NCBI GenBank assembly: GCA_949317995.1
Contig: OX439050.1
Location: 49,043,777 to 49,107,776 of the forward strand
Source of the DNA: Acholoe squamosa
Lineage: Eukaryota > Annelida > Polychaeta > Phyllodocida > Polynoidae
Length of the DNA stretch: 64,000 nucleotides
Reading direction: 5' to 3'
In this document: positions 1 to 64,000 of the stretch, one piece after another
How positions within the stretch are numbered: position 1 is the stretch's first letter
How the letters are laid out: each line of letters opens with the position of its first letter
The notes under the pieces: model-generated
What the model saw: only the letters and a program-made list of their open reading frames with translations
Databases searched by the model: none
What the model was told of the DNA's origin: nothing
Position numbers and translations under genes: made by a program

Positions 1-27
1 ACGACATTCACAAAGAGACTTATTTCT

Positions 28-144
28 GACCGTTGCACAATATGTTCTGCCTTTTCACAACGAGAGTCGTTGTGACAGCGAGACAAAAAAAACAGGACTC
101 GCTGTGCTTTCCTCGCTGCTGCAGCGAGACTCTAGCAGAGCGAG
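28..144. repeat. Left terminal motif array of the Harbinger element
   Basis: Short related motifs are crowded here in both orientations: CCGTTGCACAAT (30-41), CACAACGAG (56-64), CGTTGTG (68-74), GACAGCGAG (74-82), CTCGCTGTGC (98-107), the near-palindrome CTCGCTGCTGCAGCGAG (112-128) and GCAGAGCGAG (135-144). The same words fill the right end. The array lies about 120 bp upstream of the first start codon, so it may act both as transposase/Myb binding sites and as promoter of the first gene. That role is inferred. Confidence 0.6.
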
Positions 145-259
145 AAAAAACGACAGGGCACCCGCGTATTTTGACCCAGTTAGGCAGAACGTCACTTCCG
201 GTGCCCGCGCTGATGTCAACAAGAGGCCGGCTTCGATCAACGAAACACAGGGATATATC

Positions 260-3200
260 ATGTCTCACTACGCTTCAGAAGTAAGTTTTCTTTTAAAATA
301 GTGTTCTATAAGGTAGATCTTGTTCAGAAGAAGACAATGACATGCTGTTCTTAGACTGTTATTCCTTTTCCGTCGTTCTGTTAGCTTTCTTTCTATGCCG
401 GGTCGGGCGATAATAGGGTAATTTGGTTCGTTCTAACGTCTTTTGAGCGTGTCTCTCTCTCTGTCTTGTTATTTCTTTTCATTTTCTTTTTTTTTCTCCC
501 TCTCTTCAAATTTTACTGCAAAGAAGAGAAAAAATCGAGTTATTCAGACATTCTTAGATTCATTTTTTCATAATTAACAGTACCTGAACAAAAGTCCCCC
601 TCTCCTCCCCCCTAATTTTCTTTTTTCCTGAAAATAAATATTCTTTATTTTCTTTTTTCAGTACGACCGTTGTTATGCTTTGTCTTCAAGCGACGAAGAC
701 GATGAGGAAGAGGAGTACGATCTTGCGACCCAAGCGGGCAGCAGGTCGTTCGAGTTACCAGAAATTTTGAAAACTAACACCCTAACAGAAGGATCAGACG
801 AGGAGGAAGAAGCACTAGAGCAAGGAGAGGAAGAAGAGGAATACATTTTAGAGGATTCTAGTGAACTCTCAGAGGAAGATAGCCCTGTTCGAAAGGGTAA
901 GGTGAAAAAGGCTAAGGCAAAACAACCTAAGGCGGGTCCCTCCAGCAGGCCTGAAACGAACTTAACTTCCCGGGGGACAGAGAGGGCCAGAGACGTATAC
1001 TGGACTGAAGCTGAGCATAGAGCGCTCTTCTTTGCCCTCCTCAATCAGAAGCCGTATATCAAGGCTAGGGGGAAGAATGGAGCACAGCTGAGGAGAGAAG
1101 GTTGGGACACAGTTCTAGGTGAGTTTTTTTTTATTAAGTTTGACATTATGACAGAAAAAAATCTTTATCTTTTCTCTTATCCTCAAAGTTAAACAGAACT
1201 AAGTGCCTTCTGTGTGTTTTTCATGAAGAGAGCTGTTCTTTTTCTCAGATATTCTATGTCTCCTTTGATCTCTTGCAGCCACAGTCAACAGCATCAAGAA
1301 TGCGAACCGGGAGTTAGACAAAATGCAGCATCACGTGAATGATTATTTCTCTAAGCTTAAGGCAAAGGTGAGCGAACAAAAAATATATTATACTCTTCAT
1401 AGTGATTTGCTACACCTTTCAAAATATAAGTTAGTGTAACTTAAATGGATGTCTTATTTCTTCTGTATCTTTCTGACCTCCTTCCCCTTTATTTTTCATT
1501 TTCTTGTCCTCATTATTTTCTCATGCTTTTCAGAACGAGGAATATCTATACCTGATAGAGAAAGGAAAACCATGTGAAGGATGCTCCTTGACCGACATGA
1601 TGTTGTTGAAGTATAAGGGAGTCGAGAGAATTGCCGGTAAGACAGAAAGAAATTTCTTTTAAGAATGAAACTAGGCCCTATCTTTAACTTATTGTGAGCG
1701 TCCTTAATTTTACTTTTATTGATTATTGTGTTTTCAGCACAGGCATTTTTTTTCCTTTGAATAAATAAATGTTTTCAAGAAACATGCATCAATATTATGA
1801 TGGGTCTACGCTTTCCCAAAATTCATAGTAAAACACAGCAGACCTAACATTGTTTGTTCTTTTGACCTATTTTCTTCTTCTTTCTCTCCTCGATAGCGAT
1901 ACCTCACGTTGTTCTGTTCTTGACAATGTGTATATTCTTGGACCACAATTTCCCTTGAACAATAGAATTTTTTTTTTTTTTCAGGGCAAGGAGGGGAAAT
2001 AGTCTACTACACGGATCCCGTGGAAGAGGAAAAGAAACGAAGGCAACAGGCCAAGAAGTCCCCTGCTGTGCAGTCTAGAGTTAAAGCTAAAGGTGCTGCT
2101 CCGTCTCCCCTTAAAGTTTTGGTTGTGCCTTCAGAGAAGGAGCTGTTGGCACAGTTTCAGTGTCCCATGCCTAAGAAAGGGAAAGGACCTGTGTCTCCGG
2201 CAGTCAAGGTGCCTTTCAAGAAACCGGGTAAGGCTGCAGCAGCAGCAGGTGGGGCCAAGGTCACTGGCACACCGAAAGCGACAAAGGCCAAAGTTGCTGC
2301 AAATACAAAGGAAGCGAAGGCTAAACCTTCTCCTTCTCCCTCTCGAAGAGGTACCGCTAAGGCTCCTTTCAAGAAACCAGGTGTTCGGGCAGTCAGGAAC
2401 GCTGCTGCCTTTGACGTTGATTTGACAGGAGACGACAGATCTGATGACATGCAAGTAGACGTTGTGTCAACAGACACCGAGATAGTGGACTTGACCGGTA
2501 TTCAACAGGAAGTCCCCCTCACTTCTACTCCAAAGTCGGAAGTCAAAAAGGAAGTACGGCGTAGTCCACGGATTCTTGAGAAGAAAAACTCTGAGGGCAG
2601 AGGAAAGAAATTAGACTTTGTATCAAAAACCACAGATGCCTCGAGTAAAGAAGAAGAAATAGCAAATCAGGTTAAGAACCAGGAAATCAGATTAGCCAAT
2701 ATCGAGTCTTTTATGACCACTATGGAAGTACACAGACGGGACAACGTGGATAACATGATGTCCTTCCTGAGTCGATGCACAGAGGTGCATGAGAGGCTAG
2801 GAACAGTGCTTGAGAGGATAGTGTCAGACAGGGAGTCCATCGTGAAAACGCAGGAAACTACCAGCCGTCACTTGCAGTCTATCATTGACACTCAGGCAAC
2901 TTGCAGCCGTAATGTGGCTCAACTTATAAACGGTAAGGCATTATTTGGGTGGACATGTCATAAATCGAGAAAAAAAATATGTGTAGCAGTAAGTGTCTAG
3001 GTGTCTGGCATTTCCTTTTTTTATTTCATTTTCACTCTCATCTGAAGTTTTTCTTGACCAACAAAAATACTTATATTTATTTGTTTGCACAACGAGACAG
3101 ATCGTCACAGCGTGACTTATACAGTTGGCATAAGTTTTTTTATTCGTTTCAACTTTTTATATCCTACAGTTTCCGGTAAGGTCATTCACATGACCGACGG

Positions 3201-4783
3201 GCTCCAAAGGAGGCCTGTCATGATGATGTGTGAAACCACGCAGACCCCGCCTGTTCCTGAGTTTCCTACTTTTCCCCTTGTTGTTAAACCTTCGTCTTCA
3301 GGTGCCTTGAAAGGTAAGTATTTTTTATTTTTTTTTCATAGTCTAAATGTGTCTTGTCCTATCCAATAAGTCTCTTTGTGAATCTCGTACAGACGAGAGA
3401 AAAAAGCAGAACGAAGGCACGCTCTTTGTGCAACGACCTCCTGGCCTATCTGTGCTTCTTCATATAGTTAGTCCAAAAGATTGGGAAGTTGTAAGTTATT
3501 GGAAAAACAGAATAAAAGAAAACACCGTAAAGACAGAGAAACTCACCTGTGTATAGTTTTGTATCACTCTCGTTCTGAAGAAAGCACAAAAAAAGTTTTT
3601 GCCTTGTTTTTCCACAGTTTTGACGCTCGATCCCTCTGCAGACCAGTCCACAGTGGCCCAAAACCTCCTTCACGTCAATGGCAATGGAGAACTAGTCACA
3701 GGTCCCACCGTAAACCAAGCTTCCCCTCTAACTTTGGTTTTAGCGGGGGAACCTGCAGCCCAAGAAGAGGAAGAGCAGCAGGGAGGATCGTATCCTGGTT
3801 GTGTGGTTAAAAGCGAGCCTCTAGAGCACGATCAAGGAGACGCGGGAAACAACGTCAACAGAGAGGTTGTTTACCAAGAGGTTCTTTATGAAGAGGAGGG
3901 AGAGGAAGGGACTCAACTTCCTTCTCCGCCAGGTGATGACCCTCAAAATCAGGTCACCCAGCCATTGAATGTACGGCATAACGAGCTTATTGAGCAAGGC
4001 AATCAGGGGCATACTGACCTCTCAGAGCCTGGAAAAGACTCCCATAGTGACGCGGGTGATGCAGGTTCTAACATAGAAGCACAGGGAGGTAGTGATCTTA
4101 TGAAAGAGGGAAGCACTGACATGCAGGCTCATAACGAAGGACTAGAACAGGGAGGGAATGATGTCCTTGAGGATGGGGGTCAAGATGGCCAAACTCTCAG
4201 AGGAACTGACTTACAGAAAGAGGCGGCAGAAGGAGATAAAACTGTAAGCTGTGAGGCAGGAGAGGACAGCGAAGTAGTACCATGTCCAAAACTTAAAGAA
4301 GATGGAGGTGAAGAGACAGTGAAAGAGGTAGCACAAGACACCCAAAAAGAGGCTGGAAAAGAACAGCCACATTTGCAGCAAGGCGCTATTCAGACTAAAG
4401 AAGACCTCGAGGTTTCTCTCATAGACGTAGACGATGAAGTTCCAGAAGGAAGACTTGGTTTATGTGTGGTTCTTTCTACATGTGCCAGAACACACCCTCC
4501 TCCGCGTAAAATCAAGAGGGTCCACATAGATATATCTCAGGGGGGAGTAGTGCTCGACTGCAGTAACATAGAAGGGGTACTGAAGAAGGAGAAGCCTCTA
4601 GAGGAACTAACAGAGCCTGAACCTGACAAAGAGGTGATCACAGCGGCAGAAACTCTCCACTCCCTTCACCTGGCTGTTGATCCTAAGCCGGGTCCTGCGA
4701 CCAGGAAAAGGGTAGCAGAGGCTACCAAAGGACAGCCTAAGAAAAAAAGGAAGGGCCCAAAGAATGGATCGAAAAAGAAATAG
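260..4783 (+). CDS. 975-aa acidic nuclear protein with Myb/SANT-like domain (Harbinger accessory gene 1)
   Basis: Seven exons join in frame with GT-AG borders: 260-280, 662-1118, 1279-1367, 1534-1636, 1985-2932, 3170-3313 and 3618-4783. The intron phases are 0,1,0,1,1,1. The ATG at 260 opens a 7-codon first exon. Residues about 10-100 are very Glu/Asp/Ser-rich. A Myb/SANT-like (trihelix) domain spans about 118-205, with Trp121 and Trp155. A Lys/Ala/Pro basic stretch (about 235-360) follows and repeats the motif PFKKPG. Then come two VDLT-type motifs (368-371 and 391-394), a probable helical region (about 430-535), a long acidic tail and a C-terminal PKKKRK nuclear signal. In known Harbingers a Myb-like partner binds the transposon ends and carries the transposase into the nucleus. 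I infer that role here. The length is far above the usual partner size. A polyA signal follows at 5319. I do not recognise a named orthologue. Confidence 0.8.
3365..3444. repeat. Internal copy of transposon-end sequence in intron 6 of accessory gene 1
   Basis: AATAAGTCTCTTTGTGAAT at 3365-3383 is the exact inverted copy of positions 6-24. TTTGTGCAACGACCTCCTGG at 3425-3444 matches 17 of 20 bases of the right end (9796-9815). GCAGAACGA lies between them. The block could be a solo end left by an earlier related insertion, or internal binding sites built from the same words. Confidence 0.55.
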
Positions 4784-5551
4784 AAAATGTTACTTTCATG
4801 TGACTTTCACAGTCAGAGTATTCATGTTCGTTTTCCACTTTGTTATGATACAAGGGTTTCAGATTAAGAAAATCTAATTTTTCAAGAGAGAAACAAACTG
4901 ACTATGACGCTGTATGTTTTATGACTTCAACCTACATAGAGGAATCTTTTTATTTGGCCACAACGAGACTCCTTCTGAAATGCATGATGCGGTTGGAGAG
5001 TGGACAGACATATTTTCATGTAGGGAACATTTCTTTCGGGTGAACAAAAGAGAAAACCCACTTTGGTTTACTTTACTAGTACTTAAGCTTAAAAAAACAG
5101 ATACTTCCTAACATAATAAGTCACTGATGTCTTATACCATGACCCCTTCACTGAGTAGTCTGAAAAGTCATGAGGTACAGTGTAGTTAAGAGTTTTATGC
5201 CTTTGAAACAGTTATCGGCTTTTCCTCGACCACAAAACCATTTGAAAAGAAATAAGGTGCTACAGTGGCCACACTATTGAAGTCCACTTTTCCTAGTCAC
5301 TTTCTGGTCATGATATGTAATAAAAAGTTTGAAGTGAAAGCCTGTGTGACCTGTTGTTCCTCTGATAACGTACTGAATAGTATATTAGCTTGAAGTTAAA
5401 GAAGTACAAGACTGAAAAAGCTTTGTTTATCTATTCTAATGCTATGCCCTACTTCACAACGACTTTTTAGAAAAAAGGTCGTTGTGCGTAGGGGGCAGCA
5501 CTCTCGATTTCATGTTATGACGTCATAATTGACAGAACGTCGTGGAACAAC
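4784..5551 (+). promoter_or_regulatory. Intergenic region between the two Myb/SANT genes, with end-type motifs
   Basis: This stretch holds the 3' UTR of accessory gene 1 and the presumed promoter of accessory gene 2. CACAACGAG occurs at 4959-4967. CACAACGAC (5455-5463) and GTCGTTGTGC (5479-5488) form an inverted pair 64 bp upstream of the second start codon. Their likeness to the element ends suggests that the element's own proteins may bind here. No open frame in the stretch is convincing. Confidence 0.45.
5319..5324 (+). terminator. Polyadenylation signal AATAAA of accessory gene 1
   Basis: A canonical AATAAA lies 536 bp after the stop codon at 4783 and is the first good match downstream. 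Confidence 0.45.
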
Positions 5552-7263
5552 ATGTCCAAATCTACAGGTGATATGCCTCCTAAGAAGCACAAGGTATGTA
5601 AAAAAGCTTGACCAACTTCAAGTCTGAATATCAGAGAAAGTCCTGAACACAAAGGAGAGCATGCAGAGCATAAAAAAAGGGCCTCAAAGTTAATTTTATA
5701 AGAGGATAATGGCGGGTCACGTACGACGTAGCACAACGTTAAAAGTTAGCCAATAGTCGCTGTGCTTTGTCCCTTACTTCTCTCGTTGTGACACCGGTTG
5801 GCAAAGGCTAATAAATAATTTTTTTATTCCATGTTATGACAGCAGGGTCAGCCTGATAAGAGACCTAAGAAAAGAAGACAAATGATACTGAAGCATAAGG
5901 ATTTCTCGGTTGACTCAGAGGCCTCTACAGTCCTTTACCAGCCAGAAAATGCACATCGAGAAAAGAAAGCAAACGATACCTTGGTAGGAGCTTCTTATGC
6001 TGACCATCAGTCCAACGCCAGTGACTCCGAAAGTGAAGCAGAAGATCTCCCTATGCGAAACGACCTTCCTGTCTCCAGAGAAAGGTGGAAGACGAAAGAA
6101 GTAGAAGCCCTAATGGATGCAATAAACTTAAACCGGGACGCTATAAAGTTCCACTTCAGCGGCACAGGAGGAGGGAGGGACATAAGGCGGCAAGCATGGA
6201 GAGACGTGGCATGTAAGTTTATTACTTCGATAGAATAATCTTATATCTTCCCCTTTTTTTTCAAGGCAAGTTACTTCATAAAAAAAGAATTTATAAATTA
6301 AATACTTTCTTCTTAATTCTTTCAGTATACGTTAACTCGGAAGCGCACACTCACCGGACTGTCAGACAGTGCTCTGATAAGGCGTCTGATTTCACCCAAA
6401 AGATGAAGCAAAAGGTAGGAGAGAAGTGAAATTTTTCTTTTTCAACATAACAATAAAGTTAGTGAAGAGAAATAAGCAAAATAACAAAATTTTTATGCTA
6501 ATCTATTTACTTACAGTACAATACACTAAGAAGGGAGATCAAAAAGACAGGAAGCGGACCACCTGCAAAGAAGTTGCTTTTGTCCAACACCCAGCAGAAA
6601 GCTTTAGAATATCTGAAACCAGAGGCAGTTCGAGGTGAGGATGGACTACCGTAGTCACTGTACCCTACCTTATTCAACCTCTTATTGAGTTTAGAATAAA
6701 AGACATCTAATGTTTTTTTCAAACACAGCGAGAAAAAAAACAATATTATGTACTTTTGAGACTCAGGAAACATCTGTATGTTTTCAGGTATTCCAGGAGT
6801 TACTCCCATGGAGCTGGACCCTACCAAACCAAAGACACAGTCAGGCATAACAGAAAACCATCTGTGGAGACCAGGTACTGCCGACTTCTCCAAGGCTAAG
6901 ACCAAAATGAAGACCACTAAAGTACCAACAAAAGATAAAGACAAAGAGAGAAGGAAGGAAGAAAGAAAGAAGAAAGAGGAGAGAAGGAGGAAACATGAGG
7001 GAAAGATGAAGGAGGAGAGAAAGAGGGAGAAAGAAGAAGCAGTATTAAGGAAGAAAATGGAGAATTTATCCAAACAGAAAGCAGCAGCGAGGAAGAAAGA
7101 CGAGTCAAAGACTGCTCTACCCAAAGTTAGACCTAAACAAGGGCAGAAAGTTGTGGTTTGCACCAGAAGCGAATACCTGCAGCTGTGTGAGGAGAAGAAA
7201 AGGAGGAAGGCAGAGAGGGAAGCCATAAGAGCTCAGAGAAGGCAAGCCAAAAATCAGTTATGA
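5552..7263 (+). CDS. 363-aa nuclear Myb/SANT-like protein (Harbinger accessory gene 2)
   Basis: Five exons join in frame: 5552-5593, 5846-6212, 6326-6414, 6517-6634 and 6788-7263, with intron phases 0,1,0,1. The ATG at 5552 opens a 14-codon exon ending PPKKHK, and exon 2 begins with a KRPKKRR nuclear signal. A Myb/SANT-like domain spans about residues 95-185: an RWKTKE helix start, WRDVA, a VNS..T.RTVRQC helix and a closing LRREIKKTG block, typical of Myb-like partners of Harbinger transposases. Residues about 250-325 form a Lys/Glu/Arg-rich likely coiled coil. The exon borders match those of accessory gene 1 (phases 0,1,0,1 and an identical 89-nt exon). The exon 2 acceptor is a tandem AG-CAG (5841-5846), so a 364-residue form is possible. 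Inferred role: binds element ends and imports the transposase. Confidence 0.82.
5731..5792. promoter_or_regulatory. Cluster of end-type motifs in intron 1 of accessory gene 2
   Basis: GCACAACGTT (5731-5740), GTCGCTGTGC (5756-5765) and CTCGTTGTGAC (5782-5792) sit within 62 bp. They are close variants of the words at the element ends, and lie just downstream of the first exon. A binding-site role is inferred. Confidence 0.4.
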
Positions 7264-7630
7264 AGTATGGATTAAATGTGACAAAGATATATATGATAAA
7301 GAGAAATGGACAATCTTATACAAGTTTGACAAAAATACAGTTTATTTACAGTTTATTATGTATATGTACATAAATAAAACTTTTTTTCTTTTACGGCGCG
7401 TGTTCAAGTTTTCTTTCACAAAAGGAACAGGAAAAAATGTCAGAGAAAAATATTTCATGTGAGGCCTGTCCGCCAGGTACATCTTTATGTACATTAAGGT
7501 AAATATCTCAGACAAGCTGAAACTCTCTCTTTGTGACATACATGTGTACCACATCCTAATTATAAGGTATCACAGACAAAGAGCCAAAGTACTTTCGTTG
7601 TAACTTGAAGCATGCAAGGTGCCACACTTT
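7264..7630. terminator. Shared 3' region of two convergent genes, with overlapping polyA signals
   Basis: Accessory gene 2 ends at 7263 and the transposase gene ends, on the other strand, at 7631. AATAAA for the plus gene lies at 7373-7378. TTTATT, which is AATAAA for the minus gene, lies at 7341-7346 and 7352-7357. If these are used, the two 3' UTRs overlap by at least tens of bases. Confidence 0.5.
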
Positions 7631-9485
7631 TCAGAAGTATTTGTTGCAGTACTCGTCCCGGAAGCACTTGATACGCTCCTTTTCCTGTTCTCGGGAAAGC
7701 TGTCTTGGTTGGGGAAGGGGAAGACGGACTGGTGTCCAGGGATCAGCAGGGTCATCTACAATCCTTATGCCATGATCCATGGCCACGTTGTGAAGGCAGG
7801 CGCAACTGGTTATGATGTCTGAAGACCTCTTTGGCTCGTGCCTCATGTAACCTGCGGAGGAGTCCAAGATCCTGAAAGACAAAAAAAAACAGAAAAAAAG
7901 GAGCTTTAGACAGGGACAAAGGATGACACAGAAAAAAAATATTGGAAGGTAATATGTTAAAGCGCAGATAATTAGTTCCTTTCTTTTTCTCATGAGTGGG
8001 AAAGAGTTACACTCACCTCCAACGCTGCTTCAGGATACCGATGCACTGCTCGACTCGAACCCGGCTCTTCTTATGCCACTTGTTGAATGCGGTCTTCTTG
8101 GGTGAAGTCTCGTCCTTATAGGGCGTGAAGAGGTGCCGACGCAACCCATATCTGCCAAAAGTAGAAGATAACCACATGTTATAGTGTTTTGCATGCTGTG
8201 AAAGAAAAGTAGAGACAAAGACTAAGAAAGGAAGCTCACCCCGAGTCTCCTAGGAGAACAAAATCCCCCCAAATCTCCTGGTCGAGCTCGTCTCCAACGG
8301 GGCTCGCCGCGAGACAGTAGGCATCATGCACCGATCCTGGGAAGCGAGGGTCTATGAACAATATCCGTTTGTCATAGTCACAGACAATCTGCACCAAGAA
8401 AGAAATAAAAATCAGGAAAAGGGAAATAAATTCCATCTAACCATATTCTGTTATAGATGATATGTTTCATTATAATTCTAGAGGTGCAGGACAAAAAAAA
8501 GAGGAAGATGAACCTTATTTTATTAAGGTAACAAAAATAAAGAGGACTCCACAGAAGGTAAGAAAAAGGTGAAAAACTCACAGTGGTGTTGATGGAGTGA
8601 TACTGATTTCTGTTGACGTATGCGCTCTCGTTTCTGGAGGGGCACTTGATTGGGATGTGGGTCCCATCCACGTATCCAAATACAAACGGTGTCTCTTGTT
8701 CGACCTCTCTTTGGTTCCTCTTGACTTTGTGGCGGTATAACTTCAAGGCCGCAAGCAGTTTCGATTCAAAAGAGTGGGGCCACTTCACATACTTGTGCCG
8801 GTTCTTGACGAAGTATTGAGCGACATCTTTCACTGAATTACACACTACGGACTTGGATACCTTCTGGGAGTCCCCAGTCAGCACGAAGAAACTCCCAGTG
8901 GCAAAATACCGTAACACTAAACAGAACTGAAAGAAAAAAAAGGAAATCAATGTCAGAGTATTAGGAAAAGGGGAGAAATAAATAAATAAATTAAGAAAAT
9001 TTCTTTCTTCCTGATAAAAGGTCGTCTAGTCATGGGTGTGGACTACAAAATTCTACTGGTGACATGCTCATTTCTTGAAACAGACATGTGACATGGGATT
9101 TACTGACATGACTAAAACAATTATTGACATAAAATTATTAAAATTGACATGTTGGGCCATGACAGAGGTGACATGTGACATCAAGTGATATGTGACATGA
9201 CCATTTCATCGAGTCGACATGTCAGAAGGGGGACCCCCCCCATCCAGACCACAATGAAAAAAAGAAGGTATTTCAGCTTACCCTGTCTATGCAGGAGAGG
9301 CCTCCCCCACGTTTGCTCCCCTTGAACTTGCTGTGTAGCCTGTAGTCCTGGCACAGCTCCATCACTACCTCCTTGCTGAGCCTGTACCTTGCTGTAAACT
9401 CTTCATCAGAGAATAAAGTGAAGGGAGTATCTCTTTTCTTGCACTTTCGCTTTCTTCTTCCCAGACTGTCTCTTGGGACATCCAT
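7631..9485 (-). CDS. PIF/Harbinger DDE transposase, 357 aa, HARBI1-like
   Basis: Five exons on the minus strand join in frame with GT-AG borders: 9485-9282, 8926-8582, 8388-8240, 8151-8017 and 7871-7631, with intron phases 0,0,2,2. The protein has the order seen in HARBI1-type transposases: an N-terminal RYRLSK..V helix region, LRYFATGSF (about 73-81), a helix-turn-helix-like KVSKSVVCNSV, then a DDE_Tnp_4 catalytic core. The catalytic residues are all visible: Asp155 in VDGTHIPIK, Asp231 in LLGDSGY and Glu267 in VEQCIGILK, with 35 residues between the second Asp and the Glu. SVHD and CLHNVA are also conserved. The length matches the family (about 350). No stop or frameshift was found, so it looks potentially active. 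It is the cut-and-paste nuclease; Myb-like partners normally help it reach DNA. The ATG at 9485 begins a basic N-terminus (RRKRKCKKR). Confidence 0.93.
9018..9240. repeat. Intron 1 of the transposase gene, rich in GACATG words
   Basis: The intron 9281-8927 holds many GACATG/TGACATG words in irregular spacing, with little other structure. A similar segment (ACATGTGACATGGG) occurs at 45785-45798, which suggests that part of this intron is an old dispersed repeat. Weak evidence. Confidence 0.25.
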
Positions 9486-9629
9486 TTTGACACAGTGTAG
9501 TTGTCACACTTTAAATTTCCCTCCAAAATGTTACTCTGGTTCCATTCCAAATCACAGAACGACTGTCCCCATAGGGACCAATGTTAAAAACCAAAAAGGC
9601 GGTGACTCCAGAGTAACTGCCTTTTTTTT

Positions 9630-9815
9630 CTCGCTGTGCACCCAAAAATTTTAGCACAGCGACTTTCGCACAGCGAGGAAAAGATTGTGCAACACTTTTT
9701 TTCTCGCTCTGCAAAAACGGACCAAATGGCAGAGCGAGAAAACATTTGTGCAACACTTAGACACTAGCAGAACGAGGAAACCGGTTTTGAGGCTGATTGT
9801 GCAACGGCCCCCTGG
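9630..9815. repeat. Right terminal motif array and transposase promoter region
   Basis: CTCGCTGTGC (9630-9639), GCACAGCGA (9654-9662), GCACAGCGAG (9668-9677), CTCGCTCTGC (9703-9712), GCAGAGCGAG (9729-9738) and GCAGAACGAG (9767-9776) alternate with three TTGTGCAAC copies, the last in ATTGTGCAACGG (9796-9807). The array starts about 145 bp upstream of the transposase start codon, so it probably doubles as its promoter. The sequence beyond about 9815 lacks these words and looks like flanking host DNA. Confidence 0.6.
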
Positions 9816-10822
9816 TTGTTGTTCTACATGTAACCGACAATCCTTGAGTGGCAGCGATGATGCTGTCAACATGAGGAGTTTGTGCCAAGCCTGACAAGTA
9901 TTGCCTTCAGTAATTTATGCTGCCCACTTAGGATATATCTTAGTTTTTCTATGTACAACTACTGGAGGTTAATTCAATAGGCCCTGAGATTGCTACCCCT
10001 GCGATCTTAATGTAGGCACATATCATAAGACCTAGCCAGTCTACCCTAACTAATGCAGTGGTTGTAGGCCAGTCAGGCACAGCCAAGTCCTGCGAATCCT
10101 TCACTATTCCTTTTCCAGCCGTATGATCACTCAATCTTAGTGCAAAAATATTGCATAGTGGTTTCCCCTAAGTGCAAGTGCACCTGTGGGGGACACTGCT
10201 CCTGTCAAGAGTGAATGTGCCTGCTGAGAGTCCTTGAGGGCTCTTGAGGCTACTTATGCGTTAAGTGCACTTGAATACTAGACAAGGTCAACTGCACCCT
10301 ATACTCTATAAGTAGTTCATATAGGGAAGGGGAACACTTGTGTAATCACTCTTGTGAAAAGGAATGAATCCACCGCTTTTCCTTTTTTTGGGGGAAGGGG
10401 GGGGGGGCTCGTGCCCCTGTGCACAATGTATTATGCTTGGAATAGTGTAGGTGGCTTCATGATCGTTAACCCCTCAATGGCTACATAATGAATTAATGCA
10501 TATTGACATTATCTCGTCTTGATAGGCTTATAGGCCTATTCATGCATCCGTAGCATCCTGAAATTACAGGAGCCCTGCTCCTTGCCCCTCTCCGAAATTT
10601 GATAGAATTGCCATGCCCTGTTATGAAATTTATGACATTACGAAATTTTATCTTTCGCTCTAGATATCAGTGTGGTAGGGGTAAGCTGATGGATCTGAAA
10701 TCAGAACTTAAGAGGACAAAACTAATCTTCAAAAAGAAAGGCCTGCATTTAGACTTTAATCCAAAATGTGTCAGGCTCATTGGGTTGCAAAGCCATAGAA
10801 ATTTCGTCCTATGCAACCTTAA
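9816..10822. other. Flanking DNA without a supported gene
   Basis: No exon, repeat family or RNA gene is clear here. A C-to-G run at 10390-10410 is a simple poly-G tract. AT-rich non-coding sequence makes up the rest. Confidence 0.4.
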
Positions 10823-11065
10823 GCCCTTTTCACAAATACCTTTCAAACCTTTCTGAAGACAGCTCTTTTAGAGCAGCACGTTTATCATACAGTAGTTTTG
10901 GTATGGAGCAAGAACAGATATGCTGCATGGATTGAAGATTATGGTACTACTGAAGAACTATGGAGCAGACTTCAACCTCCTCCGGTAGTCTCTACACAAA
11001 GGACAAAGAGATTAGCAAATCTCACTAAGGACTCCCTTTACGACCCCATCATGGAAACTCTTTAA
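10823..11065 (+). other. Coding-looking orphan reading frame (possible 3' exon or old retrocopy)
   Basis: An 80-codon frame runs from just after a stop (10820-10822) to a TAA at 11063-11065. It has no ATG near its start. Its translation looks like real protein: a hydrophobic VVLVW segment, then NRYAAWIEDYGTTEELWSRL, a PPP motif and a basic stretch. A possible splice acceptor lies at 10859-10862. I do not recognise the family and found no companion exon, so it could be the last exon of a gene, or a decayed copy. Confidence 0.25.
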
Positions 11066-11584
11066 GGACATCACACTGCTTTGATACACCATGGTATGTT
11101 TACGTGCCATCATGTGAAATTGAATGCTGCCCTGGAGAGGATTTTATTAATGCATTGTCCAGGCGCGGATTCAAGGTGCCAATGAAGGTTTTGAAATCAG
11201 TGAATTCTCAGCTTCATGCCAGTTTTAACGGTTTTCAAATCGGACTATTATTAAGGATTCTACAGCTTAAAATGACAATTTGTGTGACCTACTGATAATT
11301 ATTATTTGGCTGATCAATATGATGCACCAAGCATGCGTGCCAGCAGTGCATTGGTGCATCATGGTGGCAAATGAGCATGATACCAGCATAAAGCCTAACA
11401 GCTCCATGCTGCAAATAAAAGGGTTAAAGACAACCTCTGTGTGGTCAGCTTCTATGAAAAGGGAAGGGTATCCATCAAATTTGCTGGTAAAGTTAATACC
11501 TGAGGATTTGGCGCCGCTGACAAAGGGATAATTAAAGGGAGGCTAGCACTGCAAACTAACAACATGGGTACCGGTTCAAAGAGT

Positions 11585-12220
11585 GATCATAAAATCGCGG
11601 GAACCAGTGGAAAAAATCGCGGCGCTCTGATTGGTCAAGGGGTGGTCACGTGACTTTTTAATGCTGGCATGCATTACCATACTAGGGCCCCTTTTGGTTA
11701 GGTCGGTTCTATACAAAGTTAATCCCTTTTGGGTGCATCACATGGCATAGATAGCTTGCTGGTTTTTGTAAACATATCCAGGAGTACTCAGTAGAAGTAA
11801 TACACGTTGGAGCACTGTTGTAGATCCAGCTGAATTGGGAGGAAAAGAGGGTTGTGTGCTGTAGAAAAAGGAAAGTTCATCATCTGGACTATTTTAAGGA
11901 TAGACATATCCTAAGAGAATTCCACCTTAAATGGTTGTGTCTCTCTAAGCTTTGTTACACAGGAACCGTTGCTGCTGCCACCAGGTGTTTCAGAGGCGAA
12001 CCCTGTATGGACTATTCCATGTGCGGACGTAAATGGCGCTAGGGGTCGTAATGACGTTTATGACGTACTTTACGACGCCGCATACTGGCGGTATCTCCTC
12101 ACCGGAGACAATAAATCACATGACCAAGACGACCTCGCTTTCACGGACACATGGCTGCAGATAGGCCCCACCGGAAGTCCTAGTCACATGACCACAGACG
12201 CTGATAGCAGACGATTTTGG
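11585..12220. promoter_or_regulatory. CpG-rich promoter-like patches
   Basis: The first patch (11585-11660) has TCGCGG words, an inverted CCAAT box (GATTGGTC, about 11630) and GTCACGTGAC (about 11645-11654), a full USF/TFE-type E-box. The second (about 12025-12200) has AAATGGCGCT, three TGACGT/GACGT half CRE sites, ACCGGAAGT (ETS) and two CACATGACC words, and is locally CpG-rich. Such clusters mark animal promoters. The first exon and gene they might serve are not visible; an untranslated exon of the TMEM47-like gene is one option. Confidence 0.3.
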
Positions 12221-13469
12221 ACAGCGGATTATGCTGGTGGCCCTCGAGTGTTGTTCAGTAAAAGCTGTGGTAATGATGTTCCTATGGAAACCAGCCAAGA
12301 CTGTTGACTCAAACCTGGTTTGAATGGCACTTGGATGAAGCCTATTCCGGGAGCCTATTCAAAAGATGAATTGTGTTGGGATTTGGGAATATTGCTTTCG
12401 TAATATATTTGCCATAATGTTTCCTAATACCTCATGAGAGACTGTGAATAGGTTTACCCCTTTATAAGAATCTATAGAGTCGCCTTGATATAGGGCATAG
12501 TGACAGAGAGAGGAAGGGAATAAAAATGATAATGACAATTGACATAGAATAGGCCGAGGCATGTTTCTTACATATGAGTCCAATCCCACCCTACCACCCA
12601 AAGCACCTAGTTTCAATGGATCAGAACCCCATGGTAATTATCTCCCTTTTCTTTCTAACCCACCTTAAGTTAAGCTTAACAAGTTAGCCCACCTTAAAGC
12701 AGGACATGAAGACGGTGCCTGTACGTACGCACACCAAATCCAACAGGTCGTTTCGTTGGAGTAAAGCCAGGCGTTGTCCTGTTAACTCACAGGGGGCGCT
12801 GTGACAGGCACACCGCCTAGTGGGGAATCTGGAAACTATCAGCACCAGACGACAGCCAATCGCGTTAGGATTGATCATTGCTCTGCAATTTTGTTGTGCT
12901 TCGAAAATGTCGTCTGCTGTTTGACATGGGAGGTTTATCTAAAGCAGCACAACTTCAACAAAGAATAGCCTCGCCATCTCCACTGCTTCTATTCCTGTCT
13001 TCATGGTACTGGTATAGGCCGACTCCTTCAAATCGTGACCCTTGCATTCTCTCCCCTTACCCATGCCTTTCCTACCCCCCCCCCATGCCTCTGCTCTCCT
13101 CTTCGTCTTCGTCCCCTTCCGCCTTTTCTAAAGTATGTTTAATCAATCACCAAGATTAATGTGTGTCGACCCCAACATTAACAGGGCAGTATTTTCAGTA
13201 CATGTGTAAAAATGGATTGTTAATGAGACATTTTATTTCTTAAATTCAACAGAGTGCCATAGATATTTCTCAAAACTGACCTGGTCTATGGGACCCCTCG
13301 TCCAAGGCCCAAAATTACACACGCTGATTTCGCATATCTTCGCCTTTGTAGTGTTTCTTACTGTCTTTAGCCTAGCCAGAACTACTTTCAACATGGAGAG
13401 CGGAAGCAAGTAAGTGGCCTCTAGGGATGATCCCCCGCCTGACAAAGTAGATCCCGTCCTGTAAGGATG

Positions 13470-13900
13470 TGTTAAGCGCAAAGTAGGAATTTGCGCAGTT
13501 TCGGAATATTTGAGTAAGGACAATGATAGTCATGAAACAATTCAATATAGAGACACAAAATCTATCTCTAAACTTTATCTTATTGTTAAACTCACGGATG
13601 ATGTGGAATGGTCCTTAATGGGTGAGTCCAATGCATCTAACACCTAGCTGTAGGTGTGATTAAAACTGTGTGAATAACACTTATACATGTAGCATGCTAA
13701 GACACATGCCCTGGTCCAAGTAAACTTTGCCTATCATGTTTTACAACTCACTTATCCATAGATTTTTAGGGGTGACCCATCTGTACGGCTTGTGCACTGT
13801 CAAATATTCTAAAACTGCACAACCTCAGAGGGGACAATTCCGGAATAGCGCAAAATCAGTCAGGGACAATTCCGGAATTTCCTATTTTGCGCCTGACATA
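13470..13900. repeat. Inverted-repeat element, degraded
   Basis: TGCGCAGTTTCGGAATATTTGAG (about 13493-13515) pairs with an inverted copy near 13799-13822. GGGACAATTCCGGAAT is repeated directly near 13840 and 13862. The structure suggests a decayed MITE of unknown family. Confidence 0.3.
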
Positions 13901-16900
13901 TACACTGATTGTTTTGTTTGGCTTGGTGTAGGTACATAGTCCTCCCTGAGCACTGATCTGCTGGAGAAGCCTGAGAGAAGATGGGGAGGTTCCTGTAGAA
14001 GGCAAAGCTGGTATTATGGTACTGGGAACAATGGTAGCTATAGCTGGGCATATATGGATGGAGGAGTCCTTACCTTCCCTACATAGCTATTTTAAGATAT
14101 ACTATATTGCATATCATTATGCCATGGCATAAGTATTATGTCAATTTGCAGAAATGTCGGCCCTGCAGACATGCCGGCCATTTCTTCACTAATCTCAGAC
14201 TTCCTTCCTTTCTTGCATACTTTAATTAAATGGGCCTAGGGTAAATTAACCTAAAGACGACCGTTTCTGTGCAGGTTTTCAATAAGGGAAATGTAGTAGT
14301 TAATATCTTTGAGTCTAATAGGTCCTTAAGGTTCCCCAATATACTAAGTGAAAGACAATTATTTTGGGCTTTTGGATCAATTACCTCTCTCAAATCCATG
14401 TGTTATGTTTATCCATTGTTTTCATCATTTCTAAGACCATCTCAGTTAGTCTATTTTCACCTTGAGATGACCACCTTGCACCTTGAGCTGACCACTTGAT
14501 AACTACCCTTTTAATGGGGCTATGTTTCATTTGAAAGAAAGAATGAGTGTCTTTTATAGATATGCAGTAAAATGACATAATTAAAACTATTGCATTATTA
14601 GAAAATGAATGTTTTTATAGTGACTTAATTAGAATGGAAATTGGAGGCAATTTTAAGGACATGGGTATTGCAAATCTCATCAAAATAGAATTGGTATTTC
14701 CAACCCTGCATTATAGAGGCTTTGTTTTTAATGTACTTTAATAGACCTTCAATATGACTACAATAATCCAGTCCTTAACTTTATTTCCCCACTCTCAGTA
14801 TCAAATAGTTCCTCTACATAGTAATAACCATAGCATTACAGTAAAGATTGAAATGTATGCATCAGAGCATAATCCAGTGAAGGTTTCTATGCCAAACTAT
14901 TCTGGCCATGAATCTTGTGATGAAATCCTGCATAATCAATGGTTTCTATTCAATTAAATGCACAAACTATAGGTGTATAAGGAGTGGTTGACTCAAGGTG
15001 AAATGGTGGTCGTCTCAAGGTGAAATTGGTATGTTCTAGGAAATAAGTCCTATACTGAAAGTATTTAACATTTCTGCACTTTTCCTTATGCTATCATTTA
15101 GCAAAGTGATTTATCTATGCCTAGAATCAAAATGTTGTATATGTGAGCACTTGTCATCTTCAAATTAACGAAACAAATTTGGAGAATTCTGATAAAATGA
15201 CCAGTTGGTCATGGTAAAAACCATTCAAACGTGGGAATTTTAGTGTATTATCTTGCAATGACAATTACTTCATATATTCCAGGACATCATTCTATGGGGT
15301 ACTATAACACCTATATTTCAATGATATTAGGGTTTAAGACCAATGCACTACAGATGAAAGTAAGAAAAACAAGTTGACAGGTGTTCGACTTTAGGTATGC
15401 GGTCATCTTTAGGTTAATCTACCCTATAATGATGTCACGTCACACCAGTTCCAGTGTAAAACTTGCAGATCATCAATCACTTCAGGCAGAAGCGGCGATG
15501 CTGTTGATCAGACCTTGCATTACTTGCAAAATTGCCATCGGTAAATGTTGCTGAACTTTAGGTGAAACGATACCAATATCATGGCATTGGAAGGCATGGT
15601 TCCTGAGAGTACCATTCTCACTTCCCTACCTTTGGCACTATTCACTTCCCCTTCAAGTACCCTCTTCCTTGGACTAACGTTAATCCCGCCCCTTCCTTTC
15701 TTTGCCATTTAATCATATTGCCCCTGGTATCTGCCTCTGTCCTTCAGTCATAAAGATTTACTACACAGATTTCTCTCCAGCACCGTAAAACTGAATGTGG
15801 AGATATTCACAACTAAATGCCCATTTACAAAATCGACTTGGGACATGAGTGCCTCCGATAATGAACAAAAGCAAAATTAGCTGGAAACATGTGAGGGATA
15901 CATAAAATCAACAGGGGATATGGAGCTGCTCATTAAGTGGAAGGAAGAGTGGGTATGAGCATTTCCCCAAATCGATAAGGGAATTCGTGGGCCCCAGAGA
16001 TGGTACAGATGAGTGATTGCCGTGTTGAATGTGCACATAGTAGTATGGATAGAAGCAGGTATCTGTTGGAGATCACACAGTGCCCCCCATTCTCCTGCAC
16101 ATGTCGCTGAGTGTATGTAAGTTATGATAGCATTAAGGATCCTCTCTGGGATTCATCAGCTCGTTTGCACTAGCAGACAGCAATGCTGGTGCACTGCATA
16201 ACCCCACGATCCAACTCAATCGTATCTATATAGTGTGCCCCTGCTTCCAGTCTGGCTCAGCAAATGCAATGTAAAGGGGGTCTTCCATGCAGACCAATAA
16301 TCTTGAATGCTCAAAGATCAGTTGTAAGCTCATATAGCCAACAACAACAAAAAAACACGTTACAAAACGCTTCAAAACGCTTCTTGTGTCTCCCTACTAT
16401 GACCAAGCATTAAAAACGTTTTTACAGTAAATAATGTGATTTCGTTCAATGGGCTCACTACAGAAAATAAAGGAAACTTGAAGAGATGGGCAGGAATGTA
16501 CATGTTATGTTGAACTCAAGTGACAATTTCACCAAACTAGGAAGAAAATAAGTGATGAGATAAGCAACCATAAGTGGACACAATGATGAATGTGCAAGTG
16601 ATCTGAAAATTTCAAAGTAAGGATACCCTCAGAAGAGATTCCTTTCAAGACTGAAATCACATTTTTCAATTTCCTTCCACAAAGGAGGTATATAATGCAC
16701 GCACGTATTGTACTGGGTGCTCGTTCAATATTCATACAGTGGAGGATTTTTACATTGAATGTAAGAGTTATTCCATCTTCAAGTGATGCAAATTACTGTG
16801 AACGACTCAGTTGCCCCCACAATCGCTAACTATATTTTGTCCCCTATTAAAACAAAAAGAAACACATCGATATTCCTTTTGTGTGATAGCAGCGGCGGCT

Positions 16901-17324
16901 GAATATAGGAAAGGACAGATAAACGATTTTCAGGTCAAGGTATGACTATAAATCGGATATCTTGTAAAGTCGGGGTCCTACGAATAACTTTACCTCTACT
17001 ATTAGCTTTGGGACCATGTGACACTATGTGACTCAGAGTGAGGCTATAGTACCGACTTTTGCCACCAGAGGCCCCCACATGCGGTCTTATCGGCTGTGAG
17101 ATCACCGCTGGTTGTATGAAAAGGAGGACTGCATACTTGAAGAAGGCAATGACCACACCAGCATTATCTGCTTCATGTATTGGTATCCAAGTGCTAAGGA
17201 TCGCATAATGCCTTTAGCTTCAGGTTCTATATATAATCTTGTGATCATACTTTATCACTTAGAGCTTTCCTCAGTCTACTTGGTAGTACAGCATTGACGT
17301 ACCATGTTAACCCTTTGACAGGCA

Positions 17325-17505
17325 GTGTCCGGCTTCCCTAGCGTACTTAAAGGGGTCTTTATCACCTCTTTCCTATCCCCTCGGATGTGTGTGGTGTACA
17401 TATGCACGGGCACTGACACATTCCTCTGTGAAACTGTGTAATGTTATTCTGGCCATGAATATGACCTTAACTTTCAAAATGGCATTAAACTCTATTACTC
17501 ACTCG
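17325..17505 (-). repeat. Dispersed SINE-like repeat, copy 1 (inverted)
   Basis: On the minus strand this reads AGTGAGTAATAGAG-TTTAATGCCATTT...AAGGTCATATTCATGGC...CCTATCCCCTC, and matches copies at 36737-36945 and 44286-44415. A GAGTGAGT tract next to a conserved TTTAATGCCATTTCGA..AGCTAAGGTCATAT block resembles widespread invertebrate SINE tails. The exact class is not decided. Confidence 0.5.
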
Positions 17506-17511
17506 CTCATA

Positions 17512-17641
17512 AGTGGTGCGTCCACTGCCGACGGATGGACCATCCGTCGGTTTCATCCATATCATTTATCATTGATTTCTATGGAGAAAAATACGGATGA
17601 AGGGAGACGGGTGGTCCATCCGTCGCAGTGGATGCACCCTT
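17512..17641. mobile_element. TTA-type MITE (GGTGCGTCCACTG family), copy 1
   Basis: The terminal inverted repeats GGTGCGTCCACTGC...GCAGTGGATGCACC flank an inner GACGGATGGACCATCCGTC palindrome and a second copy of it. Copies at 18141-18283 and 60316-60445 are flanked by TTA on both sides. Here TTA is seen only on the right (17642-17644). The TTA target points to the PIF/Harbinger group. Confidence 0.6.
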
Positions 17642-18140
17642 TTAGGGAGTGTATCAACCCATCAGTGATGCCAGATGCCTTACTCAGCAGCACTGGCAAG
17701 CTACAGCTCTACTCATTTAGCAATAGGAGTGGTGAAGAGGAGATGCCCAATGTATAAAGGCTGGCACAATTCCAGGTGAAGCTTTAATGATTTACACTGC
17801 ACCATCAAGTAGCATCATTGCCAGTGTGATCCCCCTTTGATGTCTCAATGTATGCAATGTTCATTTGTCAGTATGATGCAGCAAGATACCACAATACCTT
17901 GCATATAAGGCGTGGCTTATAAAATAAGGATGGGGCCCTGCATGGTGTGCCTCATAGCATGAAGTATAGTTGAGGATAAATTCTCCTCAAGGCCTCCACT
18001 TATTTTGAAAGTGGGTTTAGGTAATGAAGTCTTGGTGGTATATTATTTACGTGTTGTATGTAGCTGTTACGGCTTCTACCATCACCAATCTAATATCAAA
18101 AGTCACATCCTAATTTAGCCAGTCATATATTATTGGCTTA

Positions 18141-18283
18141 AAGGGTGCGTCCACTGCAACGGATGGACCATCCGCCTCCCTTCAGCCGTGTTTTGCTCCA
18201 TAGAAATCAATGATGAATAAGACGGATGAATAAGACGTATGAAATCGACGGATGGTCCATCCATCGGCAGTGGATGCACCCAT
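18141..18283. mobile_element. TTA-type MITE (GGTGCGTCCACTG family), copy 2
   Basis: AAGGGTGCGTCCACTGC at the left and GCAGTGGATGCACCCAT at the right are inverted repeats, flanked by TTA at 18138-18140 and 18284-18286. The inside has ATGGACCATCCG and CGGATGGTCCATCC. It is non-coding. Confidence 0.65.
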
Positions 18284-18289
18284 TTAGTT

Positions 18290-21200
18290 CACAAAGGTTG
18301 TAATTGCAGATAGTGTAATTAACTAACTGAGTTACAATGTAAGTTACAACTAAAATATTGAACTAAAGTTTTATCAGTGTAGTGTCTAGAAATTCTGACA
18401 CAATTTGTATGAATCGAAATATATACATTTGTCCAAATTAGGCGTGCATACTGACAACCCTAAGGGTCATGCGCACTGAGTAACCCAGGTGTGACTTCTG
18501 GTAGAATGGTGGAACCCCGTCCTTGTATACCACCCCGTCCTGAGGACACCACACGTGATCAAAGATGGCCTCCACGCCACCCCTGACAATTTGTAAGACA
18601 TAGCCTGGGGAAGGGAGGGGGGGGGGCTTAATTTAGTCTACATATCGAGGATGATATCGGGGGTGATATATAAAATTGATATATGATATATGTATTATTT
18701 CTTTTATCTCTGACGAGTGGATATGCAGCAATGAAACAATAGTACTGGCTTAAAGAGGAAAGGCATGTACACCGGCATGAATATATATCTTGGCTTACAT
18801 CTTGGAATCCAAGTTGTTCCTTGAGACTCCTGAGTAGATGCTTCGTGGGGTCGGGGTACTAGAGTAAGCCTGGCCTTTTGAAACACCAGATCCGCCACTT
18901 CAAACCTGATGATAATGGAGGAACAAAGAACTGCCTGGCCCACTGGGTGAGGAGGAGCAGGGAAGAGAGGGAGGGGAGACGACGCGAAAGAAGGGGTGTG
19001 GAGGAGGAGGGTAGAAAAATATGAGCAGTCTGCAGAAGGAGAAGAGTGGAAGAAAGGAGAGTGGGCAGATTTAGAGGAAAAGAGAGAAGAGGAAGTAAAG
19101 GGAGGGGGATAGAAGAGAAGAACAGGGTATTCAGGGTGGGAGGGATAAAGGGATGGTGGCTACTGTAAAGATCTGGTGTAATTGCAAAACGAGACGCTGC
19201 CCATCCCTACGCATACATGACTGGTTATATCCGGAAGCAGCACCTAGTACAAGACTCCTGATTGGTTGAGACATGAGACACAAAGATCACAGACACAAAA
19301 AGCACCCACGGTACCGTGCAAACCTACAGCGTCCTTCCCGACCCTCCGTTCCCCTAGAAGCACTATGTGTATACTAGCTCCTTTGGTGACTATACATGTA
19401 CTAGGGGAATCCTGAAGAGTAAAGGGTTAAAGTTATCGTCTTTTCAGCTACAGAAGGCAAAGAGAATGAGAATTCGTTTTGCGACCAATGCCTCTACTTC
19501 ATTCTAAAGAACTGGGAAATAACTAAACAATGGAAGAACTCGGCATAGTTCAAACTACCTATCAACTCAGGGCAAATGTGATAAAATCACCCTGGAAACT
19601 ATCTAATATTGGACGGCGGATGTCCCCTGTTAAAAGGCTTTCTCGTTCCAAATGGTTCTGATAAAATATTAACCCTGTGAGCACACCACAGTGCATTTGG
19701 TGCCCTCAAACGTGATCCATGGATGCATCACTAGCAGAACCTTTGCACTATTCTATTTCTATAGCATCCTAACTCTATTAAGAAAACACAGTTCAAAAGT
19801 GTCGGCATGCTATACCTAGAAAGCACAGAGGAGTCTATCATCAGTGGAATGTTGGTGCAATGTGGTGATGAGTGAAAATAGAGCCTGTAGGCACCATGCT
19901 GTTATAATGTTTTAATGAAATATGTAGAAGTGTATGAACGCTTGTAACAGGCATAGATCAGCTCAGTTATTAGACTATGATGGGCACTGAGGTTGGTGTA
20001 CATGCCAATTCCATCCCTACCAATGCTAATCCCCTATACAGATTTGGAGTTGTTATACATGTCTATACAGCAAGGCTGGTCCCCTGCTACCAGTGATCAT
20101 AACCTCCCTTCTACATGTTCCTAATATAGAAAGCCAGAGTGACATTTTAGTATGCAATTTCCTTTAGGTTCTAAAGACTGCAGATCCTACCCAAATTCTG
20201 CAATGGTATTTGTAATGCGATGTTGCAAATGTAAACCATAATGAAAACTTTATAAACAGGTCACTAGAATCATGATAACAACTTTATGATTTGACTATTC
20301 CCCATTCTCTGCCTAGCTGCATTATTCTGTAGGGCGGCACTCTTGTGTGTCACAGAATTGGATACTATGAGTATGTTGGGTGGCAAACAGTTTACTTGGA
20401 AAGCTTGGCGGCAGTCACTGCCAGTGCATTTAGTGAGCATGCACATGGAACGTCCTAATTTCGTTTTTCATATCAGTTTGGTAGCTTATCATCCTCAGGG
20501 GAGGGTGGGGGAGCTGGTGGCCCAAACAGATAAAGGTGGAAAGCTTCTGGGTTGACCCCTGACCCCTGTATACTCAGGGTATGTCAAGAACAAACATTTA
20601 CAGTCAGAGTAGGCTCCTCCAAAACTGTTTGTAATTGAAATCCTACCAGAGGTCATCCGTGGGGAGAGGAGAAGTGAACTTCTGTATGGCAAAAAGAGGA
20701 TTTGAACACAATACACAAAGCTCTACAGTCAATCTGCTGCTCAATGTATACAAGGTTATTTTCCTTCATGATGCCATATAGCAGCTCTGGGTCTTTTTGA
20801 GTAGTGAGCAGTTTTCAGCAGTGTGTCCTTTATGTTTATTTTTTCTACAGAGGACCAGTGCACAAGGGCTATTCATTATAATAAAACTACCAGGGTATTT
20901 TTATTAACATCTGAAGGCAGTGGTGATACCAGTTTTAATAGGAACACACATCAAAAATTACACATTTAAAACTTGCTTTTAGATTTAAGATAAAGAGCTC
21001 CATTTGAAGCTGTTATTCTGATTAATTAAGATTTGGCTACCTAACAAAAAGCTGAACTATGATTTTGGAAACAATGTTTAAGTGATGTTTACAGAGGAAC
21101 CACATAGTTGATACAATAGTTGATACTATTTAGTTTCCTGACGCTGTAACAATGTTGAAATATGACGCTGACAGAAGTTAAGCAGCAAGAGTTTGTCTGT

Positions 21201-22010
21201 TGGTTATGTCCATTATCATGTGAAGCCTACAAACAGTTGACACCTCTCCCATGGTGCTGTCACATCCCTGTCACATAGTACTACAGTATAGAAGCTCTAG
21301 GTGACAGTACACTCTACTCTGTCTGATTTCAACCCTTTCAAGATAGCATTGGGTTACACTTTAATCCGTCATTGCCATGAACCCGGCCCCTATCACATTC
21401 TGACTACAATGGGTGCATATACCTTAGAAGGACAGTCAGGATGGTACAGGGTAGTGCTATTGATATGACCAATTGGTGGAGAGTTGATACACCATGACAA
21501 AAAGGAAAACCTGAATCTTCAACCACCCCTGGAGGGTTAAGATCATACTGGCATGCAATGGTCGAACCTACAAATCAAAATTAAAATACAAATAGAAAAG
21601 CTTTAGATTGGATCTCTGTAAGGATGTGAAAGCAGGGTAGTAAATTCACAGTATTTTTAAATTTGGGACCCTTTCATATGATATCACTGTGTACACTAGT
21701 CTGGTAAGAGAGATTTCTATATGTGAGGAAGATGGATGATGGAAGAGGTCTTAGTTCTTTTGAGTACCCCCTCGAAATATCAGGAATTGCGACTCCGACA
21801 ATATTTTGCAGGATTTCTCTACAGAATCAATGCCACGCTTTTATCATTTGCCATAACCAAGACCTGGAATTAGTAGGAAAGAACAGGACTATGGAATTGC
21901 TGCATGCAACAAGTGACCCATAACTGCTGCCTCCACATTCACCTCCACCCCTTTGTCGACTGATCACCCAACCTTAAATAACCGCACCCTGGAGAAGGAG
22001 AAGTAGACCG
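18290..22010. other. Stretch without a supported gene
   Basis: Apart from the polypurine tract at 18940-19160, I see no exon, RNA gene or clear element here. The short open frames do not resemble known families. Confidence 0.4.
18940..19160 (+). repeat. Polypurine tract
   Basis: About 220 bases are nearly all A and G (GGAGGAGCAGGGAAGAGAGG and similar), with few pyrimidines. Such tracts can form triplex (H-DNA) structures. No coding potential was seen. Confidence 0.6.
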
Positions 22011-22013
22011 GTA

Positions 22014-22909
22014 CACTGCAAAAATGGTGTTTAGATTTTAAACATGTTTAGGTCTAAACACGTTTAAAACCTAAACATATAGGTCAGTTAGGTGTCTCAT
22101 CGACTACACATTTAGGAAATGAACACTTTTATTCTAACTACATAAACATTTATGCTAAACATGTTTAGATGTTTAGAGTTGAAACAGTTGAATAATAGGT
22201 GTTTAGATTTAAACATCAATATGTTTAGATACTTGGATGTTGAATCCACACCAGGTAGCAGCACTACCTTTGACTGGACTATCTGCACACAGTTATAATC
22301 AATTGTTGTGACAAATGGCCCCAAATCCCATGTTTATCATGGTTTCATTTCATAGAATGTCATGTGAATAGAAAGGGCAATAGAAAATTGACTAGATTCA
22401 GCTCATGCCACCATCATTACCATAAAATAATCAATGAAATCCATGACTGACACCTATTTGATGTTATTCTGGAATAGATAAGGCAATTTCCTTCCTGCCA
22501 AGCTGTTGTACTTTCTCAAGTCTCTCATTCTGATGCAGTGTGTACTATATGTACACGTATATAACTGTGGCTGACATCTTTGGAGACTTTGACAAGTAAA
22601 TACCTGCTGATGTCCCCCCAGTAAATGATAAAAAAAATATATCTCTGTTTTTTAATGCATACATGTCTGCAAACCTTAAATCTCCATCAAATCATTTAAA
22701 CATCTAAACACAAAAAAAATCATAAACACCTAAACACAAAAATTCATATATCTAAACACAAAAGTTTTAACCTAAACACCTACATTTCTAAACACTTGAG
22801 CTAAGCACATTGTTTGGCTAAACATGTTTAGGAAATTAATGTGATTACAAAAACGTTGCAAGAATATGTTTAGAATTGTGTTTAGGATCTAAACACCATT
22901 TTTGCAGTG
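22014..22909. mobile_element. CACTG-ended inverted-repeat element full of TAAACA/TGTTTA words
   Basis: The left end CACTGCAAAAATGGTGTTTAG is the inverted copy of the right end CTAAACACCATTTTTGCAGTG. TA lies on both sides (22012-22013 and 22910-22911), suggesting a TA target. TAAACA, TGTTTAG and the palindrome AAACATGTTT recur many times in the outer parts (22027-22225 and 22690-22890). The middle has no gene. It is a non-autonomous DNA transposon of about 896 bp. Confidence 0.65.
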
Positions 22910-23112
22910 TAGGGTGTGGTATTTATCCTCCAAACATTGACTCTGTGATGCTGCAACTATTATTGAATTGACAAGATGAGTTGTATGTATGCTTTATTAA
23001 AATGTATTGCTGTTTCTAATATCATGAGCTGTTACCTGTACCAACGAGTGACTGCTTTGGCGACAATGAAAAGCATACCTGTAGGAATGTTTTTTGCCAA
23101 ATAAAATTATTA

Positions 23113-23133
23113 AACAACAACAACAACAACAAC
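23113..23133 (+). repeat. (CAA)n microsatellite
   Basis: Six or seven CAA units in a row follow ATAAAATTATTAAA. Confidence 0.8.
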
Positions 23134-23203
23134 CTGGAGGACGTCAAAAACCTCTGGGTTACAGATATAGAGCAGTCCTGTCTGTCATGCCTCCTCTATT
23201 TAA

Positions 23204-23285
23204 CCCCTTAAGGGTCACTGATGCTTTAATGCATCATGCCCACTGGTCGTCATGATGCATCAATGCATCAGCGGCCCTTAAAGGT
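23204..23285. mobile_element. Short TTAA-flanked MITE, copy 1
   Basis: CCCCTTAAGGGTCACTGATGC at the left pairs with GCATCAGCGGCCCTTAAAGG at the right. TTAA flanks both sides (23200-23203 and 23286-23289). The middle reads AATGCATCATGCCCACTGG. A TTAA target and CCC ends fit the piggyBac group. Confidence 0.5.
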
Positions 23286-23484
23286 TTAAGTTCTTACCCG
23301 GCCGTCAATGCCCATCTAAGGTCCTGGAGTTGTCGCTGTCCACAGCTGGTTTAAAGACTCGTACAGCATTAGCAGGGAGTGTCAGAGACGGAATCCACCT
23401 ACGGGAAGGTATTGCGGCTCCTAACAGTGACTCTGCAAAGTGTGTCCTAAGCGTAGGCAGGGGAGAGGAAAGAGAGGTAAATAG

Positions 23485-23487
<3 letters not shown>

Positions 23488-23553
<66 letters not shown>
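23488..23553 (+). repeat. (GA)n microsatellite
   Basis: About 33 uninterrupted GA units, followed by purine-rich sequence to about 23760. Confidence 0.95.
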
Positions 23554-23555
<2 letters not shown>

Positions 23556-25954
23556 ACACAGAGAGGGATAGTGATAGAGACAACAGCAGAGAGAGGGAGG
23601 GGGGAGCAAAGAAGTATGTAGCAACAATGAGACAGAGAGGCTTAAGAGAGAAAAGTATTCAGAGAGAAGGAAAGAGAAAGAGTCATGAAATAGAGACGGA
23701 GCAGGAGAGACGGAGCACAACAAACAGAGACATAAAAGGAAAACAGACACACCACAGGTAACAATCATATAAACAGACAGGAAACGAGGGAATGAGTCAC
23801 AGACAGAGGAGAGACACACAGAAACACCGAGGGTAGCAGAGGCAAAGGGAATCGTGTGAGGTGTCCTTAATTGTACTTGAGTGGAGCAGCTCAGATCAAA
23901 GCTCCGATAGAGGAGCAGCAGCTCAGTGGATGAGTGTAGTGCCTGGTGTAGGCGTCCTGAGCTACTCCTACCCCTGTGGGAGTGGTAGGTGAGCTTGTCA
24001 ACTAGCAACTGTTAGTGACGTGTATGCGGCTATAGTGATGAGCTAGAGGGGGGACATTCACTATGAAGCTAGTCTGTAATACTGCTATGATGGGGTCTAG
24101 AAGGTTGTAACTTGTTATAAAAAAATGTACATAGCTCTATATGTTAGTGCACTACCTTCTAAAACCATGTTTTGCCCTTTGCAAAACAGGTTGGTTCCCA
24201 TACACAAAGGTCTGTATGATCTTCAATATCAAAGTTGTATATATGAAGAAACAGAATTATAAGGCCACTTTGTGGGTGCTGTTTAAAATGAGGACGTGGG
24301 TGCCATGCACTTCTTCTCTAATTCACTATTATGGTCAGTCTGTTACAAGGAATACAGATGGTGACAGGGAGTAACAATAGTCTCTATTTTTACCATGCTT
24401 TGCCAAAGGGGCCAATATATATACGATTGCTAAAGACTACTACCAAAACTGAAATAGCGGTGGCTCTGTTGTTCAAAGACATTATTCATAGCCTCGGGTC
24501 TGATTCAGAATGAGTGGGGGAGGAGTGGTATATAGGTGCGGCGCAGTGTTACATGCAGAGATGCTGACGCTAGCATTTACAGTAGCCGATACCAAGGCCG
24601 GTCCAGCTGCATGCAGTTCCTCCCTCCCCAGCACTCCTCCTCCAGGTCCCCTCCATTCCTCTTACACCCACCCCCATCCCCTCCCCTGCCTAACTCCACC
24701 AAGTGGCTTGGACACATGGACAAGGAGCCCTACATGTCCCATAGCTCCATTTGTGTAGCCCTGTCCAACACCACTCCATTCCTCCTGGTGGCCAATTCCT
24801 CCAGGCGCCCATGCTGTGGCTTCCCACTCTTTCCTCCAGGACTTCCCACGCCTCCCACCCACCCCAGATGCTTGCTGCTGCCATGAGACAGCAGTCCCCG
24901 GCTGCATTCCAGCAGCCTTAAATGTCACTTGTGGCGTTTAAATACCCTAAAAAAGTTAGCCTTGGTCATTCCAGACTGGGGTCCTGCCTCCCACTGACTG
25001 TATCTGCTGTTGCCTACTGGAGGAGAGGAGCTGATCCTGCATGATTCCTCCTACAGCTCCTCCATGGTGTGCTCCACGGTGCAGGCTCACAGCACCACCA
25101 CCACTTGCTGACCACAGATCGGTCCCACACACCAGATACCACCGGTCATACACTGCTGGTAAAGCCTACAGTGCAGACACTGTCAGATACAGACTGGAGG
25201 CATTATAGGGAGCTGGTGTCAAGGAGGAGTCATGTAGCAAGAATCAGTGTTAAGATGAAATAGAGCCTAGTGTACATGGTATTTGAACCAGTGTACATGA
25301 CAAAAACCTCAGTGTGTATGGCATAGACCTGGATGTACATGGGAGGAGCCTAAGTATATATGGCAAAGGACTCAACAATATATGGCATAGGGTTTACCAA
25401 AGGCAGGAGACTCAATACCTATGCTTTGTGTACTGATGACAAGAGAATTTGGATTGGACTCTATCTCGGGAATACTAGGTTTCATTCTAAAACAGTGCCA
25501 CCATGGAGTGATATAGAACACAAGGAGTTCTTCAGGAATACACACATTGCATGGACAACTGGTGATTTAGATTATACTGCATGCAGCCATCACACACTTC
25601 GACCACCAAGGGATTATAGATTTTGGAAACATGCAATTCTTTTGGGAACATCACAATCTTATTATCAGTGCAATATCTGGGTTTGAAATAAAGTACTTGT
25701 AAATGAGACTAGCTGTCAGAACAGCTTAGGAACTGAGAAGTGCTTATGAGCATATAATACAAAATACAACTACTGCCAATTCGCTATAGACCGAAAGAAA
25801 TCTGGATGAAGTGAAAAAAATCAAAATGGCTCGGACATTCACTGGTTAACCATAGCATATGGAATATGATACAATTCTCTAACTGCTCATAATATTAAGA
25901 GCAGCTCCTAAACTGTTATTAAGTGTTTGATTTATCCAGATAGAGCAGCCCAAC

Positions 25955-28900
25955 ATGAGGACCTTTGTGAAGCTTAAACCTCAGGGTGCCCAGGGCTATG
26001 ACCATCGTAAGCTGAGTGAGGCTTACTACCAGAGAGAGATACAGACATGGAGACCGTTCAGACACTTTGGTATCTTTGCCTCCTTTGCTGGTATCTCCTT
26101 CACTGTGATAGCAGTATGCAACCGCTACTGGGTGCAGGGAAGACGTGAGTACATCTTATCTTTGTATTACCTACAATCTCATACAGTACCTAAAGCCTCC
26201 CAATGCTAGACTGTAAACCAATTTCAAAACTAAAACTGCATTGAATCAACCTGGATCGAACATGGTAGAGTAAAGTTGGATTTCCTTTTTATCAAATGGG
26301 TCTACAACTTAACTATAGTCTATTAAATCAATGGATATATAAACATCATTAGTTAATAAGAAAAAGCACCAATAGCACAGTAGCTGCTATCATAACGTTA
26401 ATGTATCAAACATGCATTCCATAATTTGTTTGTTTTGCATTTGATTCTTGTATTGAAATTGTTTGATGACTTGACATAATTATTCTCATGCTCTGACAAT
26501 TGATACAATCATTGGTTTGTCCAAATGTGTTTTGTAGTCCTTGAACTGTTCTATCGATTTGTTATTCACTGTATTTTTTGCCAATCACCCCTTCCCAACT
26601 AATATGTATTTTATTTCAGGACCTTCTAATATGCAACAAATAGCACTACTATAACTTGTTCTGCCTATATCCAATGTTATATTCTGTCCCATTGTCCCCA
26701 ACAATGTCTAGCTGGTAGCATCTATTGGCACTTACACAGTCCGTATAACAGGTTCTATCATTCTATTTGATTGTGTGGTTGTTTTTCGATCGGCTATAGA
26801 TAGCAATGGTGGTACTTCTATTTTATTCATATATCAAGATCAAAGGTACTATGCATTAACTCACTGAATAGGACAAATACAGGAATAGCTGAAATAATAC
26901 AGAAGATACGCACCAATTATAGAGCTTTTAGTCATAAAGATATAGATCTATGCCGAGGTTGAATATATCACCTCAGATAAGCAGTCCTGGATTGAATTCC
27001 CCCTCTGTAAAATTCTCCTCTAGATTTTCAGAAGACATTATTGTTTGCCTTTATCCCAGGTTTAGAACCAGCTTTGCTACCTTTCACTTTATGAATTGTA
27101 AGCAGTTCCACCAGAAGACTATAAGGGGAAGAGGTATTTGATATTTGAATTTAGATTCTTTGTCTACTCACCATGTATATGACAGAAAGCTGCAGGGAGT
27201 TTATAACCTTCATCTGTTTTGTCCTTATAGACTTTTGATAAACCCTCAGAGACCTCTTCTAGGAATCTCCTCTTCATTCATAAGATCCTAAATCTCCACC
27301 AATCTTTTTGCCAAAGCAACTCTTGGCCCATGTCTTAGGACAGAGCCTAAATATTTAGGCTTGTTCTTAGCTGGTTATATAGGAAGAATGCTAAAGTAGC
27401 CTAGAGTGGTGTGCAGGTGGGTGGGTGGTACATGCGGGATATGAGTGTGAATATTTGAAGACTGTCCCTATGAATACTTGACATGGATGGGCGTGGTGAT
27501 GGTAGACCGTATGTATAGTGTGGGGGAACAGTGGCACAACTTTCTCCACTACTGCACTATATTAATATAGTCTAATGGTGTGCCAGCTAGCATCAAATTT
27601 GTGTAATGCTATGCGATAATGTGTGACCCTGCCCCATAGAACTATGTGTTATTATATACCGTCACCTTAGTGCAAGAAGCTTGTAACTGCATTTTTCAAG
27701 TTTTGCAGGAGAGGCAAATCAAGTTTTACAATTACAATAGCACCAATCGGACACAACCTTATTGCACTAGGGCCTCATATACAGAGCTTCAGTACTTTCA
27801 TAGTAGGTAGATAATGGTCAATAGATTCTAAAACAGAAGAAACTTCATGTTTGCAAAAATGTCAGTTACAAACTTCTTGCACTGAGTCGACAGTATGTGA
27901 TATGTAGAATACGCTTTACTACAAAGCAAAACTAGAAACTGTGACTCATGGCACATTTATGTCATTTATAATGCCATGGTGTATGATTTTGAGATACAAA
28001 ACAAGCACCATACATTATATCAGCAATTCAAAAAAGATTTGGAAAATAAGATCTTATGAAAAAAAAAATAATGAAAGATAATGTACATTTGTGGAGCATA
28101 AATGTTGCAGGACTTACACTATCACTGTAAAAAATTTACTGTTGAATCTACGAGGGATCCTTGTAAAACTGAACAGTGAACCACCGTAATTACACAACAG
28201 CGAGCCAGTGTAGTTTTTACAAGAAGCTCCAGGTGGCAGTGCGGTGGTACAAGGAATCTCTGTGAAAATAATGATATCTCTGTGAAAATAACGACAGATC
28301 TCTGGCAACTTTAGGACGAGGAATCCCTCATTATTTCCACGACATTTTTTTACAGTGTATGGTGGTCTTCCTGCTATAAGTGCTCCATTTCTGATTCATG
28401 GCATGCAGCATGGGGTAAAATGTAACTATGAATATAGAGAGTGTATAAACTAGAGTGGAGCATGTGATAAGGTTGAACATGAAGTGAATCGTGATCCTCC
28501 ACCTAAACCACCCTCAGGCCTGCATGTCAGCGTTGAGATCAATGTAAGCATAGCTCTAGACTAGTCACTACCCAACAAAATAGACCTGGCATGTTCTTTA
28601 TAATGGATAAGGAAAAGGTAGAGGGGGCAAGGGTGCAATCATAAAGGTATAGGGAAGGTTATGTAGGCCTACATCCCATCAAAAGAAATTCCCAGAGCAT
28701 ATATAAATAATAATGATATGATCCCTGGAAACAAAATCTTGTGTTTAACACATGTTCGGAACCAGTCAAATTGGTGAAAATCTGGTGTCGTTCACGAGTA
28801 TAAAACACAAGTATTCTTGTGATTCTGTGATTCTGTGACCTGCCAGACTACTGAAATCACATGTTTTGAACACATGATTTATTCACATGAAATTACAAGA

Positions 28901-31900
28901 TTTACACATGTTTTGGGGGTAATTAGGATCATTAATTATTAATATAGACTCATATAATCAGATTATATGCATCATATTATGAGTGATATATATAAATACT
29001 TTTATTTGAGAGAGGGTATGTGGTGATGTATAAAGTAAGAGCCACCTGATAGGCATTGGTTATATGTTGGGATTAGGCCTACCAATCTCTTACCTCAGAG
29101 AAAGGTAACCTTGGCAATGTAGGTACTCCAATGCATTGATCATCAGCTTTTACTCATCACTTTTCTCAACAGGTCACTGAAAGTGCACCTTATTCTGACC
29201 TAGCGTGTTGTAGGTGGCGCCGGCCTGTCTAGCTGAAGCTGGTCATCAGCATGTCCCTTACACTGGTTTGAGGGTACAGTTATATAATACCTGGGGGGAA
29301 TCCACTCTGTCCCACCCTACACACAAAAGTATTATTATGACTCATTTTAAGTAGCACATAGTGGCTTAAGAGTATGATTATAAGTTCAAAGGTATGGTAG
29401 CTGTAGGCTATCACTCATCACACCTCCAGGTGTGGAGTTTTCACACCTACAGATTTGGAGAGTTACCCCTGTATAGAGTGTCTTCTGACCCCTGAAGCTG
29501 CAAGTCTCGTGAGAATGCATGTTAATTAGGCCTTAGCTGGTAGCTGCAGAGTAGGCACACCTGTATGGTCTGCCTGTATGGTACTTGCGCCCACAGGACC
29601 ACATGCAACTTTGGTATATGCAAGAGCAATGGAGCCATGAAATTTACAGCTGGTGTTGGTGAGCAGATCTTATAGCCACAGAAATGGTGTCTGTGTCACC
29701 TTACCCATTGTTAGTCTGTGTTTAACCTCCTTTCATGGACCAATAATCGATACATGAAGATAATATTAAAAATGTTATAAATGTATACAGAAGTAACTAT
29801 AGGTTTGGACATTATTGAAGCATAAGACTTCAAAGATTAAGGTCTCAATGCTTTGATGAAAATAAAACTGTCAAAAACAAATAGTGCTGCCACCTAGTGC
29901 AGAATGAGTTTGGCATGTGTAATTCTTGTGTTGATATCACCAGATTTTCTCAAGACAAATTCTCATGAAGTTCTTGTGCTATACATGTGATTTGTCATGA
30001 CCCCAGATTTTCACCAAACTGACAATGTAAAAGTGGTGGCAATCACATGCCTTGTTTTCTGGGATATCATACCCAAATTCAAGAGCTTTACCTCTTACAT
30101 CAGGTCCATAAAATCGCCTCAGTGCAACAAGGTTGTACCAGACATTTTTAAAAATTGAGTTTCCTTCTGCTTTGACTATTATCAACCCTTATCTACCTAC
30201 TATGAAAGTCCTGTCTATGATATAATAATTATGTGCTTACATCCTCCGGTGCAATAAGGTTGTGTCAGCTTGGTGCTATAGTAATTGTAGCACTTCTTTT
30301 GCCTCCCCTGCAAAACTTGAAATATGCAGAGACAACCTTGTTGACGATATATGCTAGTTAGATATGGAAAGCACTACATACCTTAACCCCTGCTTAGAAA
30401 ATGGTGAATAATATCTTTGGGAAAGGCTTTATACACATACTACTTATCATCTCTCTTTCCTCAAGCAAACTATTAGTTTGTTCAATATGAATTGTTTTAA
30501 CATCACCATGACATATTAGGTACACCCTATTGGGAGAATAGCTGTTTACTACTGTATTGACGTGGATATATTTATATATCTATTATATTGACGTCGAGCC
30601 CAGACTACTGTGTTATAGTCTCAGTGCAATTTGTTACACAGGACAGGGGAGATAGCACAGAGGTAAGGCCTGGGGGTGGAGGGTGTGGGAAGGTGCAATG
30701 TAAAAAATAACTGTTGAATCTACCAGGGATCCTCGTAAAACTGAACAGTGAACCACCATAATTATATAACAGGGAGCCATGGCAGTTTTTACAAGAAGCT
30801 CCAAATGGCATTGCAGTGGTACAACAAATCTCTGTGAAAATAATGATGGATCTCTGGCATTTTTGGGATGAGGAAACCTTCGTTATTTTGATGACATTTA
30901 TTTTACAGTGTGGGAGTATAAAATAAGACACTGGACGTAGTGGAATAGAAGACTTTCTCACACAGCCATTGCACTTGTATATTCACTGATACAAGTTGGT
31001 GTAGTTATATCGAAACAGCGATTCCATTATAGATTGTCAGATCGAGCATCGGAGGAAGAAAGTTTTGCAATAGGGAATATTTCACTTTCAATCGAAAGGC
31101 CTAGAAGAATAACGCCCATTGACCATTATCAAAAACTAGTTTCTAAAAGTGTAGCTATAAATACTTACACTTTTTAAATCAGTAGAGGACGGTGTTGAAA
31201 TGGTAATATTAATGAGGTGGATAACATTATTTCAAAAGTATCCATTATTATCCTTACCCAGTGACCCAGATTGACCAGTGATCTCTCAAATAAAAATGCA
31301 TTTGTCAAAATAATTGTAATATTCTCTATTCACTTTTGGATATAAGTCGGGCACAGAGGCGTAGGAAGCGAATCTTCATTGGGAGGGCCCAGTTTGTGTT
31401 CCAGCCTGGCCCCATCGTGGCGACCTTGAATTGTCCGCTTTATCACGATGACACCTATACATATTTACCGTAATCTCTCACGTATAAGGCACAGCTCGCC
31501 TATAAGGCGCACCCCTAACTCAAGGAGGTCTGTCTCACGTATAAGGCGCACCTCTGAGGGCAGATTTTTGTCAGTTTAGTACTGTTCTATAGTAAAAATA
31601 TCCCCCCCCCTATTAGGCGCACCCCAAACTCAAGGCAATGTCCCTCCCTCGTATAAGACCCAGCATCATTTTGTTTGGCGTATAAGATGTGCCTTATATG
31701 CGAGAGATTACGGTACCGGTATGTAGAATTAATATAGAAGATTTATTTTTGGTGACTTTTAGTTCTGACTTGCGGCTCAAACCAACATTTTTCCTATCGC
31801 ATTACCATAAAGATCTATTCTGAAATACAATGTCTTGGATGCTTATGCCCCACCTGGTTTGTGATTGGGGGGGAGGCCCCCCTGCCACCCCCCTTTACCT

Positions 31901-34900
31901 ACGCCCCTGGGGCGTCTATATTGCTGGGGAAGTAGTTTATAATTGTTGTTGCTCAGCATGGGGAGTGCAAATGACTAACTAATTGCCTCTATGAGGCAGA
32001 CTTTATGGGGAATTCTTAATGCTTGCAGAATTGTAGGATCCTCCAATGTATTTCGCTGTCATAGAAATTAACCACACATGGCCCAAACAAAGTTTATTTC
32101 TGGTCTGGTCCTAATGGCAATAAGAAAATCCCCCACCTAATGATAGCCATAAAAGGCATGCCACAGCACCTGTGGTATTTAACTAATGTTTCCTTAAGTG
32201 TAAACTGAGAAATCGTTAATGGAACTATTGGCATTTATTAAAGAGACCGACAACTTGGGAATCTCCTCCACATCATGCCACATTTCCATTTTTAGCCCCC
32301 ATAAGGTGTCCCGTCGATAAACACTTTGAACTAATAAACTGACTGAGCTGTCGTTTTATTCAGTCGCCAGGGAGACCTACGGGATCCCATAACAGTCTTT
32401 AAGAATAACTGAGGCAGAAGTAAGAAATGCTCAATTTTTTGGACAAATTTTCTGAATTTAAGAAGCAATCCCCATTACAGTTAAGGAGGCATTCCATAAA
32501 GGGGACATTCCGTTGGCTTTGTATGATAGATGTTGATCAAACGCTTCTGTGAAAGCCTCCTTCATATCCCAATAACTATAATATATTCTGCCTTATTCTA
32601 AATTCTATAATAGTGGCAATGCTCGTTCTGTATTTCTTTCCGCCAAGAATAACGATCTTAGATAATTGTATATACTACATGTGGAGGGTGACAGAAACCC
32701 ACACCGGATTTAATTTGAATTAACTTATATCATATCTAATAATGATATCTGTACAAATGAGGTGAGGCACATGATTATTTTTGTTCTGAACATTTTTAAG
32801 TGGTTGTCCCTTCAGCCTCCGTAGGAACAGAACCATAATGCCCCTTGAAACTCTTTTAGTTGCCAAGCACCTTTAACTAATCACCAATCACAGAGCAATT
32901 TACAGCCAGGCAAGGCGACGCCTTCAAGGCAAATGAGAGACGCCTGTTGATTGCCTGGTGCCAGAGATACTGGCGCCACCTCTGAGAGTAACGTCAGAAC
33001 CACTTGAGCTGTGAGGTTACTAAATTCTCCTCCAAATCCCTGCGGACCTGGTCCACACTAGGAAAGTGTTCCTTTTCTGAGAAGCACTGGGGATTCTTAT
33101 ATTTTTGTCATTTTCTTATTTGTCTCTCTTTCGCTTGGAGGGAAGACAGGGTTTTCTCTCTTTTACTTGGAGAGATGACAGAGTTTTCTCTCTTACACTT
33201 AAAGAGATAACAGGGTTTTCTCTCTTTTGCTTGGAGAGAAGAGAGGGTTTTCTCTATTTTGCTTGGAGAGATGACAGGGTTTTCTCTCTTACACTTAGAG
33301 AGATGACAGGATTTTCTCTCTTTTGCTTGGAGAGAAGAGAGGGTTTTCTCTCTTTTGCTTGGAGAGAAGACAGGGTTTTCTCTCTTTCACTTAGAGAGAT
33401 GACAGGGTTTTCTCTCTTTCGCTTGGAGAGAAGAGAGGGTTTTCTCTCTTTTGCTTGGAGAGAAGACAGGGTTTTCTCTCTTTCACTTAGAGAGATGACA
33501 GGGTTTTCTCTCTTTCGCTTGGAGAGAAGAGAGGGTTTTCTCTCCTTCCCTTGGAGAGAAGAACAGGTGGTTTACAAAAGTAGGAGCGAGAAATCCACAT
33601 GTTGCAATAATTAGTATTGCAACATGTTGATTTGAGGAAACACACAACATTCAAATCAGTTTTTGATTTGTGAAACCTTCCAATCTCTGTTGCATTACTA
33701 TTCAACCTGTAAACAGTCAGACCACACAAACCTAGACATTGTTTGTCATACGGATCTATTCTAAGACGTTTTTGAAGAAATCTCACACAAAATGTAAGAT
33801 AGACAAACATTGATGTAAAAGATATCAGGGAATGCACTGCCTTCAGCTTCTACAGCAGGACACTCATGGTTTCTGCAGCATGGGTGAAATCCTGGGTGTC
33901 CTCCCACCCTGGAGTAGGCCCTGAGTTATTGACCCTGGAGAACCTGACAGATCCCACCACCCAGGGCAGGCCGGTGTAAAACAGGGTTTACACTCGAGCA
34001 GCTCACATCACTTCTCGTTGAGCAGCTCACATTAGTTGTATGGAGAGCCGCTAGTTTGTCTTACTTAGGCTTCTACTGCTGAGTGGGTAGTGGTGGAGGT
34101 GGTGGTCGTAGGTGGTGCTGATTGGAAGTGTTAAGGGGGCAGGTGGGTATAGCTGTAGGCCTACACACTCTTTCAATATAGTGAGCGCCCACCATCCACC
34201 CTTTTAAAACCATGGATGTGCCACTGCGAAAGTTTGGTTGTACAGGTATGTTGTGTCTCTCATGGTACCTGGACACACAGCTGTAAGAAAGCCCCTAGTG
34301 GTACCATGGAATGGGATTTTCCTATAGGGCCTTGGACCATTGGTCTTCCAGTATTCTCTCACAGGTCCCTTGGGCCATGTTTCAGAGAGCCCTAGCTTTT
34401 TAAGAAAGGGGAATTTCAAGGGAGTTGGAACAGGAAACCCCTAGTCAATCCCTTTTGAACAGCATAGCTTCCCGAGACTGCGTGGTGCAGTAAAAACCTC
34501 AATTCACTGTTGAAACGTTAAAGGCATCCTCTGCCAGCGCACGTGCAATCATCAATTCAACATGGGCTTCATAATGGATTTGCTGGAGCTAAATATATCT
34601 AATGTTCAGTGTATCCTCACCCCAATCCCACCAGTGAATGTGAAGGACAATTTCCTTTATCATATAGATATTGCTTGAGAACATTATCTTAAGTAATGGT
34701 TGTGTGCTTAAGTATGCTTAGATGGAGAATATACATTTACCCATGTAGGCCCCCTATAGTGCTAGCCCCTACCTTAAACAGCATGTTGCTAGATAGCACT
34801 CTAACAGCCTAATACAATCATGTACATCCTGCTCCTGCGTAGAGCAAATACAGTAACTCAATTCTGCTCACATACAGAGCCCCCTAGTACCAGTACCTAG

Positions 34901-37900
34901 AACTACACGAGCGCCTTGGGACTTGAGATACGATCATTCCCAGCTAATATAGACTAGCCTAGTCTGCATTGGGAGTCCACTATGGGATACATTCATTACA
35001 CTTGAACATCATAATGATTAGGATAAAAATGCTCTATTAACAGGAGCAGGGCCAGCAAATGCCATTTAGAAAAGGTTGGAAAATGGAATTGCCTCAGTGT
35101 TGGAAGGGAAAGGGACATTTAACTTATATCAAATCTCGTATGAGATCTCGTACACCTTTATGTACATGATTATAGACATAGGTTAACATTTATGGGATAA
35201 CATACATGTACATCTTATTCATGGAGGCCCTTGGCAGTATCGAATGTTATTGCTGTAAATTTCTCTTTCTACACCTCACGTTAAGATATACAGAAGTTCA
35301 TAACAGTGAACAATATCATAGGACTATGTCCCAGACCTCACACTAATCTCACTAATTTTCTGGGAACTTATCCAACATTGTCCACATAACTCCCCCGTTA
35401 CATAAGGTGTCTATATGTGAGAAGCCATACATAAAGGATATTTGGTGATGCCTTCCATGTGTTACCCTTTGTCCTTGCCTGTTCACATATTCAGTGGACC
35501 CCTATTGCAAGGTTGGGTATTCTGTTGTGCATTGCTTTCTGTAGTTCTGTCATCTCACATTAAGCATTAACTCCGCCACAAGCAACAGTTGTGAATGTTA
35601 ACACATGAGTTGGCAGAGAAAGGTCTGGCAAATTTCCATATAATTGTAATGCTAGTGTAACACAAGGGAATGGATAATGAATGCTAATAGCTCTATCATT
35701 AGGTAGGGGCAGCAATCCAGATAGACACTATAGTGTAAAAATAACCAGTGTCTATTTTAGCACTGCCCTTGTGGACACCATGGCATGGGAATAATGGCAG
35801 TGTATTCTTAGAATAATTGTCCTTATCCTGGAGATTTATTGAGATAGCAGCCAGTGCGTGATGGACATGGACAAGGAAAGTCAATTCAAAGAACTTATAA
35901 GCCCACGATATCTCGATGATGCAAAAGATACATGTACATCAATCCTTCTTCTGGAAGTGATAATCTAATCTCAAAGCAATCTGATAAGAGATGGAGCAAG
36001 TAGGCCGATTGAGCCAATCCTTTTCAGGTCCACCACCACCATTGCACTGTAAAGAGCAGCACAAAGGTTTGCAATGGCTCAACAAAGTATGAGAAAAAGC
36101 TAAAGCCTCTTCAAAGATCCTCCCCTAAGTATATGCCCTTGTCTATCATGGCGATTTTACACTGGAGCATTTTTCCCCTGCAGTGCCAGTGGGCATAAGT
36201 CATACATTTTCGGCAGTAAAATTATAGTTTCATAAAGTAGTGGTCTAAAATTTGGCCCTTTCTGTGGTGCTGCCAAAAACAGCTCCCTTGATATAGAATG
36301 GTTGTCACTATTGCATTCAAGAGGGATACACTTTTTTTTTATTAAGAGAAAAAGAGTAGCTACGTAGGTTTAACTTAGAAGCCCGGTATCTCATACCCAT
36401 TGCTGCATACTGAACGGCCAAACAACTTTGATAATTGCTGTCCCATGACAATTAATGTAATTCTAAATATCTTTGACTAAAAGAACATAAGATTTGGTCT
36501 GACCGAGGGATATCTCATTCTGCTCGTGGCATAACCTGCAGTCTGGCCAATTCTTTTGTCTTTAACGAGGAGAAGGATTCACCTGCATTGTCAGTGCATG
36601 TTTCAGTGCAACACCCTCGTGACACCAGGGCTTAGAAAAGAATAGAACTGCAGTACCCTCGTTTTATTGCATGGCTTTGGTTGATGTTCCTTTCTTGGAA
36701 TGCTAGGGTTAACGTTGCACTAACCTGCATTAGTGGTTGAGTGAGTGAGTGAGTGAGTGAGTGAGTAATAGAGGTTTAATGCCATTTCGACAGCTAAGGT
36801 CATATTCATGGCAAGAACTACATTACACAATTTCACAGAGGAATGTGTCAGTGCCTGCGCATATGTGCACGACACACATCCTGAGGGGATAGGAAAGATG
36901 AGAAATAGACCCTTTTAAGTGGGCTAGGGAAGCCCAGCATTAGTGGTTGACTCGGTGGTCAGAATTTATCGGTGTTGACTAACACCTCATTTGCCTCTAA
37001 AGCCTTGTGCGTTTTATAGTGAATTCCACCACTAATAATACCAACATCTTATGGCATCTAAGTCTTTCTCCCTGTGATCATATAAGTAAGAAAGGCAATG
37101 TTGTTCATATTCATTACTAAGTTGAGCATTTAAACTGGTTCCATAGCAAAAAATCCCCTTATGTTTACATCAAAGCTGGCCTCTGTCTCAAAGTTGTCTC
37201 AATATGCAAATGAGCTTGGATACTAAAAATACTCTGGGTGAAGCAATGCGGGGTGAGAGCCATCCTAGGAAAGCCTGTGTGCATGCGCAGTGCTGGGCAC
37301 CTGACTGTGTTCTACAGCCCCGGGGTAAATACTCACCATTAGCTCCACGTACCACACTATCTAAACTACGACCATGAGGGACGACTCATTTATTGCCAGC
37401 TTGGGGGCTGATCGATTTCACCACCCCCCCACCACCAATATGATAAAAGTTATGCCCCCCACAATATGATAAACGTTATGCCCCCCACCCACTGAGAACT
37501 GATTTGGAAAATGCCCCCCCCCCCAAATAAATTTGGATACGCATGTGCAATAATGTATCGCATTGAGTACTTGAATTGTCCATATTTAGTTTTGATCCCC
37601 CCCCCTCGCCCAGTGTGAAGGATTATTAGGGTTTAGGCTGACCCACCAAGAAGCTCCATTTCAAGTAACTGGTTTGGACTTGCATGCGGAACCAGACAAG
37701 GATGCTGTCTATCGCTATTTTTGTTTGTTATTCCTGTAGAATTGTTAGCTCACAATGTACACATGAATGTAGATATTAAAGGTATAAGACTTGGTACTAG
37801 AGAAGTAAAGATTTGTCAATATGCTGATGACACGACTTGTTTTATTGAGTCAGTAACAGCTCTACATCACCTGTTGGACTGCTTGAGAAGATTTAGGAGG

Positions 37901-40900
37901 TACTCTGGTCTGAAGGTAAATAGACATAAGACACAATATCTTGCACTTGGTGGTATTGACAATAGTCAGATTGGACGGGAGGATCTTACATGGAGTGAGA
38001 GATTGACTGTGCTAGGCATCTCTGTGGCATCCAATGGGACAGAAGCCCAAAATTACGCATGGAACTTTAAACCTCAGATACAGAAACTTACCAATATAAA
38101 TAATGATTACAGGCACCATAACATCTCACTCAAAGGTAAAACTATCATAATAAACAGTCTAATGCTACCATGTGTAATGTTCCCAGCCTCAGTCACCACT
38201 ACACCATCTAGAGTAATAGACGAAGTCAATAGAATTGTCAACAGATTTCTGGAGCTCTAACAGGAATAAGGTTGCTAGGGCGCGTGCGCAGGCACAAACT
38301 AAGCATGGTGACTTGCAGTGGGCAGTTTTAGAACAAAAATCATTGTATCAAACATAAACTGGATCAAAAGACTTTACTGGGATACCACCATGGTCCCAAG
38401 TGAATTTATTAGGCTACGAAGTGTCTGATTTGAAATTGTTCATACACACAAAATCAGATGTTAACATACCACAAGAAGCAAGCCCATTCTATCACCAGGT
38501 TCTTAAAGACTGGCGTGAATTTCAAAATGTTTCACTGGTAAGGGAAGCAGAGGTCCATAATGAAGTGATGCGGAAAAATAAGTTTATTACTATCAATAAT
38601 ACTCCCATATTTTGGAAATCTTGGAAGGATGCTGGTATTGTCAGGGTTGCAGATATACTGGATAATGGAAGTTTTATGTCAGATACTCAAATTTCTCAAA
38701 GGTATGCTGTTCAATGTAACTTTCTTCAGGCTTTGCAAATCCGACGAAGTATACCAGGTAGCTGGAGGGCTAGCATATCTAATGATGAGATGACTGCATA
38801 TGGGTCATTAATGATACCCCAGACATAGTAATCTTTTTTCAACCTCAAGCAGGGAATTGTATTGGATAGTTCTGTACCGACACTCCCAACAAATGCCAAG
38901 AAATGAAATCAAATGGGCAAAAACCTTTCCTGATGTCCAATTTAAAAAGGCTCCTTGGAGTGATATATATTTAGGTCCATACCAAGTGAGCAGGGAAACG
39001 AAGTTACCATCAATACAAGGTACTCTATAAAATACTAGCTTGTAACAAGTACTTGTTTGACATACGTGCAAAGGAAAGTCCCGAATATGTGTATTGTGAT
39101 GGTAAAACTGACACTCTTGATCACTTCCTTGTGAAATGCCCCCCAGTAGCCTACTTCTGGAAGTCGGTCATATGATGGTTAAACACTGTTGCCAAGATCG
39201 ATGCATACAGGAATTTTGGATGAGCATGAATTAATACTTGTCGAAAAATTCCACAGGGTGATATCATCAACAATGTAATGCTTAGAACCAGGTTTTACAT
39301 ATACATAGGCAGCGCTTGTACCACAAGTGCCATCTGGATCTGTTACAATGGATAGGGGAGTTTAAACACTCTGTTTTATCAGAACAATTTATATGTAATC
39401 TGGAGAACAAACAAAAGAAGTTTAGGAAATGGGAGGCTATTTTGGACTCAATGTAATTGCCATGAATACACTGACAGAACCCTAATAGCATACTTCCTAG
39501 ACAGGGGAATGGAGTAACGAAGACCATATCGATGTGGAGGTATATCAGTATCTAGTCTATATTACTAGTCATATAGAACATATCTATTGTAGCACTTACA
39601 ATGTGGACGCTCTATGTATTGTCCTGTGATGTCCGTATATCAAAATCAGAAAAAAATGTAGCGAAGACCCGTATAGCTATAGACATGTATCTTGAATAAA
39701 GAATGAGCGCTGCTCTATTATAAAAAAAAGAAGAAGCTCCATTTCAAAATGCCCCCACCTATATCTAACAAGCCCCCCCCCCCCCATCTGGAAATAAATG
39801 ACTCGGCCCTAGGGTCTTAACATGCAGAGAATGGCAGATTTAGGAGCCAGTGATGGGCACTCAAAACGAGGCAGCGTCCCAGATATCCGGGCTCTGCAGC
39901 AGACGCCACCGCCACTCCCCCTGGCGAGACTATCATGCATTGGACTTCCGTTATACAGTGTAGGAGCCCGTAGATAGTGTTCTCAGTACAGTGGGTATTA
40001 ATACATTGAGTAGCTGTGTGTGTGAATTGAGGGGGTGGAGGGATGTGGCGGCGCAGGGGTATTAATACCATAAGTAGACTATGGGGAGATACTAAGAAGT
40101 ACTTCCATCAATGTCATCCATCATGATGTCAGAATAGAGTTTTGGGCTGCCCTTTTACATACAGAAAACCATTTTTCTTTTTTCTCTTCTCTTCTATTTT
40201 TAGATTTCAAAATCAAATTTGTTGAACTTACTTTATACCCCAGCATCCAGAGCTTTTGGACCTCTGCATATGGTGTAATGACCCCTCTTTAAGGTCCAAA
40301 TTATTTGTGAATGCAGCACCCAGCATTCACAATGAATTCTATCATGAAGATAGCTTTGTATTCTGCATTATGTATTAAAGGAAGTATGCGGCCTTTGGAG
40401 TGTTTTGTATACCTGATCGTGGTCAGTGGGAACTAATGCAGATGAGACCCATTAAAGGACATAACATCTATATGCTGAATGATGTAGGCTTCATAGGACA
40501 TATATCTGATGGCTATATTGTGTGTATACCTGCTGTATACTCCAGGGAGGAACCGTGGGGGGGAAACCTGTTTGTGCTCATGGGCACTTAATGGTTCTAT
40601 CAAGGGATGAGGTCATATCATGCCTGTCCATCTCTCATGTAACATATGGAGGGATGGCCCCAGGGCATGCATTGGGGGGGGTATGTACCTGTATCCTTAT
40701 AATAGGGATTAGCCTGAAAGATACACTCTAAGAAATAACTGTTGAATCTACCAGAGAATGTTGTAAAATTGAACAATGACCAACCACCTTAATTGCATTA
40801 CAGTGAAGCAGTGTGGTCTCTGCAATGAAGCAGTACAGTACACACTGTGGTACAAGAAATCTGTGTGAAAATATTGATGGATCTCTAGCAGGTTTAGGAC

Positions 40901-43900
40901 GAGGATTTCACCACTATTTTTACAACATATTTTACAGTGTATAGATGTTCATAAGGTGGGCCTGTGCAGTGTTTGACAAGGTAGGACCTAGTAGGGGAAG
41001 GTGTCTCCAAGAAAAAAAAGGAAGCTTAGGCCACCCTTAAAAATATGTTCGTTTCCTGTCCAGAGGCCTGGTGGATTTATTTGTGAGAATGGGACATTTT
41101 TTTCTTGAGTTCTGAAAAAAAAGATTTATTTTTTTGTCCATCAGCATAATAATCTAGGTTTCCAATCACTAAATCTTAGAATGTGACGGCAAATTCATGC
41201 TGTCCCTGCTTATAACGTTCATGACAAATAAAAATATTTTCCTAAAAGGAATTTTCCCCTCCCTCCCCCATGGTCCTGAAAACCCCCACCCTCTGGACAG
41301 GAAACGGACAAATTTTTAAGGGTGGCTTAAATGAAAAGGGACCTCCATGAAGGCCTCGCGGGGGTCCCCTTTCCTGTGTTGATCCATAATTGTTGAATGT
41401 ATGATTTGTATAGAACTCTTTGTACTTGTTTGATGTAATTTTGAATAGTCTTACTAAAATGCCTTAAAATGTTTTCCTCCCCTATGTCTCCTCCAGTCAA
41501 AGAGAAGAATGCACAGCCAGCATATAGTTGTTTCACATTCCTTAATGCCTCTTTTTATGGACGCCCTTCTACACATTTATGAAACAAAAAATAAGACCTT
41601 GCTCAATTTCTAAATCTGTCTCAATGTGTACTTTTTACCCGGACGCTCGTGTTTTTCTCTATCATGTTCACATAAAGTTTTGCCAAAGACCCACTAATTA
41701 ATCCGCCACCATGGCTACAACTATGTTAATAAAACAATGTTGTTGTTATCACCATCTTGTCCACATTAATTACATCACCATTGTGCTTCAATTCCTACTA
41801 GCCACATTTTTTTTGTACGGATTTATCCTTGGTGGATTGGGGAGAGGAGATAGGCTGACACCTTTCTCCAGGTTCTGACATTTCAATTAAATACATCATA
41901 ACCATTTTCTCGGTTTACCCTATAAGGGCTACAGAGGGCATTATATCCACTATGGTCTTTATTATGAAAAGCCTACATGCAGTTCTGGTAATGGTTACAT
42001 TCATGCATATACCCCTCAGTGCTCTCAAAAGCTTGGCATGATACATTGCTATAGAGAGTAGACATGCTATGACTTGCCAGCACTGCATTGGTGCATCATG
42101 ACGACAAAAGAAACAGGGAGTTTCAGACATCATGTAAACATTTAAGGGTTAGTTCGTCATGTCAGAGTTATCTCTGCAGTAGGAGGTACGTACTGGAGGA
42201 GAAGGCTTATAAATACTCCCTGGTGGTGTTAACAGGGCACAGTGCCCTGTGTCCCTGGAGGATGGAGAATTGACAGTTGAGAGCTCCCAGATTTAGTCGC
42301 CATGTTATCCCTGTAGAACAGGTCTGCGAGCTTACTATCGGACCTGAGTAAAGTGTTCTATTCTTACAACTCGAAAGACCATTATGTATCCCAGAATTAT
42401 TGACCAAAAGGATCTGTGACTCCGATCCACACTCCTAGTTAAGTAGTCAGGAGAAAAAGATGAGAAGAAAAACATCAGAAAACCCCGTGTGTACGCCGCA
42501 GGTTATAGGGGATTTCAGAGGGTTACTGAGGCTTTTAGGGTCTTTACGAATTCAGGGTGCAGCTTATACGTGGGATTTCAAATATATGGCCTATAGTAGG
42601 AAATACCAACCTTATCAGGTCTAAGGTGTGCAGCTTATAAATATCAAAGCCAGAAACTCCAGCTGCGGCTTATAAGCAGGATTTTACAGTACGTCATAAC
42701 CTCCTACACGTCAAAGCTCTAGCACTTTGTGACATAAAATTGTCAGAAACTTTCCTGCAGCTGTCGATATCGACGTACTCTGATTGGCTGAATTAGTAGT
42801 CACAATCTCTAATCAATAGACTCTCCTGATCGACTTGAACATGCAGAGTAAAGCATCAGGCTGCTGCACTGTAAAAAAAAAATGCTGTCGAAATAATGAA
42901 TGACTCCTCGTCCCAAAGTTGCCAGAGATCCGTTGTTATTTTCACAGAGATGTTGTTGTTTTCACAGAGATTCATTGTGGGGATTCTTGTAAAAACTATA
43001 TGGTGGCACACTGCTATATCATTACAGTGGTTCACTGTCCAGTTTTACAAGGATCCCTGGTAGATTTAACAAATATTTTTTACAGTGTGTGATATGCGTG
43101 TGGTGCATATACTGGCTCTTATAGTGGGAGCTTCAGGATTTAGTCGCCATTTTATTCCTGTAGAACAGGTCTGCAAGCTTACTATTGGACCTGAGTAAAG
43201 TGTTCTATTCTTACAACTCGAAAGACCATTATGTATCCCAGAATTAAGGACCAAATGCAGATCTAGAGTGGGATGCTTTTTTTTTTTTTTGCCTCATTTA
43301 TTTTTTTTTTTTTGTTTCCTTGAGTTTGCGTATTTTTATCCAGTCATTCTGCGTGTTTTTTGTGAGGTGTTATGGTCCAGTCATTATAGCAAATCTTTAC
43401 TTACAAAGTGCCTTTTCCCTCACATCATAACCGCCGGCAGTGTGCACTCTCAGCTGAAGAAATGATATCAACCTGTACACTATAAAATCTCATTAAGCAA
43501 GAGGAGCTGCCCATGGTTGCATATTGAATCATACAGACATGCATTCATGTATGTGCCGTTGATACATACACAACACTGATACAGATTGTAAACACATACC
43601 CCATGTACATGAGATAACCCTCCACCATAACATACCCCTTCAGCTTCGACATGATTGTAGATTGTCATGAGTTAGCACTGGTACATACAAGGCAGTGTCT
43701 AGCTCTTTATTGGACGCTTATCGCTTTAATGCACTCTGTCCTTTGGTTGGTATGATGTATGAATGCAGCATTGTCTTCTTGGGAGGGCTGCTTTCATGCA
43801 TCATACCAATGCTTTTAGTTTGATGCACTTATGAAGGGTCAGCATGATGCACTAACTAAGTGCTTACCATGTATCATTAAGACAAGGACCTGGAGGCATC

Positions 43901-46900
43901 GTGTAGACCTTAACCCTTTAAGGGCCACTGATGCATTAATGTATCATGCCCATTGGTCATGATTCCAGCACTTCATTGGTGCATCATGACAACCCTCCAG
44001 GAGTATATGTACCAACCCCGTAGGGTCGGCATGATGCTCCAATGAAGTGCTGGTGAGCAGTCTTGTCAGCACTTAATCGGTGCATCAACCAATGGGCATG
44101 ATGCATTTATGCAGCAACAGCAAAATTAGAGGGTTAAAGGTATAGGAGTGGGTGGACTCTTACTCTGAAGAGTCTATATCCTGTACAATCGGGAATGGAT
44201 TCTGGACATATTCCAGGAAAGACAATGCTGGGAAATACAATGTAGGACTATTCTCCTCTCGGAGGGTGTATAGCACTTTGGTTGTTTAATGTCAAATGTC
44301 ATTTCGAAGCTAAGGTCATATTCTTGGCAAGAAAACTATAGTTGACATACAGATGAATGTTGTGGACCAGACACAGAGGGGATAGTAAATAGGAGATGAA
44401 GACTCTTTAAGATGGTCTCGGTGTCGGTTTTGTAGCCTCCACCTCTCAACCTGTGGGATGAATTGGATGAAGGTCTTTAAAAGGGAAATAAAATCTTGAG
44501 TAAGGACCAATTAGATCGTACCAGGAACGGGACACTGGTGTCACTGATTTTGATCTACCTGCAAATAAGGAAATGCTATGGGCCCTGATGTATAAGTATC
44601 ATTCATTTAATTTTTTTTTTTAAATCCCATGTGAAGAACGCTGGTAAAGAAATGAGAATGATTTGTGTCTACTGGCTACTCCTGGTCCTTCGCTCAACCC
44701 TTTGCCTTAGTGGGTTTCTGTATGCCCTTCAATAGATGCACTTCCCCTTCCCCGTAAGCAGTAGCATGTCCAGAGGGAGTAGGGATTATGTAAACTCACT
44801 TCACCCTCAATCTAATAGAACCACTCAAAGCCTTGGCTTAGAGCAGCCCTCCTTTCCATCTGGGCGTCTGCTCGTTCTTGGGAGTAGCACTTATCTAACG
44901 TATTGTGGAGCTATTTACCGGAACGGACTGTGTGTTACGTCATCGTTTTGTCAGGATGATGACGCACTGTACGTCATTTCATGTGACCGACAAAGACACA
45001 CTACTTAGACTTTGGTGTTTCTTCTGGCTGCCTTAGATCTTATCTTGTTAAGAGACCCATTGAATGATTGAGTGAGCAAAGGTTTTTTTTTTCTTTTCTT
45101 AAATGAAATCTGCCCCTTGATTAGCATCCCAAAGGGAAGGGTTCAGTAGGCAGGGGTGGGGATATTTCTCGGTCAGGTAAATTAAGGTAGAATTGTCAAG
45201 AAGTGTCCATCCCAAGAACACATAAGGACATTTTCGGAGCATGGGTATTTCTTCAAACCGACAGAGGCAAAAGGGTTTCTTGATATTAAATATGAGGATG
45301 ACCAGCATATCCAAGGCCCCCAGACAGTTGGTAGAAGTAGACTGTTGGGTAAGGGGAGTGCTGAAACATTCCTTCAATATACCACCACGTAACAACACAC
45401 TGCAAATTGATGCCATTCCCTTTACAGCCAAATCCCATATTTAGCTCTCCACGATAAGTACCACTGCAAAGCCGGACACGAGCTCCCCCATCTCACAAAT
45501 CAATCCCTCAATCCCCACCCCATCCCCCACCTTTTCAAACCGAAAGGGTCGTATAGTCACCCCCTCCCTTTCCCATCCCTGAACGCTGAGAGTGACATTT
45601 GTTTGACGTCGTGCACGGAAAGAGTCCATCATTTCAGTCTTTACCATTTTGTATATATGGCTGCAGTGCTCGTCCCATGGTACAGAGGGTCACGGCAGGG
45701 TGAGGGGGATAGGGTAACTCATGAAGTGGGCTGGGTCTGGATCTCTAACGAATTAGATATGGTAAAATGGTAATTTTTTTAAATCAACATGTGACATGGG
45801 CCTTAGTAACATGAGGCAAAATGAAAATGAAAATAATGGTGCCCTCTTAAATATTATGACATGGTCATGATAGTTTGTTTTTTTATAGATGACAGGGGAT
45901 TATACTTGAATACTGGAAATTCTGAATTCTGAAAATCTTTTTACCCATTTTTTGGGGGGGGGGGGGCGGGGGGGCAAGTCCACAACCTCTAGAGGCGTCT
46001 TAGCTGGCCATGAGCTTAAAATATCCATATCTATGTCTAAATAAACAAAGAGTATATTCATTTTGAATAGACCAGGTCTTATCCCATTAAATGTCGGATG
46101 ATGCCTCCAGGAGCATGTTCTTTTGACGACTGTACTTGTTTAAATCATCATGTCAGCAACCTACAGCAATATAACAACCCAAGGGGTTGGTATGATACAT
46201 GAGGGTAGTGCTGGTGTATAGACTGACCAGCCATGCATTCATGCCTGTATTTAACCTTTTCAGGGCTGTTATTGCGTCAAGGCATCATGCCGGCCCCTAA
46301 GGGGTTGCCATACTCCTGGATGACCGACTTGAGACACCAATGAAGTACTGGCGAAAAGATTCCCCATCACTTCATTGGTGATTCATGTCGACCAATGGGC
46401 ATGGTGCACTACTGCATTAGGGGACCTAGAGTGTTCTGCCACATTAAAATGAGTATGACGTGCGACAATGAGCATGACGTCAAGCTGACGTCATAATGAC
46501 GTAACTGTCGAGCAACTCCCAAGGGTGTGTCTAGGGAGCAGTAGTATCCATAATATTTGGGCTGCTCAGGATTTGGTTTGGATGTGGGTCAACTTGGGCG
46601 AATCGGATTTTAACTCGGGCTTTCGACGGTCCCTTGAGTCATAAAAGGGTGATTCCTAACCGTAAACCCAGCTTAAAATATATCACCTGATTGTGAATTT
46701 GGACGTGGCCAAATGGTATAGGCCTATATAACTAATTGATATTGAGTTATCCTGAGATCGATCTACGCTCATGTCAAAGGAAGCTCAGATGCCTGTCTTG
46801 AGGCATTGCCGAGTGCTGTGATGAATATATTGGGTACAAATGTAGTTAATGGAGTAAGTATCTAACCGGTTGTTCATTTGGTCTTGCACAAGTCGCTCCG

Positions 46901-49900
46901 TGCACTCTTCTCTTACTAGTGGTCTACCATTCATAAATGATTCAGTTGAAACCTATGTCACATAATCCACAAAAGTATTTCTTGCTGTACTGTTGACATG
47001 AAAGATAGGAGGCCTAAACCAGTGCTTCTAACAATGGGACTGATATAGGCCTAATTCAGTGTTACTGATAGTGATAACGGCACATTTTGGTTGGTATAGG
47101 CCTATTCCAGTGGCACTAATGATGGGACATTAATTCTTGGTTGATATAGGCCTAAGTCAGTGCCTCTGACCAGCAATGGGACGTTTTGGTTGGATTCTCA
47201 CAAAAGAAACAGAACAAGTATGAAAACCTGGCATAGGCATGTAGGAACCTATAGCCTTTCCCAATAAAATGTAGCTTGTAAATGTAATTGAAAAGGGACT
47301 CCTTAATCTTGCACTCCTTAGTAGCCACTGTACAAGTGAAGTGGTTCTATTCTCACAGTCTATAGCAAGCATAGTGATGGGGGGATACAGAAATAATGAA
47401 ATTAGAAGGGGACCATCCATGAATGACGTCATGCCAAATTTGACCATATTTAAACCCTCTCACGTTTTTTGCCAATTTTACCTGTATATGGAGAATTAAT
47501 CGTGTCATGCCCCCCCCCCTTCCAGCATGACGTCATTTGTGGATGGTCCTGAAATAAATAAACAAACAAGATGAACAACCACAATACTACCACAGTACCA
47601 CGCTGCTGTTGCTCCTCTATTATTGAGGTGCCAGGACCAGCATATCCCTATAATAGCAAAGCTTGTCCTTCCCTCTATATGTAAATACAGTGGTCTCTGG
47701 TCTTACCAGTCATAATCGTTACTCCAGTACACACTTATTGATCGGCTAAGGGTGTAGTAGTTATTATGGTCCAAATTATACACAGTACTATTATTCACTT
47801 TAATAACCATTATTGTTTTGCTGTCTGCCTAGGTTCGATTGCTAACGCAGTTTGTAAGGTCAATAAGAAATGAGTTTTTGTCCTTTATCTTTGTGAGCTA
47901 ATCCTAGACAAAAAAGATGTGTGCTCCATGAAAAATTCATTGGTGTCTGGAAGGCATAATGCATTCCTGGATCAATAAATTTGTAACGACTATTCCGTAT
48001 TCAGATTATTTGCATTGAAAAATGACACTGTGTTGTGTTCATAGTTATCTCCCAAGGACGCTGCCCACGTCATACCCCACTTCATATGCTACTCTTTTCT
48101 CCTTTCAACTCTCATTTCATACACTGCTAACTCAGAAACTGTCATTTCAGTCCCTGTCTATAACAGGCTCCTGTTTCATATACTACTTACTCGGTATTCA
48201 TCATTGGAGTTCCTGCCTATGGCTCTCATTTTATAACTACTCGCTAAGTAATTGTCCTTTTGATACCAGTCCATACTCTGCTCAGTCCCTGTCTATAACT
48301 CCCATTTCATACACTATTTACATAGAAAGTGTCATTTCGGTCCCTGTCTATAACTCCCATTTCATACACGAAAGTGTCATTTCGGTCCCTGTCTATAACT
48401 CCCATTTCATACACTATTTACATAGAAAGTGTCATTATGGTCCCTGTCTATAACTCCCATTTCATACACTATTTACATAGAAAGTGTCATTTCAGTCCCC
48501 GTCTATAACTCCCATTTCATACACTATTTACATAGTAAGTGTCATTTCGGCCCCTGTCTATAACTCCCATTTCATACACTATTTACATAGTAAGTGTCAT
48601 TTCGGTCCCTGTCTATAACTCCCATTTCATACACTATTTACATAGTAAGTGTCATTTCGGCCCCTGTCTATAACTCCCATTTCATACACTATTTACATAG
48701 TAAGTGTCATTTCGGCCCCTGTCTATAACTCCCATTTCATACACTATTTACATAGTAAGTGTCATTTCGGTCCCTGTCTATAACTCCCATTTCATACACT
48801 ATTTACATAGTAAGTGTCATTTCGGCCCCTGTCTATAACTCCCATTTCATACACTATTTACATAGTAAGTGTCATTTCGGTCCCTGTCTATAACTCCCAT
48901 TTCATACACTATTTACATAGTAAGTGTCATTTCGGTCCCTGTCTATAACTCCCATTTCATACACTATTTACATAGTAAGTGTCATTTCGGCCCCTGTCTA
49001 TAACTCCCATTTCATACACTATTTACATAGAAAGTGTCATTTCGGTCCCTGTCTATAACTCCCATTTCATATACTACTTACACAGTCAATCCCTGTCGAA
49101 AACTCCCATTTCATGCACTGTTTCCTGCCTGCAACTCCCACGTCATAAAGCACACATACACACACACAAGACCTTTGAAATGAGACATCATTGGGTTAAA
49201 TATTCCTAGTAGTTATGTCAGAACCCCTCCTTGAACATGGGACGTTATTCATATCTGAAATCGATGATTAAGCTCTAGATACATTATAAACCATAATAAT
49301 GTCTAAAAACACAATAAATCGGCCTTTTTCATTAAAAATACATAATAATATGGGGATTTTTATCATAGATTTTGATCTATAAGGAATTTTCCATTTTTGT
49401 TTTCAGTTTTGGGTTTTTGGGGAGTATCCCCAAAAACTGGCAAAATAAAAACTTCAAATTTTGATTATTGGGATGGTTGCCATGGCAACCAGAAACAAGC
49501 ATATAGGTTGATTTCTCATGAAAAATGTTCATTTTACCATCCAAATATGGGTCATTTCTACCGAAAATGGTGCATTTTAAATGAAACCATTGAATCAAAA
49601 ATTAGCCTAATGTATTTTATCAATTGATAATTAAACTAATGATAATGAAGTTTAATTGGAATTGGTCCCTAGAACACTGGTCCCATGAGGGGGCGAGCCC
49701 GCCCATTTCGAGGAATCTCAATCTTTTCCCCCCAAAAATGGTTCACGGCAGAAATAATATAACTCAAAATGTTACAGTTGAAGTCTGGCTAGGAAGACTA
49801 GCGTCCAGCAATATATACACATAGCCAGTGGTCTATGTGACCACTGGTCTATGTGTATATATTGTATATTGCTGGACGCGAGTCTTCCTAGCCAGACTTC

Positions 49901-52900
49901 AACTGTAACATTTTGAGTTATATTATTTCTGCCGTGAACCATTTTTGGGCGGGAAAAGATTGAGATTCCTCGAAATGGGCGGGCTCGCCCCCTCATGGGA
50001 CCAGTGTTCTAGGGACCAATGATTTTACAATTTTGCTGTCCAATGCCCCCTGGTTCTTGTACATTAAAGGTGATTTATATACACAGGTCTGTCAGGTCAT
50101 ATAGAGTGAAATGCTTGCTAGGTATCAGGTCTCTAGTTTACACTCTCTATAATCCTCCTTCCTCTGTTATACAGTATTAGACCTCTTCCTCTTTGTCGAT
50201 GAATCTCATTTCATTATCTCTTCATACTACAGCATGCACTAATTGTATATCTTACCATCAACCCTCCATTGACCAATATTGACCAGAAGGTTTCTATCAT
50301 TTTTATTCAGGTTCAAGACACCATCAACTATGGATTGACATCATCTGTTACCCTCCTGATCTTATTTGCAGATTTGGTTTCGAAAGAGAGACACATCTCA
50401 TGATGTTTAGCAATGCTAATAAACGTTTTTTTTCTTTTTGTAAGATTTAATTTCATTCAATGTTCTACTCTGTTTCAGGATTTCACGTCGGTATCTGGGA
50501 TAGGTGTTACTACACGTACAACAATGCCAAGGGGTTGACCATGGTCTGCCTGGAAGCTAGAACAAGTAATAAATACAACAGGGTGAAAATAAACTAAAGC
50601 TGCCCTGGATAAAAGTCTTACATAATGTTTCACATTATTTGTTTTACAATTATTTTTACATTATAACCGCAAGGTACAGAGAAAGCCTGCGGTTGTGACC
50701 TGCTGTCATCATAAAACATGAATAAATACCCTACAATGTACTATTATTTAGAAGAATCTCAGGGATGAAAGTCTTCAGGGAATTCCCTGATTTCAGGGAT
50801 TTTGAAGTTCCAGGGCCCTATACATTCATATAGAAACCCATGTTTTTTCAGGCGAATATTGGACCATTTCAGGGATTTTCGTGCTCTGTGACTTTCATCC
50901 CTGGAATCTATAGTGTGTACTTTACACTCTATAAGAATCTGAATTATGTCCCACTGAGTCCATGGGAATTGGTCCATGGCCCTGCACCGGGTATATATTC
51001 ACGTAACCTGGTTAATCCATAGTTTATCTACTACATACGTTTTTGATAGTGGTAATGAAGTACCTTTTGTTATCAAAATCTCTGAGATCTGGTATACATT
51101 CTCAGAGTAAAGAGTCAGTGCTTAGATAACCCGTCGGAATCAAGAGCTGACCTTCGTTCACCTCTGGCAGGACAATTAATCACATCATCATGGTCTAATT
51201 TTTGATCATGGGGACTAAAATAGCAAATGTAGACACCTTCTTAGAGTCCCCGACCTGGTCATATGAGAGAGTTGTGTATTTTGCTGTAAAATACACAAAA
51301 ATGTACACAACTCATATAAAGCTTAACCCCCCTCTCCCGGCCGTTTTCTTTACAAAGTTATTATGAGTTAATTATTTATCTCCTTCTTACCCACCCACTA
51401 CCCCAGTAACTCTCCGCGTATCTATGAAGTCAAGGCTGAGGGGCAACCTTCACACTCGACACGGCTCGGCCTTGGACGCAGTGCCAAAGGTTACAATAAA
51501 TTATTGTTAGATGCCCCTGACTTCTAAGGGTAATTCTATCTGTCGACATGATGAAAGACTGAGCTAGTATACAGAATAGACATGATAGTTCTTATGGCAG
51601 AACTCGTGTACTGGATATATGTGCAACTTACACATAGCTCTTTGGTATTAAAGGTTGATCTGCTTAGCGAAAGCTCAAGTGAATGATTTAAATGCAGATA
51701 CTGGTTTATGTGATGTTATTAATATCCTTACAGCTGAATTGGTATTAGGAAATTTTTGAAGTGAACATAATTATCATCTAGTGATTTCATGAGAATTGGT
51801 GAAAATATAATGATTATCCTTAATCTTGATCTCTTTTAGGGAATAATCTTCCTCAAAGTTGAGTTGAAGATTTTCCTTAACTTAAAGCTGAACTAGTACA
51901 GGGTAAATCTAACAAATGTAAACTGGTAATGGAACCATTCACAGAAATGATTTTAAAGCTGAATTTTAGGTTTTAAAGAGGTTGATACATAGGGTGCATA
52001 GGCAGAGGCTACATTATGACATGTTCTTGTTTTGCGTGAATATCTACAGAGTTCATACATGAAATTAACTCTGTTAACGTTGCCATATATTATTTTAGGT
52101 CACCGAAGGGTTCCATTCAAAACCTTATACCACTGTACCATTGTTCTTTGTATATCACACCTCCATTATCACTCCAGCAGAAACATAAACCAATACTGTT
52201 CTATAGTATCACAGTTGTACACTCTTAATACATATTTATAATCTCAACTGATTTTTTGTTTGTTGACGAATATTGAATAACGACTCTCTCGACTATTTGG
52301 AAAAAGTACTTTTACAAAAGATCTTTTCCTGCATTAGGCATAATGGTAGTTTTCCCCTTAATTTGTAGCATCTGTCATAAGAAATTAATGATAAATATTT
52401 AAATTTCTCCTAGTAATGCCTGAGACTCACTCTCGTTGTACTTGTTAAAACTAAAAAGGAAACTATGTCATTTTGAACTGACTTTTTCATTTTTTGATCC
52501 GATAATGACTGTACCTTTACTAACATGTTTTTATTATATTTCTTACAGACTGGCAGAATGCAGTCATAGGATTACTTCTTTTTGCGGTGGCGTTTGGCTT
52601 TCTAGCGACAATATTGTCGATATGCGGAGCATGTACTACAACGCTACCCAAAAAGATTTACTATTATCACTCTGCGGGCGAAATATATTTCATCTGTGGT
52701 AAGCTTTTGATATGATGTCTTTCTGTGTTTAATTAATCAAATTAAAGAATCAAAGTTTATAAAAGCTTGTGCATGATAATTTTCATTTAGCTAGAATATA
52801 GCAATGTGATTCTTCCATAATTTTTCAAGAGTTCTTTTTTTAAAAATGGAACAGGAAATAAGGGCCTGACATATCTGCTGTTGTCAGTGGTGTAGAACTC

Positions 52901-53513
52901 AGCCGTCTGGTTCTGGTAGGGACCAGGCGATTTAGGTCTAGGGCCTATGGTATTGACCAGAACTATTCAGCTAAATCTAGAAATACCCACCTAGGGCCGA
53001 TCCATAAAATATATTAGACTAGAGGGGGCGGGGTGTTCATGGCTCCTATACATGTCTATAGTAATACGTGCAAAGGGGTGTGGGGAGGTCCAAAAGAGCC
53101 TAAAGGTGCGTGGCATAATTTAGGGATAAACCCCTACTATTTGGTTACCATTGATTGTGTTGAGTCTGCCCAAGATAATACCAGTACCAAGAGTGTTCAT
53201 ATTATGAAGTGCATCATGAGTAAAGAAATAATACTAATATTACAGAAAACAATGTTAACTTTAACTGTTCAATTTCACCCCTGTATTTTCAGCATTGAGT
53301 ACCACTGCTGCCCTCATAGTGTATCCCGTTGCCATAGAGACAGAGAAACAAATGGCCGAGCACCAATATGGCGTCGGCTATGGCCTAGGATGGGGAGCTT
53401 CTTTTTTCTTCTTTGCCGCTGCCATGTGTATGTGTCTAGATGACCTAGTGCGGACTTTAGCTAAGGGACTATGCTGTGGCAAAAAGGACCAATCACGACA
53501 GTCCAGGGTATGA
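25955..53513 (+). CDS. TMEM47/VAB-9-like four-pass membrane protein (claudin superfamily), 215 aa
   Basis: Four exons join in frame: 25955-26144, 50479-50565, 52549-52698 and 53293-53513; all three introns are phase 1. The first intron is 24.3 kb. Four membrane spans are visible near residues 38-55, 95-119, 139-157 and 171-192. The first extracellular loop has the claudin-type signature GIW(70)..C(73)...C(87). NWQNAVIGLLL before span 2, and VYPVAIETE...YGVGYGLGWGASFF around span 4, closely follow the TMEM47/VAB-9 pattern. That family localises to cell junctions and links to cadherin-catenin complexes. The protein ends SRV, a class I PDZ-ligand pattern. The extended N-terminus (about 37 residues) is longer than in TMEM47. 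A likely acceptor just before the ATG (about 25940) suggests an upstream untranslated exon. Subfamily naming is less sure than the fold. Confidence 0.88.
27671..27815 (+). repeat. Dispersed repeat, inverted partner at 30199-30335
   Basis: TTTTCAAGTTTTGCAGGAGAGGCAA and GACACAACCTTATTGCAC here occur inverted near 30240-30330, together with ACTTTCATAGTAGGTAGA. The two lie about 2.5 kb apart in the large intron. The class is unknown. Confidence 0.5.
28123..28357 (+). mobile_element. CACTGTAAAA MITE, copy 1
   Basis: The element runs from CACTGTAAAAAATTTACTGTTG to GACATTTTTTTACAGTG (235 bp). Shared inner blocks include TGTTGAATCTAC, GGATCCTTGTAAAACTGAACAGTGAACCACC (in part), TTTTTACAAGAAGCTCCA and AATCTCTGTGAAAATAATGA. 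TA follows on the right. Three more copies lie in the same intron. Confidence 0.75.
30199..30335 (-). repeat. Dispersed repeat, inverted copy of 27671-27815
   Basis: On the minus strand it matches 27671-27815 over most of its length, including TTGCACC, GACACAACC and the CTTTCATAGTAGGTAGA tail. Confidence 0.5.
30706..30910 (+). mobile_element. CACTGTAAAA MITE, copy 2
   Basis: It shares TAACTGTTGAATCTACCAGG, AACTGAACAGTGAACCACCA, TTTTTACAAGAAGCTCCAAA and TCTCTGTGAAAATAATGATG with copy 1 and ends TTTTACAGTG. The left end is slightly mutated (CAATGTAAAA). Confidence 0.75.
31468..31713. mobile_element. TA-flanked MITE with TATAAGGCGCAC repeats (pogo/Tigger-like)
   Basis: CCGTAATCTCTCACGTATAAGGCAC at the left is the inverted match of GTGCCTTATATGCGAGAGATTACGG at the right. 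TA lies on both sides (31466-31467 and 31714-31715). CGTATAAGGCGCACC recurs inside. A TA target and these ends resemble Tigger/pogo-type MITEs of the Tc1-mariner superfamily. It is non-coding. Confidence 0.65.
33125..33560 (+). repeat. 32-bp minisatellite, about 13 units
   Basis: Units follow CTTGGAGAGAAGACAGGG plus TTTTCTCTCTTT, with a 32-base period (for example 33321 to 33353). Variants TTTTGCTTGG, TTTCACTTAG and TTACACTTAG alternate. Because 32 is not a multiple of 3, the whole array stays open as a 32-residue repeat in one frame. I treat that frame as non-coding. Confidence 0.9.
36737..36945 (+). repeat. Dispersed SINE-like repeat, copy 2, with (GAGT)n head
   Basis: A (GAGT)n run (36738-36767) leads into AGGTTTAATGCCATTTCGACAGCTAAGGTCATATTCATGGCAAG and ends near AGTGGGCTAGGGAAGCC. 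It matches 17325-17505 (inverted) and 44286-44415. Confidence 0.55.
37648..39747 (+). mobile_element. 5'-truncated non-LTR retrotransposon (LINE) with 17-bp target duplication
   Basis: The body (37665-39730) is bracketed by the exact duplication AAGAAGCTCCATTTCAA (37648-37664 and 39731-39747) and ends in an A-rich tail. The first part (37665-38260) encodes the end of a reverse transcriptase domain: a CGTRQGC motif near 37690 and the catalytic YADD at about 37829. The next open segment (38400-38828) matches the post-RT region of Tx1/L1-like elements, and a C..C...H....C motif follows near 39095-39140. Stops and frameshifts after 38260, near 38830 and later make it a dead copy. It is intact enough, with a clean target duplication, to be a fairly young insertion into the large intron. 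Confidence 0.85.
40724..40939 (+). mobile_element. CACTGTAAAA MITE, copy 3
   Basis: It shares AATAACTGTTGAATCTACCAG and ATGGATCTCTAGCAGGTTTA-type blocks with copies 1 and 2, and ends TTTTACAGTG. TA flanks both sides (40722-40723 and 40940-40941), the clearest target duplication in the family. Confidence 0.7.
41029..41326. mobile_element. TTA-flanked MITE with GGCCACCCTTAAAAAT ends
   Basis: The left GGCCACCCTTAAAAATATGTTCGTTTCCTGTCCAGAGG and the right inverted CCTCTGGACAGGAAACGGACAAATTTTTAAGGGTGGC match over about 37 bases. TTA lies at 41026-41028 and 41327-41329. The TTA target suggests the PIF/Harbinger group. It is non-coding. Confidence 0.7.
42281..42408 (+). repeat. Direct repeat A1 (partner 43127-43256)
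   Basis: GATTTAGTCGCCAT, CTGTAGAACAGGTCTGC, GGACCTGAGTAAAGTGTTCT and CATTATGTATCCCAGAATTA occur in the same order about 850 bp further right, with about 90% identity by eye. Confidence 0.65.
42867..43087 (-). mobile_element. CACTGTAAAA MITE, copy 4 (inverted)
   Basis: It runs from CACTGTAAAAAAAAAATGC to TATTTTTTACAGTG. Blocks such as TCTGTGAAAA, TTTTTACAAG and GATCC appear in reverse relative to copies 1-3. It lies between the two direct repeats. Confidence 0.7.
43127..43256 (+). repeat. Direct repeat A2 (partner 42281-42408)
   Basis: This is the second copy of the 128-130 bp repeat. It begins right after MITE copy 4. Confidence 0.65.
43914..44133. mobile_element. TTAA-flanked MITE, copy 2
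   Basis: CCCTTTAAGGGCCACTGATGCATTAATG at the left and CATGATGCATTTATGC...AGAGGG at the right are inverted. TTAA lies at 43910-43913 and 44134-44137. The inner CAGCACTTCATTGGTGCATCATGAC has an inverted partner. Related sequence occurs at 23204, 42070-42110 and 46251-46430. The TTAA target and CCC ends suggest a piggyBac-type MITE. Confidence 0.55.
44286..44415 (+). repeat. Dispersed SINE-like repeat, copy 3 (partial)
   Basis: TTTAATGTCAAATGTCATTTCGAAGCTAAGGTCATATTCTTGGCAAG matches the core of copies 1 and 2, and AGAGGGGATAG follows as in the others. Confidence 0.45.
46251..46430. repeat. Degraded relative of the TTAA-flanked MITE
   Basis: TTAACCTTTTCAGGGCTGTTATTGCGTCAAGGCATCATGCC and a later CACTTCATTGGTGATTCATG...CCAATGGGCATGGTGCAC follow the same plan as copies 1 and 2. 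The right end is unclear. Confidence 0.4.
47407..47551. mobile_element. MITE with GACCATCCATGAATGACGTCATG ends
   Basis: GGGGACCATCCATGAATGACGTCATGC is inverted at the right as GCATGACGTCATTTGTGGATGGTCCT. The 145-bp element has a poly-C run inside and no gene. The target site is unclear. Confidence 0.6.
48280..49075 (+). repeat. 55-bp minisatellite, about 14 units
   Basis: Units read GTCATTTCGG(C/T)CCCTGTCTATAACTCCC then ATTTCATACACTATTTACATAGTAA, with a 55-base period (48541 to 48596). Decayed units extend left to about 48100 and right to about 49140. Open frames across it are by-products of the repeat. Confidence 0.95.
49475..49490 (+). promoter_or_regulatory. Perfect RFX X-box palindrome
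   Basis: GGTTGCCATGGCAACC contains GTTGCC-AT-GGCAAC, an exact match to the RFX consensus. It lies about 1 kb upstream of exon 2 of the TMEM47-like gene. Function is inferred from the motif alone. Confidence 0.4.
49661..50020. mobile_element. 360-bp foldback palindrome
   Basis: ATTGGTCCCTAGAACACTGG at the left end is the exact inverted copy of the right end. The arms stay nearly identical for about 170 bases each, with only a few mismatches, up to a short centre around 49830-49840. It would form a long hairpin if transcribed. No target duplication is certain and no gene is inside. It is best read as a young foldback or MITE-type element. Confidence 0.8.
50760..50903. mobile_element. CAGGG-ended MITE with 6-bp direct flanks
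   Basis: CAGGGATGAAAGTC at the left is the inverted copy of GACTTTCATCCCTG at the right. GAATCT lies directly on both sides (50754-50759 and 50904-50909). CAGGG/CCCTG ends recall the hAT group, but hAT duplications are usually 8 bp, so the class is open. Confidence 0.6.
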
Positions 53514-53615
53514 CGTCACCCACTGCCAACTTTATGACGTCATCACGAACCACTTCCGGTTTTTTTACTTATCCTCAGTGCCCCCTGCGTTGCCATGGTA
53601 ACTAAAATGGCGACT
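53511..53615 (+). promoter_or_regulatory. Promoter-like cluster over the stop codon of the TMEM47-like gene
   Basis: TGACGTCA (53511-53518) overlaps the TGA stop. A second TGACGTCA follows near 53535, then ACTTCCGG (ETS), GTTGCCATGGTAAC (53589-53602, RFX X-box) and AAAATGGCGAC (YY1-like, ending near 53614). Together these look like a TATA-less animal promoter. An ATG in the last motif opens a frame with no recognised family. Confidence 0.35.
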
Positions 53616-53777
53616 TCAGGGGCTCTGAAAGCATACATGACTTATAAAACAATGATTTTCACGGCATTCATGCATTCACAATATCATTTTACACAGTTCT
53701 TTTTCATGGCTTTAACATTACTCATCATATATATGAATAATTATAGTTTTTTTAAAGAGTCAAAGAGGTGTATTATC

Positions 53778-53783
53778 AATAAA
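53778..53783 (+). terminator. AATAAA signal, probable 3' end of the TMEM47-like gene
   Basis: This is the first AATAAA after the stop codon, about 265 bp downstream. Confidence 0.4.
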
Positions 53784-53913
53784 GACTCGCTCATACAGAC
53801 TGAGAACGTGCTGAAGGCAAGTGGCCTGGATTTCTTGAGAAATTCATATTTTGTATCCATACTCTATTACTTCAAACAACATAAAGGCCATACTATGTTC
53901 TACTTTGCATGAG

Positions 53914-56900
53914 ATGCTTCACATTAGGCAATGATAGGGAGCCCCAGATATGGCCCTATTATGAAAAGCTAGCTATGAGGGAGAAGCCTTATCACTCTAT
54001 AACGAGACAAGAGGTGGCTACAGGGAGCACAGCAGCCTTTGTGTATTTACAGCCATATTCAGTCACAGGGGCTTATGTATGGATCAAGGTTGGCTCTTTC
54101 TAGTCTCACACTATGCTTGGAGAGTGGCCTCTCACTTACAGATCAGAATCGACTAAAGACTACTTTCGCACATCACTCTCTGGAACTCGTTAACACCATT
54201 TCGGCCAAGTCCCTCTTTGGACGTCTCCCTAAGTAGGAAGGAGCCTAACAGGTTCCCCATCATAACTTGCCATAAGGTTTTCCTCGTGCATACACCAGAG
54301 GATACAAGAAATTAAAGCAGTTATACGATCAATGAAGATTGCATTACTGCCATTGATGTGTCAATGGAGTGGAACATAACAGGCGGCCTGATTCGATCCT
54401 GATCACTACCATGAGTCAAAGCTGGCAGAGATACTAGTGGTGGTTTGCCTGGAAAGTGGCATAATCATGCATACACCTTGATGTAAAGTGATTAGAACCC
54501 CACAATGAAGAACAGCTAAGAAGGATATATTTAAAAGCTGTCCATTTCTGCTTGTTTCTCCAAAGCGGTCCACAGCTGTTATCTATAGGTATGATTGGGA
54601 ACTTTCTTACCACTGGTCGCCAAGAGAGCTGACTAGAGAATTATTAGGGGCTCTCCTTATGAATAGATCAAAAATTGGAAAAGAGTTGTAAACATCATGA
54701 CTAATATGCATCCATACCCAAATATGCAGCTCATGTTTGACAGGTGTAGCCCCTATTCAAAGTTTAACATTTCAGCCTGTTATGTGAGAACTACCATTGC
54801 CATCAGTGTCTGGGATATTCACCAGAGGCCACCAGAGATGCTCTCCCAGAAGGTCATGGCCGATTCAACTGATTAGAGGAGAGGAAAGAATAAAGAAACA
54901 AATCCCACCCATCTAATGAGCCAGGAGCGTGCGAGAGGAGAGGCCACCAGGACCCACTGTCATTACCAACACTCACCAAGCACTGACGCTGTGTTCATGA
55001 AAGTACAGAGACGACCATGAGTTCTGTTAGGAGAGTGTATGTTAAGGCAGACATTGAAAAAGCCTACTAGTACAAGGGGTGGCATGGACAACCCCGGCCT
55101 TACCAGTACCAAGAGTGTTCATGAAATTCACCCATTATCGCCCAAGTGTGCAGGGTTTTCCTCGGTGTAAAATAATACATTTCAGGTGTCCTTATTGTTA
55201 TGTTGATATTGCCTTAGTTTATGAATATTGCTCATTTGCATGGCATTATCTTGCTGGCATTGAAAATAATCAGTACCATCTGCTTTCAGAAGGGAGTTGA
55301 GTAGATCTAGACCATAAACAATTAGAAGTACAGCATATTAAATTGGCTATATGAAGCTTTGGATAAATGCTTCATTTATGAATAAACTGGTTCTTATTTA
55401 GCATGAGCTGTAAAACTAGACTAGTTCCAGGGGAGATTTGTTAACAATTGCCTAGACCTGCCGCTGACAGTTGGTGCTTTTGCATTTTAATTGCTGTCAT
55501 CTACCTGTCATCCACAGACTAACTGTCAGCTGGAAAGCGCACACTGGTTCCAATCTTTCAGGCAGTTTATGGACAACAATATGCAGGCATTATTGCTGAA
55601 AGGCAAGGGCAGTGCTGCCACCCAGCAGTATATATTGAGATTACTAATGCCAGTCTTTCACTTCATAAGTTCTGGGTGCTGTCACAGGAGGGCGCCCTAG
55701 CTGTTTGGTGGGCCAGGCAGATGCAGCAAACCTGCACATCAAATGTTGGTGCCAGCTTTGTTGAATAAATCCAGAATTGTGTTCTGTTTAATGACCAACA
55801 TTCTAGTCTGTGGCCGTATTAGGAGCCTTCCCATAGAGGCTTCAGAATGCAAGGTAAATACAAATTCTATAAATTGTGAAAAGATCTCTCTTTCTTTTAA
55901 TAAAAAAAGCAAGGGCAAACCTTTTTTTGCTAAGCAGGCACAAATGACCTGAAAAAGAAAAAAATTCACCCCCACCCTAAGGCTGAACCAACACATTTGA
56001 TTCCAATTATTTATTTAATGTACAATCTCCCTCAGATAATGACAGAACAATGAATGCTCCATCGTAGCGATGCAAAGGCTGTGACTTTATTGTAAACTGA
56101 ACTTTAGACAGTGCTAATATCAAGTCGAACCATGTACTTACATATAATATATGTAGGCATGCACAATGTGTATATCATATTTTCAATGTTATGGGGTGTA
56201 CTGTGAAAGAGAAAAAAAATCAAATAGGTAATTTATCAATCCACCTTCTTACTCCAATGTGGCCTATCTTCATCATCATATTATATAATATGTGTATTTT
56301 TATGGTACTACTGAAAATATCTATGCATTTCATACATGTTATGCTCATCGTGTTATTTTCATATAATAGTTCTTTGGAATTCATTGTAAGGCTGGTTGTA
56401 TGGATATGCGTTACCCTAAGGCTTTGCTTAAGATTGTATACTGATGAGAGAACTTTGACCCCTGCACATTAACTTTGCTATTCTTAAACCACATTTTACA
56501 ATCTGCATTCCTAATCACATACTACATACACAAGCTCCAATCCCTTGCACATCGTAAATGATGTTAGGATATAGAAACTAGTGAAAGGCATTTTCTTTTC
56601 AAATTATATATGTCCAGATTATCATGTATTTCTATCGCTTTTGAATATTACAAATGAAATTAGATCAATGCTATTTATCATAAGGCTTAAAAAATTGTTG
56701 TGTTCAGGTAACGCTATCTACCCTAATTTTTTGGCCCTACCCTAAGTTTTTTGACATTTTGGGGAAAATCTGATATTTTGTCACCTATCGCGACATTAAA
56801 AAACTTTCACGCCCTCGCGCATCAAATTCGTGTCGCATAGGCGCGAAGATTTACAGCTGGCCTAAAAGATTCTCAAAAAAGAAATACCTACCTACCTACC

Positions 56901-57800
56901 CTAATTTTTTTCGACACCGTTACCTGAACTTAACAATTTTTGTAGGCCTAATGAGCTGAAGCTGGCATCTATACACTACGAAGGATATTTTTGTTTCATA
57001 AAAATATCATTACTTCCAATGTGATTAATAATTGTGTGCATGCAGCAAATGTGAGCCCATGAATGTGCATGCATATGTATACATACATATGCATGATGCC
57101 TCTATAATTATATATCAAATGTGTATCATAAATAAACATATTTTATCTATACCCATCAATAGAAATAAAGTCAGAACATAATATATCATTATCATCTTTG
57201 ACAAAATTGGGGCAATCTGCATAATTCCCATGTTATGAAAATAAATGGTAATTTTGGCATGGAATAACATACCTAATGAGCCCTAGTTGGGCCTTCTCTA
57301 AGGGGTTGACGTCCGCTCAATAGCAGTGTTCAACCACCCAACTGAGCGTGTTAAAAATGTCTTCCTTCGCTGGCAGAACTCGACTAATAGAGGCAATTCC
57401 TTATAATGCATCGGTTAATAAAACATCTATTTAAACCATTTGTTTGACTCATTCATACATCTGCATTTTATAGGTTTCTAATTCCTTATGTAGCCCATGG
57501 CCTCCTGGGGCCTAACCATGGCTCTAGCACTGCCTTGTATCAAATTTATCTCCAGGGATCTTTTCTTATAGTCCCTTGCATCCATTGAAGAAGCCCATAT
57601 CATATCCTGACATAAGAAAAGGATAGAAGGTTCATTATAGAAAATCATAGATGATAATCTAAATTGCCTTTTGCCGAGTTGATAGCAGACCAACAACCCT
57701 TTTGGCACTATTCCTTTCTTCAATTAATCATAATATTAATAGGAAAAATTAGAATTAAACCTAGTACATCACAGCTGCAGACAAAGAAGTATGCTTGATA
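53914..57800. other. Intergenic stretch without a supported gene
   Basis: This AT-rich sequence lies between the TMEM47-like gene and the methyltransferase gene. One MITE (56691-56942) and a short palindrome around 57069-57094 are the only structures I can support. Confidence 0.4.
56691..56942. mobile_element. MITE with GTTCAGGTAAC ends
   Basis: AAAATTGTTGTGTTCAGGTAACGCTATCTACCCTAATTTTTT at the left is inverted at the right as CCTAATTTTTTTCGACACCGTTACCTGAACTTAACAATTTTT. The middle is CpG-rich (TCGCGC words). Target site and class are uncertain. Confidence 0.6.
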
Positions 57801-57806
57801 TGGCTT

Positions 57807-57812
57807 TTTATT
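57807..57812 (-). terminator. AATAAA signal of the methyltransferase gene
   Basis: TTTATT on the plus strand gives AATAAA on the minus strand about 260 bp after the stop codon at 58071. Confidence 0.4.
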
Positions 57813-58070
57813 GTAAATGATTCCAAACAAGTTAGTGCAACATCAGGTATCAACATTATACCATTACTTAGTATACTAAGAACATGTATAAGAAATACTT
57901 TTTACTCAATGAAGATGACTGGATTCAAGAACATAAACATGGGGCTTAGACATTGTAAAATGCTTATCTCTGACCGAAGACATTTGTGCTTGAAGGAACA
58001 AATGTTGTGCCATATTCACACCATTTGTTTCCTGAGTGCAGAACTAGCACGTAAACAGTAAAGTTGCATT

Positions 58071-61000
58071 TTAGATGTCAGTTTTAATTGTCTGGGCAGT
58101 GGTGATTTCTGTAACATAGGGCACCCCAGTGAAGTCAACTCCCTTTTTGGTAAAATGCTCGTGCAGCAGGTTTGTCATTTTTGTCCTGAATGAGTCTTGA
58201 TAGCTTTGCTCTGCAGTACAGACACCACCATAGGAAGCAAAACAGTCTACACAGCCTTCCATGGAGATGTCTTGGAAATACCTGTAAATGTATCAGAAAA
58301 GAGAAAAGAGATAATTGATATGGGAGTTCTTTTCCCATATGATGAAGTGGAAAGATCATCAACTATTAGATTGAAAGGGCTATAGAAAATGAAAATATCT
58401 TTGTAATTTACATCCTTTTGTGCTTCATGATTAAAATGTTCCTTTTTTTTCCTTTAATCAATAACAATGTCACTACTGTGATTTTATAGTTCTTTTAGGA
58501 ACATTTTACCTGTGACTGTAGTCTTCTTTGTAGTTGGTGAAGAGTCCAGACCCTAGCAGGGCCTCCTTCCACTTCAAGTCCCTCTCCCATGGTACACCTG
58601 AATTGCGATAACATTCCCAAAGATAGGTATTTATCTGACGTGCCCACTCCGGCCCCTGGATCTCACTAGGCAGGTTGGTGATGTACCTGTAAATTATATC
58701 ATAAAATCAAATTTGATGATCTGGTTATTAATGTGTAAAGCAAACATAAACAACAGTGCATATGCAATTAAGTGAATTATAATCCCGAATTGGCTGTTAC
58801 TTCACCTTTGAAGACAGACAACTGTCCTTAGTGATCTTTAGGATTTTGAGTAGACTAATATTGAATACAGTAGAACTAGACTGTAACTCCTTAGACGTTC
58901 ATGAATCCTTTAGTACATAGGAATGGCTCATCAGCTTTGGTGTAGAATCACCTATTAATTCTAACTCTATACTGGTGACAAGGACACTAGAACTTATATA
59001 GACATCCCTACTACTTTTACATAGTCACAACTTTCAAACACGAGAACAAAGTATTTTGCCTGTCATTATTGGAACATTAATTTCTGTTTAAAACTAAAAT
59101 AACTACAACGATTCCTTCACAGAAGCTGTTAAATATTGTGATCTATTATTTCTTATAATAAATACATTGATCACACAGAAATCAAACAATTACCCTGTCA
59201 TTCCACCAGGTCTCAGAACACGGTGTATCTCCTGATAAGCCTCATTAGTTGCAAACCAGTGATAACTTGCACCAGCAAGAACAGCTTGGATGCTGCTATC
59301 AGGCATAGCTGTAAAAGAGGATAGACCTACTTTATTTAAGATTTCTCCTGGTAGTGTTCTTAATAATCCATTTATGATTATGATAAAGATTTGGGGGGAC
59401 GATGTTCAGCTGTTTTCCCTTCGAACATCCAATCTACCTTTCAAGTGAAGCACCCTTTCTTTATCAAATTGACGTCAAATAATAGCTAAATGGTTTAGGG
59501 GACTGGCTTGTCTTAACTCTGTGGCTTGTATGCTGAATATTATGATAATACTGATTAACCAGCCATTCTTACTGTCATTGCACCATTTAGTTTATGAATT
59601 ATAGCTGTGTCAGCAAATTATGACATCTAACTCTAACTAGGTGGTAAATTAAAGTGTAATGTATCCAAGAAATATCTTATTGTGTCAAAGGAACTTACGA
59701 ATGTTTTCAGCTACACAAGTCATAAATTCAACATCAGGAAAGTTCTTCTCAAATGTCCTATGCATCGTCTCAGTTGGGTCAGTGGCAATGTAACGGATGT
59801 TGGACTTGCCCCTAAGTGCTGCCATCATCGCTTCTGTTAGAAGCCCTGTACCAGCTCCAAGCTCAAGTATAGTAACAGGACCTTTCCCATGCTGGACAAC
59901 CTTTAACAAGATGTATATGTAATGACACAGTTATGACTAAATGTATATTATCATTATTATTGATTCTGTCCAGTGGATCAAATTCAGATTGAAAATTATG
60001 TTTGGAATGCAATACTGCATAGCTTTGCTTGTGTAATGGCTTGAGGCTATGGGTGGCTCTTTGGCACGCTTTAATCTATAAGCAGAACACAACACGAGTA
60101 GGTCGGGTTGAGCAAAGTAGGAAACACCCAGAAGTAGCATTATCACTTAGTGTACACACACTCAAGCAAGGAATATCTGGGGTAACGTCTCTCAATCAAT
60201 CAGCTCCTGCATAGAAGCTGGGCACAAAGCATGGTCTCGCTACCTCAATGGCTGATTAGCTTTTAGTGTTGATGCCTATCCGGACCAGAAGGTCCCAGAT
60301 ATAAGACTCATCTTAAGGGGTGCATCCACTGCGACAGATGGACCATCCGTCCCCCTTCATCCGTCATTTTCTCCGTAGAAATCAATGATAAATGATACGG
60401 ATGAAACCCATGGATGGTCCATCCGTGGGCAGTGGACGCACCCCTTTACCAAACACCATCATCCGGCCCTGTGGCTTGATGCATTGGGTGTAGCACTTTG
60501 GATCAAAAGATTGCTGGTTCTATTCCCACTCATGCTAAGCTTTTTCTGCATCTACAACTGTCAAAGCTTTATAGGTATACCTTAGCTGCTTTCACATATA
60601 TGAACACTGTCAATGTTCAAGTGTCAACTCAGTGCATCTATCACATGATAAAAGCACATAGATTATCCAATTTTGGCACCCAAAATCGTTCTGAAATGTA
60701 ATAACCGTGGCATAATAGCATAGACAGCAGCACTGGAGACTTCTTCATAACAAGCTTATGGCTTCTATGATTTGAAACCTTCCGAATCGTAGAATACAGG
60801 CAATCGTAGCGCATCAGAGCTACAAATGGTGGTGATGTTAACCTTACTAAAAAATCTAGAATGATTCCCTAAGACTGTGGCATGGACTGGGAGAAGGGGT
60901 CTTAAAACCCTCTGCACAAAGACCCCTTTTCGCAGATCGTAGTCCTGAGTCTACTACATATAAAACTTAGCAGATACGTCTTCCCAAGTGTTTCCAATGA

Positions 61001-61202
61001 TATAAGTACAGGACTTACATTACAGACATCCTAGTCCCCTTACCTCATTGTCCTGTGTTAAGACTCCTACAATCTGGAGAAGGTACTGTGCAGACTCCAC
61101 GGTGTACTTGTTCCGCAGTGAGTGATAGTCATCTGATTTGTCGAAGGCCTCCTTTGCCTTGGAGAGCTGGGCCTTCAGTTGTACCTCCGTTTCAGTTGGC
61201 AT
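58071..61202 (-). CDS. SAM-dependent methyltransferase, Crg1/Tmt1-like, 287 aa
   Basis: Five exons on the minus strand join in frame with GT-AG borders: 61202-61044, 59900-59699, 59308-59194, 58686-58510 and 58281-58071, with intron phases 0,1,2,2. The ATG at 61202 begins a short helical N-terminus (about 53 residues). The class I methyltransferase core follows: motif I ILELGAGTG (64-72) for SAM binding, the acidic loop YIATDP (Asp94), the motif ASYHWF (about 134-139) and HRVLRPGG (149-156). The C-terminal part is less conserved, with a WERDLKW segment. The HWF motif and length (near 290) fit the Crg1/trans-aconitate methyltransferase-like Methyltransf_11 group, probably cytosolic. The substrate cannot be read from sequence. 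A MITE and a SINE-like piece sit in intron 1, and another MITE lies just upstream. Confidence 0.87.
60316..60445. mobile_element. TTA-type MITE (GGTGCGTCCACTG family), copy 3, in intron 1 of the methyltransferase gene
   Basis: AGGGGTGCATCCACTGCGACAGATGG and its inverted right end GGCAGTGGACGCACCCCT are flanked by TTA (60313-60315 and 60446-60448). At 130 bp it is the best-preserved copy of the family. Confidence 0.7.
60465..60600 (+). repeat. tRNA-derived SINE candidate
   Basis: TGGCTTGATGCATTGGG resembles a polymerase III A box, and GGTTCTATTCC about 30 bases later resembles a B box. The distance is right for a tRNA-like head. No clover-leaf could be closed, so it is a SINE head rather than a tRNA. 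Confidence 0.35.
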
Positions 61203-61310
61203 CTTTATGAGGGCACTAAATAGTTAAGTACCAATAATGATGAAGTTTTTAAGGCGGAAATTAACAGTGGACGTTACCTACATGGTCTCAAAGAGTACCG
61301 AGCCTGCTTA

Positions 61311-61631
61311 GGGAGTGGTCATTTATTATCAACAGGGGGGGGTGGTGGGTTTGAGGGGGGGGCGTAAAAAATTCTGACCCCTCTCGAGGGGGGGGCTAAA
61401 AAAATTTTGACCCCTCTTGAGGGGGTGGCTAAAAAAATTTACCCTCTTTTTAGCAAAAAAGCCCGCGCGCTACTATAGATCAAAGAGGGGGCGCGAAAAC
61501 TCTCCGCGCCTCCGGCGCGGGGGGGGCGCAAAATTTTTTTACTGCTGTTGAGGGGGGGGGCGTAAAAAATTTTCACGCGTCCGCGCGAAAACCCACCACC
61601 CCCCCCCTGTTGATAAATAATGACCACTCCC
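61311..61631. mobile_element. TTA-flanked G-rich MITE just upstream of the methyltransferase gene
   Basis: GGGAGTGGTCATTTATTATCAACAGGGGGG at the left is inverted at the right as CCCCCCTGTTGATAAATAATGACCACTCCC. TTA lies at 61308-61310 and 61632-61634. The inside is built of G-runs and AAAATTTT words. It starts 108 bp upstream of the start codon, so it probably lies in or near the promoter. Confidence 0.75.
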
Positions 61632-61634
61632 TTA

Positions 61635-64000
61635 CACCTTCAGATTATCCCATGGAAAGTTTGACACATGTATATATACATGTCAACTGTAAGTTTGCTT
61701 CAAATCCCTGCTAATTTACTCTGTTTGATTAACCTTGGTTAGACAAGGCATATAGAGGAGGCAATGTAGCATTCTATCTTCTGTAGATTCATATTGTTCA
61801 TAATTCAATTCTCACGACATGTTAATTCAAGAAAAGAACCCAGTGTTCTGGGTTATTATTAAAAGAACATGTTGATACATGCCTCGCACATTGGTGGCCC
61901 TACGCCAAGGGGTAAATAAACTGATATATCAAACTACAACAAGTGTTGTTAACATTACAATAACATCGATTGAACAGACGTGCCAAGTGCTTATCAATAG
62001 CCAGTGTTCCATGTATGCTTACTATTCTAAGAGTATTTCCAAGCTCAAAATTGTTTATGGTGACGAATAACCTTATCATAATGAAAGTTATTTCTTGGTT
62101 TTACTCTTTTGCAACTTATTATAAACTACAACCCACTCCATAGACCACTGTCATAGTCATCCGTCGGTGCCGGAAACCAAGAAATAGGCTTTTTTTTAAA
62201 TAATTTTATATGACCTTTTATGCCCTACAAGAAATTTGGGGGCTTTATCTATAACAGATCCAGAGAAAAGTACTGTCCTACATATAGGACAGTAGGACTT
62301 TGTATTGAGGTTTGATGGCTACTTGATGGTTAGGGAATATCAAGCTCTATAGTAAAGGTTTACTCCTGAGTGTGTGCTCCTAAAGTCTCCTATGCTGTAC
62401 CTTAAGCTTACTCCTATATATATAGTTCCTTAAGTAGAGCTCCCCTTTGTCCCATTCAAGACCAGTGAGAGGCTTTTCAAGAACCACTTATTTATTCACA
62501 GGTTAGTGTAATCATACAAGATAAAGGTGCACTTATGGCTATTAAATATAGTACTTAGATGGCATACAGTGGTAGGAGAGAGTGGTGGTGGTCTTAACTC
62601 CAGGCCTGCTCTGCTTCAAGTGTGTATAGTATACACACAGTGGCCTAACCTGCCCACTGTGGTAACTAGGCTTATCCAAATCCCGCGAGACCTAACCCTT
62701 GCGGTGCCGGTGTTGGCCTTAACACTTTGCATGTCTGCTCCCTCTGCAAAGGTCAAAATCTATAGCGGTTGCAAATTCCTAGGCAATAGGTGTTTTAGAA
62801 CATGTGTGTGACATCATTAGAAGGTCCTAGAAAACATCTATATAAAGCATTTTTGGAAGCCTTGGACCTAGAACTATATATGATAGAACATTTTACTTCC
62901 AAACCTTTTTAATGTACTTCTGGATACAGACCTCTTCTCTTATGACACTTAGGTGTCCTACATGTAGGACAGTAGGGTTATCTGAGCTAATCCCTCTAAG
63001 CACACTGCTTTCTCTACCTTCACACGTCGATGATCATCAAATCTTTGATATATTAAACAAACACTACATTAAGAAACAGCCAAAAATCAGCTGGGATGAA
63101 ACAAAGAAATTTCATATGGGTTTTGGTCACTGATCACAGGAATAACAATGTAAGTTCTTGAACCGTTATCAATATTCTACACTCTTACCTAAATAAACCG
63201 TAAATTTACAGTGAATCAATGGCAACAATAAATGCCAGACTTTCACCGTTATTTTACGGTCACCGTATTTTGCCAATCCCCGTAAATTTAATGATCCCTC
63301 CCTGTTATTTTTTTAACAGTGATTCATCATTATTGTATGATGAATCCCTGTATTTAATACAGCAATTCCTTGTTATAGCAGGGCCTTTTACAGGCCTACC
63401 CCAATTTTATTGAACATGTATCACTCAGAATCATCACATTCCCAGGCTATCCAGAGAGTATTAGTAGTATCCTTCATCCTTATTTGAGGCTATTCCCTTG
63501 ATATCCTTGTAGAATGAAAGCTGCAAAATAAGATGCATAATATGTGTAACTTTGTGTCTTAATCAAATCACACAATTTTAGAGAAATTCATTATAGATCT
63601 ACATTAATATAACTTAGATACAATAAATTTTATGTCATATGAGGTATAGACCATAAAACATATAATCACATAGCTCTATAATCTCAGGGTTACAAAGATA
63701 TAGATGTCCAAAATGGCCACATAATAGACCCTATATACATTAGTTACATTTTACACTATAGCAGAGGAAATACAACTCTTACTTTTTATGGACTTCACAT
63801 GTGCTTAGTGATCTGCTTCCTCTAGTGTCCAACTCTCAACTGACATGTATAACCAAATGGCTTTGGGTATCAGGGGGTTAATGTCGGCACCCCCACCACC
63901 ATCACCTCTTCAGTTGTTGCGGCAACAGCCATAGGGAACTGATGGAGAGGTTGGTAGTGGGGGTTGCAGTAGTTGTGTTAATCTCTTCTTAATGACATGC
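61635..64000. other. Right end of the window without a supported gene
   Basis: Open frames here are short and family-free. TGTCCTACAT(A/G)TAGGACAGTAGG occurs near 62275 and 62955. A decayed repeat with CCGTAAATTTACAGTG words lies at about 63195-63320. Confidence 0.4.
63195..63320. repeat. CCGTAAAT-rich decayed MITE
   Basis: AACCGTAAATTTACAGTGAATCAATGGCAA, an inverted TTACGGTCACCGTATTTTGCC and a final TTTTTTAACAGTGATTC suggest a decayed CACTG-type MITE. The ends are unclear. Confidence 0.3.

Follow-up and report, generated by a model that had tools for sequence, protein, structure and literature searches.

Two ancient Myb/SANT-like paralogues in a NuwaI-like transposon of the polychaete Acholoe squamosa, perhaps derived by duplication inside an ancestral element

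The 64,000-nucleotide stretch of Acholoe squamosa DNA analysed here (GCA_949317995.1, contig OX439050.1, positions 49,043,777 to 49,107,776; the window) holds a transposon that appears to carry two ancient Myb/SANT paralogues beside its transposase, and on balance we think it probable that they go back to a tandem duplication of the partner gene inside an ancestral element. PIF/Harbinger-like transposons are unusual in that they require a separate Myb partner besides the transposase. The presence of two Myb genes in place of the usual one sets this element apart from most NuwaI transposons as described.

The transposon runs from position -51 to 9811 (9,863 bp, no strand assigned), with its left end 52 nt before the start of the window. 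Its ends were fixed by comparing seven near-identical copies together with their flanking DNA, the window's own copy included. Both termini begin with GGGG (left, GGGGTCGTTGCACAA; right, inverted, GGGGCCGTTGCACAA) and agree by eye in 14 of 15 letters. The flanking triplet is CWG in 14 of 14 cases, and the left and right triplets are the same in five of the seven copies. The window's copy (-54 to 9814) has differing target-site triplets (left CAG, right CTG), and the copy C1a has a mismatch of the same kind (one CAG, one CTG). When the first 3 kb were used as a DNA query, the best 40 of 473 candidates were all 97-100% identical, 39 of them over the full query. Among the best 150 of 1,740 candidates from a search with one transposase exon, we counted 121 places with 96-100% identity, 3 with 86-91% and 26 with 78-81%. 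This transposon family is young and multi-copy, and the transposon has been recently active.

In the available sections of PMC4482050, a NuwaI transposon is characterised by its CWG target sites, its GGG termini and its DDE transposase accompanied by a Myb ORF. Judged by its CWG flanks, GGGG termini and spliced DDE_Tnp_4 transposase, the window's transposon fits this group of the PHIS (PIF/Harbinger, ISL2EU, Spy) transposons. Its termini conform to the NuwaI pattern, in which inverted repeats of 12-61 bp mostly begin with GGG, and its CWG target-site duplication was read from the flanks of inserted copies rather than from empty sites. The DDE transposase (7631..9485, minus strand) is built from five exons (9485-9282, 8926-8582, 8388-8240, 8151-8017 and 7871-7631), and the spliced protein matches DDE_Tnp_4 with E=4.4e-36. 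As in NuwaI, no other known domain accompanies this best match; the related Plant_tran and DDE_Tnp_1 also match. Thirty loci from a DDE_Tnp_4 scan (best 150 of 2,936 candidates) were examined as possible outgroups. Among them only L037 matched the window's transposase strongly, and this match is a neighbouring sister element (family F3, below). Four further loci matched weakly (E 5e-4 to 0.09), and scans of viral contig and genome contig collections with the transposase alignment gave no confirmed relatives.

The gene models were predicted from splice sites and from conservation, and give the transposon 14 introns (6 + 4 + 4). All introns of gene 1 and gene 2 are GT/AG, and the splice dinucleotides are kept in all seven copies, the window's own among them. 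Gene 1 (260..4783, forward strand) is a Myb/SANT-like gene of seven exons (260-280, 662-1118, 1279-1367, 1534-1636, 1985-2932, 3170-3313 and 3618-4783), with intron phases 0,1,0,1,1,1 and a product of 975 aa ending in a long tail. Its reading frame is open in every one of the seven copies read, again counting that of the window. Gene 2 (5552..7263, forward strand), also Myb/SANT-like, has five exons (5552-5593, 5846-6212, 6326-6414, 6517-6634 and 6788-7263), phases 0,1,0,1 and a charged tail. Its second exon starts at 5846 or 5843, giving 363 or 364 aa with no effect on the phases. Six of the seven copies read have gene 2 open, the window's included; C1a is without 16 nt of the gene 2 exons.

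An earlier note on this DNA had claimed that the two genes share their introns around the domain, and the spliced models bear this out. The first four introns have phases 0,1,0,1 in both genes, and exon 3 (1279..1367 in gene 1, 6326..6414 in gene 2, both on the forward strand) is 89 nt long in each, with a phase-1 intron before it and a phase-0 intron after it. In a plain protein alignment that is blind to introns, introns 2, 3 and 4 fall in matching columns and exon 3 aligns free of gaps. The two breaks that the note had paired do correspond, WDTVL/A with WRDVA/L and KLKAK/N with KMKQK/Y, and we found a third beyond them at intron 4, ERIA/G with EAVR/G. Exon 4 differs in length (103 nt in gene 1, 118 nt in gene 2), ends in phase 1 in both genes and is followed by an aligned glycine. 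Intron 1 is an early phase-0 intron in both, but the N-termini do not align there. PDB sequence searches with both domains returned nothing under E 0.1.

The domains share little sequence identity (28% and 22% between the two gene 1 rows and the window's gene 2), and it could be argued that unrelated genes had come to match by chance or convergence. The alignment of the two domains scores 82, however, while 500 shuffles gave a mean of 27.4 (SD 5.0) and a maximum of 51, none of the 500 reaching 82. Three introns agree in place as well as in phase, and all six genes from families F1 (that of the window), F2 and F3 have an exon 3 of 89 nt. The shuffle test and this agreement of introns and exons across the three families disfavour a chance match, which we consider extremely improbable. 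The homology of gene 1 and gene 2, read from their sequences, is well supported.

The assignment of the window's two genes to the Myb class leans in part on their relatives. The first 249 aa of gene 1 match Myb_DNA-bind_5 (E 0.011) and Myb_DNA-bind_3 (E 0.01), both under the Pfam cut-offs; for Myb_DNA-bind_5 (PF13873) the score is 16.1 bits against a cut-off of 21.7. The top Pfam row for gene 1, a hydrolase, also lies under its cut-off and was rejected as apparently spurious. The window's gene 2 protein has no Myb match in Pfam. Its F2 counterpart exceeds the Myb_DNA-bind_5 cut-off (27.1 against 21.7 bits), and its F3 counterpart falls under it (18.4).

Beyond the shared domain the two genes diverge, and the earlier description of a very long acidic, lysine-rich tail on gene 1 holds only for its length and its mildly acidic overall charge (-18). 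Exon 5 is in fact basic (+17) and exon 7 acidic (-37), and the lysine-rich tail belongs to gene 2 (20.9% lysine against 8.9% in gene 1). Introns 5 and 6, both phase 1, are found in gene 1 alone of the pair. The view that one copy gained the tail and two introns is one of two possibilities: since parts of the gene 1 tail occur in all three families read, its loss from gene 2 is as likely as its gain by gene 1.

The sister families of the same genome place the pair in time. F3, represented by L053 and L054 on C18, matches the window's element in its three genes and in their order, in a copy with in-frame stops. Over aligned stretches it is 59-78% identical to the window's element in the transposase, 30-59% in gene 1 and 41-50% in gene 2. 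F2 (L056 and L057 on C10) likewise has all three genes as in the window's element. Exon 3 is 89 nt in both genes of F2 and of F3, and exon 4 is 103 nt in three of three gene 1 and 118 nt in three of three gene 2 sequences from F1, F2 and F3. Both sides of intron 2 were seen in five of the six genes, and the acceptor side alone in F2 gene 1. Between F1 and F3 the codon differences at positions 1, 2 and 3 are 0.26, 0.20 and 0.66 for gene 2 and 0.37, 0.31 and 0.74 for gene 1, a third-position excess as expected for coding sequence under constraint. The aligned residues of these two families are identical at 66% in gene 2 and 51% in gene 1.

The F2 copy at L056/L057 (G000:C10:34444300-34459299) has an apparent second gene 2 ahead of the tail of gene 1. 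Conversion between the paralogues was considered for this arrangement and rejected, as it is instead an internal tandem duplication of 5.27 kb (99.4%) covering part of gene 1 and gene 2. The same copy has a 421-bp duplication within the transposase gene (99.5%). Elsewhere, gene 2 exon 2 junctions are repeated on one strand in steps of about 4.85 kb (G000:C4:59162700-59182955) and about 4.0 kb (C2:3223077-3227105), suggesting more internal tandem arrays.

Of the 84 places found with a transposase motif, 77 are of F3 type and the other 7 belong to an additional family, F4. Known by junction patterns alone, F4 shows at C4 one junction each for gene 2 and gene 1, the latter lying 4,871 nt beyond the former on one strand. 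Genome-wide these patterns gave 288 places for gene 2 (3 for the reversed-pattern control) and 275 for gene 1 (control 0). Pairing was counted on the first 100 places listed for each gene, 95 of those for gene 1 being on C1-C6. Among the gene 1 places listed, 39 of 40 F1-like and 29 of 31 F3-like ones are followed by a gene 2 junction within 20 kb, as against 1 of 9 F4-like places and none of the 15 F5-type places. In the other direction, gene 1 junctions are found upstream of 74 of the 100 gene 2 places listed. The F2 string is present in many of the other 26, and the gene 1 pattern may miss F2 because the F2 gene 1 junction was never read.

The F5 type is known from exon 2 junctions that resemble gene 1 but carry a string of their own; 15 of these are among the places listed on C1-C6, G000:C1:24631683 being one. 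A relaxed pattern for gene 2 matched 311 times (control 5); its first 100 matches listed reach C6 52.3 Mb and cover 14 of the 15 F5 places, and by eye none lies near those 14. F5 may be a relative with a single Myb gene, or its gene 2 may have diverged; these gene-1-like places with no detectable gene 2 may serve as an outgroup.

That the Myb pair is older than the split of the families sharing it is well supported by these sequences, since F2 and F3 share the three genes and, where read, their introns, and F4, by its junction patterns, has both Myb genes. The earlier note had gone further, holding that one partner gene was duplicated inside the element long ago. The homology and the antiquity of the pairing (both genes in F2 and F3, both junctions in F4) sustain the kinship and the age in this claim; the location of the event inside the element is less secure in view of L055 (G000:C14:13920996-13921214, minus strand). 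At this locus a lone exon of Myb_DNA-bind_5 type has a phase-0 intron in the column of intron 3 of both genes. The genome also has at least three Myb_DNA-bind_4 places among the 20 candidates scored for that family. As L055 lies outside the element, the shared introns prove kinship only.

The introns could accordingly predate the pair, and recombination between transposons might have joined the partner Mybs of related but different elements, each gene having inherited its introns with its kind of partner. The F5-type places, 0 of 15 of those listed having a gene 2 junction, are in keeping with this, and the available text of PMC9179366 describes a possible exchange of transposase and Myb lineages in four fish elements. 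A seven-row tree did not clearly separate gene 1, gene 2 and L055 and leaned away from internal duplication, its best form putting L055 on the gene 2 side in a join flagged as long-branch. Against recombination, intron 2 is common to both genes and absent from L055, most pairwise scores between gene 1 and gene 2 are higher than those with L055, and another Harbinger group of the genome has a MADF-class partner with a different intron pattern. We regard recombination as possible, though rather doubtful.

L055 also bears on the idea that one of the genes is a captured host Myb and the other the transposon's original partner, as it is a Myb_DNA-bind_5 gene with one matching intron and is not known to lie in an element. 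It was read over 3.2 kb only, however, which makes its status as a host gene itself uncertain. Introns 2 and 4 are moreover common to gene 1 and gene 2, while L055 lacks intron 2 and intron 4 was not seen there. Host capture seems to us very unlikely. Duplication inside the element is the best reading of the pair, likely rather than proven.

The ends of the transposon carry many copies of a short motif, CA[CG]A[AG]CGA, which was picked by eye after inspecting the ends and compared with 300 first-order simulations. The left subterminal repeats (1..198) comprise sites at -25, 56, 67, 99 and 136, and the right ones (9562..9811) sites at 9631, 9655, 9669, 9704, 9730 and 9768, neither group being assigned a strand. 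The two 250-bp ends thus hold 11 sites (simulated mean 0.14, maximum 2), the inside of the element 12 (simulated mean 0.78, maximum 3) and the other 54 kb of the window 2. Four copies (5455, 5479, 5757 and 5783; 5455..5790, unstranded) are found immediately upstream of gene 2 and within its intron 1. The inner sites (window 373-6731) are in introns or between genes with a single exception, a site overlapping the beginning of gene 1 exon 4.

We propose that an intron-bearing partner gene of Myb_DNA-bind_5 type was duplicated in tandem inside an ancestor of the families and that neither copy was lost, the two now lying head to tail. On the model of Harbinger3_DR of zebrafish, the Myb proteins would take the transposase into the nucleus and anchor it to the CA[CG]A[AG]CGA subterminal repeats. 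Gene 2, which is short, basic and better conserved, may be the core excision partner, and gene 1, which evolves faster and ends in an acidic stretch, an accessory or regulatory one; both the DNA binding and this division of labour are inferred. Through the copies of the motif ahead of gene 2 and within introns, the pair could influence its own expression. A bolder version, which we think unlikely, is that this lineage has long required two diverged Mybs, as a hetero-oligomer or as a docking protein and a regulator, and that single-Myb F5 elements preserve the pre-duplication state in the same genome. Were it true, one could trace, step by step, how a gene in a selfish element duplicates and its copies come to divide their labour. 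Two old Myb paralogues kept in several high-copy families in any case make it testable whether transposon genes subfunctionalise like host genes, and a protein pair with a defined repeat offers a system for asking how Myb partners choose their DNA.

Among the titles and abstract openings listed by searches of an open-access library, none described a transposon of this kind with two Myb genes. Within the same genome, a member of another Harbinger-like group, L058 (G000:C10:18901500-18908499), likewise has a DDE frame (304 aa) beside an intron-bearing gene of the Myb/SANT class. Its partner differs in being of the MADF class (PF10545, E=1.7e-8) and in having its phase-1 intron elsewhere by eye, with none seen at the end of helix 3; a second gene of the partner kind was not noticed within the 7 kb read. 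According to the accessible parts of PMC9710019 and PMC9179366, the Myb-like protein of Harbinger3_DR binds a 9-bp subterminal motif and is required for nuclear entry of both proteins. The window's element resembles that system, as presented there, in having Myb-like proteins separate from the transposase and a short motif repeated near its ends. It differs in that Harbinger3_DR has one Myb protein, whose binding to the motif and to the transposase was shown by experiment, whereas the present element is known from sequence alone. NuwaI, as far as the same sections of PMC4482050 describe it, shares with it the CWG flanks, terminal GGG, DDE transposase and Myb/SANT partner gene. The autonomous NuwaI candidates mostly have two ORFs, one of them a single Myb/SANT, and a mean length of about 4,462 bp; the window's element, by comparison, has three genes, two of them Myb/SANT-like, with 14 introns in 9,863 bp.
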